49,277 bases of DNA from a virus (IMGVR_UViG_3300025030_000154:1-49277); one strand, 5' to 3'. Positions 1 through 49,277 are shown, counted from the first letter of the stretch. Program-made: numbers and translations. The notes: generated by a model not told the origin, from the sequence alone.

Positions 1-12
1 GGTCGAACTACC
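1..12. repeat. 12-bp terminal direct repeat, left copy
   Basis: GGTCGAACTACC starts the window and is repeated exactly as its last 12 bases. This means either a circular molecule cut open with a short overlap, or cohesive ends written at both termini. Eight of the twelve positions are dyad-symmetric, as is partly true of lambda-type cos sites, which favours neither reading on its own. Confidence 0.8.
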
Positions 13-129
13 CGCGTCTAAGGAGGTCCCGGGGAGGACCCGCGACTTTTAATGAGAGGGTGGACCCTGTTTTTAATGATCTGGCGCGCCGGGCCGGGAA
101 GAGGGGGCGCGGGGGAGTCGGGGACATGA
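13..129. other. Gene-free left-end segment
   Basis: No convincing gene is seen. Together with 49207-49277 it makes a non-coding gap of about 200 bp across the circle junction. It holds an inverted repeat GGTCC-N6-GGACC (about 26-41) and two ATTAAAA-type AT tracts on the minus strand. This is the sort of place a cos site or a leftward promoter could occupy, but I see no clear -35/-10 pair. Confidence 0.4.
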
Positions 130-963
130 TCACCTCCCGTGCCTGGCGCGATAGGCAAGCTCACGCGCTATCTCTGCTTCTACTGACCGGGCGACATCCC
201 TGCGATAATGGGTCTGGACGATGCGCTCGGCGAGGCCGTAGAAGTCGAACCTGCGCCTGTAGGTGGGGGTCCTCTTCGGGAACAACACCACGGGCTGCAA
301 CCCACGCGGATAGAGGTCCTTGGTCCGTGCCCTCAACTCTTTGAGTCCGCCCTTGACCTTCTCCTTCTTGATGATCGCCCGGCCCAGCAGGTAGCGCCCT
401 GCACGTGCACGGGCTTCGCCGTTGTCAATCCTCTGGTAGATACCTGGAGGGAGCTTGCCCTTCTGCTTGAGAAGCCGGAAGTATTCCTTCTTCTTGGCCC
501 TCGACCTGGCGTTCATGGTGAAGCCAACCTCGTGGAAGCCACCGGAGAGCGAGAGCAACTTGGTGATCTGCCCGCGGCCCAGGTTGCCGTACCGGTCAAG
601 GTTGGTGTATATGCTCGGCACGACATAGCGTCCACCCATGCCCATCTCAAAAGGTTTCTTGGGCCGGCTGCCTCCCCTTACCTGAGGCAAAAGGAAATGA
701 TCCTTGGTGCCGAGGTTCGGCGGATCCTTAAACCAGACAGACGACCGCAGGTCACGCGGCGCGCGAGCCGGCGTCATCTGCAGGCTGTTGAGGACAAACG
801 GCGTCGGCCTGTCGAAAACTGCCTGCATCGAGGTCTTGAGGCCGTCCTTCACCCTGCGGGCCGTGGTGTTCTGCCCGTTGGCTACCGCGTACGGTATCTG
901 TCTCTCCATGCCGCCAAGCCGCTGCAGCAGGTCAGTGATCCCTTCCGGCCTGATCGTGATCAT
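130..963 (-). CDS. Tail-completion (gp10/Z-like) structural protein, out of place
   Basis: A 277-residue basic protein. Its N-terminal half has the pattern I associate with phage neck or tail-completion proteins: an amphipathic start, then a DRPTPF segment near residue 52 and a LLPQVRGGSRP-like segment near residue 92. The central part is very rich in Lys and Arg. The start overlaps the stop of the preceding RHH-like gene as ATGA, so translation is coupled. In lambda-like genomes a Z/gp10-type protein sits between head and tail genes. Here it is the last gene of the early leftward operon, far from the late cluster, which has no other obvious Z homologue. Family assignment is from memory of sequence style and is moderate only. 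Confidence 0.5.
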   Translation of the reverse strand: MITIRPEGITDLLQRLGGMERQIPYAVANGQNTTARRVKDGLKTSMQAVFDRPTPFVLNSLQMTPARAPRDLRSSVWFKDPPNLGTKDHFLLPQVRGGSRPKKPFEMGMGGRYVVPSIYTNLDRYGNLGRGQITKLLSLSGGFHEVGFTMNARSRAKKKEYFRLLKQKGKLPPGIYQRIDNGEARARAGRYLLGRAIIKKEKVKGGLKELRARTKDLYPRGLQPVVLFPKRTPTYRRRFDFYGLAERIVQTHYRRDVARSVEAEIARELAYRARHGR

Positions 964-1184
964 GCTGGCCCCCTGTTATGACCATTGGCAGGCCCGGCAG
1001 GAGAGGGGAGGGGGGAGGCGGGGGGGACGGGGGAAAGGCGGGAAGCCAGGCCGTCCAGGGCAAGGACGCGAAGGAAACTTCCCGTGCAGCCGCCAGGCTT
1101 GGCCTCCATGATCAGCTTGTACTCCGCATCAGTCACACGGAAGGACATCACCCTGTAGCGCGGGTTTTCCAGCATCTTTCCCAT
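960..1184 (-). CDS. Small ribbon-helix-helix-like protein
   Basis: A 74-residue protein; the start at 1184 follows a strong AGGGAGG ribosome site. Residues about 8-40 (MSFRVTDAEYKLIMEA then a helix containing SFLRVLAL) look like a ribbon-helix-helix DNA-binding unit of the Arc/CopG style, with a low-complexity Pro/Ser-rich tail. Such proteins usually act as dimeric repressors or mobilisation accessories. It is coupled to the downstream tail-completion-like gene by an ATGA overlap. The RHH reading is an inference from pattern. Confidence 0.45.
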   Translation of the reverse strand: MGKMLENPRYRVMSFRVTDAEYKLIMEAKPGGCTGSFLRVLALDGLASRLSPVPPASPLPSPAGPANGHNRGPA

Positions 1185-1225
1185 AATTCCGCCCTCCCTT
1201 GTTGAAAACCAAACATTCAAGAAGA

Positions 1226-1248
1226 GGCCACACCGGAACAGTGTGGCC
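1226..1248 (-). terminator. Hairpin, possible leftward terminator or attenuator
   Basis: A perfect 8-bp stem GGCCACAC / GTGTGGCC with a 7-nt loop lies in the 100-bp gap between two leftward genes. On the minus strand it is followed by TCTTCTTG and then a T-rich stretch, so it could be an intrinsic terminator or a partial attenuator. The T tract is interrupted, so efficiency is uncertain. Confidence 0.45.
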
Positions 1249-1284
1249 GAGACTTCAATCTTCGGCTGCTTTCAGACCCTTGCC

Positions 1285-2001
1285 CTACGCCAGTATCACG
1301 GTGCCTTCCGGCGTCTCCTTCGCCAGCCAGGCGCGGATCAGTCCGACCGCCTCCTGCTGCCAATTGCCGCCGTCCGCTTCGTGGAGCGTGCACAGCGGCC
1401 CCTGTGGTCCCTTCTGAATCCGGAAGACGAACGCGCTTTCGGGTTGGTCCACCTCGTGGAAGGTGCGGTACGGGGCAAGCTTGACGGGGTTCGGGACGTC
1501 GACCTTGCCGAGGCGCGCGATGCCGATCTTGGCGGTCACCTCCTGCCCTATCCCGTCGTCCGTATAATCGACCGTGGTCTGATCGGACAGGGAACTCACC
1601 AGCTGCTGCAGCTGCTTGGTCGTCTCCGTCGGGACGAAGTACGTCTGCAGGGCCACGATGAACGACTCGACGTCCATGGCCTTGCCGAAGGGGTACGCCT
1701 TGGGCGTGCTCTGCGCCTCGAGGTAAGCATGACGCTCGAGCCACCCATCCATGACCGGCGACATCAGGCGGACGTTCACCGGGCTGGCCACGTGGACGAT
1801 GAGGTGCTCCAGGGACAGGGCGTCCGGGTTCATCCTGAAGTAATCGCTGATCGCCGTCAGGCTCCCCACCTGGAAGGATTTCTGGGTGGGAGGGATGATG
1901 GCCTTAAGCGCCCCGTTGGCGATGAAGTATTCCCGCCCTTCCAGCTCGAACCTCTCCGGCCTGCCGAGCTCCAACACCTTCTCTATTGCTGCCTTGATCA
2001 T
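1285..2001 (-). CDS. DUF2303-like phage protein
   Basis: A 238-residue soluble protein with good leftward coding character. The C-terminal half carries PVKLAPYRTFHEVDQPES followed by FVFRIQKG, a signature I associate with the DUF2303 family of phage and prophage proteins of unknown function that sit in early DNA-metabolism operons. The start overlaps the stop of the upstream gene (ATGA) and has a GGGGAGG site. The neighbour upstream is of a type that commonly accompanies it in phages. No catalytic motif is visible. Confidence 0.5.
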   Translation of the reverse strand: MIKAAIEKVLELGRPERFELEGREYFIANGALKAIIPPTQKSFQVGSLTAISDYFRMNPDALSLEHLIVHVASPVNVRLMSPVMDGWLERHAYLEAQSTPKAYPFGKAMDVESFIVALQTYFVPTETTKQLQQLVSSLSDQTTVDYTDDGIGQEVTAKIGIARLGKVDVPNPVKLAPYRTFHEVDQPESAFVFRIQKGPQGPLCTLHEADGGNWQQEAVGLIRAWLAKETPEGTVILA

Positions 2002-2363
2002 AGTTTCTTGACCTCCCCTGCTTGTACCGACCTCAACGGCGTCGGCTCGGTTGAGAGCAGCGGGAACTGCTGCTCCGGGTTATACTCGGTCGCCTTGGCC
2101 TGGCCGCGTTCCTTGCCGACGAAGATCTGTGTCTGGAACGGCTTAGCGCAGGCCAGCGTGGACGTGCAGACCACCGCGACGTCGCAGGCCGTGCGGTTGG
2201 CGTTCGGCTTGATCTTCACCTTCAGCGTGATCGTGCGTGCCCCTTCGCCCGTGTTCGGGTCGACGACGTTGTTCAACGCGCGCGAAAATTCGTCGTCGAA
2301 CCTCTCGATCGCCGCCCCTTTGCCCAAATTCGCCAGAGACACCAAATCCGACTCTTCCATCAT
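1998..2363 (-). CDS. Internal-start product of the preceding frame
   Basis: AAAGGAGGAGTC directly precedes a double ATG at 2363/2360, a much better initiation site than the upstream one. The resulting 121-residue protein corresponds to the complete second unit as usually found alone in other phages. It is probably the main product. It is listed separately because in-frame nested starts are easily missed by gene callers. Confidence 0.55.
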   Translation of the reverse strand: MMEESDLVSLANLGKGAAIERFDDEFSRALNNVVDPNTGEGARTITLKVKIKPNANRTACDVAVVCTSTLACAKPFQTQIFVGKERGQAKATEYNPEQQFPLLSTEPTPLRSVQAGEVKKL

Positions 2364-2666
2364 GACTCCTCCTTTAGTTGATACCTGCTCACCACACACC
2401 ATCAAAGTCCCGCTGTACGTCAACCTGCGAGGCCGTTTTATGTCCCTTTCGTACACGCCCACCGCCCGGAGGTACATCGCCGAGCAAGCTCTCACCGCCT
2501 CGGCGAACCTTCTCTCGTCACCCGCGGAGACGGCAGCATGGAGTTCGGATTCAGCCTCGCCGACATAACGTGCCGCATCCGGTCTGGATTCTGCCGCCCA
2601 GCCGAAGAATCCCTCGGGCAGGCAATCGTTCAGGATCTGCACCAGATCATTTGCCGCCCGGCTCAT
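1998..2666 (-). CDS. Two-part early phage protein (read-through fusion)
   Basis: A 222-residue open frame made of two units. Residues 1-100 form a helical unit (LVQILNDCLPEGFFGWAAE..., then a charged helix with EAVRACSAMYLRAVGVYE). Residues 102-222 resemble a common early phage protein (N-terminal SLANLGKGAAIERFDDEF, then a beta-rich part with TITLKVKIKPNANR) that often accompanies DUF2303-type genes. There is no stop between them, yet the second unit has its own strong ribosome site and ATGATG start, so both a long and a short product are likely. The long start at 2666 has only a weak site. Function is unknown. Confidence 0.5.
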   Translation of the reverse strand: MSRAANDLVQILNDCLPEGFFGWAAESRPDAARYVGEAESELHAAVSAGDERRFAEAVRACSAMYLRAVGVYERDIKRPRRLTYSGTLMVCGEQVSTKGGVMMEESDLVSLANLGKGAAIERFDDEFSRALNNVVDPNTGEGARTITLKVKIKPNANRTACDVAVVCTSTLACAKPFQTQIFVGKERGQAKATEYNPEQQFPLLSTEPTPLRSVQAGEVKKL

Positions 2667-2868
2667 CCTCGCCTGTACCAGCTGGATCGGCGGAGCGGCG
2701 GGTTGGTCCGACGTTGAAATCCCGGTCGAGCAGTTCATCGCTTGCCTCCCTGAATAGCAGTGCAACCGTCATCCCGGCCACGCCGGCGGCGAGTCCCAGG
2801 AGCACACCCGAAAACACTCCGCTCCAATAACCGTCCGAAGAAACGAAAAGCCAAAAAGCGTCCAGCAT
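2647..2868 (-). CDS. Small single-pass membrane protein
   Basis: A 73-residue protein with one clear transmembrane helix (about residues 16-40, GVFSGVLLGLAAGVAGMTVALLF) and a hydrophilic Gly/Pro/Asp-rich tail. The start at 2868 follows TTGGGGGTCTTGAG, a modest ribosome site. Its end overlaps the start of the next leftward gene. No family is recognised. Small membrane proteins in early phage operons often act on host physiology or superinfection, but nothing here shows that. Confidence 0.45.
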   Translation of the reverse strand: MLDAFWLFVSSDGYWSGVFSGVLLGLAAGVAGMTVALLFREASDELLDRDFNVGPTRRSADPAGTGEDEPGGK

Positions 2869-2921
2869 CTCAAGACCCCCAATAACATCACATAGCCTGC
2901 GGTTGCTCCCCTGCCGAAAGC

Positions 2922-3086
2922 CTATCGTCTCCCCAGCCTCCACCGGTCGTTCGTGGTCTCCCGCTTACAGGTCCTGCTCCGGATCAGGTGGATCGGCGTT
3001 ATCTTCTTCGCGACCTCGTCCTTTTCTTCGGGCGGCAGGACGCGGCCGGGGTCGTGAACATACTGCTCCGGCTTACTGATCTTCAT
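2922..3086 (-). CDS. Small basic protein, unknown
   Basis: A 54-residue basic protein beginning MKISKPEQYVHDPGRVLPPEEKDE, overlapping the end of the upstream zinc-knuckle gene by 14 nt, as expected for coupled early genes. No motif is recognised. The start at 3086 was preferred to an upstream in-frame codon because the extra residues look like a shadow of the overlapping gene. Confidence 0.4.
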   Translation of the reverse strand: MKISKPEQYVHDPGRVLPPEEKDEVAKKITPIHLIRSRTCKRETTNDRWRLGRR

Positions 3087-3819
3087 GGCAGCGACTCTTT
3101 GCCAGAGGATCCTCGACCGCGACGACCTCACCGAGCTTGCCGGCGATCAGCATGAGGATCAGGCGCTTGATTTCTTCGGCGGTCACTCCCTCGGCCTGGA
3201 TGGCTGCGAAGTCCTGTTCGTCGAAATCGAGAACAATGGAGGTAGGGGGGAGGGGCTGGACAACCGGCTCCAGCTTCCTGAGCAGGCGGGAAAGGGACGA
3301 TGGTAAAGGCGGGAATGCTTCCTCTACCTCTTGGGAGGGGGAAGGGGAGATGCCGGCAGGCTCCGCGTCGATCAATTTGCCGGCGCCGGCAAGATGATCA
3401 ACCCCGGATGCACTGGTCTCCGTTGCGGACTCGTTGCCCGCCACGGCCTTGCTCTGCATACCCTCCACGGTCCCTGCACTCACCTGATCCTCCAACCCCT
3501 TGTGCTGCCAGCACATTTCCCCCTCGTTTTTCACAGCGCGGGTGCAACCCGTTTTTCCGCAATGATGCTTTGCCAATTTGGTATCCTCCTGTACGCGTTC
3601 TCCCCGGACGACCGGGAGCGGCGCTCCCGCCTCGAGGGCCTCGATTTCCTTCTTATGACGGCGGCAGTACTCCTCGTCGCCGAGCATCACGATCCTGCAC
3701 GGCCTGCCGTTATCCAGCTTCCCCTTGCAGTACTTCATCGGGGCCTTTTCCGGTTCAGTCGCCCCGCGCAGCGCGCCACGCAGCATCCTTTTCCTGAACA
3801 GATCCTCGTCGATGATCAC
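3073..3819 (-). CDS. Double zinc-knuckle protein
   Basis: A 248-residue protein with two similar Cys/His modules: YCKGKLDNGRPCR...YCRRH (about residues 28-54) and HHCGKTGCTRAV...MCWQH (about residues 84-108). This C-x(n)-GxxC-x(n)-C-x2-H form resembles short zinc-binding modules of the DUF5763 type. A Ser/Pro-rich linker follows, then a helical C-terminal part. The GTG start at 3819 overlaps the stop of the small upstream gene (GTGA); longer in-frame starts would fully overlap that gene and are less likely. A nucleic-acid-binding role is inference. Confidence 0.5.
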   Translation of the reverse strand: MIIDEDLFRKRMLRGALRGATEPEKAPMKYCKGKLDNGRPCRIVMLGDEEYCRRHKKEIEALEAGAPLPVVRGERVQEDTKLAKHHCGKTGCTRAVKNEGEMCWQHKGLEDQVSAGTVEGMQSKAVAGNESATETSASGVDHLAGAGKLIDAEPAGISPSPSQEVEEAFPPLPSSLSRLLRKLEPVVQPLPPTSIVLDFDEQDFAAIQAEGVTAEEIKRLILMLIAGKLGEVVAVEDPLAKSRCHEDQ

Positions 3820-3974
3820 GCCTTCACCCCTTCCACTCCCCGCCAACTCTTCTCCGTGCGCAACGGACACCCGACCAGGCCGCCGTACGTCCAGAGAAAC
3901 AGAGCCTGACGCCATTTCTCGTTCTCCATGTCGCAGCGTCCCGACTCGGCGCAATCACGGCACGGGACCAGCAT
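3816..3974 (-). CDS. Small Cys-rich protein (52 aa)
   Basis: A 52-residue protein beginning MLVPCRDCAESGRCDMENE, with CxxC then two further Cys residues and a Trp-rich middle (ALFLWTYGG). It was found by reading the third minus-strand frame through a region usually taken as the N-terminus of the next gene. Start and stop both make 1- to 4-nt overlaps (TGATG at 3974, GTGA at 3819), the normal pattern of this operon, which strongly supports it. A zinc-ribbon-like fold is possible. Confidence 0.5.
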   Translation of the reverse strand: MLVPCRDCAESGRCDMENEKWRQALFLWTYGGLVGCPLRTEKSWRGVEGVKA

Positions 3975-4153
3975 CACACCACCTCGGAATCTGCGGCAGG
4001 AGATCTGACGCCCGGAGGGTCACCGGCGCCGAGAGCCCGAAAACGGTCGGCGCTGAACGCTTGGCCGTCGCCACCCTCTTCGCGCCGGCACTTGTCGCAG
4101 AAACTCTTGAAATCTTGCTTCGATAGGACCTTGATCTGATCTTTGCCCGACAC
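3974..4153 (-). CDS. Small protein with CxxC (59 aa)
   Basis: A GTG start at 4153 lies 6 nt after a GGAGG site, better than the TTG further upstream. The 59-residue product has a Lys-rich N-terminus with DFKSFCDKCRREE and a Gly/Pro/Ala tail. The stop overlaps the next start (TGATG). No family is recognised. It belongs to a run of very short, tightly packed early genes. Confidence 0.4.
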   Translation of the reverse strand: MSGKDQIKVLSKQDFKSFCDKCRREEGGDGQAFSADRFRALGAGDPPGVRSPAADSEVV

Positions 4154-4173
4154 TCGCCACCTCCCGTAATTGG

Positions 4174-4341
4174 TCAAACCTTGGCAATCTCACCCGCCGC
4201 GCGAAGAAACTCGTTCGAAGCCTCGATCCTGCGCGACAGCCTGTCTATGATCTCCGCCTTCCCACGCTGCAACCCTTCCAGCCGCTCCTTCATTTTCCGA
4301 GACATCTCCAAAAGCTCGTCAACCCTCGCCGCACCGCTCAC
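4174..4341 (-). CDS. Small coiled-coil protein (55 aa)
   Basis: Begins at a GTG after GGGAGGCAGC, although an ATG at 4353 is also possible. The residues form one long amphipathic, highly charged helix (ELLEMSRKMKERLEGLQRGK..., then IIDRLSRRIEASNEFLR), a probable coiled coil. Function is unknown. The longer frame extending to 4509 overlaps a real neighbour and was not used. Confidence 0.4.
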   Translation of the reverse strand: MSGAARVDELLEMSRKMKERLEGLQRGKAEIIDRLSRRIEASNEFLRAAGEIAKV

Positions 4342-4384
4342 GCTGCCTCCCATTCGAAAAAAAAGGGGGGAGCACACACCGGGA

Positions 4385-4618
4385 TTACTCCACGGACGCG
4401 TACTCCCCCCTTTCGGGACTATACCAGCGCGCGACAATGCCGCTACGGTGGGCCTTGGTAAGCTCCGCCGCCAACTCCTGGGCGCTCCGCTCATCTTCCG
4501 TGGCCGCAAAGCCCAAAACGCCCATGAAGACAGCCATGACCACAGTGAAGGCGAACATCTGCCTCTTTGAACGCTTCTTCAGATAGGCATGGCGGACCCT
4601 GCCGGTAACAACTTTCAT
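4385..4618 (-). CDS. Small membrane protein (77 aa)
   Basis: A basic N-terminus (YLKKRSKRQ), one hydrophobic helix (about residues 19-39, MFAFTVVMAVFMGVLGFAA), then a charged tail of about 37 residues that contains AQELAAELTKAHRSGIVARWY. The start at 4618 follows an AGAGGGGGG site. Positive residues before the helix suggest a cytoplasmic N-terminus. No family is recognised. Confidence 0.45.
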   Translation of the reverse strand: MKVVTGRVRHAYLKKRSKRQMFAFTVVMAVFMGVLGFAATEDERSAQELAAELTKAHRSGIVARWYSPERGEYASVE

Positions 4619-4739
4619 GACGCCCCCCTCTTTCAAAACAATTAAAAGAAATTAAATATTAGGTTGACACTGCAGCCAAATCTGTAAGAATTCACCCGGG
4701 GCAGACCGTCCCGACCTCGTATCCCGCCCATAAAAAAAA

Positions 4740-5000
4740 TCAGACACCGACCGCCTTAAGCTTCCTACTCTTGCGGGGGCGCGACTCGCGGAGCCGCTTT
4801 TCCCTCTCCCGTATCGCCTTCAGCGGATCCGGCTGGGACATCAGCAGCACCAGCTCGTGGTCGGTCATCATCTGCCCCTCCACCTCTCCGGAAGGATCAG
4901 GAGGGGGAGGGGAGGGAGACGCCGACCCGGCCAGCATCGGGGCCAGCAACTGAGCCACTCGCTCGGCGATCGCCGCTATGTCCTCGTGGTCCAAGGTCAC
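4740..5000 (-). CDS. Unknown early protein (86 aa)
   Basis: The N-terminal helix (DIAAIAERVAQLLAPML) is followed by a Pro/Ser-rich linker, then a helical, very basic C-terminus (KAIREREKRLRESRPRKSRK). The start overlaps the stop of the upstream gene (5000/4997). A basic tail on a small oligomerising helix suggests nucleic-acid contact, but this is only an inference. A 100-bp AT-rich gap follows before the next gene at 4618. Confidence 0.45.
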   Translation of the reverse strand: MTLDHEDIAAIAERVAQLLAPMLAGSASPSPPPPDPSGEVEGQMMTDHELVLLMSQPDPLKAIREREKRLRESRPRKSRKLKAVGV

Positions 5001-5542
5001 GCCGCTTTACCTCCCGCAGCCTCGTCGACGTTCCAGGGTTCGCGCAGCGCGAAGCGGCGCAGCACCCTGGCGTCCAACTCCTCCGCATTCGAGAGCAACT
5101 CGCCGGCGGCCTGGCTGAATTCCCTGATCCGGGCCAAAGCCTGGATTTCAGGAGAGCATCTCTCGAGACGCGCCCTGTCCACCTCAACCCGGATACTGCA
5201 GTTGTCGAGCGGCAGGAAATCAATGATCATCTCGGAGATCCTCTCAAGCACGCTGCCGACCGCCGAGACGTTGGACCAGACGATCTTCCGGTTCAGGTGG
5301 GCTATCAACTCGCGCTTCTCCTTGCTTTCCCTGACCTTGGCCAGGTCGGACTTGCGCTTGACGAAGGCAGTCTTCGGGTAGTCCCAGTCGGAGGAACAAT
5401 CCCAGCACACAAGCTCTCTGCGCTGTTCGTCGACCACCAGGTATGTCTCGCCGTGCCCACTGGGCCACTTGGAGACAGCCAGAAGCTGCCCTGTCGGCTT
5501 GAACCTGACCATGTCGCTGACAACTTCTTTAATCCGTTCCAT
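4997..5542 (-). CDS. Unknown early protein (181 aa)
   Basis: A soluble mixed alpha/beta protein. A beta-rich N-terminus with a Trp-Asp-Cys segment (ELVCWDCSSDWDYPKT, about residues 44-59) precedes a long helical C-terminal half. No catalytic motif is seen and no family is recognised. It heads the short-gene run that continues to 130. An upstream plus-strand gene (5658-5966) separates it from the XRE gene at 6592. Confidence 0.45.
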   Translation of the reverse strand: MERIKEVVSDMVRFKPTGQLLAVSKWPSGHGETYLVVDEQRRELVCWDCSSDWDYPKTAFVKRKSDLAKVRESKEKRELIAHLNRKIVWSNVSAVGSVLERISEMIIDFLPLDNCSIRVEVDRARLERCSPEIQALARIREFSQAAGELLSNAEELDARVLRRFALREPWNVDEAAGGKAA

Positions 5543-5606
5543 CGCCAGCCCTCCCGACCTGCCCGCCCTGCAAGCGTTCTTTGTTTGTTTCCCTTCCCCG
5601 CTCTGG

Positions 5607-5612
5607 TATATT
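5607..5612 (+). promoter_or_regulatory. Possible -10 box for the 5658 gene
   Basis: TATATT lies about 45 bp before the ATG, with only a poor -35 match (TTTGTT region) at 17 bp spacing. An isolated rightward gene facing leftward neighbours on both sides needs its own promoter, which makes this weak match worth recording. Confidence 0.35.
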
Positions 5613-5657
5613 CGCCGTCACCAAAACTTAGAAACACCACCAAAGGAGAAAGGGAAG

Positions 5658-5966
5658 ATGAAAACAGTTCCAATGATTGCCACGATGACTTGGTATCACC
5701 GAGAGGACTATCCTCGGCTTCTGGCACTTTTCAGTGACCGTCATAAACTGCACGAGATCTACGATGAATGGTTACAAGCAGCGGAGACCGGTTTCACGAA
5801 CTTCGAGAAAAAGGGTCACCGGGTTGTAAAGGTCTTCATTCGTCCCGACGAAATTCAGGAGTACTGCCGCACCAGAGGCTTGAGTGTCGACGCAGCAGCT
5901 CGAACATCTTTTGCCAACGAGCGTCTCAGAGAGATGCACGAACGCGGTGAGATCACGCTTTTCTGA
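5658..5966 (+). CDS. Isolated rightward gene, unknown conserved protein (102 aa)
   Basis: The ATG at 5658 follows AAAGGAGAAAGGGAAG, a strong ribosome site. The product begins MKTVPMIATMTWYHREDYP and contains a helical EIYDEWLQAAETGF segment and VFIRPDEIQEYCRTRG, with a small-domain look. It is an island on the plus strand inside the leftward early operon, with its own -10-like box and a following hairpin terminator, the usual layout of a phage moron expressed from the prophage. No function can be assigned. Confidence 0.55.
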   Translation: MKTVPMIATMTWYHREDYPRLLALFSDRHKLHEIYDEWLQAAETGFTNFEKKGHRVVKVFIRPDEIQEYCRTRGLSVDAAARTSFANERLREMHERGEITLF

Positions 5967-5994
5967 TAAATTCCCCACAATAACCCCCTCTAAG

Positions 5995-6022
5995 CCCCGC
6001 CCTCCGGACGGGGTTTTCTTTT
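5995..6022 (+). terminator. Intrinsic terminator after the 5658 gene
   Basis: CCCCG...CGGGG stem with TCC/GGA pairing inside, followed by TTTTCTTTTT. It lies 29 nt past the stop codon and ends just before the convergent XRE gene (6029). Confidence 0.65.
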
Positions 6023-6028
6023 TACCCT

Positions 6029-6592
6029 TTACGCCGCCTTGTCCGGCACATGATGGTTATTGTCGATGCACTTTTTTTGCTGCCTGGCGTAGACCCGGTC
6101 GAGATCTTCAGGGGAGTGAATGCCGGATAGCAGCAATTCGAACTCCAGGATCTCGATGCCGCGCTTCACGTCGATGATCTGCTCCATTTCCTTTTCAAAC
6201 GTCTCCAGGTAGTCGGGGCGCTGCCGGAAATTGGCGTCGGAGAAGCGCTCCGAAAGCCGTTCAGCTGCTTCCGCTGCCTCAACCATCTCTTTGCGCAGCC
6301 GGGTCACGATGATGGCCGGGTCGCGCCGGATGTTGTTAAGGTCTGGGAAAAGGCGCAACATGATGTGCTGGCGGATCGGGCAGGACTCGCAGTGGTGGAT
6401 GAGGATTTCGGGAGCGTCGAGCGCTTCGGCTATCTTAATAAGAGTTTGCGGATCTGGCCCACCCTTCAATTCATCGTTTTCAAGCTTGGATATTGCGCTT
6501 TTGGACAGGCCCAACAGGCCCCCCAAAACTTCTTGAACCATCCCCCGCTGCTTCCGCACTTCAGCAATCTTCTGTCCTAGCTGCTTTCCCAT
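6029..6592 (-). CDS. XRE-family regulator, first gene of the leftward early operon
   Basis: A 187-residue protein. Residues about 5-58 are a helix-turn-helix of the Cro/C1 type (IAEVRKQRGMVQEVLGGLLGLSKSAISKLEND). A short Cys/His segment (HHCESCPIRQHI, about 66-77) and a long helical C-terminal domain (about 90-170) follow. It is read divergently from the CI-like repressor, which is the place of Cro. A good AAAGGGG site precedes the ATG. The C-terminal domain is too long for a simple Cro, so it may bind a partner or respond to a signal. Confidence 0.7.
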   Translation of the reverse strand: MGKQLGQKIAEVRKQRGMVQEVLGGLLGLSKSAISKLENDELKGGPDPQTLIKIAEALDAPEILIHHCESCPIRQHIMLRLFPDLNNIRRDPAIIVTRLRKEMVEAAEAAERLSERFSDANFRQRPDYLETFEKEMEQIIDVKRGIEILEFELLLSGIHSPEDLDRVYARQQKKCIDNNHHVPDKAA

Positions 6593-6636
6593 CGTTGGTC
6601 CCCTTTGCGAGAATCCTCATGTTTCCTTTTCGTAAT

Positions 6637-6665
6637 CTTTTACTCTCTTAAAAGTAGACTGTCAA
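6637..6665 (-). promoter_or_regulatory. Leftward early promoter
   Basis: On the minus strand a perfect -35 TTGACA (6665-6660) is followed after 17 nt by TAAAAG (6642-6637). One operator-like repeat (6647-6657) lies between the two boxes, so a bound repressor would block it directly. It is placed to drive the XRE gene and the early operon. Confidence 0.65.
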
Positions 6666-6777
6666 CAAATTAAATCTACTAAAAAGGGAATTATGTGTAG
6701 AGATACACGCTAAGGCTACTTTTAAGGTACTGAAAACATTAATGTATCTATTTTGGAAACATGTTTGCTTTTAGTGG
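6647..6777. promoter_or_regulatory. Four operator-like repeats in the immunity region
   Basis: CTTAAAAGTAG (6647-6657) and its exact inverse CTACTTTTAAG (6716-6726), plus close relatives CTACTAAAAAG (6676-6686) and CTTTTAGTGG (6768-6777). They occupy the 207-bp gap between divergent regulator genes, as lambda OR/OL sites do. The last copy lies 23 bp before the repressor ATG, which suggests autoregulation. Confidence 0.6.
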
Positions 6778-6799
6778 AAAAATAATTTAAATTTCGGGC

Positions 6800-7483
6800 A
6801 TGAATGAAATCAAACGCGACATAGGCTCACGCCTCCTCCAAATAAGAAAAGAACTTGGTCTCACCCAGGAGGAGATGGGCAACCGGCTTGATAAGGGGAA
6901 GGGTTCTGTGTCTAAATACGAGAACGGCGACGCTGAGCCACCATATGAGACGCTTGAAAAATATGTAGAGATGTCGGGCAAGAGTTTTAACTGGGTATTT
7001 ACTGGCGTTCAGGAGGTTTTACACCGCGACACCCATCGCAACACTATCCATGCAGGTGAAGCGCAAGAGGGATATGTGTCTGTCCCCCGCTACGAGGTAT
7101 CTGCAAGCGCTGGGGGCGGAGCCGTTGTGGAGAGCGAGCAGGTTGTTGACTATTTAAAATTTAGCGTCAACTGGGTGCAGACTGCCCTAGGCGCTAACCC
7201 GAACCGACTCGCGTTGATCAGCGTTGTTGGCGACTCGATGAGCCCCACCTACAACGACGGGGACCTGATCCTGGTGGACACCTCGGAGGGGCGGCCGCGA
7301 AGCGATGCCGTCTATGTCATCCAGCACGACTCCTGTCTTTGGGTGAAGAGGCTGCATTTCCACTTTGACGGATCAATCGCAGTAATAAGCGACAATCCGC
7401 GCTATCCAGAGCAATCAATCACTGGAGAGGCGCTTGACCGGTTGCGTATAGTCGGAAGGGTTATGTGGCGCGGCGGCAGATAG
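6800..7483 (+). CDS. CI/LexA-type phage repressor (XRE + S24)
   Basis: A 227-residue repressor that should bind the adjacent operators and hold lysogeny. Residues about 8-58 form an XRE helix-turn-helix (LLQIRKELGLTQEEMGNRL...SVSKYENGD). Residues about 92-225 are an S24 self-cleavage domain with the Ala104-Gly105 cleavage bond, nucleophile Ser146 in GDSMSPT, and general base Lys183 in WVKRL. All three are present, so induction by RecA-stimulated self-cleavage is expected. There is no clear ribosome site before the ATG, which suggests leaderless translation as for lambda cI from PRM. Confidence 0.88.
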   Translation: MNEIKRDIGSRLLQIRKELGLTQEEMGNRLDKGKGSVSKYENGDAEPPYETLEKYVEMSGKSFNWVFTGVQEVLHRDTHRNTIHAGEAQEGYVSVPRYEVSASAGGGAVVESEQVVDYLKFSVNWVQTALGANPNRLALISVVGDSMSPTYNDGDLILVDTSEGRPRSDAVYVIQHDSCLWVKRLHFHFDGSIAVISDNPRYPEQSITGEALDRLRIVGRVMWRGGR

Positions 7484-7498
7484 GTGAGGTGGCCATTG

Positions 7499-8155
7499 AT
7501 GAAGATTGTAGGAGGGATTGTGAAACGATTACTGGCGGTGCTTCTAATACTTTGCTTTTGTGGGTGCGCTCCGGTGAAACCCAACCTGACAAGAGCAGAC
7601 TGGCTGAATATGTCCACCCATACCTTTAAAAAAACCAACGTCAACGATGTCCTGACACTTGGAGAGCGGGTTTTGCTCCTCGCTGACCCGAGTGACGTGC
7701 AGACCTATCACCTGCAGAATAAGATGGTGGGGAGTAGGAGGTACCTGGTTTACATGGTGATAGCCGCATCGTTTGGAAGTTACAACTTCGACCTCACGGC
7801 AATACAAAAAGGGGAAGATGTTGAGTCCACCCTTTTCATAGGCCATTCGGCACAACCGGTCATGCCCATGGTGACGGGCGGAGAGGGTGGAATTGGCGCC
7901 ACAGCGGGGGCCGGAATCGCTAATATTGGCAGCCCTATCCCACATAAAGACACCTACCAACTATTTTTCTCCAGGATCGAGTCTATGCTGAACGGTTCCG
8001 AGTGGAAAACATGTGATGAAGTAAGGGAGAATACAAAGAATATGTACTCTGAAGCATTATGTACGCTTGCTGACGACAATATCCCAGAGGGTGCCAAGTT
8101 GAGCAAAAGAGCAGCGGAGTTGTATGCTGCAAAGAAAACAGCACAAATCCGTTAA
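7499..8155 (+). CDS. Putative lipoprotein, lysogenic conversion candidate
   Basis: A 218-residue protein with a basic start and hydrophobic signal (RLLAVLLILCFCGCAP). The Cys of FCGC at about residue 24 fits a lipobox, so export and lipidation are likely. The mature part has no recognised domain; it contains a Gly-rich TGGEGGIGATAGAGIANIG stretch near residue 130. The start at 7499 follows GGTGAGGTGG. It sits directly after the repressor and before the integrase, where genes expressed by the prophage usually lie, so a surface or superinfection-exclusion role is plausible. Confidence 0.55.
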   Translation: MKIVGGIVKRLLAVLLILCFCGCAPVKPNLTRADWLNMSTHTFKKTNVNDVLTLGERVLLLADPSDVQTYHLQNKMVGSRRYLVYMVIAASFGSYNFDLTAIQKGEDVESTLFIGHSAQPVMPMVTGGEGGIGATAGAGIANIGSPIPHKDTYQLFFSRIESMLNGSEWKTCDEVRENTKNMYSEALCTLADDNIPEGAKLSKRAAELYAAKKTAQIR

Positions 8156-9293
8156 GAAATCTATGTCAATCCGACCCTATAAAGATAAAGAGACCGGGCT
8201 GATCGTCCCGGGCAAGTTCATCATCGAGTACTACCCCCAGGGACGCAAGGGCGCACAGGTGCGGCAGACGGTGAGCGGACTCACCTTGGCCCAGGCGCAG
8301 GCCATGGAGCTGCAGCTGCGCCGGCAGTACGCGCCCGAGGTGAAGCACGATCCTAAGGTGATCGACGTGGTCCCGGACTGGCTCAAGGATGCCTCGCTGG
8401 AATACGCACCCACCACCATGACCGACATCGGCTACGCGCTCAAGAAGCTCCTGGAGCACTTCGGCCAGTGGAAACTCTCCCGGCTCAACCTGGAGCTCTT
8501 CCAGGCTTACATGCGCAAGCGCATGACCGACACTTGGCGCCCCGTGGTCCACAACCCTGACCCGGAAAAGACCTACGCGCCGGCGAAGCCGATCGGGAAG
8601 CGGCGCATCAACACCGAACTGAAATACATGGGGCTCTTCATCAAGTACTGCGTCAAAAAGCACCACATGCTGCCGCTGCCGTTCCAGATCCCCAAGTTCC
8701 AGAAGCTCCCGAAAACCCAGAAGGTGCTCCCGTCCATGAGCGAGGTGGACTCCCTGCTTCTCCACTGCCACGCGGACGCGCGCCTGGCCGTGCTGCTGTA
8801 CCACGACGTGGGCCTGCGCAAGACCGAGGCGCTTACCCTGCGCGCCGAGAACGTGCTCCTCGATGACGACGTGATGCTGGTGAAAGGGAAGGGGGACAAG
8901 GAGCGCTTCGTGCCGATCGTGTCCGAGCAGCTGCGCGGCGAGCTGGAGAAGAGGTTAGAGGCGAGGAATGAAGGCTATGTCCTGATCAGCCCCCGGACGG
9001 GAGGTCCTTACAAAGACCTGAGGAAGGCAATAGAAGGTGCGGCGGAAAGGGCGGGCATCAGCAAGAATATCTACAACCATCTTTTCCGGCATGCCAACGC
9101 CACCAACCTCCTTGAGGCCGGCGCCGACCTGGAGACCGTGCAGCACAACCTGGGGCACGCCGACATCAAGACCACCCAGATCTACCTGCACACCAAGCTG
9201 CAGCACCGGATAAAGGAAAGCCGGAAGTTGGAAAAATACCGGCAGGAGCAAAAGACCAGGCGCAACGTAAATATAAAATCTAACAACGGTTAG
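8124..9293 (+). CDS. Tyrosine integrase (tRNA-site type)
   Basis: A 389-residue site-specific recombinase, the main phage integrase. The catalytic set is visible: Arg232 (VGLRKTE), Lys256 in GKGDKERF, His319 and Arg322 (HLFRH), His345 (LGHAD) and nucleophile Tyr354 (QIYLH). The N-terminal part has an arm-type/core-binding layout. The first ATG at 8124 overlaps the lipoprotein gene; a second at 8163 (MSIRPYKDK) is equally possible because neither has a good ribosome site. It stands 2 kb from attP with accessory genes between. Confidence 0.88.
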   Translation: MLQRKQHKSVKKSMSIRPYKDKETGLIVPGKFIIEYYPQGRKGAQVRQTVSGLTLAQAQAMELQLRRQYAPEVKHDPKVIDVVPDWLKDASLEYAPTTMTDIGYALKKLLEHFGQWKLSRLNLELFQAYMRKRMTDTWRPVVHNPDPEKTYAPAKPIGKRRINTELKYMGLFIKYCVKKHHMLPLPFQIPKFQKLPKTQKVLPSMSEVDSLLLHCHADARLAVLLYHDVGLRKTEALTLRAENVLLDDDVMLVKGKGDKERFVPIVSEQLRGELEKRLEARNEGYVLISPRTGGPYKDLRKAIEGAAERAGISKNIYNHLFRHANATNLLEAGADLETVQHNLGHADIKTTQIYLHTKLQHRIKESRKLEKYRQEQKTRRNVNIKSNNG

Positions 9294-9309
9294 CAAAGGA
9301 GAACTTCAG

Positions 9310-9528
9310 ATGGCAATACTCCCACAGTCGGTTGAAAGGTTGGCGCACATTGGAGCTAATGTTGAAATTTCGAGTGAAGCTGGGTACCTACCCGCCTCCA
9401 TTGAAAAAATACTCCACATTGCCGTTGGCAGGGGATCACACGTTACAATTCATGCAGGCCGGTATCTCCCAGATACTCTTGAACGCTTTGCACAGATTGG
9501 GCGGGGAAATGTAACTATAAAGGTTTAA
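9310..9528 (+). CDS. Small internally repeated protein (72 aa)
   Basis: The protein is built from three similar units of about 23 residues: LPQSVERLAHIG + VEIS, LPASIEKILHIA + VTIH, and LPDTLERFAQIG + VTIKV, joined by an aromatic AGYLP / AGRYLP turn. This is a helix-plus-strand solenoid pattern. A ribosome site AAAGGAG precedes the ATG. The gene follows the integrase closely and may share its transcript. Function is unknown; its position by attP suggests a moron. Confidence 0.5.
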   Translation: MAILPQSVERLAHIGANVEISSEAGYLPASIEKILHIAVGRGSHVTIHAGRYLPDTLERFAQIGRGNVTIKV

Positions 9529-9585
9529 GCCAAATAGGCGCCAGCCAAAGAGTAGGGTGACAATGGATAAATATAGGAGTTTTAG

Positions 9586-10533
9586 ATGGCTCTGATGGTT
9601 CGCGGTTCCGCTTTTTATTTTGGCGATGCAGTCGCTTCAGATAACGCGTCATTACCTCTTTTTTATCGATGGGTGAAAGGGAGGGGGACCGAAGCGCAGT
9701 GGCCATTTGTTGTGCGCGAAGGTGAGGTTGAAATAAAGCGGAATCTTTTCTGCGATATCAATGCTACCCATTTTTATGGCATCTTTCTGTCTGCAAGAAA
9801 TGCGGAGTTTCAGCATTACGTCCGTAGAGATGGTAATCGTGTCATCGTTGAAGCAAGAGCAACAAACGGCAACCCACCGGTAGAGATGAACTTTTTCGCC
9901 ATCCGTCTTGATAGTAATGCCGGCTTATTTTCGCACTACCTTGGATCTTATCGGTTCCAGTCGTTCTTAAAGGATCTCTGGGCAACCTATCGCCGATTTG
10001 TGGAAATAACTAAGGCTGAGGAACTCGCTCAGTTAGCCGGTGGAGATCTTGATGTTGTCGATAGGCAATATTCTATACGGGGGAAATGTAATCACGGGCC
10101 ATTATATGCGCCTGGCACATTTGAGAACCTCGTTGAACGCCTTACTTCAATATCCAAAGTCAGTATGTCGACTTACGAGGTAGATGGAGAAGCGGATAGA
10201 GCCGTAAGTCCCAACTTAAGGTCATTACACAAGGAATATCGGCTGACTGAAGTTCCAATGAACAATGAATCTAAAGGTTGGCTTAGCAGAATAAGGGCGG
10301 AAACCCTCCGTACGTTGGCTTCAGGAAGAACAGTGTATAATGGCAGCGTAACGGGTGAGGATGCTAACGGATTGCAATTAACTATAGATTTTGAGAATAC
10401 CCTTGAAGACTATTTAGAGTTCCAGTATGATGATATAGGTACATTTGAGGTGAACAATATTTTGAATCACGAAATTATTCGTGAAATCATTACAAAGATG
10501 CAAGATGGCATCCTCTTCAGACCAATGGGGTAA
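9586..10533 (+). CDS. RexA-like or Kiwa-like defence protein candidate
   Basis: A 315-residue soluble protein, AT-rich compared with the late genes, with a GGAG ribosome site. It has a beta-rich N-terminal part (FYGIFLSARNAEFQHYV...), a middle segment with GLFSHYLGSYRFQSFLKDLW (about residues 112-131), and a helical C-terminus. No catalytic motif is obvious. Three nucleotides after it comes a four-helix membrane protein. A soluble protein followed by a polytopic membrane protein at the lysogeny end of a temperate phage is the layout of lambda RexA-RexB and of KwaB/KwaA-type units. Homology to either is not proven from what I can see. Confidence 0.4.
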   Translation: MALMVRGSAFYFGDAVASDNASLPLFYRWVKGRGTEAQWPFVVREGEVEIKRNLFCDINATHFYGIFLSARNAEFQHYVRRDGNRVIVEARATNGNPPVEMNFFAIRLDSNAGLFSHYLGSYRFQSFLKDLWATYRRFVEITKAEELAQLAGGDLDVVDRQYSIRGKCNHGPLYAPGTFENLVERLTSISKVSMSTYEVDGEADRAVSPNLRSLHKEYRLTEVPMNNESKGWLSRIRAETLRTLASGRTVYNGSVTGEDANGLQLTIDFENTLEDYLEFQYDDIGTFEVNNILNHEIIREIITKMQDGILFRPMG

Positions 10534-10536
10534 AAA

Positions 10537-11175
10537 ATGATTTTCCTGGGGACAAAAAAAAGACGATATGTATTTATGACCCTCGTCTTTTTTTGTTTCA
10601 TGTCTACAACCTTTAAGACGTTTTCTGAGCTTAGACTTAGCTTAGACTCCATCTTCTCAGGGTTGTTGGCGCTTACAGGGTTCGTCTTTACTGCCAGAAC
10701 TTTTATAACCTTCAAACTAAACGATATGATTTACGGTAATCCTGAATACCGTATTTATGTAGAAAAGTTAAAGAAAGAGGGTGCGTATAAGCGAGAGCTT
10801 TATGATCCACTGAAAACAGTAGATGGAAACTTAGGTACTGCTACATACATGTGCTTATGGGCAACTATCCTGTTTATCATCGTTGCATTCTTTCCAAAGC
10901 CTATCACCCAAGACCTTGGCAATAGACTCAAAGCTGACTTTGTACATGAAGTCTTAGGCAATCTTTATCTCACCGAGTTCATCTCTCCAAAATATTTGCT
11001 TCCGTTAGCCTATAAACTTTTCACAGATGCAACCATGGTGTACTTCGGGTTTTGTCTCTATCAAATGGTAATAACTGCAAAATCTCTCCATAAAAATATA
11101 TCTGATATCGTTGCCCGTTGGGAAGCTGAGTATAATGAAACTCCAAAAGTGCCGCAAGAGCCGCCTGAGAGGTAG
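10537..11175 (+). CDS. Four-helix membrane protein, partner of the preceding gene
   Basis: A 212-residue protein with four hydrophobic segments: about residues 12-27 (YVFMTLVFFCFMSTTF), 36-55 (LDSIFSGLLALTGFVFTART), 103-122 (YMCLWATILFIIVAFF) and 165-182 (TMVYFGFCLYQMVI). A charged loop lies between helices 2 and 3, and a Pro/Glu-rich tail ends the protein. It starts 3 nt after the previous stop, so the pair is one translational unit. The helix count matches RexB-like ion-channel partners and KwaA-like proteins; the match is architectural only. Confidence 0.45.
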   Translation: MIFLGTKKRRYVFMTLVFFCFMSTTFKTFSELRLSLDSIFSGLLALTGFVFTARTFITFKLNDMIYGNPEYRIYVEKLKKEGAYKRELYDPLKTVDGNLGTATYMCLWATILFIIVAFFPKPITQDLGNRLKADFVHEVLGNLYLTEFISPKYLLPLAYKLFTDATMVYFGFCLYQMVITAKSLHKNISDIVARWEAEYNETPKVPQEPPER

Positions 11176-11302
11176 CCTCAGATTACATTTACGGCCGGGG
11201 TGAAAGCCATGTCCCAGACGCAAAAGACGCTAACCAAGGAATGGAATTAGTCATAATTGTTAATAAAAGCGGTAGCTTATCCTTAAAGACAACGCCCTGG
11301 GG

Positions 11303-11341
11303 GTCTAGTGGTCGCAAGTTCGAATCTTGTCGCACCGACCA
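11303..11341 (+). other. attP core: 3' end of a tRNA gene (probable tRNA-Pro)
   Basis: The T stem GCAAG, loop TTCGAAT and return strand CTTGT (11314-11330) are followed by a 7-nt acceptor strand CGCACCG, discriminator A and CCA (to 11341). The implied first pair C1-G72 with A73 is typical of tRNA-Pro. No D arm or anticodon arm lies upstream, so it is a fragment that restores the host gene on integration, not a working tRNA. Confidence 0.8.
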
Positions 11342-11345
11342 AATA

Positions 11346-11389
11346 ACAGGGGGTTACGGGTTGTCCGTGGCCCCCTGTAAATCTTTTTA
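11346..11389. terminator. Strong hairpin terminator beside attP
   Basis: ACAGGGGG (11346-11353) pairs perfectly with CCCCCTGT (11371-11378), with a second inner stem ACGG/CCGT, then AAATCTTTTT. It probably came with the tRNA 3' region, and it would stop rightward transcription from the integrase arm before the convergent tail genes. Confidence 0.75.
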
Positions 11390-11446
11390 CTCCTTACAAT
11401 TCCCTACATCCCCGATCGCAGTATAAAGATTGCTCCCCTCCCTTTC

Positions 11447-12256
11447 TTAGTAAAAGTCCTTCAGGAAATTTGAAAGTGTCGCCGCGTTAGCATCCGTTGC
11501 CGACAGCCCACGAATGAGGACAGCAGCGCCGAGAGTTGCATTGGTGCTGGCCCCGGCGATGATGTTTGCCCAGAGGGAAGCAGCCAGTTTTTTGCTGGTG
11601 TACGCCGAGGTTCCACTCAGAACCCCGTTGACGTAGATGGAGCCACTTACGCCCGTCGCAAGAAAAGCGTTGCCGTCCATCGCCACAGCGGGAACGGAGC
11701 TAAGAGTCTGGACAAGCGAACTGGTGTCGTTCCGCATGTAGCCGTAGGTAGTGTCCGAAGTGTCGTTGTAAATGATCTGAGCGACGGTCTCTGTTGAGCT
11801 GAATACCTGATTAGGATTCAGCGCCATGAGTGTTACATTGCCCGGAGCACCTACCGCGGCCGCACCAGCCAAGATGCAGCGGCTATTGATCGGGATCGCC
11901 GCGGCCGGCTGTATCTTCTGCCCGTTGGAGGTTTGCGCGGTGACAAACGAGTAGGTTGTGGTGTCTTTGGTGACAGTTCCGGCGGTCACCAAGGCGTCAC
12001 CGCCGTCATTGGCAGGATTGAAAAATTTGGTGATCGCGCCGGCGTTTTCGGCAATGCCGAACTCTGCCCCGTAGACAAAGCAATCGGCCAAGTCGAATCC
12101 CGCGTACATCAGGAAACTCAGCAGTTCCTGACATCTGACCTCGCTGGGGATGGTGCCACCGCCGGCCAGTACACGAGCCTTATGTGCTGCGAATGCCGCG
12201 TAATGCGGCAGCAGTTCACCGCTAAACGTCTTGTCCGATTTCAATTTCAAGCCCAT
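11447..12256 (-). CDS. Tail-fibre accessory or receptor-region protein
   Basis: A 269-residue Ala/Gly/Ser/Thr-rich protein with a beta-rich C-terminal half (VYVNGVLSGTSAYTSKKLAAS, AVLIRGLSATDAN). The N-terminus contains KTFSGELLPHYAAFAAHKARVL. It is the last late gene, directly after the sialidase-like fibre, the slot in lambda-like phages for fibre subunits or tip adhesins. No family is recognised with certainty. An AAGGAG site precedes the start. Confidence 0.5.
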   Translation of the reverse strand: MGLKLKSDKTFSGELLPHYAAFAAHKARVLAGGGTIPSEVRCQELLSFLMYAGFDLADCFVYGAEFGIAENAGAITKFFNPANDGGDALVTAGTVTKDTTTYSFVTAQTSNGQKIQPAAAIPINSRCILAGAAAVGAPGNVTLMALNPNQVFSSTETVAQIIYNDTSDTTYGYMRNDTSSLVQTLSSVPAVAMDGNAFLATGVSGSIYVNGVLSGTSAYTSKKLAASLWANIIAGASTNATLGAAVLIRGLSATDANAATLSNFLKDFY

Positions 12257-12268
12257 GTAGTTCTCCTT

Positions 12269-14275
12269 TTAGAAACTCGCTGTGAGATTAATAATGTTGA
12301 GGGTGATTGTGCTGTAATTGGCAGTGCTCTCGTAGAGGACGCCATACCGGTCTTGGGTAAAAACCTCAATGTCCGAATATGCTGCGACCCCCGCCGTGAC
12401 TTCAAATTTGTGGTTGAAGTTGACGCCGTCGTAACTCGACCACAGGTGCAGGTGAGTTCTGGATCTTGTCAGGCCCTCCCCGATCGGCGCGGAAAAGAGG
12501 AATTTAGGAACGGCAGTCTTCACGTCATACGATGGGTTTATGATCGAGTGCTGGCACAACACAGACTCAATCCCTACTGCTCCTGAGTCCGAAGATTCAT
12601 GCCTGTAAAACGTGGTACCCCCGTCCTTGGAATAGGAAAGCCCCTTCCGGTAATCGAGCCCGTCCAGCCGTTGATACAGTATCACCTCCCCCCCCGCCAG
12701 GCTTTCGACGGGATAGCACTCGGAACTGCGCGGAATGGGGGAAACGGCGCCATAGGTTATGGTGTCGCCCCCATCGTCGGAGTACAGCAGAGCGGACTTC
12801 GCGGAGAGTGTGCTTCCGGGGTAAGTTGAATCCGCCGTCCAGAGGGGAATGATGATCCTCCCGGCGTGCGCGCCCCCCTTCAACTGGATCGCCTTGCCGG
12901 GTCCGGGGGCCATGCAATAGCGACGGTCCGCCGGGGTAGCTGCCGTTTGATCCTCGGCGACACTCCACGTTGTGCCCTGGTCATCGGAGTATTGCCGCAT
13001 GAATTTGACATCGGTGTTGTCCGTGTAGCGGCTGAGATACCACACCACGACGCGGCCGGCATGAGCCCCGCTCCGTATGTATATGGCGCACGGGTTGATT
13101 TTGGAGAGGGCGGGGTCTCCGGCGACGCCTTGGGCAATGACTGTTATCGCCCCAAGTGTGACGGAATTGGCAGCGGGGTCATAGGTTATGCGGCGGCAGA
13201 CGATATCCATTCGAGCGAAGTCGTCGGTCGAGTCGCGGCGTTCGCAGATGGCGAGGTACACGGTCGCTGTGATCCTCACCAAAACCGGCGCTCTAAAAAC
13301 GGGAGCACCGTCTGCTACAGAGTCAAAGATAGTGAAGGCGGTGTTTTCCGCGCTCCCCACGGCAAGCCGAGCGTCCATGTGCTCATAAAGGAGCGCATGA
13401 GGGGGCGTTTGTGACGGAGCGGTTTCCACCACTTTGCCCACGACAAGAGCCCCATCAGCCGTCAGCGTCAACGCCACGTTTCCGGCCGCGTCCTCTACTC
13501 TGAACAGGTCCGTAGTGGCATCCAGTACCGGGGCTGTTTCCTCCAGATCCGCGACGGTTGACTGAACTGACTGATCAAGCCCGGATATGAAAACTCCTCC
13601 ATCCGCGCGAACCTCGAAGAATGGAACATCCGCACTGTCCGTCATCAAAAGGAGGCTGCTGGTGCCCGTTTCCTTTGACACGACCCCCTTCATCGGTGCA
13701 AGGTCCTGCTCGACTATGGCGATGCGGTCAAAGGACGACTGCTCCCACGATCCCGCGCCGGAAGCCCCGATTTTGCGGTAAGTGCCGTTGTTGGCGGGCA
13801 GGGGGTCGTTGGTAACAAGCCCTGCAGTTTTTTCAGGGTAAGCAAGATCTGCGAACAACAGCGACTGGGTAGCATAGGCAACAAGGGATGAACTCTGCCC
13901 CACCTCTACCGCGCCGACCCTGAGACCAAACGAGTCAAGTGCCTCCTGTTGATCAGCGACTATTGCAGCAGTCGTTGCTGCGCTAATGCTCGCCAGATCG
14001 GCATACCCCGCAGCCTCCGCTGCGCTGACACTGGCAGACTCGGACAACGCCACGACACCTTCCATGCTGGGCATATCGACCCGAAGTGCCCAGGTGACGC
14101 CGTTGACCGGAATGGCGCCCACGTTCGGTTTTTGGGCCCGGTAGGTGAATTCGCCATAGTCTACGACGTCTCCCGGGGCATAGTTGACCGAGTTGTCCCA
14201 CTCTCCGCGGTAATTAAAGTTGTACCGGTCGTCAAAAATCTTATACAGGACGTCCGTCGGCAAAACACCAGGCAT
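12269..14275 (-). CDS. Tail fibre with sialidase-type (BNR) domain
   Basis: A 668-residue host-contact protein. Residues about 22-65 (YRGEWDNSVNYAPGDVVDYGEFTYRA) resemble a CBM5/12-type carbohydrate-binding module. About 70-300 is a fibre-like shaft. About 300-660 has a six-bladed-propeller sialidase look: FRAP at 327 in place of the usual RIP motif, and Asp boxes near 429 (YSDDQGTTW), 498 (YSDDGGDTI), 548 (YSKDGGTTF) and a degenerate one near 614. It probably binds or trims a surface glycan at adsorption. Catalytic activity is not proven, because the Arg triad cannot be checked by eye. Confidence 0.72.
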   Translation of the reverse strand: MPGVLPTDVLYKIFDDRYNFNYRGEWDNSVNYAPGDVVDYGEFTYRAQKPNVGAIPVNGVTWALRVDMPSMEGVVALSESASVSAAEAAGYADLASISAATTAAIVADQQEALDSFGLRVGAVEVGQSSSLVAYATQSLLFADLAYPEKTAGLVTNDPLPANNGTYRKIGASGAGSWEQSSFDRIAIVEQDLAPMKGVVSKETGTSSLLLMTDSADVPFFEVRADGGVFISGLDQSVQSTVADLEETAPVLDATTDLFRVEDAAGNVALTLTADGALVVGKVVETAPSQTPPHALLYEHMDARLAVGSAENTAFTIFDSVADGAPVFRAPVLVRITATVYLAICERRDSTDDFARMDIVCRRITYDPAANSVTLGAITVIAQGVAGDPALSKINPCAIYIRSGAHAGRVVVWYLSRYTDNTDVKFMRQYSDDQGTTWSVAEDQTAATPADRRYCMAPGPGKAIQLKGGAHAGRIIIPLWTADSTYPGSTLSAKSALLYSDDGGDTITYGAVSPIPRSSECYPVESLAGGEVILYQRLDGLDYRKGLSYSKDGGTTFYRHESSDSGAVGIESVLCQHSIINPSYDVKTAVPKFLFSAPIGEGLTRSRTHLHLWSSYDGVNFNHKFEVTAGVAAYSDIEVFTQDRYGVLYESTANYSTITLNIINLTASF

Positions 14276-14288
14276 AATCTCTCTCCTC

Positions 14289-17200
14289 TTAATCGTTCAG
14301 GTATATTTCATCCCGGTACTCGATGCCGGTCAGGGTGGCGTGCATGGTGTCGGCGGCTCGGCGGGCTCCGAGGCAACGGTACTTCATCCGCTCTTCGGTC
14401 ACCTTGCACAGGACATAGGGGTGCTCGTAGTAACCGCTGTCCGTCAAACCAGCGGGAGCGGGGAGGGTGGTCAGGTCGGCGCCGGTCAGGGGGCCGGTCC
14501 AGGTGTAGAGGGCGCCGTCGGTACCCCAGACGGTGAGCTGGTAGGTGACGCCTTCCTCCGGGGCGAAGGGCTGGTCCAGTTGCACGCTCACCCCTTTGGT
14601 GACGCTCACCAGCCTGCCCGAGATGCTGAAGTCCTTGGCCTGGGAGGCTACGAGGAACACGTCGCCCACTGACACCTCTATGGAATCGATGCCCGCCTCG
14701 AGGCTGATCATCGCGCCTACGTAGCGGTTCTGACGCAGCATGTATCCCATCAGGTCCATCACCTGCGACTCCCGCGTGACGCCTACCTGAACGGGAAGGT
14801 TTTTCACTATCGGATACTCGCTCCCCTGCACGTCCTCGAGGCTGATGTCCTGCATCTCGTAGCTCGCGCCCTCGTTGACGAACGAGGTGGTGAGGATGTT
14901 GGCGCGGTCGCTGCGCGGGATCGGAGTTACGGTGACGTGGTTGGAGTTCCCCTCCCCGAACACCTGCCGGTGCGTCGCGGCCTTGTCGATCCATACGCTG
15001 TACTTGCTCCCCTTCTTCATGAGGTTGCCGCGGGCCGTCTGCGCGGTCCTCATGGCGAGGCTCCAGAGGTCGGTAGAGAAGTCTACGACGGCGTCGAACA
15101 GGTGGCGCGGCGCACCATCCTTCAGTTCCATGTTCCAGGCGTCCCACTCCGCAAACGCCTCCCAGTCGATGCTGTTCTCCGTGATCCTGCCGTGACTTCC
15201 CTCTATCAGCATCCAGGCGACGGCCCAGGCGGTGTGACGGCTGACATACGGGCAAGCATTTTCGTTGAACAACATGACCGTAGTACCGTTGGGAATGGCT
15301 TCCGAGTCCTGGACGTAGATGTATGTCTGCTCGCCGGCCGCCTCCCAGCTGTGAACGCGGAGGTAGTGCTTTGTCAGCAGGCGGTCCGGTTGCGCGAACC
15401 CTGCGGAGTCCATGCGCACCATCCAGAAATAGGTGCCGTCATGTGCGGGGAGTGCGGCATTGACGGTGATCCTCCGCATGCCCGCCACTACGACGCCGTT
15501 GACGATGGTGTACTCCGTCACTACGGAATCGCCCGCCGTGGTCGTGTCGAAGCGGAGGTGAGCGGCAGGAACGGTAAGCGGTGCCCCGGTAGCTATGGAG
15601 GTGACGCGAGGCCTGCCGCCGTAAAGCCGGTCCGTGGCCATGGCGCGCACGCCGATGAGGGAATGTGCCGGGTACGCCAGTTCCCGGTTGATGATCTCCG
15701 CATAACCCCGAAGGTACACGTCATCCTGCCAGGTGATTTCCGTATGGTCGGTGGTGGTTCGCCAGATGCGGAACTCGTAGTCGTTCTCAGGTAAATTCTG
15801 GATCTCTATCTGTTTTGTCACTATGTGCATCGGGTTGCGGAGATCGGCACTGATGCGGAATTGCCCGTCAACCGAGGAAGTATCAAATGACAGGTTTTCG
15901 ATGCGGACGTTGTTAACTCCGACGGTTCCGCCTTCTGAATTTTCAACACCTACGGCAATGACATATTTGCCCGCTGCAAGCCCTTGAATGGATATGTCGC
16001 GGCTCGCTTCACCAATAGGGGGAGACTGCACCATGACTAAGGTGGTCCCGTCATCACCTGTGGACTCGTAGCGGGTAGGATACCCTGCGTCAAAAACGTC
16101 TACGGTGACCCACGACAACTTGCCGGACAGTACAACTGGCGCATATTTGATCACCAGCCGTGCCCACCTTATTGCGTTCGACGAAACAACCAGTTTGAAG
16201 CTGACGGCTTTGATATCTACTTCAGCTTCAAATGCCGTAACAGGGGTCTTTGATATGTCGTAGCCAGCATCATAATCCGGGTAGTAGGCGACCGGCATAG
16301 TACCTGTGTAAGGTTTGGCGGTGTTGTCGTTGACGTAATACGCTCCGTTGCCGGGTACGCTGCCTACTGGTGTCGTTTTCCCCTCATCTGTGTACGCGTT
16401 GAAAGTGACTGCGTCACTGGTGAGCGTTCCCAACTGAGAACAGTAATACGTGACGCCCCCCACATTGATTTGAAAATCCGCCTCAGGTGAGATCCGGTCG
16501 GCAAAAGCTGCGCCCGTGTCCGTCAAGGTAAATGGGTTCTCGCCACCACTGAAAGACCCATAGTTCCGGTGAATCCATGGGTGGTTCGTGGCAAAATGAG
16601 GATCAACAGTTGGAAGGGCCAGCCATTCAACATCGCCGATAGCCCTGTACTGCACGGAAAACTCCACATCGTGCGGAATGGGGGTGCCGGCGGGGAGTTC
16701 ATAGATGCCGTTTGGGGCGGTGATCGTCAGCCGGACGCCGGAACAAGCACCCTTCGTTGCGAACTGCACGGACTGCTCCGGGGCCGTCGTACTGGCATCG
16801 AAAGGAATCTTGGCCGCGCTGGAATATTGCAGGTATACCCTGTCGAACATGTCGATCGGTAGCTGCTCGTCGTCTCCCGGACGATACACGGGCGCCGTGT
16901 TGCGGTACAGGGAGATATCCGTGTCGTTCAACTGCAGCCTTTGGAAGCGCGTTACCCTCCCGACACAGGGGCAAAGGAGCATGTCCAGATACTCGTTGTT
17001 CGCCCCGTCGAACCACGTCTTTTCCGAGATGATCTGCCCGCCGACCTTCACCCGCCCGAAAATGACCGCCTTGGACAGCCCCTGCCTCGTCTCGTTGATG
17101 ATGCCGTCCCAAGTGTAGGAGCGGGAGTCGGCCAGGTCGCCGCCCCATCCGGAGATCTGCGGCACATCCGGCTTAAGCGGGGCTACGGCATTCAGTATCA

Positions 17201-17786
17201 GATTGCCCGCCATGCTGACCGCGGTGCCCGCGACTGCGCCCCATGCTGCGGCAGTCCAACCTGCGGCCGCGCCACCCGCTAGACCATATGAGTAGACACT
17301 CGCAACAACGGAGACAATCGTTACAACAATTGCACCAATGATGCGCCCCACATTGCCGTCCGCAACCGGCAGCGGTTCACCTTCCCCGGGAGTGTAGCAG
17401 TAGAATCCGATGATCTGCGGCGTGTAATCCTCGATGCGAGATACAACCACCCCTTTCTTGGGGAGCGCGTGGAGCAGGGCAAGATCCGGGGTGACGATGG
17501 CGAGGTGGAAGCGGCTGGCGTGCCCGTGCGAACGGATCAGCGTCACGGCGAACGGCTGGGGCTCTTCAAGCAGCGTCCAGTCGTTGCCGGCAGCCTCAAC
17601 TGCGGTCGCCGCGCCGAGGGCGGTTTCCTGCCGCTCCGGCAACTCTATTTGCAGCCCCATGTACACCTCGCGCACAAGGCCGTAGCAGTTCAGGCCGATA
17701 GCGGGATCGCTGCCGCCGAGGGCGAACTGGATGCCTATCAGGTCCTGCCAGTCGCGGGTGCAGGTGATTACAGGTTTTTTGCTCAT
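14289..17786 (-). CDS. Fused tail-tip protein: NlpC/P60 + I-like + J-like
   Basis: A 1165-residue protein that combines jobs split over three lambda genes. Residues 1-130 are an NlpC/P60 peptidase (Cys34 in GLNCYG, His94 in RFHLAIV, His106), as in gpK. Residues about 150-210 are a hydrophobic Gly/Ala stretch like gpI (IIGAIVVTIVSVVAS...). The remainder is a J-type host-specificity protein (GWGGDLADSRSYTWDGI..., then fibronectin-like beta segments and a C-terminal SVGDVFLVASQ element). It forms the tail tip that contacts the host and may cut peptidoglycan at entry. The start overlaps the previous gene (ATGA). Confidence 0.82.
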   Translation of the reverse strand: MSKKPVITCTRDWQDLIGIQFALGGSDPAIGLNCYGLVREVYMGLQIELPERQETALGAATAVEAAGNDWTLLEEPQPFAVTLIRSHGHASRFHLAIVTPDLALLHALPKKGVVVSRIEDYTPQIIGFYCYTPGEGEPLPVADGNVGRIIGAIVVTIVSVVASVYSYGLAGGAAAGWTAAAWGAVAGTAVSMAGNLILNAVAPLKPDVPQISGWGGDLADSRSYTWDGIINETRQGLSKAVIFGRVKVGGQIISEKTWFDGANNEYLDMLLCPCVGRVTRFQRLQLNDTDISLYRNTAPVYRPGDDEQLPIDMFDRVYLQYSSAAKIPFDASTTAPEQSVQFATKGACSGVRLTITAPNGIYELPAGTPIPHDVEFSVQYRAIGDVEWLALPTVDPHFATNHPWIHRNYGSFSGGENPFTLTDTGAAFADRISPEADFQINVGGVTYYCSQLGTLTSDAVTFNAYTDEGKTTPVGSVPGNGAYYVNDNTAKPYTGTMPVAYYPDYDAGYDISKTPVTAFEAEVDIKAVSFKLVVSSNAIRWARLVIKYAPVVLSGKLSWVTVDVFDAGYPTRYESTGDDGTTLVMVQSPPIGEASRDISIQGLAAGKYVIAVGVENSEGGTVGVNNVRIENLSFDTSSVDGQFRISADLRNPMHIVTKQIEIQNLPENDYEFRIWRTTTDHTEITWQDDVYLRGYAEIINRELAYPAHSLIGVRAMATDRLYGGRPRVTSIATGAPLTVPAAHLRFDTTTAGDSVVTEYTIVNGVVVAGMRRITVNAALPAHDGTYFWMVRMDSAGFAQPDRLLTKHYLRVHSWEAAGEQTYIYVQDSEAIPNGTTVMLFNENACPYVSRHTAWAVAWMLIEGSHGRITENSIDWEAFAEWDAWNMELKDGAPRHLFDAVVDFSTDLWSLAMRTAQTARGNLMKKGSKYSVWIDKAATHRQVFGEGNSNHVTVTPIPRSDRANILTTSFVNEGASYEMQDISLEDVQGSEYPIVKNLPVQVGVTRESQVMDLMGYMLRQNRYVGAMISLEAGIDSIEVSVGDVFLVASQAKDFSISGRLVSVTKGVSVQLDQPFAPEEGVTYQLTVWGTDGALYTWTGPLTGADLTTLPAPAGLTDSGYYEHPYVLCKVTEERMKYRCLGARRAADTMHATLTGIEYRDEIYLND

Positions 17787-18193
17787 GCCATGTACCCCGC
17801 TGCCCGCATGTTCGCCAGGAGCGTGTTGTGCCTGGTAACCAGGTCGTTATGGTCGCCCGCAAGGGTGGAGAACGCGGTGACCAGGTCGTTATGGTTGTTC
17901 TTGAGAATGTTGAAGGCGTCAACCACCGCGTTCAGGTCGGTGACCAGCGCTCCGATATCGCCTTTCAGTTCGTTGATGAGCCCCTGCTCTGCCGCCGTGT
18001 AGGCCGCCCCCGCGTCCGCTGCCGCAACGGTCACCGTCGAAGCTGCCGCCGTGGCCGTAGAAGCTGAAGCCGCCGCAGTTGACGCGCCATCAGAGAGCAT
18101 GGATGCGATGAGATCCTTCTGCACGTCCCGGGTGTACTTCTCGGCTTTTTTGAGCACCCGCTGCTCATTACTCTCCCTGTCGAACACTCTCAT
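17783..18193 (-). CDS. Coiled-coil tail-tip accessory (136 aa)
   Basis: A charged N-terminus, an Ala/Thr/Ser-rich low-complexity centre (ASTAAASASTATAAASTVTV), then a helical C-terminus with two HNDLV repeats (NNHNDLVTAF, GDHNDLVTRHN) that read as heptads. It lies between the L-like and K/J-like genes with ATGA-type overlaps at both ends. Probably a trimeric fibre or chaperone element of the tip; no known family. Confidence 0.45.
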   Translation of the reverse strand: MRVFDRESNEQRVLKKAEKYTRDVQKDLIASMLSDGASTAAASASTATAAASTVTVAAADAGAAYTAAEQGLINELKGDIGALVTDLNAVVDAFNILKNNHNDLVTAFSTLAGDHNDLVTRHNTLLANMRAAGYMA

Positions 18194-18825
18194 ACGAACC
18201 CTCCGCCGCCGGGGATACCCGGGAAAGAGTTGAAGCGCCTCACGTTCGCGTGGCGGTCGCAGTCGCCAAGCTTCTTGGTGCAGGAATCGGGCGCTCCGGC
18301 GACAAAGCCGGCTGGTGCAACATAGCTGCCGTTAGCCATCTTCAGCCAGCAGCCTTTGCCCTTGTAGCGGTTCCAGCAGAAGTCGCGCAGGAACTTTTCG
18401 TGCAAAAGCTTCGTGGTGAACGGGTTGAACATGCCGAGCTCGAGGGTTATGTGTTCCGCGGTGATCGCGCCGACCTGTATGATCTCCAGAGTCTCCTCGT
18501 AGACCACGGCGCCCTGTTCGACGCTCCATATTTTGAAGGTGATGGGCTGTCCGTCGATGCCGGGGTTTTCCTTGATTTTGGTACCGAGCACCCCGGCGAT
18601 GTTGGATACGGTCATGCTGACGGTGGCGACTTCCCCTTTCCCGTCGTCCCGCAGTTCCTCAACCGTGACCGGGAACGACTGGTAGGTGTTTCCGTCGGCG
18701 ACCACCGGGGTGGGGCAGGGGGTCAGGTGGTGCACGTCGCCCGGAGCCAGCGTCACGTCGAACAGCGGCACCCAGGTGCTGGCCTCGTTGAAATTGCGGT
18801 GGTCGTTGTTGGGAATCAGGATCAT
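18190..18825 (-). CDS. Minor tail protein, gpL-like
   Basis: A 211-residue tail-tip protein. The C-terminus has FCWNRYKGKGCWLKM, then DSCTKKLGDCDRHANVRRFNSFPGIPGG: four cysteines before the FPGIPGG ending. In lambda gpL the equivalent cysteines bind an iron-sulfur cluster, so the same is expected here. The start at 18825 overlaps the stop of the M-like gene (TGATG). The order M-L-(K/J) is preserved as in lambda. Confidence 0.75.
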   Translation of the reverse strand: MILIPNNDHRNFNEASTWVPLFDVTLAPGDVHHLTPCPTPVVADGNTYQSFPVTVEELRDDGKGEVATVSMTVSNIAGVLGTKIKENPGIDGQPITFKIWSVEQGAVVYEETLEIIQVGAITAEHITLELGMFNPFTTKLLHEKFLRDFCWNRYKGKGCWLKMANGSYVAPAGFVAGAPDSCTKKLGDCDRHANVRRFNSFPGIPGGGGFV

Positions 18826-19217
18826 CAGACTTCCTCGATGGTGAATTTCGCCATCCAGCGGCCATGTGCCCTCGGGTTGGCTTTGATAACGATATCCTCG
18901 TCGACGATGCGCCCCAGAAGGAGGACGGGCTCGATGCTGCCGTCGGCGAGCGGTAAGGTCGATTCGTACGGGACGAAGTAAAAGGTTTTGGAGCCGTTGC
19001 CGTCCAGCCAGGCGTCCAGCATGTTCTTCTGATCCAGGGTCAGACTGGTCCATTCGTAGGGGAACGTCCGCCGGGCCACCGGGTAGCGCTCGCGCTGGTG
19101 CGTATAGCCGGAGGCCGCCTGGAACTTGACCTTGGGAGCCTTGCGCACCGGCGCATAGCTGGCCAGGGTAGGGGCGGGCAACAGGTCGAAAATTTCGTTT
19201 TGCACCTCGACAGGCAT
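18825..19217 (-). CDS. Minor tail protein, gpM-like
   Basis: A 130-residue beta-rich protein (FPYEWTSLTLDQKNMLDAWLDG...TFYFVPYES) with the length and position of lambda gpM, between tape measure and gpL. The WTSLTLDQ...ML..W...G pattern is typical of this small tip-assembly family. It is coupled to the flanking genes by short overlaps. Confidence 0.65.
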   Translation of the reverse strand: MPVEVQNEIFDLLPAPTLASYAPVRKAPKVKFQAASGYTHQRERYPVARRTFPYEWTSLTLDQKNMLDAWLDGNGSKTFYFVPYESTLPLADGSIEPVLLLGRIVDEDIVIKANPRAHGRWMAKFTIEEV

Positions 19218-22200
19218 CAGAAATTACCTCCGGAGGACATGGCGTTGCGGAAAGAGGGGTCGCTTTTCATCTTCTTCAGAATCACGTCGCAGATAAGCTT
19301 CTCTCCATCGAACCTCGGCGACGACTGCTCGGCCTCCATCTGCTGCCCGGTCTGGTTGATGACGTTCACCTGGACGTTGCCGGGCCTCGCGTTGTTGGCA
19401 AACTTCTCGAAGAGCTGGTTCTGCTCGATGGAGAGCACCCGCTCCTTCCGGAGCAGCACGGCGGGCACCTCGTCCGAGGCCAGCCCGCCGAAGTGGAACC
19501 GGGGAACCATGACCTTGCCGCCGTCGTGCAGGATCAGCCCGCCCGAGTGTGCATACGCGACGGACCCGCCGCCGGTCATGCCGCCACCGCCACCACCGCC
19601 ACCACCCGCAGAGGCCGCGGGGCTGCTGAACATCGAGCCGATTCCCGAAATGATTCCTTCCGCCGCCTGCTGCGCCAGGATGCTGGATATGGCGCGCTGG
19701 ATGGAACTGAGGAAGGATGTGACGTAATCGCCGAAGCTCTTGAGCTTCCCCTGCATGGCGTCGAAGAAGAAGTCCGAGAAGGCCTGCTCCATCCCCTGGG
19801 CCGTGGCCTGGGCCAGACCCTCCATCTGTTTGAAGCCTCCCCCCAGCTGCTTCACATAGGACCTGAAACCCTCCGCGAGGCCGCCGGCCATGTCGTCGGA
19901 CAGGTCCCGCAGGGCCAGCTCGTACTGGAGCAGGCTGTCCCGGGTCCCGGCGATGGCGTCGCGCTCCTGCAGCCATGCCTGTTCCGCCGCGGGCCCCTGC
20001 TCGGCCAGACGCGCCAGTCGCTCTTCCTGCCCGGCCAGTAGCTGCCGGGTGAGGCGCACCCGCTCACCGGCTGCGACCTCCGCGGAGATGCCGCCTCCCT
20101 TTTCCTGATAGTCCACCTGGGACAGCTGATAGGCTATCTCGGCCTCGCGCTTCTTGGCGTTGTACACGTCCAGGATCTGCAGCTTCCTGTTCTGCGCGGC
20201 CTGGTAGATCTCCGGCTCTTTGGCAGTGATGGTGGCGAAATCGACCCCAGCGTCCTCAAGCTTCTCTATCGATTCGAGATAGAACTTGTCCTGGGCGGCG
20301 AGCTGGCGGTCGAGCTCCGACAGGGAATTGCCTGCGATCTGCTCGTCGACGGTGCGCAGGGCGTCACGGACCTTCTCCGCCGCGGCGATCCGCTTGGCCT
20401 CCTGTTCGGCCCGCTTCTTCTCCTCGTCCGCCTGCCGGTCGGCGGCGACGGCATCGAGCTGCTGCTTCCTGAACCCTTCGAGCTTGGTTTTATTCGCGCC
20501 AGGCTTGAGCAGCAGCTCGTCAAAGCTCTTGTTGATATCGATGACGCGCTTGTCGAAGGCGTCCATGCCGGGCTGCGCCTTTTGTGCTTCGGCTGCGAGG
20601 TCGACGTAGATCCTGCGCCATTCTTCCCGCAACTGCTTGGCCCTTTCCAGCCGCTTAGCCGCCTCCTGTTGATCGTCGGCTTTATTGTCGGGGCCCGCGA
20701 GGTCGAAGGGAGCCTTGCCGGTGTCCATTACCTGCCGGGCCTTTTCCTCGTTCACGTGGATCTTGTAGTTCGGCGCGGAGTAGCGGTCGGCAAGGGAAGG
20801 GGTCGCCAACCTGATTGCTCCGGAGCGCATCATCTTTACGATCTGGTCGTCGGTTGCGTCCGGGTACTTTTTCAGAACCTCGCGAAGCTGCGGCCCCTGG
20901 AACTGTTCAATGTTGCGCGTCCCGTCCGCTTTCCCCCTGATGTCGTCGGCCCGCTTGGAAAGCTGGACGTTGTCGTAGCCTCTCGATGCCGCAGTCCCAA
21001 GGCCGAGCACCGCGACAACCGCGGCCAGCGCGGAAGGGTTGGTCAGCAGGCGCATCAACAGGCCGCCCTTGGCGACCGCTTCACCCGCCTTGATGGCCTT
21101 GAACAGCCCGTCGACGGCAAGGGCGATCTTGCCGACACCCAGGGCTATGGTGGCGTACATGGCGGGTTCCGCCAGCTTCGCCCCCCACTTGACGGCCGAT
21201 TCCATGATGATGATCAGCTTCTTCAGGTCGTTGGCCAGCTCGCGGATCCGCGCCGCCACTTCCGGTTTGACCTCGATGTCGATGATCTTGCCCGAGGCGT
21301 CACGGGTGACTTCGGCCACTTCTGCCGTGAGCTTGATGACTTCCTGCCGGATGAAATCGAACAGCGGCTTGGAGCCTTCTCCCAGAGCGCGCTGCGCCAC
21401 GTCGCGGAAGTTGGACCAGGCCCCATCCCATGTGCTGGCGAATGCTTCGGAGGCGTAAGAGAAGCCGTCCAGCCGCTCCTTCAGTTCCTTGGCTAGGGTG
21501 CCCTGCTCGCGCCACTTCTTGACCATCGCGTCGGTGATGCCGAGCGCGGTGGCAAGGGAGGATGAGGCGGGCGATATGCCCCCCTGGATCAGGTCGCGGG
21601 CCTCCTGCTTGACCTGGTTGGTGTTGAGCCCTAAGGCTTTCACCGAATTGGTGAGGAGCCCCGTGATCTCCAGCGTCTCCTGAAAGGTCATCTTGGCTGA
21701 AAAGGCCGGCGCCAGTATCCCCTGGTAGACCTCCACCAGCTCGGTATAGGAAGCGGAGGTGAGCATGCCGATCTTTTCCAGCTCGCGCTGCGCCTCCACG
21801 GAAAGCTGCTGCGAGGCGTTCCACTTTTCCTGCCCCTGCAGCACGCGCCCCTGCTGGTCGGTGATCACCCCCATGGAGGTCATGATGGCGCCTATACCGA
21901 GCTTGGAGGTCTCCAGGGTCTTGTTGTAGTCGATCCCGTATTCGGCCATCTTTTTCGCGAAGGCGAGGGCGCCGAAGATGGCCGCCATCTGCACCATCTG
22001 GCCCAGCATGGAATGGGCGCGCTGCGCCTGGTCGTGGACCTGCTTCATCCCGCCCGCGCCCTTCGCCCCGGCATCCTGGAGCGCCTTTCCGGCCGCGTCG
22101 CCGCCGGCGGCCATCCCGGCGGTCTGGGCCTGCAGGGTGGACAGGTCTTTTTTCAGTGCGTTGAAAGCCGCGTCGGTTTTGCTGATCGCCTCGATGATCA

Positions 22201-22228
22201 GCTGCAGTTTCATGTCGGGATTGGCCAC
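19217..22228 (-). CDS. Tail tape measure protein
   Basis: A 1003-residue protein that sets tail length and probably forms part of the DNA-injection channel. It starts with a helical region (AISKTDAAFNALKKDLSTLQAQ), has hydrophobic helices near 80-100 and around residues 375-420, long charged coiled coils (about 500-760), and a Gly-rich linker of nine Gly residues near 905. The C-terminus carries GLASDEVPAVLLRKERVLS, a form common at the end of lambda-family tape measures. It is followed by M/L/J genes and preceded by the G/GT chaperones, the standard order. The length predicts a tail around 150 nm by the usual residue-to-length rule (inference). Confidence 0.88.
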   Translation of the reverse strand: MANPDMKLQLIIEAISKTDAAFNALKKDLSTLQAQTAGMAAGGDAAGKALQDAGAKGAGGMKQVHDQAQRAHSMLGQMVQMAAIFGALAFAKKMAEYGIDYNKTLETSKLGIGAIMTSMGVITDQQGRVLQGQEKWNASQQLSVEAQRELEKIGMLTSASYTELVEVYQGILAPAFSAKMTFQETLEITGLLTNSVKALGLNTNQVKQEARDLIQGGISPASSSLATALGITDAMVKKWREQGTLAKELKERLDGFSYASEAFASTWDGAWSNFRDVAQRALGEGSKPLFDFIRQEVIKLTAEVAEVTRDASGKIIDIEVKPEVAARIRELANDLKKLIIIMESAVKWGAKLAEPAMYATIALGVGKIALAVDGLFKAIKAGEAVAKGGLLMRLLTNPSALAAVVAVLGLGTAASRGYDNVQLSKRADDIRGKADGTRNIEQFQGPQLREVLKKYPDATDDQIVKMMRSGAIRLATPSLADRYSAPNYKIHVNEEKARQVMDTGKAPFDLAGPDNKADDQQEAAKRLERAKQLREEWRRIYVDLAAEAQKAQPGMDAFDKRVIDINKSFDELLLKPGANKTKLEGFRKQQLDAVAADRQADEEKKRAEQEAKRIAAAEKVRDALRTVDEQIAGNSLSELDRQLAAQDKFYLESIEKLEDAGVDFATITAKEPEIYQAAQNRKLQILDVYNAKKREAEIAYQLSQVDYQEKGGGISAEVAAGERVRLTRQLLAGQEERLARLAEQGPAAEQAWLQERDAIAGTRDSLLQYELALRDLSDDMAGGLAEGFRSYVKQLGGGFKQMEGLAQATAQGMEQAFSDFFFDAMQGKLKSFGDYVTSFLSSIQRAISSILAQQAAEGIISGIGSMFSSPAASAGGGGGGGGGMTGGGSVAYAHSGGLILHDGGKVMVPRFHFGGLASDEVPAVLLRKERVLSIEQNQLFEKFANNARPGNVQVNVINQTGQQMEAEQSSPRFDGEKLICDVILKKMKSDPSFRNAMSSGGNF

Positions 22229-22249
22229 TTGAACCCTCGTACTGGATGG

Positions 22250-22543
22250 TTACTTCAAAACTTCGATTTCCCTGCTGCAGGCGTTGCAGTCGTTGTTCAG
22301 GCCCGCCTCGCGGCAGGATGCGCAGTAGCTGTCCTCGGGGGTCAGCGGCTTCCCTTCGGGGACGCCCAGGAAGGCGCAGACAGCCTCCCGGAACACCATT
22401 TCCCGGCGACGGTGCCGCAGGTACGGCTCGCACTCGGCAAGCGTGCAGCTGCGGTAGATTTCGCGCTTCCTGGTTATGTCTCCTGCAGCGAGGATGCAGA
22501 CGAGTTCGTCGACCCAGTTGCCATTCCCGCCAGTTGCAGCCAC
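22250..22543 (-). CDS. Tail assembly chaperone, T part of a G-GT pair
   Basis: A 97-residue frame overlapping the end of the G-like gene in the -1 frame. Cys-rich: AECEPY, SYCASCREAGLNNDCNACSRE. As in lambda T, it is most likely translated only as the C-terminal part of a G-T fusion made by frameshifting and not from its own start (a GTG with no ribosome site). The -1 frame stays open back to the slippery site at 22597-22603. The fused product would be about 227 residues. Confidence 0.7.
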   Translation of the reverse strand: MAATGGNGNWVDELVCILAAGDITRKREIYRSCTLAECEPYLRHRRREMVFREAVCAFLGVPEGKPLTPEDSYCASCREAGLNNDCNACSREIEVLK

Positions 22544-22932
22544 TTCGCCATGATCCCGGTCAGCCTGTCGAAAACTGAGCCCACCGGGTTGCAGAGCAAA
22601 AAATCCTCCACCACCCGGACCGCCGTCTCGATATCGACGTGCTTGCGCAGGTGCGCGGCCGTGGCTTCCAGGTCCTTCTGGTCCACCTCGGTACCGGCGG
22701 GAATGAGCAGGATCGCCAGGGCGTCCGAGATCCGGTCGCCCAGCAGCCGGACGATGCCGACCACGTTCAGCCCGGCGGGAATCGTCATGGCTGCGAGGAA
22801 TGCGGAGAGCTGCTCGATCTGCAGCAGCACCAGCGGGCGCTGGACATAGATCCTGCCGCCGATCCTGTAACGGATGCCGCCTCCCGAGGTGCTCAGGAAG
22901 CGGCGGAGAAAGTTTTTCAGTGTCTCGATCAT
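22474..22932 (-). CDS. Tail assembly chaperone, G part
   Basis: A 152-residue protein starting at ATG 22932 (MIETLKNFLRRFL). It contains a helical region (DALAILLIPAGTEVDQKDLEATAAHLRK) and DFLLCNPVG at the frameshift point. It is positioned between tail tube and tape measure, where lambda gpG coats the tape measure during assembly. The last 40 codons overlap the T frame. The longer frame to 23001 has no good start. Confidence 0.65.
   Translation of the reverse strand: MIETLKNFLRRFLSTSGGGIRYRIGGRIYVQRPLVLLQIEQLSAFLAAMTIPAGLNVVGIVRLLGDRISDALAILLIPAGTEVDQKDLEATAAHLRKHVDIETAVRVVEDFLLCNPVGSVFDRLTGIMAKWLQLAGMATGSTNSSASSLQET
22597..22603 (-). promoter_or_regulatory. Programmed -1 frameshift site T TTT TTG
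   Basis: The heptamer is in exactly the right phase: T22603 is the third base of a GAT codon, then TTT and TTG are in frame with the G-like gene. Slipping back one base enters a frame that is open without a stop through the T gene to 22250. This is the classic X XXY YYZ form used by lambda-like tail chaperones. Confidence 0.72.
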
Positions 22933-23021
22933 TACAAACCTCTGTGCATGGAAAAGGATGAGGGGCCGGGTGAAGGGTTCAGGCAGCGATTCGCCTTTCA
23001 CCCTTCACCTTTCGCGGTTTC

Positions 23022-23999
23022 TCAGATGGTTGCCTGAGTGTTCATCAGGATGAGCTGGATGGCGCTCGCTTCGGCCGCGCCCTCGTAGTACGCCTCGAAG
23101 GGGAGCTCCGCCATGATCCCCTTGGGGCCGGAGATGGGGGGCGTCTTGGGGGAGTAAACCAGCTCCGAGAGCTTCATCTCCAGAGACTCGTTGCCGGCGC
23201 TCCCCAGTCCGTCGCCGTTCGCGTACTTCACGCGGATCGAGCTCTCCGTGCCGTTGAGCGCCTTGTTGTACAGGTCGAGGTCCTTGAACAGGGCGTGCGC
23301 CGTGCCGGTGACCTTGACGTAGCCGTCCGGGATGGAGTCCCGGCTGCCGTCTCCGCCCAGCACGTAGTTGTCGTCGGAGAGGTCGAGGCCGTTGTCGATG
23401 GTCAGTCCGGTGATCTTGGTGAGGACGGCGCAGGGCGCACCCCCTTCCTCGATGACGGAGATGGAGCGCCCGTCGAAGCTCACCTTTCCCAGGTCGGTGG
23501 GGGTGGAGTCGAAGGCGGCGTCGCCGATGGTCTCCTTGGCCCCCGAGACGCTGAAGGTGATCTTCTGGAACCCCTTGTTGGTCACGTCCATGGAGAGCTT
23601 TCCGAACTTGCAGCCGTTGTACTTGAAGAACTTGGCCAGGGTCGGATACTTCCGCTCGATCACGAACGAAGGGAGGGTGGCGCCGATCTTGATGGTGTGG
23701 GTGTAGGGCGAAGTGCCGGAGGTGGTGCTGGAGCCGAGCACCCCCTTGTAGAGCCTGCCGAGGTACGCCTGCAGCTCGGTCGAGATGTCGCCGGAGACGT
23801 CGTCGAGACCGCGGGCCGGCTTGGTCGGGTTGCGGTTGCCGCCGCGCATCACGTCGGAGGACTCGTTCGGCCTGGAGAGCGAGATGGACTCGGAGCTCAG
23901 GTAGATGAGCTGCATGTCCGGAGTCGCCGGGTCGGTTTTGTAGACGGTCTCCTCCTGGATGGTCAGGGTACACCCGATGCCTTTTTCAGTTTCCCCCAC
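23022..23999 (-). CDS. Major tail tube protein
   Basis: A 325-residue protein with features of siphophage tube subunits: an N-terminal arm, RGGNRNPTKPARGLDDVSGDI near 52-72, and an alternation of beta strands (TLPSFVIERKYP, FQKITFSVSGAKE). It forms the rigid tube stacked around the tape measure. Gene order (terminator, tube, G/T, tape measure) supports this. It is longer than lambda gpV, suggesting an added surface domain in the second half. Confidence 0.75.
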   Translation of the reverse strand: MGETEKGIGCTLTIQEETVYKTDPATPDMQLIYLSSESISLSRPNESSDVMRGGNRNPTKPARGLDDVSGDISTELQAYLGRLYKGVLGSSTTSGTSPYTHTIKIGATLPSFVIERKYPTLAKFFKYNGCKFGKLSMDVTNKGFQKITFSVSGAKETIGDAAFDSTPTDLGKVSFDGRSISVIEEGGAPCAVLTKITGLTIDNGLDLSDDNYVLGGDGSRDSIPDGYVKVTGTAHALFKDLDLYNKALNGTESSIRVKYANGDGLGSAGNESLEMKLSELVYSPKTPPISGPKGIMAELPFEAYYEGAAEASAIQLILMNTQATI

Positions 24000-24210
24000 G
24001 CTTCACCTCCTTCGACTTGGCGTCCGGCGCCGGGCTTGCGGGGGCGGCGTCGGTTGCCGCACTCTTCTCCCCCTGGGTGAACACGATGGTTTTCTTGGCC
24101 AGGATCTGCTTGGCCAGTTTATCGTCGATGTCGCGCGAGACTCCCCTGACGAAATCCCCCGCGGCTCCCATGCCGACCCGGGGCGGCCCTTCCTCGTAAT
24201 AGATGTGCAT
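23986..24210 (-). CDS. Small tail-region protein (74 aa)
   Basis: Starts at ATG 24210 after AAGGAGAG. An N-terminal MHIYYEEGPPRVGMGAAGDF is followed by a helical DIDDKLAKQILAKK and a disordered Ala/Pro/Lys tail. It overlaps the tube gene start by 14 nt. No defined family. Proteins of this sort occur between tail terminator and tube genes in similar phages. Confidence 0.5.
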   Translation of the reverse strand: MHIYYEEGPPRVGMGAAGDFVRGVSRDIDDKLAKQILAKKTIVFTQGEKSAATDAAPASPAPDAKSKEVKRGGN

Positions 24211-24223
24211 GTTGCTCTCCTTG

Positions 24224-24682
24224 TTAAAGTGTGCCGAACGGCGTGCGGTAGATGACGATGAAAACGGCCTCGGCGCCGCAGATGACGTCGCCGCCCTGCT
24301 CGACGTCGATGGCGTGGGCGTGCAGGTCGGTGAATTCGGCCAGGCCGTCCCACTTGTCGCCGCGGTCGCGGTAGACGGCGCGCACCACGTCGTCCAGGGC
24401 CTTGCGGGCCTCGGAGGCCGAGGTGGCACCCTTAAAATGGATCTCGACGTGGACCTTGAGCCGGTGCTCCCACAAGCCGATCGGCACCTCGTCCTCGTCG
24501 CTGCCGTTGTTCATCTGGGCGACCTCGTCCCGAAAGACGATGCCGGGGATGGAGTGGACGTCCATGGGCGCTTTGCGCCAGGGGAAGACCTTCAGGCCGA
24601 TATCGGTCCGGTACAGGTTCTCCCTGGTGATTTGCTGGAAGCGGGCTTCGATCTTCTCCACCAGCTGGCTGCGGACGTCCAT
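24224..24682 (-). CDS. Tail terminator, gpU-like
   Basis: A 152-residue protein: an N-terminal helix (QLVEKIEARFQQIT), then alternating strands with HRLKVHVEIHFKG and a final VIYRTPFGTL. Length, fold pattern and position just before the tube gene match gpU-type tail terminators that cap the tube. A direct sequence match was not established. Confidence 0.5.
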   Translation of the reverse strand: MDVRSQLVEKIEARFQQITRENLYRTDIGLKVFPWRKAPMDVHSIPGIVFRDEVAQMNNGSDEDEVPIGLWEHRLKVHVEIHFKGATSASEARKALDDVVRAVYRDRGDKWDGLAEFTDLHAHAIDVEQGGDVICGAEAVFIVIYRTPFGTL

Positions 24683-25164
24683 CAGCGGGTCCCTTTGATC
24701 TTTTCCACGCTGCGCATGGTGCCCAGACCCAGAAGGCCGGACAGCAGGATCAGCAGGTCACCCATGGGGATTTCGGGAATGGGCGGTACGATGCTCTCCC
24801 GGCCCACGATCAGGGCGCCCACCTGGCAGACCCAGGGAAGGAGCGGCTTGAACAGGAACGTGACGGCAAGACCTGCGACGCAGATCCAGCCGACGGCGGG
24901 ACGCCAGCCGGACTTGAAGAGACCGTCGCTCGCCGCCTCGATCTTGTTCAGGTCCACCTGCCCCTGCATCTGGGCGGTGTCGAAGTCGGCGGCCGCCTTC
25001 GCCGCGGCGGACTCCATCATCAGGAGCTGCATCTCGATCTGGGTCTTCTGCTCGGCCGTCATCTCCGGGCCGGTGATCGCCGCGCGGATGTCCTTGGCCA
25101 GCGAGCCGACACCCTCGGCCATCCCCTTTATGCCACCCGCGAGCAGCTGGTCGATGATCCCCAT
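24682..25164 (-). CDS. Holin, three-helix type
   Basis: A 160-residue protein with an N-terminal amphipathic region (GIIDQLLAGGIKGMAEGVGSLAKD), a charged helical middle, then hydrophobic segments about 93-110 (VGWICVAGLAVTFLFKP), 110-122 (LLPWVCQVGALIVG) and 134-148 (GDLLILLSGLLGLG). This layout fits the GTA/3TM holin family. The start at 25164 overlaps the amidase stop and has GGAGG. It forms the membrane hole that releases the endolysin. Confidence 0.72.
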   Translation of the reverse strand: MGIIDQLLAGGIKGMAEGVGSLAKDIRAAITGPEMTAEQKTQIEMQLLMMESAAAKAAADFDTAQMQGQVDLNKIEAASDGLFKSGWRPAVGWICVAGLAVTFLFKPLLPWVCQVGALIVGRESIVPPIPEIPMGDLLILLSGLLGLGTMRSVEKIKGTR

Positions 25165-25661
25165 CACGGCACCTCCGCTTGCACGAGCGTGATGAAGCGC
25201 TCCCAGGGGAACTGTTTGCCGGGGCAGCTCTTGGCGGCAAAATCGTGATGGCGGCGAATGTCGCCGACGCCGAGATTGCACAGGCACAGGTATCCGGCGA
25301 CTACGGTTGCGAAGTAGGCGAGCAGCTCGTCATCGGGGGGGGCTATGTCGAAGTTGCCGACAATGCAGATGCCCAGGTGGTCGTTCTTACCTACGCAGTG
25401 CGCGCCGGTCTGGTCGATCGGGCGGCCTGTGAAGGTGGTTAGTGCCCCGTTGACTCTCTCGACGCCCGCATGGTAGCCAATATCAGACCAGGGGGATTCC
25501 AGCCCCTTGGCGCCGGCGGCCTTCAGGGCGGCGAAGCGGGCTTTTGAGACAATTTCGCCGTTGTGACGGTAGGAGGTGTGGTATTTCCTGATGCCGTCCC
25601 AGTCGACGCTTTTGCCGTCTTTGGTCAGCGAATGGTGGATGATGATGCCTTTGGGTTTCAC
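25164..25661 (-). CDS. Endolysin: N-acetylmuramoyl-L-alanine amidase
   Basis: A 165-residue Amidase_2/PGRP-type enzyme that cuts the amide bond between MurNAc and L-Ala. Zinc ligands are visible: His9/His10 (IIIHHS), His138/139 (RRHHDF) and Cys146 (KSCPGKQF); Tyr63-His64 (IGYHAG) also fits the family. No signal peptide, so release depends on the adjoining holin. Its place between head and tail genes is unlike lambda, where lysis genes precede terminase. Confidence 0.88.
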   Translation of the reverse strand: MKPKGIIIHHSLTKDGKSVDWDGIRKYHTSYRHNGEIVSKARFAALKAAGAKGLESPWSDIGYHAGVERVNGALTTFTGRPIDQTGAHCVGKNDHLGICIVGNFDIAPPDDELLAYFATVVAGYLCLCNLGVGDIRRHHDFAAKSCPGKQFPWERFITLVQAEVP

Positions 25662-25683
25662 GGTTCTTCCCTCGTGTTAGCGG

Positions 25684-25998
25684 TTAGTGGGTCAGGCCCT
25701 TAAGCACTTCCGGGTCCACTCCCTGCTTGACCGCCATGACCAGCAGGATTCCCTTCACGGTGGACATGTCGTCGATCAGGCGGTCCAGGGTGCCGTCGTC
25801 CTGCTTCGAGCACGCTTCGCAGGCCTTCTTGGTGATGAACTCGCTGCTGCGCATGACGCACGCTTCGCAGTCCTTCTTGGTGACGTAGTCGTCGCGGGTC
25901 ACCTTCTTGAAAAAATACCCGGTGCAGAGCTGGATGATCTCGCGGCCCACCAGGGCGACCAGGATCAGAATGGCGGTCTCGGTTGTGCTAAGGGTCAC
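25684..25998 (-). CDS. Membrane-anchored lysis accessory, Cys-rich
   Basis: A 104-residue protein with one N-terminal transmembrane helix (TAILILVALVGREIIQLC) and a soluble part with two CEAC motifs (KKDCEACVMRSS, KKACEACSKQDD). It lies just upstream of the amidase in the same orientation. It could be an antiholin or an inner-membrane spanin-like protein. The paired CEAC motifs suggest metal or disulfide chemistry. Confidence 0.45.
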   Translation of the reverse strand: MTLSTTETAILILVALVGREIIQLCTGYFFKKVTRDDYVTKKDCEACVMRSSEFITKKACEACSKQDDGTLDRLIDDMSTVKGILLVMAVKQGVDPEVLKGLTH

Positions 25999-26008
25999 GT
26001 GGCGGCTC

Positions 26009-26314
26009 CTAGTCCTGGTTGGTGAGTGTCAGTCGGGTGAGGCCCATGCCGTCCGGCTCGGCGCCCATCACCGTGAAGGTACCGAGGGGCGCACCGTTTT
26101 TTGAAATGGTCAAAGCGGTCTCATACTGGATGCCGAGGCGGGCCACGTCCTCGTCCAGCATCGAGCAGGAGGGGGACGCGGTTTCCACCTCCCCCCCGAA
26201 CACGCTCTGGGACTTGAACGGGGCGTCATAGAGCACCTGGGCGGAACTGCCGCCGACAGCGGCGCTGTGAGGCGAATCCTTGAGAAAGATGCTGCTGTCG
26301 GAGGCGAAATCCAT
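26009..26314 (-). CDS. Head-tail joining protein, gpFII-like
   Basis: A 101-residue beta-rich protein in the position of lambda FII, immediately after the FI-like gene and before the inserted lysis cassette. Segments SAQVLYDAPFKSQ and LTISKNGAPLGTFTVMGAEPDG fit a small beta-barrel connector. Assignment is mostly positional. Confidence 0.5.
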   Translation of the reverse strand: MDFASDSSIFLKDSPHSAAVGGSSAQVLYDAPFKSQSVFGGEVETASPSCSMLDEDVARLGIQYETALTISKNGAPLGTFTVMGAEPDGMGLTRLTLTNQD

Positions 26315-26317
26315 GCT

Positions 26318-26698
26318 TTAGTCCAGGGCCTCGCGGGCGATCGCCTTTGCGGCCTCGAGATCCGTGGCGGCGGCGATCTCCCTGAGGAGGGCGGTCGTTT
26401 TAACCGCGGCCTTGCCCGCGCCGGACAGCGAGCTTTCCAGCTCGGCCACTTTGGACTCCAGTTCGCCGACCCTGGACTGCAGCGCCTTGACCTTCTCGGT
26501 TTCGGGCTGTGCCGCCACCTGCTTGCCGGGGTAGATGCGCAGGGCGCCGGACCTGATCAGCCCGGTGGTGGCGGCGTTGTCCGGCAGTTCGACCAGCGTC
26601 GGTTCGTCGGCGGTGCCGGCGTGGGTGTATTCTTTGGGGTTCTTGGCGTCGAGCCCCTTTACGGTGCTCAGCACTTCGCAGACTACGGTTTTTGCCAT
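26318..26698 (-). CDS. gpFI-like packaging or head-completion accessory
   Basis: A 126-residue protein. The N-terminal half contains VELPDNAATTGLIRSGALRIYPG. The C-terminal half is an Ala/Glu/Lys-rich coiled coil (VKALQSRVGELESKVAELESS). It follows the capsid gene as FI does in lambda, and FI proteins are also Ala-rich and helical. The first half resembles a small family found after capsid genes. Role is inferred from order. Confidence 0.5.
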   Translation of the reverse strand: MAKTVVCEVLSTVKGLDAKNPKEYTHAGTADEPTLVELPDNAATTGLIRSGALRIYPGKQVAAQPETEKVKALQSRVGELESKVAELESSLSGAGKAAVKTTALLREIAAATDLEAAKAIAREALD

Positions 26699-26755
26699 GG
26701 CGGTTTCCTTTTATGTTGGCGCCCCCTCCGGGGAAGGAGAGGGCGCGGATGGCGC

Positions 26756-27937
26756 TTACTTCACTTTAAGCCTGGTGCCGGCTTTCGGCTCCAGCAGGGT
26801 GATCAGCGGGGCCGACTGGGTCAGGACGATGATGGATTCCGGGTTCTTCTTGATCTCGAAATCCTGGTATGCCTGCCCCTTGAAGCTCGGCGCAAACATG
26901 CTGGGGATGGCGCCGTAGAGTTCCTGGTTGCCGGTGGCGCGGGTGGAGCCGATGAAAACCTCGTCGGCGGGGACGTAGGGCTTCATGGTGCCGTCGTCGT
27001 CCAGGTACTGCGCCGAGTAGGCGAACAGGTCGACGTTCATGTCGGCGTCGCGGATGGTTCCGAGATAGGTGGTGTACTCGTCCAACGGGGTCGGGCGGAT
27101 CATGCCAAAGTCGGCGCGGATCATGTCCATGAGCGCCTTGTTGTCCGCCTTCTGCAGCCAGGTGAGGAACTCAGCCCAGGCATCGGAGCCGAAGACGACG
27201 GTGTCGCTGACCACCTGGCCGTCGTCGCGGTTGTTGCGGCAGGCGGTGCGCAGGTCGGTCCAGGGAGCCATCGACGCCTGTCCCCAGCGGGCGTCGTTCA
27301 GGAGCGTGACGTTGTGGGTGTTGGGGAGATCGAACGAGATGGTGTGGTTGTACCCCTCGCCCACGACGGGGATCGCGCCGGAGAAGAGCGCCTTGGACGC
27401 CATCCACTCGTTACGGAAGGCGAGCTCGTCGTTGTTTTCCGCGACGCGCTCGCCCAGGAGCTGCGCCAGCAGGACCGGCTGTTCGGCTCCGGCCTCGTAG
27501 ATGGTCATGCCCGGCTGGCGCGCCTGCAGGTGCTCGGGAGTGATCACCTTGGTCGGCTTCTGGACCGGCGGCACATAAGTCTTCATGGTGAAGCCCTGTC
27601 CGGCGGTCGGCTTCCCCGGGAGCGAGGGGTGGACGAACGGCGCCATGCCGCGCTTGGGCATCACCAGGTCCAGGTCGATGTGGCGGGTGCCGAAGGTGAA
27701 GATCCTGCCGAAGAAGCGCTGGCGCAGGAACTTGGTGGGGACCGGCACGCGGCTGGTGGCCGTGTGCATGGATCTCTTGAGAAAGGCGTCCAGGGTGCCG
27801 AACACGCAAAAAGCTTTGCCGAGGGCGACGCCTCCGGCAGCTGCGGGCAGGGCGAACGCGTCGCCCATGAGCCATCCCGCCAGGGCGATGCAGGCGAGGG
27901 TGAGGAAGCCGAAAAGCGCGAAAGAGTTGATCTTCAT
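26756..27937 (-). CDS. Major capsid protein, gpE-like
   Basis: A 393-residue protein. From about residue 47 it follows the lambda gpE family: TLDAFLKRSM, FLRQRFFGR, HIDLDLVMPKRGMAPFV, the spine-helix region, and a C-terminal IIVLTQSAPLITLLEP. The ATG at 27937 has a strong AAGGAGACACC site, which makes residues 1-46 real: a hydrophobic stretch (MKINSFALFGFLTLACIALA...) like a signal or transmembrane helix, absent from lambda gpE. It may be removed by the prohead protease. Confidence 0.85.
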   Translation of the reverse strand: MKINSFALFGFLTLACIALAGWLMGDAFALPAAAGGVALGKAFCVFGTLDAFLKRSMHTATSRVPVPTKFLRQRFFGRIFTFGTRHIDLDLVMPKRGMAPFVHPSLPGKPTAGQGFTMKTYVPPVQKPTKVITPEHLQARQPGMTIYEAGAEQPVLLAQLLGERVAENNDELAFRNEWMASKALFSGAIPVVGEGYNHTISFDLPNTHNVTLLNDARWGQASMAPWTDLRTACRNNRDDGQVVSDTVVFGSDAWAEFLTWLQKADNKALMDMIRADFGMIRPTPLDEYTTYLGTIRDADMNVDLFAYSAQYLDDDGTMKPYVPADEVFIGSTRATGNQELYGAIPSMFAPSFKGQAYQDFEIKKNPESIIVLTQSAPLITLLEPKAGTRLKVK

Positions 27938-27981
27938 GATGGTGTCTCCTTATCGTGATGTGAGAGGTCTGGGCCGGGAGG

Positions 27982-28614
27982 TTACAGGGTGCGCATGTCG
28001 CGCAGGAAGATGCCCCTAGCTCGCAGCGCGTCTTCCACGTCGGCCGCGACGGTGCCCTCGGCGAGGATGACGGCGTTCTTGTTGAAGATCCCCGTTTCGT
28101 AGCCGGCGCATTTGGCGTCGGCGAGGCTCGCGTCGCAGTCGAAGGCGAGGACGGTCTTGGCGTTCTGGCTGCCGTCAACCGCGCTCTTGTCCACCATCTT
28201 CAGCTTGCCGCTGCCGGCGGTCACCGGGATAGTGAAGCTGTCGCCGACGGCGAAGTCGGTGGCGCCGTCGGTGAGGGTGAAGCCGATCTCGTCGGTGGCG
28301 TAGGCGCCCATGACTGCGTCCTTCAGGCGGCGACCCTCGGGGTTGACCACGGAAAAGATGCCGCCGTTGACGGCCGTGGCAACGCAGGTGACGATGTAGT
28401 CGCCGACCTTGGTGCTTTTCTTCAGGGCGGCCAGGGTGCAGGTGCCGTTGCCGGTATTGGCGGCGGCCGCCACGGCGCCGAGGACCACCGAGACGGCGCC
28501 GAGCACGGTGCCGCGTTTCCGGTTCTCGCCGGAGAGCAGCGTGTAGGCTTTGGTTACGGCAGGGAACTCGCTGCCGGCAAGAAGGTTGTCCGGGGTGTAG
28601 ATTTCGTCGGGCAT
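27982..28614 (-). CDS. Head decoration protein, gpD-like
   Basis: A 210-residue protein, longer than lambda gpD (110 residues). It contains the decoration-protein signatures KRGTVLGA (about 33) and a C-terminal LRARGIFLRDMRTL. An insert of about 100 residues (about 95-165) makes an extra domain. It stabilises the expanded capsid. Located between protease/scaffold and capsid as in lambda. Confidence 0.75.
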   Translation of the reverse strand: MPDEIYTPDNLLAGSEFPAVTKAYTLLSGENRKRGTVLGAVSVVLGAVAAAANTGNGTCTLAALKKSTKVGDYIVTCVATAVNGGIFSVVNPEGRRLKDAVMGAYATDEIGFTLTDGATDFAVGDSFTIPVTAGSGKLKMVDKSAVDGSQNAKTVLAFDCDASLADAKCAGYETGIFNKNAVILAEGTVAADVEDALRARGIFLRDMRTL

Positions 28615-28659
28615 TGCTTCGTCTCCTCTTTTAAGGGGTTAAGGTGAAAGGATCGCGGG

Positions 28660-29049
28660 TTAGTGGCTCTCGGCCCAACTCTTGGCGCCGGCGACCAGCG
28701 CGTCGTCGACGGCGGCGGCCTGGGCATCCGCGCTCCCCGGCTCGTCACCGGCCGAAGCGGCGGGCGCGGGCTGGACCGCCCCCTCCTTGATGCCTGCAGC
28801 GGCAGCGCCGAGCAGCTCGGCCTCCTTGTGCTGGATGGCGAGCGCCACGTCCCCGGCACTCTTCCCGTCCTTGATTCCCTCCAGAAGCAGCGCCTTGTGG
28901 GCGACCGCCGCGGGACCGGGAATGGTGAGGATGGCGGTGACGCGGGCGCGCTCCTCGGCGACTGCGGTTGCCGCCCCCTGGGTGCGCCCCTCCTCGACGA
29001 TCGAGGCGTACAGGGCGGCGTGGTTGGTCTGCAGCTCTTCTCTGGTCAT
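28660..29049 (-). CDS. Nested scaffold protein, Nu3-like
   Basis: An in-frame internal ATG at 29049 (residue 298 of the protease) preceded by AAAGGAGGTCAAT, one of the best ribosome sites in the genome. It would give a 129-residue helical, acidic, Ala-rich scaffold (MTREELQTNHAALYASIVEE...). This mirrors lambda, where Nu3 is the in-frame 3' part of gene C. Confidence 0.7.
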   Translation of the reverse strand: MTREELQTNHAALYASIVEEGRTQGAATAVAEERARVTAILTIPGPAAVAHKALLLEGIKDGKSAGDVALAIQHKEAELLGAAAAGIKEGAVQPAPAASAGDEPGSADAQAAAVDDALVAGAKSWAESH

Positions 29050-29940
29050 ATTGACCTCCTTTTGATTTGCCGCTAAGGCATTGCCGCCCTTTGCGGTCTG
29101 GGTAGTGGTGCGTTTCGTCGCCATCTCTTCGGCGGCGGCCGCAACCTCGTCGGCGAGCCCGGCGGCTACGGCCTTCTTGCCGATAAAGTAGCCCGCCTCG
29201 GTGCCCCGCACGTCCTCGACGCTTAGACCCCGGTAGCGGGCCACGGTCTGCGTGAAGAGTTCGTAGGTCTGGTTGACGCTGGCCTGAAACAGGGTCTGGG
29301 CCTCGGTGCTGAGCGGGATATGGGGGGAACCGTCCGTCTTTCTCGCGCCGGCGTAGATGTGGGTCACGGTGATCCCCGCGGCGTCCTCCGCGCGCGAGAA
29401 GTCGGCATGGGTGGAGATGACGCCGATGGAACCGACGCATCCGGTACGGGGGACGGTGATCCACTCGGCGGCGCATGCCAGCAGGTAGGCCGCCGAGTAC
29501 GCCGATTCGTTGACCACGGCCGTGATCCGCTTCACGCCGCGCGACTGGAAAATGTGCTCGGCCAGGTCGAACACCCCGGAGACCATGCCGCCGTGGGAGT
29601 CGATCTCGAGCTTGATCTCGTCCACGCCGTCGTCCATGAGGGCGGTGTCGAAGCATGACCTGATCTCCCCGTAGGTGGTGGGGCCGCCGCTGGGATACTC
29701 GCCGGCCAGCAGGCGGTGCATGAGCGGACCGTAGATGCCGATGACCGCGACGCCGTTCTCCACCCGGTAGCCGGCGCGTCTGCGCTGGTCGTCGGAGAGC
29801 ATGACCGCCTCGGTTTGCGGCAGGCCGGACAGGTCGAGGTTCATCCTGGGGCCGAGCACCTGCAGGATGACGTTCAGCTTCGACTCGGAAATCATTAGGG
29901 GCTGGTTGAAAACGAGCTCTGCGATACGGAAATTTCTCAT
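28660..29940 (-). CDS. Prohead protease/scaffold, gpC-like (S49)
   Basis: A 426-residue protein. Residues about 55-270 are an S49 (SppA-type) serine protease: a GVAVIGIYGPL strand, EIDSHGG, nucleophile Ser149 in SAYSAAY, and Lys201 in AGARKTDG. The rest is a disordered, helical scaffold region with its own internal start. It cleaves head proteins during maturation. The start at 29940 overlaps the portal stop (ATGA) and follows GGAGGCAGC. Confidence 0.85.
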   Translation of the reverse strand: MRNFRIAELVFNQPLMISESKLNVILQVLGPRMNLDLSGLPQTEAVMLSDDQRRRAGYRVENGVAVIGIYGPLMHRLLAGEYPSGGPTTYGEIRSCFDTALMDDGVDEIKLEIDSHGGMVSGVFDLAEHIFQSRGVKRITAVVNESAYSAAYLLACAAEWITVPRTGCVGSIGVISTHADFSRAEDAAGITVTHIYAGARKTDGSPHIPLSTEAQTLFQASVNQTYELFTQTVARYRGLSVEDVRGTEAGYFIGKKAVAAGLADEVAAAAEEMATKRTTTQTAKGGNALAANQKEVNMTREELQTNHAALYASIVEEGRTQGAATAVAEERARVTAILTIPGPAAVAHKALLLEGIKDGKSAGDVALAIQHKEAELLGAAAAGIKEGAVQPAPAASAGDEPGSADAQAAAVDDALVAGAKSWAESH

Positions 29941-31646
29941 GCTGCCTCCGGCAGATCTTGGTTTTGCCGCGGCTCGGGCTCTTCCTGCACGGGCGCGGGT
30001 GCTGTGCTGTCCGGCAGGAGCCCGGCCCGGTCCAGCATCTTCTGCTCCCTGCCCCGCTGCACCACGTTGGACTCCCAGTCGCCGCCGTTGGCGGCCGCCG
30101 TTTCCTGGGTCAGGGTGGTGATGGCCAGGTCGGAACGGAGCTTGATGGCGTTCGCCTCCTTCACCGGGTCGAGGATCGGCTTGGTCGGGCCGGTGAATTC
30201 GCACCCGAGCCATGCGGCGCGGATCATCGGGTCCGCGAAGAAGCCGGGGGCGTAGATGGTGCCCTGCGCCACTTCCTGTGCCATCCAGACCGAAAAGATC
30301 GGGAAGCAGTGGTTTTCCACCAGGTGCGCCCGCTTGGAGGTGAAGAAGGCCCAGGCGTCCTCGATGGCGGCGCGCGCGGCGCTGTACGAGGCGGTGTAGT
30401 GCTTGATGAGCACTTCGTAGGGGATGCCGACCTGGAGCCCGATCTGCCGGACGCAGGACTGGAAGAAGGGGTCGAAGTTCGGGTTCGGCAGGTTGGGCTT
30501 CGCTTCCTGGATCTCCTGATTCTGGTCGAGACCGATGATCGAGCCGTAGCCCAGGCGGATGTTGCCGGTGGTGGCGGCGCTTTCCTTGTCGCCCGCGCCC
30601 GAGGCGACCGACATCCCCGGGTACTGGGTGGCCCCCGGAGCGAACGGCATGTTCGCCATGGGCTGGCCGTTCGACTTGATGAACACGGTGAAGAGGGCCG
30701 AGACCACGGCGCGCTTCAGTTCGGCCTTGGACATTCGGGCGATGTCCTTGAGCGGTTCCATGATGGGGGCGATCATGGACAGGCCGCGGCTCTGGTCGGC
30801 GCGCTCCTGGGAAAAATAGTGGATCACATTGGGCAGGCCGGTCTTCGGATTGAAGGCTGCGTACTTGTCCCAGATCCAGTTGTTCGGGTCCGCGTAACGG
30901 ACGTTCCCCGGGTGGGTCCGGGTGATGTTGTAGGCGATCGGCGCGCCGTAGGCGTCACGGTCGATGCCCTGGGTGCAGGTCGGGCTGTCGGAGGCCTGGC
31001 TGGGGTTAGAGAGCCGGTCGGCCTCGACGGCCTGGAGCCGGAGGGGGTTGGAGAGCCCGGCGAGCGGGACGATCGGGAGCAGGGTCAGGGCTTCGCCGTT
31101 GATGCACTGCGCCCTCAGCGCCAGCTGGGTGTGGCCGTTGAAGTTCAGGGTGCGACGGATGTCGCAATCCTTGGAGCCCGCCCAGAGTTTCCAGCGGCGC
31201 TCGGTGTGCTTCTGCCAGGTGTCCGCCTGCTCGTCGCTCATGTTGAGCAGTTCCCGGTCGATGCGGCTCTGCAGGGTGAGCCCCACCCCCACCGTGTTCA
31301 TGACGGTCGTGTTGATCAGGCCGCCCGCCAGGGGCTGGTTGCGCACGGCGTCGCGGGCGCGGGAGCGGATGTCTTCGTTGCCGAGCATGGAGCTGTCGGC
31401 GTCGGTGGGGAAGGGGGACCAGGAGCCCATGTCCCGGCTGGAGCGGTCGGCGGCGTCGTACCCCCCGCCGGCGCCGCCGAAGAATTCGGCTGCCGCTTCC
31501 ATCTGGAAACGGGCGTGCATGTTGCGGGCGGCGGTCTGCGGTGCGATGGCCGTCAGCAGGCGGTCGTATCCCTGCTGCAGGCGACCGAAGAATCCGGTGC
31601 CGGCCGCCTCTGTCCGATCCTTTACCTCACCGCGTTTGATCAGCAT
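29937..31646 (-). CDS. Portal protein, gpB-like
   Basis: A 569-residue portal of the lambda-B family: N-terminal GRLQQGYDRLLTAIAP, central WKLWAGSKDCDIRRTLNF and ALRAQCINGEALTLLP, NVIHYFSQERADQSRGLSMIAP (about 265-286), and SYSAARAAIEDAW near 420. It forms the 12-mer vertex through which DNA enters. It overlaps the protease start downstream and the W-like gene upstream. Confidence 0.88.
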   Translation of the reverse strand: MLIKRGEVKDRTEAAGTGFFGRLQQGYDRLLTAIAPQTAARNMHARFQMEAAAEFFGGAGGGYDAADRSSRDMGSWSPFPTDADSSMLGNEDIRSRARDAVRNQPLAGGLINTTVMNTVGVGLTLQSRIDRELLNMSDEQADTWQKHTERRWKLWAGSKDCDIRRTLNFNGHTQLALRAQCINGEALTLLPIVPLAGLSNPLRLQAVEADRLSNPSQASDSPTCTQGIDRDAYGAPIAYNITRTHPGNVRYADPNNWIWDKYAAFNPKTGLPNVIHYFSQERADQSRGLSMIAPIMEPLKDIARMSKAELKRAVVSALFTVFIKSNGQPMANMPFAPGATQYPGMSVASGAGDKESAATTGNIRLGYGSIIGLDQNQEIQEAKPNLPNPNFDPFFQSCVRQIGLQVGIPYEVLIKHYTASYSAARAAIEDAWAFFTSKRAHLVENHCFPIFSVWMAQEVAQGTIYAPGFFADPMIRAAWLGCEFTGPTKPILDPVKEANAIKLRSDLAITTLTQETAAANGGDWESNVVQRGREQKMLDRAGLLPDSTAPAPVQEEPEPRQNQDLPEAA

Positions 31647-31888
31647 GGCGGAATCACCCCGAAGACGCGGATCACCCCGCCGTTGGCGAGGTTGCGGACC
31701 TTCCCCTCCCAGTATTCGATGTTCTTGCGGATCTCGCCGGCGTCGGCCCGGGTCACCTGACGCTCCGCCCCCGCGCCGGAAGCGATGCGGTAGGACTGGG
31801 CGCCGCTGGCCAGTGCCGCGTCCGCCGTCATCCAGAGGGCCAGCTGGGTCTTTGCTTCGGCGAGGGTAATCCCGTTATCGTCCGGCAT
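31640..31888 (-). CDS. Head-tail joining protein, gpW/DUF6148-like
   Basis: An 82-residue protein with the pattern LAEAKTQLALWMTADAALAS, ...TRADAGEIRKNIEYWEGKV, shared by DUF6148 and gpW-type proteins, which plug or extend the portal after packaging. It precedes the portal as W does in lambda. A region with a terminator and a rightward gene separates it from terL, so it needs its own promoter or antitermination. Confidence 0.65.
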   Translation of the reverse strand: MPDDNGITLAEAKTQLALWMTADAALASGAQSYRIASGAGAERQVTRADAGEIRKNIEYWEGKVRNLANGGVIRVFGVIPPC

Positions 31889-31925
31889 TAGGTAGCTCCA
31901 ATAACTAAATGTGCGGGGTCTGAAA

Positions 31926-31955
31926 AAGAAAACCCCCAGATATGGGGGCTATTAT
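31926..31955 (-). terminator. Leftward intrinsic terminator between terminase and head genes
   Basis: On the minus strand, AGCCCCC-ATATCT-GGGGGTTTTCTTTTT: a perfect 5-bp GC stem with a 6-nt loop and a T tract. It lies after the accessory insert and just before the W-like gene, so it would stop transcription coming from the terminase side. Confidence 0.7.
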
Positions 31956-31983
31956 AGGTAGGCGGGTATGAGGGGGGAAGTGG

Positions 31984-32013
31984 CCGTTTGTGACCGTTTG
32001 TGACCGTTTGTGG
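31984..32013. repeat. Three tandem 10-bp repeats CCGTTTGTGA
   Basis: CCGTTTGTGA, CCGTTTGTGA and CCGTTTGTGG directly adjoin, one helical turn apart, so the same face of the helix is presented three times. This is the geometry of iterons or activator sites. It lies upstream of the head genes on the leftward strand. Confidence 0.7.
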
Positions 32014-32155
32014 AGAATCTGCATCGGGGAAGACAATTGCCGTCCACTGATTGCTCCGACGCCATGTGGTGAGACAATCAAGTTAGTCATAGGCGCGGTT
32101 GCTGTGCCATATGTTGTCTAATAGGTTTACTCACATTTGTGTTCTAAAATAATAG

Positions 32156-32184
32156 TTGACCAATTTTCTACTGCGGTGTAACTT
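32156..32184 (+). promoter_or_regulatory. Candidate rightward promoter of the 49-aa gene
   Basis: TTGACC (32156-32161), 17-nt spacer, TAACTT (32179-32184), then AAAGGAG 7 nt before the ATG at 32222. The -35 is good and the -10 poor. Confidence 0.4.
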
Positions 32185-32221
32185 GCCCCCACTGGCAGCG
32201 TTACTTGTAAAGGAGCATCAC

Positions 32222-32371
32222 ATGGCTAAAGTTGCACCGTTTCACTCTATCAAATCATCCGTTTATCATGACAACAACCAATGCACCGAAGGCAACAACA
32301 TCGAACCGCAGAACAAACTCCAAGGCACCGGCGGCAAGCCCAAGTGCCAGCACTGTCAAAGACTCGGTTAA
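32222..32371 (+). CDS. Small rightward Cys protein (49 aa), moron
   Basis: The product begins MAKVAPFHSIKSSVYHDNNQ and ends CQHCQRLG. The pattern CTEGNNIE...GTGGKPKCQHC matches a widespread small bacterial protein with a CxxC zinc-ribbon ending whose function I do not know. It reads against the late operon, has its own promoter-like boxes and a strong AAAGGAG site, and abuts a convergent leftward gene 10 bp later. It is probably expressed in the lysogen. Confidence 0.6.
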   Translation: MAKVAPFHSIKSSVYHDNNQCTEGNNIEPQNKLQGTGGKPKCQHCQRLG

Positions 32372-32380
32372 ACTAGCACC

Positions 32381-32680
32381 CTAAGCCTCAACCGGTTGCC
32401 CCGTTTCAGCTAATTCCAGCTGCCAGTACGGGGCGCCAATCTCGTTGTTCTCAATCGGCCAGGCGCGTTGCAGGGAAATGACCCGAAAGCCTTTTTTGGC
32501 AAGGACATCAAACGCTTTATAGCCTTCGGTCTTGTCTCCGAAAAACCGGATAGTGGGATATTGGAAACAATGACCACTTCCCCCTTGGCAGGACTCAAAC
32601 GTCTCCACTCCATTTTCCATCAAGACTCGCACCGCTAGAGCAATTCCATCATCTAAATTCAGATCTTCAAACCGGATCAT
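32381..32680 (-). CDS. Unknown conserved phage protein (99 aa)
   Basis: Starts at ATG 32680 after CGGAGGAAAT. MIRFEDLNLDDGIALAVRVL...GVETFESCQGGSGHCF and YPTIRFFGD form a compact pattern I have seen in many phage hypothetical proteins, without known function. The ESCQGG/HCF segment has two Cys and a His that could bind metal. It is part of the insert between terL and the W-like gene. Confidence 0.5.
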   Translation of the reverse strand: MIRFEDLNLDDGIALAVRVLMENGVETFESCQGGSGHCFQYPTIRFFGDKTEGYKAFDVLAKKGFRVISLQRAWPIENNEIGAPYWQLELAETGQPVEA

Positions 32681-32741
32681 ATTTCCTCCGCGACTCCCTT
32701 TGTTTATCAACGTAACCACCGCCTCCAAAGAACAATACCAG

Positions 32742-32906
32742 TTATATCCCCAATTTCTTCCTCTGTGCTTCCAGCTCATTCGGGGTTTTGTAGGACCAGA
32801 AAAAGGTGTTGTACCCTTTCAAAAAAACGTAAGTGTCTACCAGATAGAAAAGAATCAGAACCAGCCAAAACATAGCCCACCCCGTAAAAAGTTTTTTCGC
32901 CGTCAT
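32742..32906 (-). CDS. Small membrane protein (54 aa)
   Basis: One transmembrane helix (WAMFWLVLILFYLVDTYVFL, about residues 10-29) with a short basic start and a charged tail (NELEAQRKKLG). The start at 32906 overlaps the stop of the ASCH gene (ATGA). Role unknown; it belongs to the accessory insert. Confidence 0.45.
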   Translation of the reverse strand: MTAKKLFTGWAMFWLVLILFYLVDTYVFLKGYNTFFWSYKTPNELEAQRKKLGI

Positions 32907-33349
32907 ATTCTGAAAAATCCCAACTGGCCCCGGCAGGGCTGGAACGGCAGCGGGCGCGGATCGCGCAGCACGAACCCATAAGGGCCGACGAACCACGGGG
33001 AATCCGAACGCCTCACGCAGTCCACGATCTCCACGCTCCCGATAATGCCGCCGCGCTCGATGCTCCCTGCCTCAATCTCGGCGCACCCCTTATCCCATGC
33101 GGCAGGCACACGTTCACGTACCCACTCCCAGGCAACCCGCCACTCATCCTTGGTGACGCCCTTGGCGGCGTGGATCAGGACGCGCCCCCGGACATCGGTG
33201 CGCCAGGTCCGATTCTCGATATCCTTGCCGGCATTCATGATCAGCCATGCCCACGGCTGCCGGACGGATATAACAAGCGACGGAGCAGCCCCCTCTCCGG
33301 CCAGCTGGTGCGCGTTGCTGCCGTCAAACAATTTGTCAGCCCTTCCCAT
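32903..33349 (-). CDS. ASCH-domain protein
   Basis: A 148-residue protein with the ASCH fold pattern: SVRQPWAWLIMNAGKDIENRTW (about residues 28-49), RGRVLIHAAKG, and GGIIGSVEIVDCV followed by FVGPYGFVL. ASCH domains bind RNA and some act on modified nucleosides or in translation control. The start at 33349 follows AGGGGGAAGC; two in-frame ATGs upstream are possible. It is an accessory gene, common in phages near terminases. Confidence 0.7.
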   Translation of the reverse strand: MGRADKLFDGSNAHQLAGEGAAPSLVISVRQPWAWLIMNAGKDIENRTWRTDVRGRVLIHAAKGVTKDEWRVAWEWVRERVPAAWDKGCAEIEAGSIERGGIIGSVEIVDCVRRSDSPWFVGPYGFVLRDPRPLPFQPCRGQLGFFRI

Positions 33350-33381
33350 GCTTCCCCCTTGGCGGTCTGCCGCCATCCCTT

Positions 33382-33708
33382 TTACTCGGTCCACTTCTCC
33401 GGTTTCACTACGATCGACAGGCGGTACGCCTCGAGGGACTCCGCGGTGATCCTCAGGCTGCTGGAGCCGACCAGACCGTTTTTGCCGGGCCTGGCGTACT
33501 CGTCGGCGGCCGTCAGCTTCCCCTCCCTGACGAGGCTCAAGATGGTGTTTACCGACTTTCCCAGGACCTCGCCCGCCTCCTGGGGGGTGTAGAGGAGGTT
33601 GCGCAGGATGTGCTCCCGCTTCACGTCGCGGATATCCGCCAAGGTGATCCGCGTACGCGGCATGTCATCGTTCTGCTTGATCTTGATTGCATCATCTGCC
33701 CTGCTCAT
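33382..33708 (-). CDS. MerR/excisionase-like helix-turn-helix protein
   Basis: A 108-residue protein. Residues about 37-85 (LLYTPQEAGEVLGKSVNTILSLVREGKLTA...) form a winged helix of the HTH_17/excisionase type. The start at 33708 follows GGGAGGAGTG. It lies immediately after terL in the late strand, so it may regulate late genes or act as a recombination directionality factor for one of the two tyrosine recombinases. Neither role is shown. Confidence 0.6.
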   Translation of the reverse strand: MSRADDAIKIKQNDDMPRTRITLADIRDVKREHILRNLLYTPQEAGEVLGKSVNTILSLVREGKLTAADEYARPGKNGLVGSSSLRITAESLEAYRLSIVVKPEKWTE

Positions 33709-33738
33709 CACTCCTCCCGTTGATCCCAATAAAAAACA

Positions 33739-35598
33739 TCACATGCCGCTACTAAGCATCCTCACGCCGCTCGGGGCTCTGGCCGCCGCCTGTTCCCGCA
33801 CACGGTCCCTGAATTTAAGCTGCAAGATCTCCGCGGCAGCGAAGGCATAGGTGTTGATATCCCAATAATGGTTCGCCTTCCCGCGGGGGCACTCCCAATA
33901 TCCGTTCGGGTCCTGGTATTCTGCGCACATCTGGCGCGCGTAATCGTCGGTACATTCGGAGTGCAGGTGGAAGGCGCCCGGATCGTCCGGGTTTGTCCGG
34001 AGCTTGCCGTTCAGCTGGTCCTTGAAGTACGTGACGTTGATGGTGTAAAGGAGCAGCCCCTGCGGGAAAGGCTTGTTGGTGCCGGGATAGTAGTCCACCG
34101 GGCTCTCCTTGAAATGGCGGTCCGTCGCTTTTTTGCGCTGGCCCTTGAGGGGCACGAACTGGGGGTTCAGGTAGCAGAACTCGTAGACCTCGACGGTGCG
34201 GCTATGGTTGGGGACGGGGCCCGTGCCGCCGCCCGAGTCGATGAATCCCTTGGCGCAATGGTAATGGTTGCCGTCGATGTCCTTGTAGGTGTCGTTGAAG
34301 ATGGTCAAAAGCTCGGCGAAGCTGCGCACCTCTCCCTCTCGGATCTGCCATGTTTCCAGGGAGATCCCCTCGTTGAAGGCCTTCACCTCGTAGTAGAAGC
34401 TGTTCTGCTGGGTATCCACCAGCATGACCAGGCAGTAGACGTTTTTGGGGACCAGGCCTCTCGCGCGGTCGTCCCGGAGCCGCAGGATGAAATCCTCTTT
34501 GCGGGCGGTGCGGGCCGCCTCATGCTTCTTGGCCCGGTAAGAGTTATCAAGCTCGATCTGGTCGGCGAGGTCGCCGGTACGCGCCTTGAGGATCGCCGCG
34601 GCGTATTCTGACAGTGAAATGTCCGGACAGATGAAGGCGTCGATGATGAAACCGACGGAGACCGGCCGTTCCACGATGCTGCGCGGCACCCAGTCGCCCA
34701 TACGGACGGCGCGATCGCGGTCCATGTCGTTCCACATGACGCCGCAGCTCTCGCCGGCGCAGATATAGCGCGCGGACTTGTCGTTCAATACCTGCTTGGG
34801 ATCCACGTTGGGCTGCAGAGACGGCACCTTGCCCATCAGGTCCATCTGGCCCGGCCAGGTGAGCCTGTCCTCCGTCATCGGCTGCATGGTGCCGCAGTAA
34901 GGGCAAACCGCCTGGAAGTCCCACTGCTCCACGCAGGCGTCGAAAGCCTTGCTGATGAGGGAGCCGGCGCCTGCCGGGGAGGAGCACTTGATCTTCTTCG
35001 GACGGCGGAAGGTGGTGGCGCGCTTTTCCATCAGGTTGAGCGCGTGGGTCTCCTTGCCGGCAAGGTCCTCATTCTTGTCGACCTCGTCCGCCATTACGTC
35101 GTCCGCCGGGAAGGAGGAGATTTCCGACGGGGAGGATCCCCACACCGGGTAGATCACCGTGCCGTCCCGGAAGGCGATGCGGCCGGCGGTGGTGTCGTCG
35201 GGGTTGGCGGAGAGTTTCTTGGCGACCGGCTCGCACATGCGGTAGATCGGGATCAGCCGGTCTTTGGCGATCTTCTTGGCCAGGTTCTCCTTGGGGAGCA
35301 TTACGTACTTCACGTTTCCGCCGCGGTAGACGATGGCGTACAGGTGCATGTTGATGCAGCCGTTCGATTTCCCGCTCTGGGGCACCCCCACGATAACGAT
35401 TTCCTGCACCCAGGGGAGGTTGTAGGTGTCCATTATCTTCACCAGGTAGGGAGTGATGGAGTTGTCCCAGTCGCCCTGGTGCGCGCCGAGGGTCACCTTG
35501 CGGTGTTTGGCGGCGAACTCCGACACCGTGAGCGGCTCCTTCTGCTTCCAGATCTCCAGCTCTCCCGGGTACCACTCGTATGCAGGGGAATCATTCAC
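33739..35598 (-). CDS. terL: Terminase large subunit (GpA family)
   Basis: A 619-residue packaging motor and nuclease. Walker A GVPQSGKSN is near residues 71-79; Walker B region ADDVMADEVDK near 165-175; Cys pairs (CPYCGTM, CAGESCG) lie in the middle. The C-terminal half carries the nuclease fold. The GTG start at 35598 overlaps the terS stop and has a GGAG site. GpA-type terminases normally cut cos sites, supporting cohesive ends. A frame extending to 35721 is only open sequence inside terS. Confidence 0.9.
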   Translation of the reverse strand: MNDSPAYEWYPGELEIWKQKEPLTVSEFAAKHRKVTLGAHQGDWDNSITPYLVKIMDTYNLPWVQEIVIVGVPQSGKSNGCINMHLYAIVYRGGNVKYVMLPKENLAKKIAKDRLIPIYRMCEPVAKKLSANPDDTTAGRIAFRDGTVIYPVWGSSPSEISSFPADDVMADEVDKNEDLAGKETHALNLMEKRATTFRRPKKIKCSSPAGAGSLISKAFDACVEQWDFQAVCPYCGTMQPMTEDRLTWPGQMDLMGKVPSLQPNVDPKQVLNDKSARYICAGESCGVMWNDMDRDRAVRMGDWVPRSIVERPVSVGFIIDAFICPDISLSEYAAAILKARTGDLADQIELDNSYRAKKHEAARTARKEDFILRLRDDRARGLVPKNVYCLVMLVDTQQNSFYYEVKAFNEGISLETWQIREGEVRSFAELLTIFNDTYKDIDGNHYHCAKGFIDSGGGTGPVPNHSRTVEVYEFCYLNPQFVPLKGQRKKATDRHFKESPVDYYPGTNKPFPQGLLLYTINVTYFKDQLNGKLRTNPDDPGAFHLHSECTDDYARQMCAEYQDPNGYWECPRGKANHYWDINTYAFAAAEILQLKFRDRVREQAAARAPSGVRMLSSGM

Positions 35599-36316
35599 TC
35601 TTGTCGGCTCCAAAGCGGGTCGATTGCGCGTAACGGTCCAGCCAGCTGTCCAGCTTCTTGTCGTACTCGTCCAGGAGGTCGGGCATGACCGCCTGCATAT
35701 TGACGTCCTCCAGGTCCACACCTTTTCCGCGCAGGTAGTCGGACAGGACGTCGATCATCCGGTCGCAGATCCGCGGGCCGAAGTTGCTCAGGTCCTTCTT
35801 GAGAAAGGACGCCGCGGCGGCGCAGCGCTGCTCCACCTCGGAGCGCAGGATGTAATTCTTCCGGGTGATCTCGTTGGCAAGAGCCAGTTTGTCCGCCTGC
35901 TCTTTCATGTAGCGGGCCTTGTGGTCTCCGCCGGCCTCGCTCGGCGCGGCAATCGGCTTGCGCGGATTTTCCCAGGCCTGCGCCGCGTAGCTCTCGATCT
36001 CGCTTTTGAGGTAGCCGCCGTCTTTCTGCTTCCGGGGGAAGCCGGGGAACCTGTCGGCGTGGTTGCGGACGGTGCGGGGGCTCACGATGTATCCCTCGCC
36101 GATGACCCACGCGGCCGCCTGCTCTATGTTCTTGAAGCGGTCGGCCGACTCCGCCTGCGACAGGTCCGCCTGAAAGGTATCCAGCGCCTTCTTTGCCGAG
36201 GTGTAGGCCCTGATGGTCGTCGGTGTCGGGTCGGCGGACATGGCATCCATGGCCTTGACCAGGTTTGCCTGGAGCTCGGCCTCCAGGTTTCCTATCCGGG
36301 CGTCAAGATCGGTCAT
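35591..36316 (-). CDS. terS: Terminase small subunit, Nu1-like
   Basis: A 241-residue DNA-recognition subunit. The central part (about 62-100) has a winged-helix look (NIEQAAAWVIGEGYIVSPRTVRNHADRF), an N-terminal coiled coil and a helical C-terminus for contact with TerL. There is no noncoding space upstream, because the preceding genes overlap, so cos is not at its usual place just before terS. Confidence 0.8.
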   Translation of the reverse strand: MTDLDARIGNLEAELQANLVKAMDAMSADPTPTTIRAYTSAKKALDTFQADLSQAESADRFKNIEQAAAWVIGEGYIVSPRTVRNHADRFPGFPRKQKDGGYLKSEIESYAAQAWENPRKPIAAPSEAGGDHKARYMKEQADKLALANEITRKNYILRSEVEQRCAAAASFLKKDLSNFGPRICDRMIDVLSDYLRGKGVDLEDVNMQAVMPDLLDEYDKKLDSWLDRYAQSTRFGADKSE

Positions 36317-36588
36317 TTACGCGCCTCGTCGTAGTATCCGCGCTCCAGGCAACCCGCTAGGACCTGCTCACGGGCCGTTGCCACATCGGCCCCCCGGCCG
36401 GAAAGGATGCGGTGCATGGTCTCCGAGCTCTGGCGGGCGTCCCAGGTCTCGGCGGCGGCATGCTGCAGATTGCCGGTAAGCAACGCCCGGCCGATCTCCA
36501 GCACCTCGGAAAGCAGGTGCCACCACTGGCGCCAGAGGGAATTGGAAACGAAACGGGTGGCGGGGAACTGGTACAACGGTTGCTTCAA
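36313..36588 (-). CDS. Small helical protein before terS, MazG-like style
   Basis: A 91-residue helical protein ([26 protein letters not shown]...[10 protein letters not shown]...GYYDEARK). The spacing of E/D and the QSxETxxRI segment recall short MazG-related phage proteins that hydrolyse nucleotides, but key metal ligands are few, so this is tentative. It uses a TTG start at 36588 after GGAGGTG, overlapping the integron-type integrase stop. Confidence 0.4.
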
Positions 36589-37751
36589 AGGGCACCTCCC
36601 TGTGCTGCAGTTGCGATGATGCGGCCGGCGGCCTCGGCTACGGTGAGCCCGAGGCGCCCGCCGTAGGCGACCAGGAAGCGACGTACCTCGTCGCCGATTT
36701 TCACGGTGATGCTATCCCCGTTGCCGCAGATAAGGCGGTCAAGCGGGCTTTTCGTGTCGAAGCGCTTTTGCATTACGTGCGTGTAGACTTCGGTGGTTTT
36801 CACGCACTTGTGCCCGAGCAGATCCTGCACCCTGCGGATATCGACGCCGTCCTCGAGGAGGTGGGTGGCGTAGCTGTGGCGCAGGGTGTGCGGGTGGGCC
36901 GGTTTGTGGATGCCTGCGGCCCGCACCGCGGACTTGAAGGCCTCCTGCACGGCGGAGACGTGAAGGTGGTGGCGCGCCTGGCTGCCGTCCCCTCGTGTGA
37001 AACGCTCGAAGGCGGGGAAGAGCCATTGCCAGGAGAGGCTTTTGGCGTAGGCCGGGTATTTCCTCCCCAGTGCGTCCGGCATCTCTACCACACCCCATCC
37101 GGCCGCCAGGTCGGACTGGTGCAGTTCCGCCACCTTGGCGATCTGAACCTTGAGAGGCTCGACGAGCGACTCTGGGAGCGGGATCGAGCGCGAGTTGCCG
37201 TGCTTGGAGTCGTGCAGGACGATCTGCTTGGATCCGAAGTCGATATCCTTGATTCTCAGCTCCAGGCAGTCCACCTCGACGCGCAGGCCGCATCCGTACA
37301 TGAGCGCCGAGGAGAGCCAGTACACACCTTTAAGCCGGCCCAGGATGGCGGCGACCTCCTCGCGGGTCAGAACGCAAGGAAGGTGACGGGAGCGCCTGGC
37401 GCGCAGCGCGTTGACGTTGCCGACCTCGACCTTGAGCACGTGACGGTAGAAGAAGAGGATGGCGTTGAAAGCGACGTTCTGAGTCGAAGCGGAGATGCGC
37501 TTTTCTTGCGCGAGGTAGGTCAGATATTCCTGTATGGCCCCCTCCGCGTGCGCGTCGGTGCGATGACGCGCCCGGAACAAGATGAAGTCGACCACGTAAG
37601 CCTGATAAGAGCGGATCGTGGAAGGGCGGCAGTGGCGCAAGGCAAACACTTTGCCGAGCTGCTCCAAAAGCGGTGCGATCTGGCGGCTTTTCAGGATTTC
37701 ATTATCAGCGCTGTTCAACTTGCAAATGCCCGGTATCGTGTAGGTTCCCAT
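36585..37751 (-). CDS. Integron-type tyrosine integrase (IntI family)
   Basis: A 388-residue recombinase distinct from the 8124 integrase. Catalytic residues: Arg157 (GCGLR), Lys183 region (DSKHGNSR), His288 and Arg291 (HTLRH), His314 (LGHK), Tyr323 (VYTHV). Between about 215 and 262 it has the extra segment typical of IntI enzymes ([27 protein letters not shown]...[13 protein letters not shown]), needed to bind folded attC DNA. About 45 extra residues follow the catalytic domain. A GGAGGAAAGC site precedes ATG 37751. Two attC-like sites lie upstream in the same strand. The family call is strong. Confidence 0.82.
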
Positions 37752-37817
37752 GCTTTCCTCCTTTCCGTTTTTTTAGCAGCTATGCCGCCGGTGATCCTAG
37801 ATAAGCAGTAGTTATGC
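37752..37817 (-). other. Cassette end with degenerate attC-like segment
   Basis: The stop codon of the 71-aa gene lies in GCATAAC (minus strand, 37817-37811), the exact complement of the GTTATGC at the start of this cassette. An imperfect inverted repeat follows (CTACTGCTTA / TAGCTGCTA), but no proper GTTRRRY core is seen before the IntI ribosome site. It is probably a worn attC or the residue of one. Confidence 0.45.
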
Positions 37818-38027
37818 CGTCAACGTTTGGGCAAATGCCCGCCTTGCTTCACGCCTTTTTTCATCCAGAGTGTCTACAGTCCAGGCAAACCAGATGGCTT
37901 CACCGAGCTTGCGAAACACCTTGAACCTGTCACAAGGGTTTTCATCGTCATCCCAAACAAGATAAGTGCGGACATCCCACGAAAGGGACGGAATTCTTTT
38001 TTCACCGACCAGCTCAAAACGCATCAT
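37812..38027 (-). CDS. Cassette gene 2b, unknown (71 aa)
   Basis: The product begins MMRFELVGEKRIPSLSWDVR with WDDDENPCDRFKVFRKLGEA. Compact, acidic then basic. It overlaps the helix-turn-helix gene by ATGA, so the two make one translational unit within one cassette. A paired small protein next to a DNA-binding protein recalls toxin-antitoxin or regulator-partner arrangements; the sequence itself gives no family. Confidence 0.45.
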   Translation of the reverse strand: MMRFELVGEKRIPSLSWDVRTYLVWDDDENPCDRFKVFRKLGEAIWFAWTVDTLDEKRREARRAFAQTLTA

Positions 38028-38290
38028 GCCCAAACCCTTTTAAACGTGTCGGCCTTCACCCATCGTTTTGAACTCTGGTTCAGCAATGCATTCTCTGGGG
38101 CCAATGCGTTATAGGTAGAGAAGTCTCTTGTTGCTGTCGCTTCGCCCACACCGAAGTAGTCCATAAGCTCGCCCCTACTCACACTGCCATAGTGATGCAA
38201 CAGAAAGTCAATCAGTCGCAGTCGCTGCTCAACAGCATAAGTGAGTCTTGATTCCTTCGGTTGTTCCAGTATCCTTTGTCCGCTGGTCAT
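38024..38290 (-). CDS. Cassette gene 2a, winged-helix regulator (88 aa)
   Basis: Starts at ATG 38290 after GGAGATGAA. Residues about 22-70 (VEQRLRLIDFLLHHYGSVSRGELMDYFGVGEATATRDFSTY) are a DeoR/WYL-N-type winged helix. It is the first gene of the cassette that begins at attC A. It probably regulates itself and the coupled 71-aa gene. Confidence 0.55.
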   Translation of the reverse strand: MTSGQRILEQPKESRLTYAVEQRLRLIDFLLHHYGSVSRGELMDYFGVGEATATRDFSTYNALAPENALLNQSSKRWVKADTFKRVWA

Positions 38291-38308
38291 TTCATCTCCA
38301 CTGAGGCG

Positions 38309-38397
38309 GCATAACCCCTCGCTCGTCCCGCCAAGTTGTAAGCAGCTTTTACAGGTTCGTAGAAGCTGGCGGCGGGCCAGCTCGAAAACCGTTAACT
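38309..38397 (-). repeat. attC-like recombination site A
   Basis: Minus strand: AGTTAAC (38397-38391, containing the methyltransferase stop), GGTTTTCGAGCTG, CCCGCC, a central spacer, GGCGGGACGAGCGAGGGG, GTTATGC (38315-38309). An imperfect palindrome of 89 bp with inverse-core and core boxes in the order expected downstream of a cassette gene. Arms are shared with site B (19 of 20 at one end, 17 of 17 at the other). Confidence 0.72.
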
Positions 38398-39129
38398 GCC
38401 GAACGCCAGCACCTCTTGAGACAGGCGCTTGACAATCTTCTCGCAATATTCCTCTTTGCCCTCAATGCCCACCGCGTGCAGACCCAACTCCCGCGCCACG
38501 GCCAGCGTTGTACCGCTCCCCACGAAAAAATCTACAACCTTCCCACCAGGAGGAACCGAGCATTCGAGCAGAGGTCGGACAATGCCATCCGGTTTCTGCG
38601 TAGGGTGAACCGCCTGTTTATGGCAACTCCGCACCTGTATCACCGACCGCTGGAGCCGGTCTTCGCTCTCCTGCGCCTTGAATCCGCCGATAACACCGGT
38701 ATGCGCCTGTTTTTCGTTCCTGCGTCCATAGTTTTTCCAACCACCGGCCATTCTAGGCGGCTCATTGTAGAGGCTACGCCACTCGCCGCGGTAGAAGTGC
38801 AGGGCCAGTTCGTGGACCCGCTTGAACCGGTCTTTGGCGAAGCCGCTGCCATTGTGCTTTTCCCACACGACGTCTTGCGCGAGCTTCCACGCCCTGAAGT
38901 CGTCGCGGTGCTCTAGGAACATCCTCATAGAACCAAAGCACCACATCTGCGGCGCGACCGACTCCGCGATCTTCACCCACCCTTCCGGCCAGCGGTCCCA
39001 CTCCAGCGACGTTTCCCCGTACGGCGGATCGGTAATGATTGCGTCAGCAGTCAGGCCGACGGCAGGCACAACCTCGCGCATGTCGCCGCAGTACAGGGTG
39101 ATCAGGTTGTCTTGGTAGTAAGGTTTCAT
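38392..39129 (-). CDS. Orphan DNA methyltransferase, integron cassette gene
   Basis: A 245-residue amino-methyltransferase: DPPY at 34-37 (catalytic motif IV), HPTQKP at 175-180, and DFFVGSGTT at 200-208 (AdoMet motif I). Motif order IV then I is that of beta-class adenine-N6 or cytosine-N4 enzymes; DPPY favours adenine. No restriction partner is nearby, so it may protect phage DNA from host restriction. The gene is bounded on both sides by attC-like sites, making it a cassette. Confidence 0.85.
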   Translation of the reverse strand: MKPYYQDNLITLYCGDMREVVPAVGLTADAIITDPPYGETSLEWDRWPEGWVKIAESVAPQMWCFGSMRMFLEHRDDFRAWKLAQDVVWEKHNGSGFAKDRFKRVHELALHFYRGEWRSLYNEPPRMAGGWKNYGRRNEKQAHTGVIGGFKAQESEDRLQRSVIQVRSCHKQAVHPTQKPDGIVRPLLECSVPPGGKVVDFFVGSGTTLAVARELGLHAVGIEGKEEYCEKIVKRLSQEVLAFGS

Positions 39130-39135
39130 CCTTGC

Positions 39136-39225
39136 AGTTAACCCCTCGCTGGTCCCGCCTAAGCGGGAGAAAGTTGTTGTGAGCCCCGACCAGTTAGCGG
39201 CGGGGCAGCTCGAAAACCGTTAGGC
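39136..39225 (-). repeat. attC-like recombination site B
   Basis: Minus strand: GCCTAAC (39225-39219, a perfect RYYYAAC box holding the stop of the 66-aa gene), GGTTTTCGAGCTG, CCCCGCC, spacer, GGCGGGACCAGCGAGGGG, GTTAACT (39142-39136). The core box GTTAACT is the exact complement of the AGTTAAC box at the far end of the methyltransferase cassette, as required for an excisable cassette. 90 bp. Confidence 0.75.
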
Positions 39226-39420
39226 CGAGAACAGTCCCGGCTGTTTTTCCGCTTCCTCTCTCTTCTTTTGTGCCGCCTCCTGCGCCTTGCTCATACCAGA
39301 TGCACCATGCTCCAGACAGTTCGACAGGCGGCGGTCATAGACGGCATGCATCGTGTGTCGCTTGCAGGTCGGGCACCAGTGCTTAACCTGCGAAGTGTTG
39401 CGAGTGTAGTGCTGGCTCAT
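39220..39420 (-). CDS. Cassette gene 1, small zinc-ribbon-like protein (66 aa)
   Basis: KHWCPTCKRHTMHAVYDRRLSNCLEHG suggests a CxxC zinc-binding N-terminal half, followed by a Lys/Glu helix (SKAQEAAQKKREEAEKQ). The stop lies inside the attC B inverse core. The start overlaps the upstream gene (39417), so the left cassette boundary is not clear and I find no matching GTTAGGC upstream. Confidence 0.5.
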   Translation of the reverse strand: MSQHYTRNTSQVKHWCPTCKRHTMHAVYDRRLSNCLEHGASGMSKAQEAAQKKREEAEKQPGLFSA

Positions 39421-39827
39421 GACCGCACAGCCTCTGCGTCTTCATTCCAGGCATTCTTCACCGCCTCAATGTGACGCCAGACCAGACGGTTGAACCAGAA
39501 GCGGAAGGGCGTGTCCACCGCCTCGCGCCCCTCCAAGAGACGCGGGTGCAGTTCCAGGTAACTCAGGTCGGGGTTGATGACGGCGTTTTTCGGGTCCGTG
39601 AGGACGGAATACCCCAGCGCCACCCGCCAGAGGTCGCCGATCCTGTCCAGACGCTCCAGAAGAGCCCGGACGTGATCCGGGTCATCCTCATCAAACCGAT
39701 CCGGGCCGTCTTCATCCCAGTCGCCGTTTGCATCGCGGGGGAATTGTCCATCCTCAAGATCCTCAAGGATGCCAGCCAGCACTACCGCCTTCTCTATCTC
39801 TCTTGGGCTTGCCACTGCCATTTTCAT
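39417..39827 (-). CDS. Unknown acidic protein (136 aa)
   Basis: Mostly helical and very acidic, with DANGDWDEDGPDRFDEDDPDHVR (about 35-57), then LLERLDRIGDLWRVALGY. GGGAGG precedes the ATG. It overlaps the 66-aa gene by 4 nt. The asparagine/aspartate cluster could mimic DNA or bind cations; no family recognised. Confidence 0.45.
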   Translation of the reverse strand: MKMAVASPREIEKAVVLAGILEDLEDGQFPRDANGDWDEDGPDRFDEDDPDHVRALLERLDRIGDLWRVALGYSVLTDPKNAVINPDLSYLELHPRLLEGREAVDTPFRFWFNRLVWRHIEAVKNAWNEDAEAVRS

Positions 39828-39846
39828 CTTCAGGCCTCCCAGCTCT

Positions 39847-39924
39847 TTAAAGTTTCCTCTTGATCACAAGGCAGCACCACAGGATGACAACAGCAAAAAT
39901 AATAAAGTCGCGAATCTCTCCCAT
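39847..39924 (-). CDS. 25-aa membrane peptide
   Basis: MGEIRDFIIFAVVILWCCLVIKRKL would be a single helix with basic end residues, as in small hydrophobic phage peptides. CGGAGATCC 7 nt before the ATG supports translation. It fills the only gap in the operon here (39828-39941). Evidence is limited to start, site and hydrophobicity. Confidence 0.35.
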   Translation of the reverse strand: MGEIRDFIIFAVVILWCCLVIKRKL

Positions 39925-39941
39925 GCGGATCTCCGTGCTGC

Positions 39942-40319
39942 TTACGCCGTCTGTGTATGCTCCGGCCAATTTGCCTTGATTCTATTCATGTCCGCCATAT
40001 CCTCCGGCGTCAGGTCATCGAAGAAGTTATCCATGGCATCCTGAACCTTGCAGAGATACCGATCGCACTTGATCACCAGCTCGTCCGTCACCTTGCCGAC
40101 AAAAGTGCTGTGGTACTTTTCCACGTAACGCCTGATGGACTGCCTATACTCAGCCCGATGCTGCCTGATATCCCTGTCGCCGGTGACCGTGTGAGCGGTG
40201 CGCTCCATATCCACCAGCAACGCATCCATCAGGGCCAACATGGCGATGACCGGCACATCTGCAGGCGACAGCATTATCTCCGCTGTGATGGCCGCCTTGG
40301 CCCTGGACTCCTTACCCAT
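39942..40319 (-). CDS. Helical protein next to PRTRC C, unknown (125 aa)
   Basis: A mostly helical protein (AEIMLSPADVPVIAMLALMDALLVDMERTAHTVTGDRD...). No recognised motif. It follows the C-type protein closely (4 nt) and probably belongs to the same transcript as the PRTRC genes. AAGGGATAGAGCC precedes the ATG. Confidence 0.4.
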   Translation of the reverse strand: MGKESRAKAAITAEIMLSPADVPVIAMLALMDALLVDMERTAHTVTGDRDIRQHRAEYRQSIRRYVEKYHSTFVGKVTDELVIKCDRYLCKVQDAMDNFFDDLTPEDMADMNRIKANWPEHTQTA

Positions 40320-40323
40320 GGCT

Positions 40324-40509
40324 CTATCCCTTATCCTGGTACTGCGGCTTCAGGGTGTACGCCCCCTCGCCGTCTTTTATCAGTTTGGCCCCCACCGCCT
40401 TCGGGTTGGTCGAGGCGAGGCTGTCGGCGAACTCTTCGGCGGTAAAGCCGACGGGGACGTTGTAAGTGCGCCCCTCGAATTTCACTGTGATGTCGGTTTG
40501 CTGGTCCAT
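40324..40509 (-). CDS. PRTRC system protein C-like (61 aa, beta-grasp candidate)
   Basis: A small protein, VKFEGRTYNVPVGFTAEEFADSL..., ending QYQDKG. The C-terminal Lys-Gly and the segment STNPKAVGAKLIKDGEGAYTL match my memory of PRTRC system protein C, a small ubiquitin-like (beta-grasp) member of ParB-related, ThiF-related cassettes. The start at 40509 follows GGAGA; a longer frame to 40539 is unlikely. If it is Ubl-like, its C-terminal Gly would be the adenylation target of the nearby ThiF-like protein. Confidence 0.6.
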   Translation of the reverse strand: MDQQTDITVKFEGRTYNVPVGFTAEEFADSLASTNPKAVGAKLIKDGEGAYTLKPQYQDKG

Positions 40510-40528
40510 CTGCACGGTCTCCTTTTGG

Positions 40529-40810
40529 CTAGAATGCACTCATTTCTTCTGCGGGTTCTTCTGGAAGCGCTGCAGGCCCGGCGCCTGCGGGGCGAGCGGT
40601 TCGCGTGGCTTCCCTCACCTGCTTCTCCATCGCATCGAGGAGCTCCGCCTGATCGGCAGCCGGGAGACAATCGGAGCTCACCTTCTCGGTTTTAAAATGC
40701 TCTCCGACACAGACCGTTCTGGTGATCTGCTCGGGGAGTCGGACGGCGCCGGGGACCAGCTGGGCCGGGTCAATCTGGAAGTGATAGGCAACCTGCACTC
40801 GTGTCTGCAT
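40529..40810 (-). CDS. Unknown protein between PRTRC C and ThiF (93 aa)
   Basis: A beta-type N-terminal half (TRVQVAYHFQIDPAQLVPGAVRLP...ITRTVCVGEHFKTE) and an acidic, Pro/Ala-rich tail. It lies exactly between the ThiF-like and C-like genes. It could be a diverged PRTRC E, but length and sequence do not show this. Confidence 0.35.
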   Translation of the reverse strand: MQTRVQVAYHFQIDPAQLVPGAVRLPEQITRTVCVGEHFKTEKVSSDCLPAADQAELLDAMEKQVREATRTARPAGAGPAALPEEPAEEMSAF

Positions 40811-40813
40811 GCT

Positions 40814-41575
40814 CTACGCTCCTTTTAGGTAATCTCTGGTAATGAAGGCGGAGGTCATCCGTCCCTTTGCAACGTCGAAATAAATAGCGGGTGTCGTCAA
40901 CTCGCCCTTCACCAGGAGCTGGTGCAGTATCGCGAGCCCCGCGGCCGCCGCCCACTCGTTGGCGAACACACCCTGCTCGGCAAAAGGGGTATCCGCGCAC
41001 GAGGGTGCTTTCGCCTTGGGACGCCTCAGCTTCGCCATGCCGGCCAGAAGGTAAGGGTTGGGGAGATGGGCGACGTGCGGCGACTTATCCCACTCCCGCA
41101 CCTGGAGGCCGATCGCTTTCTTATCCTCCGTGGTGCCGAACAAAGCCTGTCCTGTTTCCAGCCCGTTGCCCAAGTCAAGCCAGCACCCTTGCCCCTTGTA
41201 CGGCTTCCTGCTTTCAACCGTGTCGACACAGGTGACGACAAGACGCTCGTGACGCGAGCTGCTCTTCAGCCAATCCTCTCCCCTTGCCTGCAGGGCCCCA
41301 AACTTGAGCCCGTATTGCTGGTTCAGTCGGTAGGCCAGGGCGGATGCCTTGGGTTCCTCTATTTCCCAGGGGAAGAAAGCCTGCCTCGCGCAGTTCTTCT
41401 CCTCGACAACGTCCGGATCCACAAGGAGCACGTCCACGGAGAGCCGGTATCCTGCCACCATCTTGGCGAGCCCTTGCGCGAGATAGCTCCCGGTACCGCC
41501 GGTGCCTACGATCACGACGTTGCGGAAGTGCGGGGCCAGATATCCCTTTCTGTTCTGCGGCTGTTTGTCTGTCAT
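40814..41575 (-). CDS. PRTRC ThiF/E1-like protein
   Basis: A 253-residue E1-like adenylating protein: Gly-rich loop IVGTGGTGSYLA (residues 22-33), acidic pair VDPDVVEEKNCARQAFF with Arg64, and a candidate catalytic Cys193 (SCAD). In the PRTRC family such ThiF proteins are thought to activate a small ubiquitin-like partner. It overlaps the B-type gene by ATGA and is in the middle of the cassette. Confidence 0.75.
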   Translation of the reverse strand: MTDKQPQNRKGYLAPHFRNVVIVGTGGTGSYLAQGLAKMVAGYRLSVDVLLVDPDVVEEKNCARQAFFPWEIEEPKASALAYRLNQQYGLKFGALQARGEDWLKSSSRHERLVVTCVDTVESRKPYKGQGCWLDLGNGLETGQALFGTTEDKKAIGLQVREWDKSPHVAHLPNPYLLAGMAKLRRPKAKAPSCADTPFAEQGVFANEWAAAAGLAILHQLLVKGELTTPAIYFDVAKGRMTSAFITRDYLKGA

Positions 41576-42237
41576 GCTTTCGCCTCCAGGAGCTGCTTGC
41601 CGGTACCCAGCTTGTTGAGGGTTTTGAACGGACAGCGGCCGCCGTACTTCTTGTGGTAGTCATAAAAAGGGATCTGCCCGATCCCGACGATGTTGTTGTG
41701 CCAGTTGAACGGTGTGTCGAAGACGGTTTTCTCAGCAGCCTTCCGCACGTTGCCATCCGTCGCGCGGTGGGTGGAACCGAGGCACATGCGCGAGCCGCTC
41801 AGGTTCGGCAGCGGCAACTCGTACAGCACCGTGTCCGGCTTGAGAACGGCGCCGGAGAAGCCCCAGATCTCAATGCCGTTGATCTTGCGGCCGGCGCTGT
41901 CGACGCGAACCTTGAGAGCAAGAGAAGGGAACTTCATCTTCAGTGCCGTGAGCTTCCCCTTCGACTTACGCTTCGGGCTGTGACCCTTGCGATACAGGAT
42001 TGTTCTCTCCGAAGCCGGCAAGGTGATCAGATAGGTTTCGGCATTCCCGCCCTTCTTCATCCAAACCAGACCGGGGAAAGGCCTGAACGTCAGCTCCGTA
42101 TGGAAAAACTGCATCAGTTGCTCCTGAGTCACCACGAAGCGGCGCTCACCATCACCGGTGAAATCGGACAAGACGATCTCCTCCTCGAAGATGCCAATGC
42201 CGTACAGCTGTTTCTGCAGGTATCCTTCGTTGTTCAC
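41572..42237 (-). CDS. PRTRC system protein B-like
   Basis: A 221-residue protein with a GTG start at 42237 overlapping the F-type stop. ELPLPNLSGSRMCLGSTHR (about 155-173) contains an isolated Cys in a conserved-looking loop, which in comparative studies is proposed to make this family E2-like (ubiquitin-conjugating fold). Other segments (LYGIGIFEEEIVLSDF, YLITLPASERTIL) are beta-rich. Assigned by position in the cassette plus this motif. Confidence 0.65.
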   Translation of the reverse strand: MNNEGYLQKQLYGIGIFEEEIVLSDFTGDGERRFVVTQEQLMQFFHTELTFRPFPGLVWMKKGGNAETYLITLPASERTILYRKGHSPKRKSKGKLTALKMKFPSLALKVRVDSAGRKINGIEIWGFSGAVLKPDTVLYELPLPNLSGSRMCLGSTHRATDGNVRKAAEKTVFDTPFNWHNNIVGIGQIPFYDYHKKYGGRCPFKTLNKLGTGKQLLEAKA

Positions 42238-43304
42238 AGTTCCCCCTTCCTGTATCTCACCGCCAGCCTGCTCTGTTTGGGGCTCACCCATTTAACCGAC
42301 CTTTTGCCGTGTACCTTCCGCCATACTTCGCATACCTCATGGATAAAGATCTCAGCCGTCCCTTCCTGCGTGTTGTCCCACATGAGGTAGGGGTCAGGTA
42401 TGGCTCCATCCATGGCAGCGAACGCTTCGCTATAAGCGAGGGCGAAATCGATGTCCTCTTTTTTCGTGATAGTGAGATCGTTGTCCCAGCCGCCGTCACC
42501 GTCGATGATGGCGAATTCCATTTCCCAATATTTCGGAAACTTTTCTACAACCGGAGCGAAGTAGCTTTCCTCCACATTGGCCAGCTTCTTGAGGTCAACG
42601 GTACGTTCCCCGTCGTAGTCGTGATAGGCCTGCACCAAAGCCTGGAGCCCGATCTCCCCGATCAGCTTCAGATCCTGCCGCGGCAGCTCGATTTCAAGCC
42701 CTTCCGACTCGCCCAAAATGTGCTCCAGCAGCGAGTGAACACCGCTGACTCCGCTTAGGAACGCTTCAACGACCCCCCCGCCTTCATCCTGGTAGCTGTA
42801 GCAGGGGATCATCAGGTTCAGACATTCGAGACTGGTGAGCGGCGTATGCTCGCCGATGTCCTCGAGGTGCATCCCCAAGCCGTAGTAGTCACTGGCGCGC
42901 GTCCACAGATCATCCACAAAGGCGGACAAGCTGGCGCCGTTGCAAGGGGCTTGAAGCAGATCTTCCTTCGCCAGACCGTTCGCCAGGTACCACTCCCACA
43001 CGGCGCGGACCGACTTGAACAGATCGGGAGAGAGCAGCTTGTGGGATGCGACCAGTTTGCGAGGGGCCGGAAGCGGCCGCCGGCTGCGGCGCTGTGTAGG
43101 CTCAAAGTGCTGGGTCCCGGCAATCTTGGAGCTGATGACGTTTCCACAGTTATCTCTGGCGCACCATGGGTAGATCTCCTGCCAGGGACGCAGCAGGTCC
43201 CCCATCTCTTTAACCGGAACGGTGGTAGCGCGATCCGGCATTACGGACAGAACCCCACCGGCCACAGCCTCTGTGATCCGCTCTATGATGACGGCGACGC
43301 CCAT
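42234..43304 (-). CDS. PRTRC system protein F-like
   Basis: A 356-residue protein between the ParB-like and B-like genes, the usual position of PRTRC F (a family without known function). Contains RPWQEIYPWCARDNCGNV, a helical SAFVDDLWTRASDYYGLG, and a beta-rich C-terminus. The start is 3 nt after the ParB stop. Assignment is by gene order and length. Confidence 0.55.
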   Translation of the reverse strand: MGVAVIIERITEAVAGGVLSVMPDRATTVPVKEMGDLLRPWQEIYPWCARDNCGNVISSKIAGTQHFEPTQRRSRRPLPAPRKLVASHKLLSPDLFKSVRAVWEWYLANGLAKEDLLQAPCNGASLSAFVDDLWTRASDYYGLGMHLEDIGEHTPLTSLECLNLMIPCYSYQDEGGGVVEAFLSGVSGVHSLLEHILGESEGLEIELPRQDLKLIGEIGLQALVQAYHDYDGERTVDLKKLANVEESYFAPVVEKFPKYWEMEFAIIDGDGGWDNDLTITKKEDIDFALAYSEAFAAMDGAIPDPYLMWDNTQEGTAEIFIHEVCEVWRKVHGKRSVKWVSPKQSRLAVRYRKGEL

Positions 43305-43307
43305 GAC

Positions 43308-45104
43308 CTAGCCTTTCCTCGCCCCGAGGACCTCGGCCGGGACGCGGCCGGCGAGATCGGCGCCGCTCTTCATGATGGCGTCGATGAGCGCTTCTTTGGG
43401 TAGAGAGTGGAGCGCCTTCCCCTTGTGGTGCTGCTCCCAGTAGGCGACCACCTTCTTGTCGGACCAGATGTTAATGTCGGGCTCCTCGCCGATCCGGACG
43501 ATCTCGCTCTTGCTCAGCTCCTGGAGGTACTCCGCCGTGAAGGCCCAGTCGCTCACCCGCACTCCGAAAAATCCGGCGGCGAGTCTGCGCACGTCGGCCG
43601 ATACTCCGTTCCCTTCCATCAGCTGGGCCAGTGCGGCCTGGCGCAGCGCGCTGTCTATCTCTTCTGCCAGCATGTCGTCAAATATCCTGCTTGCCACCAC
43701 GCCGGTGTCGGAGTTGTTGCCGAGATCGAGGAGCGAATCAACAACCTTTCGCGCCGGGAGCGATACCGATGCAAGAGCCAGCAGGGCAAGCCCAGTAATG
43801 CGGGTATCATCGAAAGTCGCCTGTTTAACCGCTTTCTCCAGACGCTCTTTCAGGAAGCTCTGGCGATACTTCTCCCCCCTGGGTGCGTTGAAGACCGGAG
43901 CATCAGGAGTATCCACCGGCTTGCTCTTGGCAGGAGGAGCCGTCTGTCGCTTTGCCACTGGAGGCGGAAAGGAAACCTTCCCCGGGGACTGGACTACTTT
44001 TTCCGGCGTTTCCTGTTTTTTGCCCACCGGGTTCTCAACCGGCGGAGAAGCAACGACTTTCTCGGGCTCCGGGGTGGGCGAAACTTGCGGCGCGAGATAC
44101 AGCTCCTCGAAGCAGTTGCGCGGGCCAATGCAGGTGCGCTCATATCCGGAGACGACGGCGCCGGTCAGGCGGAGCACCGAGACGAAAAGGTCGCACTGCA
44201 GGCAGCGCTGCGCCGTCTCCTTGCCGATGATCGGCTCCCGGTGCTCGTTGCCCAGCCGGTGCCCGAAGCGGAAGCCGCGCGTGCCGATCTGTGCGTGCGC
44301 CTTGCTCTGCAGCCAGTTCGCCTCCAGGAACGCGGACTGCTTCACCTCGAAGCAGTTGCTGTTGCTGCATTTGCCGCCGGGGGTGACGTCGGCGAACAAC
44401 CCGGACTGCACCGCTGTGTTGTGCATGCAGACCTGGCAGTCGGCTTTGTCGAAGAAGCCGCGCTCGAGCTCCGGGCAGATCGCGCCGATCCTCTCGCCGA
44501 GCTCGCGAACCGTGAGCTTGCTCCTCAGGCACGCCGTCAGCAGCTCCAGGATCTGCGCGGAGTCGGCGACGCGCGTGAACATCTCGACGTGGGACTGGGT
44601 AAGCGCTCCATCTCTCCAGGCGGTGAGGACCTCGGCGGGTAGCTCCAGCATGCGCACCTGACGCCGGATCGCGTGGGTCGGGATGCCGGTACGAGCCGAT
44701 ATCTCTGCCACCGATTCAGGAGTACTCCCGTAGCGTCCCAGATAAGCCTTGAAGGCCTGCGCGGTTTCGAGGGGAGAGAGGTCCTCGCGCTGCAGGTTCT
44801 CGATCACCATCAGGTCGAAAGCTGCGTCGTCGTCGACTTCGCGCACCATGCACGGAACCTCGGAGAGTTCCGCCTGCAGTGCGGCACGATAGCGCCGCTC
44901 GCCGGCAATCACTTCGAAGTTGCCCGAGGCGAGGGGACGGACCAGAAGGGGCTCGATGACACCCTTACCCCGGACCGACTCAACCAGCTCCGCGAAGCGG
45001 GCCCGGCGCTGCGGCGTCATGTTCTCCTCAAACCGGCGGGCGTTGTACTCGTTGGGGGTGAGCTCTTTAAGGGCTATGTTGGCGAAGCGCGCTTCATTCG
45101 ACAT
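43308..45104 (-). CDS. PRTRC ParB-like protein
   Basis: A 598-residue ParB/Spo0J-type protein. N-terminal ParB/sulfiredoxin-like domain with IAGERRYRAA (about 66-75, the CTP/DNA-clamp motif in ParB proteins) and ENLQREDLSP (102-111), then the KorB-type helix-turn-helix region (VAEISARTGIPTHAIRRQV). A Cys-rich middle (CQVCMHN...CSNSNCF...CLQC) follows, then a Pro/Lys linker and helical C-terminus. ParA is not seen. It is the first PRTRC gene after primase and could aid copy stability or replication control. Confidence 0.75.
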   Translation of the reverse strand: MSNEARFANIALKELTPNEYNARRFEENMTPQRRARFAELVESVRGKGVIEPLLVRPLASGNFEVIAGERRYRAALQAELSEVPCMVREVDDDAAFDLMVIENLQREDLSPLETAQAFKAYLGRYGSTPESVAEISARTGIPTHAIRRQVRMLELPAEVLTAWRDGALTQSHVEMFTRVADSAQILELLTACLRSKLTVRELGERIGAICPELERGFFDKADCQVCMHNTAVQSGLFADVTPGGKCSNSNCFEVKQSAFLEANWLQSKAHAQIGTRGFRFGHRLGNEHREPIIGKETAQRCLQCDLFVSVLRLTGAVVSGYERTCIGPRNCFEELYLAPQVSPTPEPEKVVASPPVENPVGKKQETPEKVVQSPGKVSFPPPVAKRQTAPPAKSKPVDTPDAPVFNAPRGEKYRQSFLKERLEKAVKQATFDDTRITGLALLALASVSLPARKVVDSLLDLGNNSDTGVVASRIFDDMLAEEIDSALRQAALAQLMEGNGVSADVRRLAAGFFGVRVSDWAFTAEYLQELSKSEIVRIGEEPDINIWSDKKVVAYWEQHHKGKALHSLPKEALIDAIMKSGADLAGRVPAEVLGARKG

Positions 45105-46563
45105 TGGTTCCTCCTCTTTCCGTTTGGTCTTCTCTCTCTATTACCGGCGGCCTTGCTGCGAAAACCTCCCAGGCGCGCTCGTAATACCTGAGCAGCTTCT
45201 TCAGCGCGCCCTCGAGCTTCTCTTCGTCCGCCGACGCGAAGGCCAGATCGACTGCGTCCTCTGCTGCCGCGATGTGCCCCTTGATTTCCTGCTGTTTCTG
45301 GAGCCACTCCATTCCGCCGTTGGGACAGCTCGATTCAATGAGGCTTCGAGCGTCCTTGATCCACTGCCAGCCCCTCTCATTGCTCCATTCACCCACCGCG
45401 GCCTCCTTGTTTTCGTCCTCTATCGCCCGCACAAGACCGTACTGGACCGTCATTGCCGGCGGCAACCCTGCCATCACCCAGGCGCGGATATCGACACCGC
45501 GGGAAAGGGCGTCGCCGGGATCCTTTCCGTCCAGCACCGGCCAGCGTTTCGCGCGGCGGTAATTTTTCAGCCACCAGCGCGCCGCCTTCCCGCCGGGGTT
45601 TTCGTAGTTTCCGGTGTTGGCGTTTTGGCGCGGCTCGAAATCGGTGGCGACCAGGATGACGAGCGCCTTGTCGAGTAGCGCCGCGGCCCGCGACTTGGGC
45701 TTGACGTCGCAGGACATGAGAGGCAGGGCGCCCACCAGGTCGCCGGCAACCCAGTCGATGAGGAGTCCGCAGAGGTCCGCCTCGACAACCACGAAGGCCC
45801 GGGCCGTCGGATTGAGAATCACGACGTCATCACCGGACCCGGAGACCGCCACGTAACCCGGCACGTCCTCGCTGCGGTCCTCTTCGGGAACACGGACCCT
45901 CACCCGATGGATCACTCCGTCGACGTAGGTGGGGATGACGATCCCGCGCGGCACCCAGAGCTTTTTCGGCTTACCGGTTTTCTTGCTGGTCTCTTCCGGC
46001 AAGCCCCATGACTCTCGCGACCGCCAGATCGTCTTCGCATTCCAGCCCAGCCGGTTCTTTAGCACCGCTTCAAGCGGGAGCCCACGGCCGGCAAGGTAGG
46101 CGAGCTGCTCGGGGCAGCTCAGCAGGGCCTCGTGGGCTTCGGAGACCACCTCTTCCGCTTTGGCCTGCCAGATCTCGGCCGGCGTCTTGGCGTCGCCAGG
46201 GGTGAAGGACGAGGAAGCTTTGGCCTTGGGGGTAGAGGGCGCGTCCCTGGGGTCTTTTTTGGGAGGTGCAACTCCGTTTCCCATCCTGCACTTGTCGGAC
46301 ACCGGGCAGGTGTTGGAGTTGCAAGCCTTGCCGGCTGCGGCATGGGCATCGGGGCAGCTCAGGTTCTCGAAACGGCGCAGGAAAGAGATGACATCGCCAT
46401 GACCGCAGTTGCGGCAGAACCAGCGACCGTCGGCCTTGACCGAAAAGCGGTCCGACTTGGCAGCGCCGCCGGGACCGTGACCGCACTCCGGACAGGGGCC
46501 GTGCCATTCGGAGCCGACTTTGCGCATCTCAACATGTCTCTGGACTATCTCAAGCAGTGTCAT
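45094..46563 (-). CDS. DnaG-type primase (CHC2 + TOPRIM)
   Basis: A 489-residue primase. Zinc ligands Cys24, Cys27, Cys50 and Cys53 form the CHC2 module (CPECGHG...FCRNCGHGD). An extra Cys cluster (ACNSNTCPVSDKC) lies near 80-92. A TOPRIM-like stretch (VVVEADLCGLLIDW, VILVATDFEPRQ) is at about 255-313. The C-terminal region is helical. It would make primers for the helicase encoded next, with the iteron-like DNA between them. Confidence 0.72.
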   Translation of the reverse strand: MTLLEIVQRHVEMRKVGSEWHGPCPECGHGPGGAAKSDRFSVKADGRWFCRNCGHGDVISFLRRFENLSCPDAHAAAGKACNSNTCPVSDKCRMGNGVAPPKKDPRDAPSTPKAKASSSFTPGDAKTPAEIWQAKAEEVVSEAHEALLSCPEQLAYLAGRGLPLEAVLKNRLGWNAKTIWRSRESWGLPEETSKKTGKPKKLWVPRGIVIPTYVDGVIHRVRVRVPEEDRSEDVPGYVAVSGSGDDVVILNPTARAFVVVEADLCGLLIDWVAGDLVGALPLMSCDVKPKSRAAALLDKALVILVATDFEPRQNANTGNYENPGGKAARWWLKNYRRAKRWPVLDGKDPGDALSRGVDIRAWVMAGLPPAMTVQYGLVRAIEDENKEAAVGEWSNERGWQWIKDARSLIESSCPNGGMEWLQKQQEIKGHIAAAEDAVDLAFASADEEKLEGALKKLLRYYERAWEVFAARPPVIEREDQTERGGTNVE

Positions 46564-46943
46564 TTCTGCGCTTCTCCTTCATGGTCATTAAATCGCCATA
46601 AATGGTCTTAAAAATAATCTTGCCAGTAAAGCCACTGTATTTATTGGCTTTTTTCTTAAAATATGACCATATGACTATTATTTTTATATTTGCTCAAAAG
46701 AAGTAAAAAAGTTTTTTTAGTAAAAGCAGCCCTTCCTGTCCCGTATGAAATAGTTTTGGCGCTCTTACGTGTACGTGCCCGCGCACGTCGTCATATGGTC
46801 ATATGCCCATAAAATGGCAAAATAACCGTTTAGTTCCGATAGCTTATAAAACCAGATTATTTTATGACCATTTTAGAAGGGCGAAATGGTCATAAAATGC
46901 CCCGCCCCCCTTGGGAAATTCCGTCCAGCGTAAAAGCCGATGG
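46564..46943. other. AT-rich intergenic region with iteron-like cluster
   Basis: 380 bp without genes, AT-rich. It contains the ATGGTCAT/ATGACCAT sites listed separately, A/T tracts, and a GC-rich island with ACGTGTACGTGCCCGCGCACGT palindromic character (about 46768-46790). A position between primase and P4-type helicase, with repeats, is what a replication origin needs. No clear promoter was identified, although the ParB/primase genes need one. Confidence 0.6.
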
Positions 46944-46947
46944 TCAT
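46581..46947. repeat. Iteron-like sites ATGGTCAT (six exact copies)
   Basis: Exact copies at 46581-46588, 46795-46802, 46886-46893 and 46940-46947 (forward) and 46663-46670, 46864-46871 (reverse), plus near copies at 46602, 46671 and 46803. Flanks are A/T-rich, suggesting a longer consensus. The last copy lies inside the end of the helicase gene. An 8-mer this frequent in about 370 bp is far beyond chance. Confidence 0.72.
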
Positions 46948-48812
46948 ACCTCGTGGGTGAGTATCCTCACCCCGTAGAGCCGCACCTGGCCGTTGCGCTC
47001 TTCGACCGTGAACCCCTTCTCGCGCAGCTTCTTCGAGGTGCCTTTCCCGGTCGGGAGATACTTCTTCGCTTCCGTGATCCGCTCGGCGAACCACTTCTGG
47101 TACAGTTCCTTGAACTCCTTGAACGGGATCCACTCTTCGTCGTCCACGCCCTTGCCGATATAGCGCCACAGATCGGGACGGTCATCGACATGGCACCCGC
47201 GGTTGCCGTCGGCAATGCTGGCATACTGAGCGGTATCGAACTGCGCCATGTCGCCGTTGTTGTAGCTCTGCCTGGGATCCCACGGCCGCAACGTGTGCGT
47301 CGTGAGGAACTGTTCCAGGTAATCCTCGCTGCGGCGGTGCTCCTCGACGTTGGCGACGATCTGGGGCGGTGGCGCCAGCCCGTGCTTCTGCCAGAGGGCG
47401 CAGCCGCGCACCAGCCAGGCGAGAATTCCGGGGTACTGGCTCTTTAGACGCGCCGTGAGCTGGTCGTCTTTTTTCCGGAAGAACCCGATGCGGGAGGGTG
47501 TCTTCGCCTCCTCTGCCGCGATATCGTCGACGAAGGAGTAGAGGAACTGGAACAGGACCAGGCGCCGGCGCAGGGCGAAGTCGGCGGTGAGGCCGTGCGG
47601 TATGTGGTTCGACTGCACGAACATGGTGTGGGTGGGCCCGAAGTTGGTCTCTTCCACGAAGAGTCCCCTGGCGTTCAACGTGTCGGCGCCGGTCAGCTCC
47701 TTCACCTTGGCCGCCGAGATGCGGCAGTGCTCGTCCGTCTCGGAAGCGATCACGATGCGGCGGCCGCGCAGGGCCATGATGTCCGTGGAGACGCTCGAAG
47801 AGTTCCGCGGCGTCTTCTGCTCCAGGATCATCTCCGGGAGGATCCTCCAGCAGAGGTCGCCCATGATCGCCTGAATCGTTTCGAAGATGACCCCTTTGCC
47901 GTTCGCCCCCTCGCCGACGAAGCACGCCAGTATCTGCTCGTGGCAGAAGCCGGTGATGGCGTAACCGAAGAGCCGCTGCAGGAACGCCCGGACCTCAGGG
48001 TCCGGCAGGCTGGATTCGAGCAGCGCTTCCCAGTCCGGACAGGGCGCATCGAGGCCGAGGTATTCGACCGGGACGCTCTTTACCAGCAGATCGGAAGGCC
48101 GCCCCGGGAGGAGCTCCGCCGTCTCCAGGTCGACCACTCCGTTCTCGCAGGCCAGTAGCCAGGGGCGCTGGTCGAGTTGCTCCGAGAGTATGGACAGAGG
48201 ATTTTCTACAACGGCAGCCCATGCGACGCAGTTTTTGGCCCCGACCATGGAGCGGAGGCGGTCGACCCTGCGCGTCAGGGCCTTCCTCCTGCTCATCAGC
48301 CCACTGAGGACCGCGGCAAAGCGGGACGCTTTCTCCGCCGCCTCCCTCGCTTCCAGATCCGCCTGGTACAGGGCGGAGGCGTCTTTATCCTTCTCCGCCT
48401 GCTTCACCCGCTTTTTGGCGGCCGCCACCTCGGCGTTTGCCTCCTGGAGAGAGGCGGTATTGCGGTCGATCGGGCCGTCAAGATCCTTCGCTTCATCGAG
48501 AAACGCGGTGGCCACCGCCTCCACGCCGCGCAGATGCTCGCTCTTGCGGTCCAGGCTCCAGTGGTGGGAACGCCACACCAGCCACTTCTTGTCGTCGGAT
48601 ACGTACAGGAAGCGGTCGCGCTGCAGATGCGTGTAGAGGATCCCGTCGCCGACCTCGTTGTTGGCGAGGCACTGCAGGATCAGCTCCGAGCCGGCAGCGG
48701 TCGCGTCCGGCGTAGCTGCGGGGTCCGCGAAGTGTTCGTTTTCCGCCTGGACCCGCTCCTCTACCTTGGCTTTTATCTCCTCCGGAGTAAGCAGCGGCAC
48801 ATCATCAAGCAC
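46944..48812 (-). CDS. P4-type primase-helicase (D5/SF3)
   Basis: A 622-residue replication protein. A coiled-coil insert lies at about 118-172, the D5_N-type region at about 185-290, and an SF3 helicase follows: Walker A GEGANGKG (300-307), Walker B-type IVIASETDE (about 355), and sensor VQSNHIPHG (about 400). The C-terminal region may bind the origin, as P4 alpha does with its iterons. The neighbouring repeat cluster supports that. It is coupled to the upstream zinc/HTH gene by overlap. Confidence 0.85.
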   Translation of the reverse strand: MLDDVPLLTPEEIKAKVEERVQAENEHFADPAATPDATAAGSELILQCLANNEVGDGILYTHLQRDRFLYVSDDKKWLVWRSHHWSLDRKSEHLRGVEAVATAFLDEAKDLDGPIDRNTASLQEANAEVAAAKKRVKQAEKDKDASALYQADLEAREAAEKASRFAAVLSGLMSRRKALTRRVDRLRSMVGAKNCVAWAAVVENPLSILSEQLDQRPWLLACENGVVDLETAELLPGRPSDLLVKSVPVEYLGLDAPCPDWEALLESSLPDPEVRAFLQRLFGYAITGFCHEQILACFVGEGANGKGVIFETIQAIMGDLCWRILPEMILEQKTPRNSSSVSTDIMALRGRRIVIASETDEHCRISAAKVKELTGADTLNARGLFVEETNFGPTHTMFVQSNHIPHGLTADFALRRRLVLFQFLYSFVDDIAAEEAKTPSRIGFFRKKDDQLTARLKSQYPGILAWLVRGCALWQKHGLAPPPQIVANVEEHRRSEDYLEQFLTTHTLRPWDPRQSYNNGDMAQFDTAQYASIADGNRGCHVDDRPDLWRYIGKGVDDEEWIPFKEFKELYQKWFAERITEAKKYLPTGKGTSKKLREKGFTVEERNGQVRLYGVRILTHEV

Positions 48813-49206
48813 CAGCGACCTCCGCCAGAGCCCGGAACTTCGCCTGCCAGTTGCGTACGGTGTCCTTGTGGACGTCGATCACTGCTGCGATTTTTGCGGC
48901 GGGCACTTCCAGTTCGGAGAGGACGGCAAGAAGGTAGACCTCGACGGGGTCGAGTTGCGATGACTGCAAAATGGTGCCGGTGAGCGACGTGAAGAAGCGG
49001 CCGCATTCCTTGCACTGGATGCGCTCGCACTGGTACCAGCGCTCGAGGCGCTTCTCATCGGAGATCCCCACCTTGCAGTGGGGGCAGCACGCGCCGGCCG
49101 GGTGCAGCTGGTCGACCACCCATCTGCCGACCGTCACCTTGGCGAGGCACTCTGCTGAAAAGCTGTCAAGACACTTGCAAGAGGATAAGCCCATAAAATT
49201 GTTCAC
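48805..49206 (-). CDS. Zinc-ribbon + helix-turn-helix protein
   Basis: A 133-residue protein. CCPHCKVGISD...YQCERIQCKECGRFF (about 40-72) is a zinc ribbon like those at the start of IS1/IS1595 transposases, followed by TGTILQSSQ and a helix-turn-helix (AAKIAAVIDVHKDTVRNWQAKF). No transposase catalytic domain follows, so it is a phage regulator that shares the DNA-binding part. The GTG start at 49206 follows GGAGGG at 8 nt. It heads the replication block. Confidence 0.68.
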   Translation of the reverse strand: MNNFMGLSSCKCLDSFSAECLAKVTVGRWVVDQLHPAGACCPHCKVGISDEKRLERWYQCERIQCKECGRFFTSLTGTILQSSQLDPVEVYLLAVLSELEVPAAKIAAVIDVHKDTVRNWQAKFRALAEVAGA

Positions 49207-49265
49207 TATTCAGCCCTCCGAAAATCTGCAACTCAAAAAAAGTTCAAATGTAGCGAACCAGTGAG
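49207..49265. other. Gene-free right-end segment
   Basis: Part of the roughly 200-bp gap that spans the circle junction. It contains the ribosome site of the 49206 gene and a poly-T run on the minus strand (49231-49242 region). No confident promoter. Confidence 0.4.
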
Positions 49266-49277
49266 GGTCGAACTACC
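49266..49277. repeat. 12-bp terminal direct repeat, right copy
   Basis: An exact copy of bases 1-12. See the left copy for the two possible readings. Confidence 0.8.

What the first reader, a model, noticed from the sequence alone, without database searches (positions are those of the whole stretch)
40324..45104. PRTRC cassette (ParB + ThiF + B + F + C) built into a phage replication block
ParB-like, F-, B-, ThiF- and C-like proteins occur in one overlapping run beside primase and helicase. PRTRC cassettes (ParB-related, ThiF-related) are known mainly from plasmids and integrative elements and have no established function. The C-like protein ends in Lys-Gly and may be ubiquitin-like, ThiF has an E1-like site, and B has an E2-like candidate Cys. 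Together they could be a mini conjugation pathway that modifies a replication or partition protein. In this phage it sits between primase and the integron.
Basis: partly seen in the sequence, partly recalled or inferred. Interest (0 to 1): 0.85.

Follow-up and report, generated by a model that had tools for sequence, protein, structure and literature searches.

The report
JAB-less phage ubiquitin-like conjugation cassette
This phage carries, next to its DNA-copying genes, a small set of genes that looks like a stripped-down ubiquitin-tagging pathway (tag, activating enzyme, transfer enzyme) linked to a DNA-partition protein; it is a rearranged relative of the known but functionally unexplained PRTRC cassette of plasmids.

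Summary
The run is real and lies where stated (40324-45104, minus strand). ParB, ThiF and B are PRTRC relatives by profile, all below the curated PRTRC cut-offs; B passes Pfam's Prok-E2_D cut-off. C gets no direct hit, but profile-profile comparison ties it to PRTRC C/Prok_Ub (P 7e-9) with the Lys-Gly ends aligned, and its model is a beta-grasp. "F" rests on position only.

Catalytic residues are intact. ThiF keeps the E1 adenylation residues and a Cys identical in 87/87 homologues. B keeps an E2-like Asn-x6-Cys pair (82/83 each). C ends exactly at Gly.

The phage type differs from canonical PRTRC: order ParB-F-B-ThiF-orf93-C, no E and no JAB peptidase (A), plus an extra 93-aa protein. It recurs in at least seven other viral or prophage contigs and plasmid pGSUB1. 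PRTRC in phages is common: at least 163 relatives in IMG/VR, and a full cassette in Burkholderia phage BgVeeders33.

Most likely it attaches C covalently to a phage or host DNA-maintenance protein. The enzymology is inferred from conserved sites; the target is a guess. The ubiquitin/E1/E2 reading of this operon type was published in 2006 (PMC1779556). New variant of a known, uncharacterised kind.

The parts
43308..45104 (-). PRTRC-type ParB (598 aa): ParB_N + HTH_ParB, then two Cys-rich clusters and a C-terminal region shared with PRTRC ParB
   Evidence: TIGR03734 187.5 bits over residues 34-591 (below cut-off 278.6), ParB_N 83 bits, HTH_ParB 54 bits; 48-55% identical in viral and prophage relatives
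42234..43304 (-). 356-aa protein in the PRTRC F position (immediately upstream of B); homology to F not shown
   Evidence: no profile hit; hhalign to canonical F and to all F-slot clusters negative; conserved 36-43% in viral and prophage relatives
41572..42237 (-). PRTRC B, E2-like (221 aa from GTG 42237; 239 aa if ATG 42291). Asn 41803-41805 and Cys 41782-41784 (N163, C170 in 239-aa numbering) form the E2-like Asn-x6-Cys site
   Evidence: Prok-E2_D 34 bits, above GA 25; N 82/83 and C 82/83 among homologues; AF2 pLDDT 89.9, VIA-align top match UBE2S Z 5.2 over 117 residues; start site
40814..41575 (-). PRTRC ThiF, E1-like adenylating enzyme (253 aa); Cys193 codon at 40997-40999 is the predicted thioester Cys
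   Evidence: TIGR03736 119 bits (cut-off 144.75), ThiF PF00899 41.5 bits; G24, G26, G29, D53, D55, N61, R64, Q65, K76, D118, C193 identical in 87/87 homologues
40529..40810 (-). orf93: extra small protein found only in this cassette subtype; ends in an acidic stretch plus S-A-F
   Evidence: conserved in all intact window-type loci, 53-69% identity in viral and prophage relatives; no family hit; not related to PRTRC E by hhalign
40324..40509 (-). C: 61-aa ubiquitin-like protein ending ...YQDKG
   Evidence: hhalign to canonical PRTRC C: Prob 95.2, P 7e-9, KG ends aligned; most conserved protein of the cassette in viral and prophage relatives, 74-90%; AF2 bbabb beta-grasp, pLDDT 82.7; Foldseek matches mostly ubiquitin and Ubl domains, prob up to 0.96
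45094..46563 (-). primase with DnaG-type zinc ribbon, overlaps ParB start (neighbour, not cassette)
   Evidence: PF01807 27.6 bits, phrog_510
46944..48812 (-). P4-family helicase/primase C-terminal protein (neighbour)
   Evidence: TIGR01613 161.9 bits, above cut-off 108.7
46564..46943 (.). AT-rich intergenic repeat array (ATGGTCAT, inverted pairs): candidate origin iterons or ParB/parS-like sites; role not tested
   Evidence: 6 of the window's 8 copies lie at 46581-46947; chance expectation 0.95 per window; perfect 15-nt inverted repeat

Best explanation
A phage-borne, minimal ubiquitin-like conjugation cassette of PRTRC descent. Inferred steps: ThiF binds ATP and adenylates the C-terminal Gly61 of C; C passes as a thioester to Cys193 of ThiF, then to the E2-like Cys of B, with the invariant Asn helping; B attaches C through an isopeptide bond to a target. 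C ends exactly at Gly, so it needs no maturation peptidase, which fits the absence of the JAB protein A found in other PRTRC cassettes. The same absence suggests that the modification is not reversed by the phage. Because the cassette is always linked to ParB and, where the flank is held, usually to the helicase and primase, the most likely target or place of action is the phage's own ParB/replication complex. Shown here: gene content, homology of C, B, ThiF and ParB, conserved catalytic residues, beta-grasp model, recurrent synteny, lack of A and E. Inferred: that conjugation takes place, the target, its purpose, and the roles of F and orf93.
For: C is a Prok_Ub relative with the KG end aligned and a beta-grasp model whose Foldseek matches are mostly ubiquitin and Ubl domains. 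ThiF adenylation residues and Cys193 are identical in 87/87 homologues; B's Asn and Cys are each kept in 82/83 and are the only two invariant columns of a 62-sequence alignment. Prok-E2_D is above its cut-off. The VIA-align rows near the top that cover the whole B domain (over 110 residues) are from E2 enzymes: UBE2S, a chain of the MavC-substrate complex, and UBE2L6. C's coding frame runs beyond KG only in cassettes that hold A/JAB: 33 of 50 with A, 0 of 25 without, as expected if JAB frees the Gly end; JAB maturation of BilA is reported (PMC11354881). C is the most conserved cassette protein in viral and prophage relatives. The cassette recurs as one unit in window, L005, L006, L007, L013, L018, L020, L099 and plasmid pGSUB1, and the ThiF subtype is a fully supported clade.
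Against: No conjugate has been seen. B's structural matches are weak (Z 5.2, under the level that excludes a common arrangement; Foldseek found nothing below E 0.37). The JAB/extension link rests on few independent events (2-4 supported pairs, never in the opposite direction). No direct PRTRC C or F profile hit. ParB as target is inferred from linkage alone. ThiF/C pairs can also serve sulfur transfer.
Confidence: 0.6

Rival explanations
1. Counter-defence or host take-over: the same cascade attaches C to host proteins (defence or replication factors) rather than to phage ParB; ParB is only a fellow passenger. (Differs from the best explanation in the target only.)
For: E1/E2/Ubl systems work in the phage-host conflict (CBASS conjugation, PMC10097602; Bil operons, PMC11354881), and ThiF resembles PADLOC E1-E2 models over its adenylation domain.
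Against: Every intact phage-type locus keeps ParB directly upstream, and the cassette type also sits on plasmids. No other defence-system partner was recognised in the cassette.
Confidence: 0.2
2. Sulfur-carrier module: ThiF makes a thiocarboxylate on C (as in ThiS/MoaD), used to build a modified nucleobase or cofactor; B is a binding or acceptor protein.
For: ThiF/ThiS and MoeB/MoaD have the same adenylation chemistry and a beta-grasp partner; ThiF matches ThiF and MoeB families weakly.
Against: The ThiF profile matches ubiquitin, UBA6 and NEDD8 E1 chains best among solved structures, though only in the shared adenylation domain. An E2-type Asn-Cys protein accompanies it throughout. The C end is KG, not GG. 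No rhodanese or sulfurtransferase was recognised beside the cassette, though this was not searched for specifically.
Confidence: 0.12
3. Non-covalent segrosome: C, B, ThiF and F form a regulatory complex on ParB without enzymatic transfer, like YukD-type ubiquitin folds that are not conjugated.
For: YukD is reported not to be conjugated (PMC1779556); the target is unknown.
Against: Near-absolute conservation of E1 and E2 catalytic residues and of the terminal Gly.
Confidence: 0.08

Closest known systems
PRTRC cassette (NCBIfam TIGR03734/36/37/38/41/42; operon type 6d of Iyer et al. 2006, PMC1779556)
   Same: ParB, ThiF/E1, B/E2_D and C/Prok_Ub, an unidentified protein in the F slot, tight operon on a mobile element
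   Different: No A (JAB) and no E; order ParB-F-B-ThiF-orf93-C instead of ParB-E-C-F-B-A-ThiF; extra orf93; C too diverged for the PRTRC_C and Prok_Ub profiles; F not recognisable
Geoalkalibacter subterraneus plasmid pGSUB1 locus (L002)
   Same: Same subtype: ParB, F-like, B, ThiF, orf93, C in the same order, no A (ThiF 56% identical)
   Different: Plasmid of 242 kb; small extra ORFs between the genes; annotated as ParB, ThiF and hypothetical proteins
Burkholderia phage BgVeeders33 PRTRC (OK665841, L003)
   Same: Phage-borne ubiquitin-like/E2/E1 cassette
   Different: Canonical type with E, C, F, B, A(JAB) and ThiF; C extends 62 aa beyond GTKG
Bil and CBASS Cap2/Cap3 conjugation systems
   Same: Bacterial E1 + E2 + ubiquitin-like logic (PMC11354881, PMC10097602)
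   Different: Those act in bacterial defence and carry peptidases; no BilA-like double domain, fused E1-E2 protein or nucleotidyltransferase among the cassette proteins here

Membership tests
PRTRC cassette | PRTRC ParB (TIGR03734) above cut-off | tested here: not met
   187.5 bits over nearly full length against cut-off 278.6; related but divergent
PRTRC cassette | PRTRC ThiF (TIGR03736) above cut-off | tested here: not met
   119.2 bits against 144.75; best family by far among ThiF families
PRTRC cassette | B of the Prok-E2_D family | tested here: met
   PF14460 34.0 bits, GA 25; TIGR03737 only 15.9 bits
PRTRC cassette | C of the Prok_Ub type with conserved terminal Gly | tested here: met
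   no direct PF14454 or TIGR03738 hit, but hhalign P 7e-9 with KG aligned
PRTRC cassette | F (TIGR03742 / alpha-hel2) | tested here: inconclusive
   no hit and negative hhalign to canonical F clusters; slot position agrees
PRTRC cassette | A (JAB-domain protein) | tested here: not met
   no Prok-JAB or RadC in the whole 49,277-bp record; no A in any window-type cassette
PRTRC cassette | E | tested here: not met
   no E profile hit in window-type loci; orf93 not related to E by hhalign
Ubiquitin-like conjugation system | E1-type adenylation site plus Cys | tested here: met
   G24, G26, G29, D53, D55, N61, R64, Q65, K76, D118, C193 in 87/87
Ubiquitin-like conjugation system | E2 fold with Asn and catalytic Cys | tested here: inconclusive
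   residues met; fold match to UBE2S Z 5.2 only, Foldseek negative
Ubiquitin-like conjugation system | Covalent conjugates exist | not testable with these tools
   needs biochemistry
Bil / CBASS defence systems | Double-Ubl BilA, or CD-NTase with Cap2/Cap3 | tested here: not met
   only adenylation-domain similarity of ThiF to E1-E2 models; no other partner recognised among cassette proteins

The most novel reading that the evidence does not exclude
Tailed phages carry a dedicated ubiquitin-like pathway, without a deconjugating enzyme, that irreversibly tags their ParB/replication complex (or a host factor) during infection.
Probability: 0.3. Interest if true: 0.88.

Novelty: new variant of a known kind. 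Interest (0 to 1): 0.6.

Why it matters
PRTRC has been a named gene cassette with no known function; its reading as a ubiquitin-like pathway dates from 2006, and I found no experimental test of it in the held literature. The phage version is the smallest form (one tag, one E1, one E2, no peptidase), its catalytic residues are nearly absolute, and it is linked to replication genes, so a handful of proteins expressed together can settle whether it conjugates and to what. If true, it would add a viral, replication-linked branch to ubiquitin-like modification in bacteria, which is so far known mainly from bacterial defence.

Tried and rejected
orf93 as a diverged PRTRC E: hhalign negative. F-slot protein against canonical F and against twelve F-slot clusters: negative. 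A JAB substitute: RadC lies near the cassette in L006's record only, and the JAB hit in L007's record is a separate gene away from the cassette. ParA: no AAA_31 hit in the window or viral relatives (other ParA models not tried). Direct solved-structure relatives of C: none; of B: only one E2 at E 0.76. Foldseek for B: no meaningful match. Phylogenetic test of the JAB/C-extension link: too few independent events for significance. Literature search for PRTRC together with ubiquitin: no paper in the held library. Five genome search terminase calls failed on input limits before a sample of 50 records worked.

Full report
WHAT IS THERE. The window is a linear IMG/VR virus record of 49,277 bases with terminase, head protease, capsid, tape-measure and tail-fibre genes, so it is a tailed phage or prophage. 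Read 5' to 3', the run is: P4-type helicase, 380-bp AT-rich gap, primase, ParB, F-slot protein, B, ThiF, orf93, C. Genes overlap or abut: B most likely starts at GTG 42237 inside F's stop, and C starts at ATG 40509 with an upstream AGGAGA.

PROFILE TESTS. ParB matches PRTRC_parB over nearly its whole length (187.5 bits) and ThiF matches PRTRC_ThiF (119 bits), both as clear best matches but under the curated equivalog cut-offs. B passes the Pfam cut-off for Prok-E2_D. C, F and orf93 hit nothing relevant.

RELATIVES. Loci of the same subtype were found in viral contigs L005, L006, L007, L013, L018 and L020 (L016 is partial), in a deltaproteobacterial MAG contig with a terminase, L099, and on plasmid pGSUB1 of Geoalkalibacter subterraneus, L002. 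All keep ParB-F-B-ThiF-orf93-C and lack A and E. In the ThiF tree they form a fully supported clade on a long stem. C is the most conserved member in the viral and prophage relatives (74-90% identity against 59-70% for ThiF and 36-43% for F).

C IS A UBIQUITIN-LIKE PROTEIN. hhalign of the phage-type C profile with canonical PRTRC C gives Prob 95.2 and P 7e-9, with the terminal KG aligned to GTKG, while control comparisons gave nothing. In 55 sequences the final Lys and Gly are the near-invariant end. AlphaFold2 gives a beta-beta-alpha-beta-beta beta-grasp, pLDDT 82.7. Foldseek's PDB matches are dominated by ubiquitin and Ubl domains (prob up to 0.96, E about 0.05 or higher); VIA-align's best are protein G/L, the same class of minimal fold, at Z about 5. 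For so small a protein this supports the fold but not, alone, the function.

E1 AND E2 SITES. Across 87 ThiF homologues, G24, G26, G29, D53, D55, N61, R64, Q65, K76, D118 and C193 are identical in all. Across 83 B homologues N163 and C170 are each kept in 82, and in a 62-sequence alignment they are the only invariant columns. The Asn with six residues before the Cys, in PLPNLSGSRMCLG, recalls the HPN...C signature of E2 enzymes (general knowledge). The downstream His that the 2006 paper called absolutely conserved is not conserved in this wider set. B's model is confident (pLDDT 89.9). VIA-align's top match is UBE2S (Z 5.2, 117 residues), with two more E2-type chains in the top ten covering the whole domain, but Foldseek alone finds nothing, so the E2 fold is likely, not proven.

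THE MISSING PEPTIDASE. Canonical cassettes are ParB-E-C-F-B-A-ThiF, with A a JAB-domain protein. In the survey, C's reading frame continues 48-113 residues beyond the KG in 33 of 50 distinct cassettes that have A, and in none of 25 that lack A (Fisher 6e-9). This is what one expects if A cleaves a C precursor to free its Gly end, as BilC does for BilA (PMC11354881). Caution: on the tree the two traits change together only a few times, never in opposite directions, too few for significance. In the window type C ends exactly at Gly and no JAB gene is in the record.

PHAGE CONTEXT. PRTRC in phages is not exceptional. In a sample of 50 records, 20 matched one terminase profile and 8 another, the latter including the window and five window-type relatives. 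The published Burkholderia phage BgVeeders33 carries a complete cassette, annotated as hypothetical proteins apart from ThiF. The helicase-primase gap holds an iterated ATGGTCAT motif far above chance, and three relatives (L005, L013, L018) have different repeat arrays upstream of ParB; this may be an origin or a ParB site. No AAA_31 ParA was found.

MECHANISM. I judge a covalent ubiquitin-like cascade (ThiF, then B, then target) most likely, at 0.6. The target is inferred from linkage only: ParB or the replication complex first, host factors second. Sulfur transfer and a purely non-covalent complex are less likely given the E2-like protein and the conserved catalytic residues.

KNOWN VERSUS NEW. 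The ubiquitin/E1/E2/JAB reading of this operon type was published in 2006 as row 6d (PMC1779556), and Pfam names already reflect it. New here, as far as the held literature shows, are the JAB-less, reordered phage subtype with orf93, its recurrence, the breadth of PRTRC in phages, and the link between C extension and JAB. It should not be filed as a standard PRTRC member, since A and E were tested and not found; it works like, and descends with, PRTRC.

Noticed in passing
36585-37751 (-): Integron-type integrase (TIGR02249 342 bits, above cut-off 265) between the terminase genes and an orphan DNA methyltransferase; attC sites not searched.
   Followed up: no
46564-46943: AT-rich repeat array (6 ATGGTCAT copies, perfect 15-nt inverted repeat) between helicase and primase; relatives L005, L013 and L018 have other repeat arrays upstream of ParB.
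   Followed up: partly
L003 (OK665841, Burkholderia phage BgVeeders33): Complete canonical PRTRC cassette in a cultivated phage, annotated as hypothetical proteins apart from ThiF.
   Followed up: yes
L025-L098 (IMG/VR loci): C proteins with 48-113 aa beyond the Lys-Gly end occur only where the JAB gene A is present; many extensions end in Gly-Phe and were not analysed.
   Followed up: partly
40529-40810 (-): orf93 homologues share an acidic C-terminal tip ending in Phe (EMSAF, ELSAF, EISAF, LDLF), reminiscent of SSB tails; untested.
   Followed up: partly
L006:5759-6202: A RadC-type JAB protein gene lies just upstream of ParB in this relative only.
   Followed up: partly
48805-49206 (-): 133-aa zinc-ribbon plus HTH protein upstream of the helicase, 51% identical to an ORF at the same place in L005.
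   Followed up: no
38392-39129 (-): Orphan N6/N4 DNA methyltransferase downstream of the cassette.
   Followed up: no
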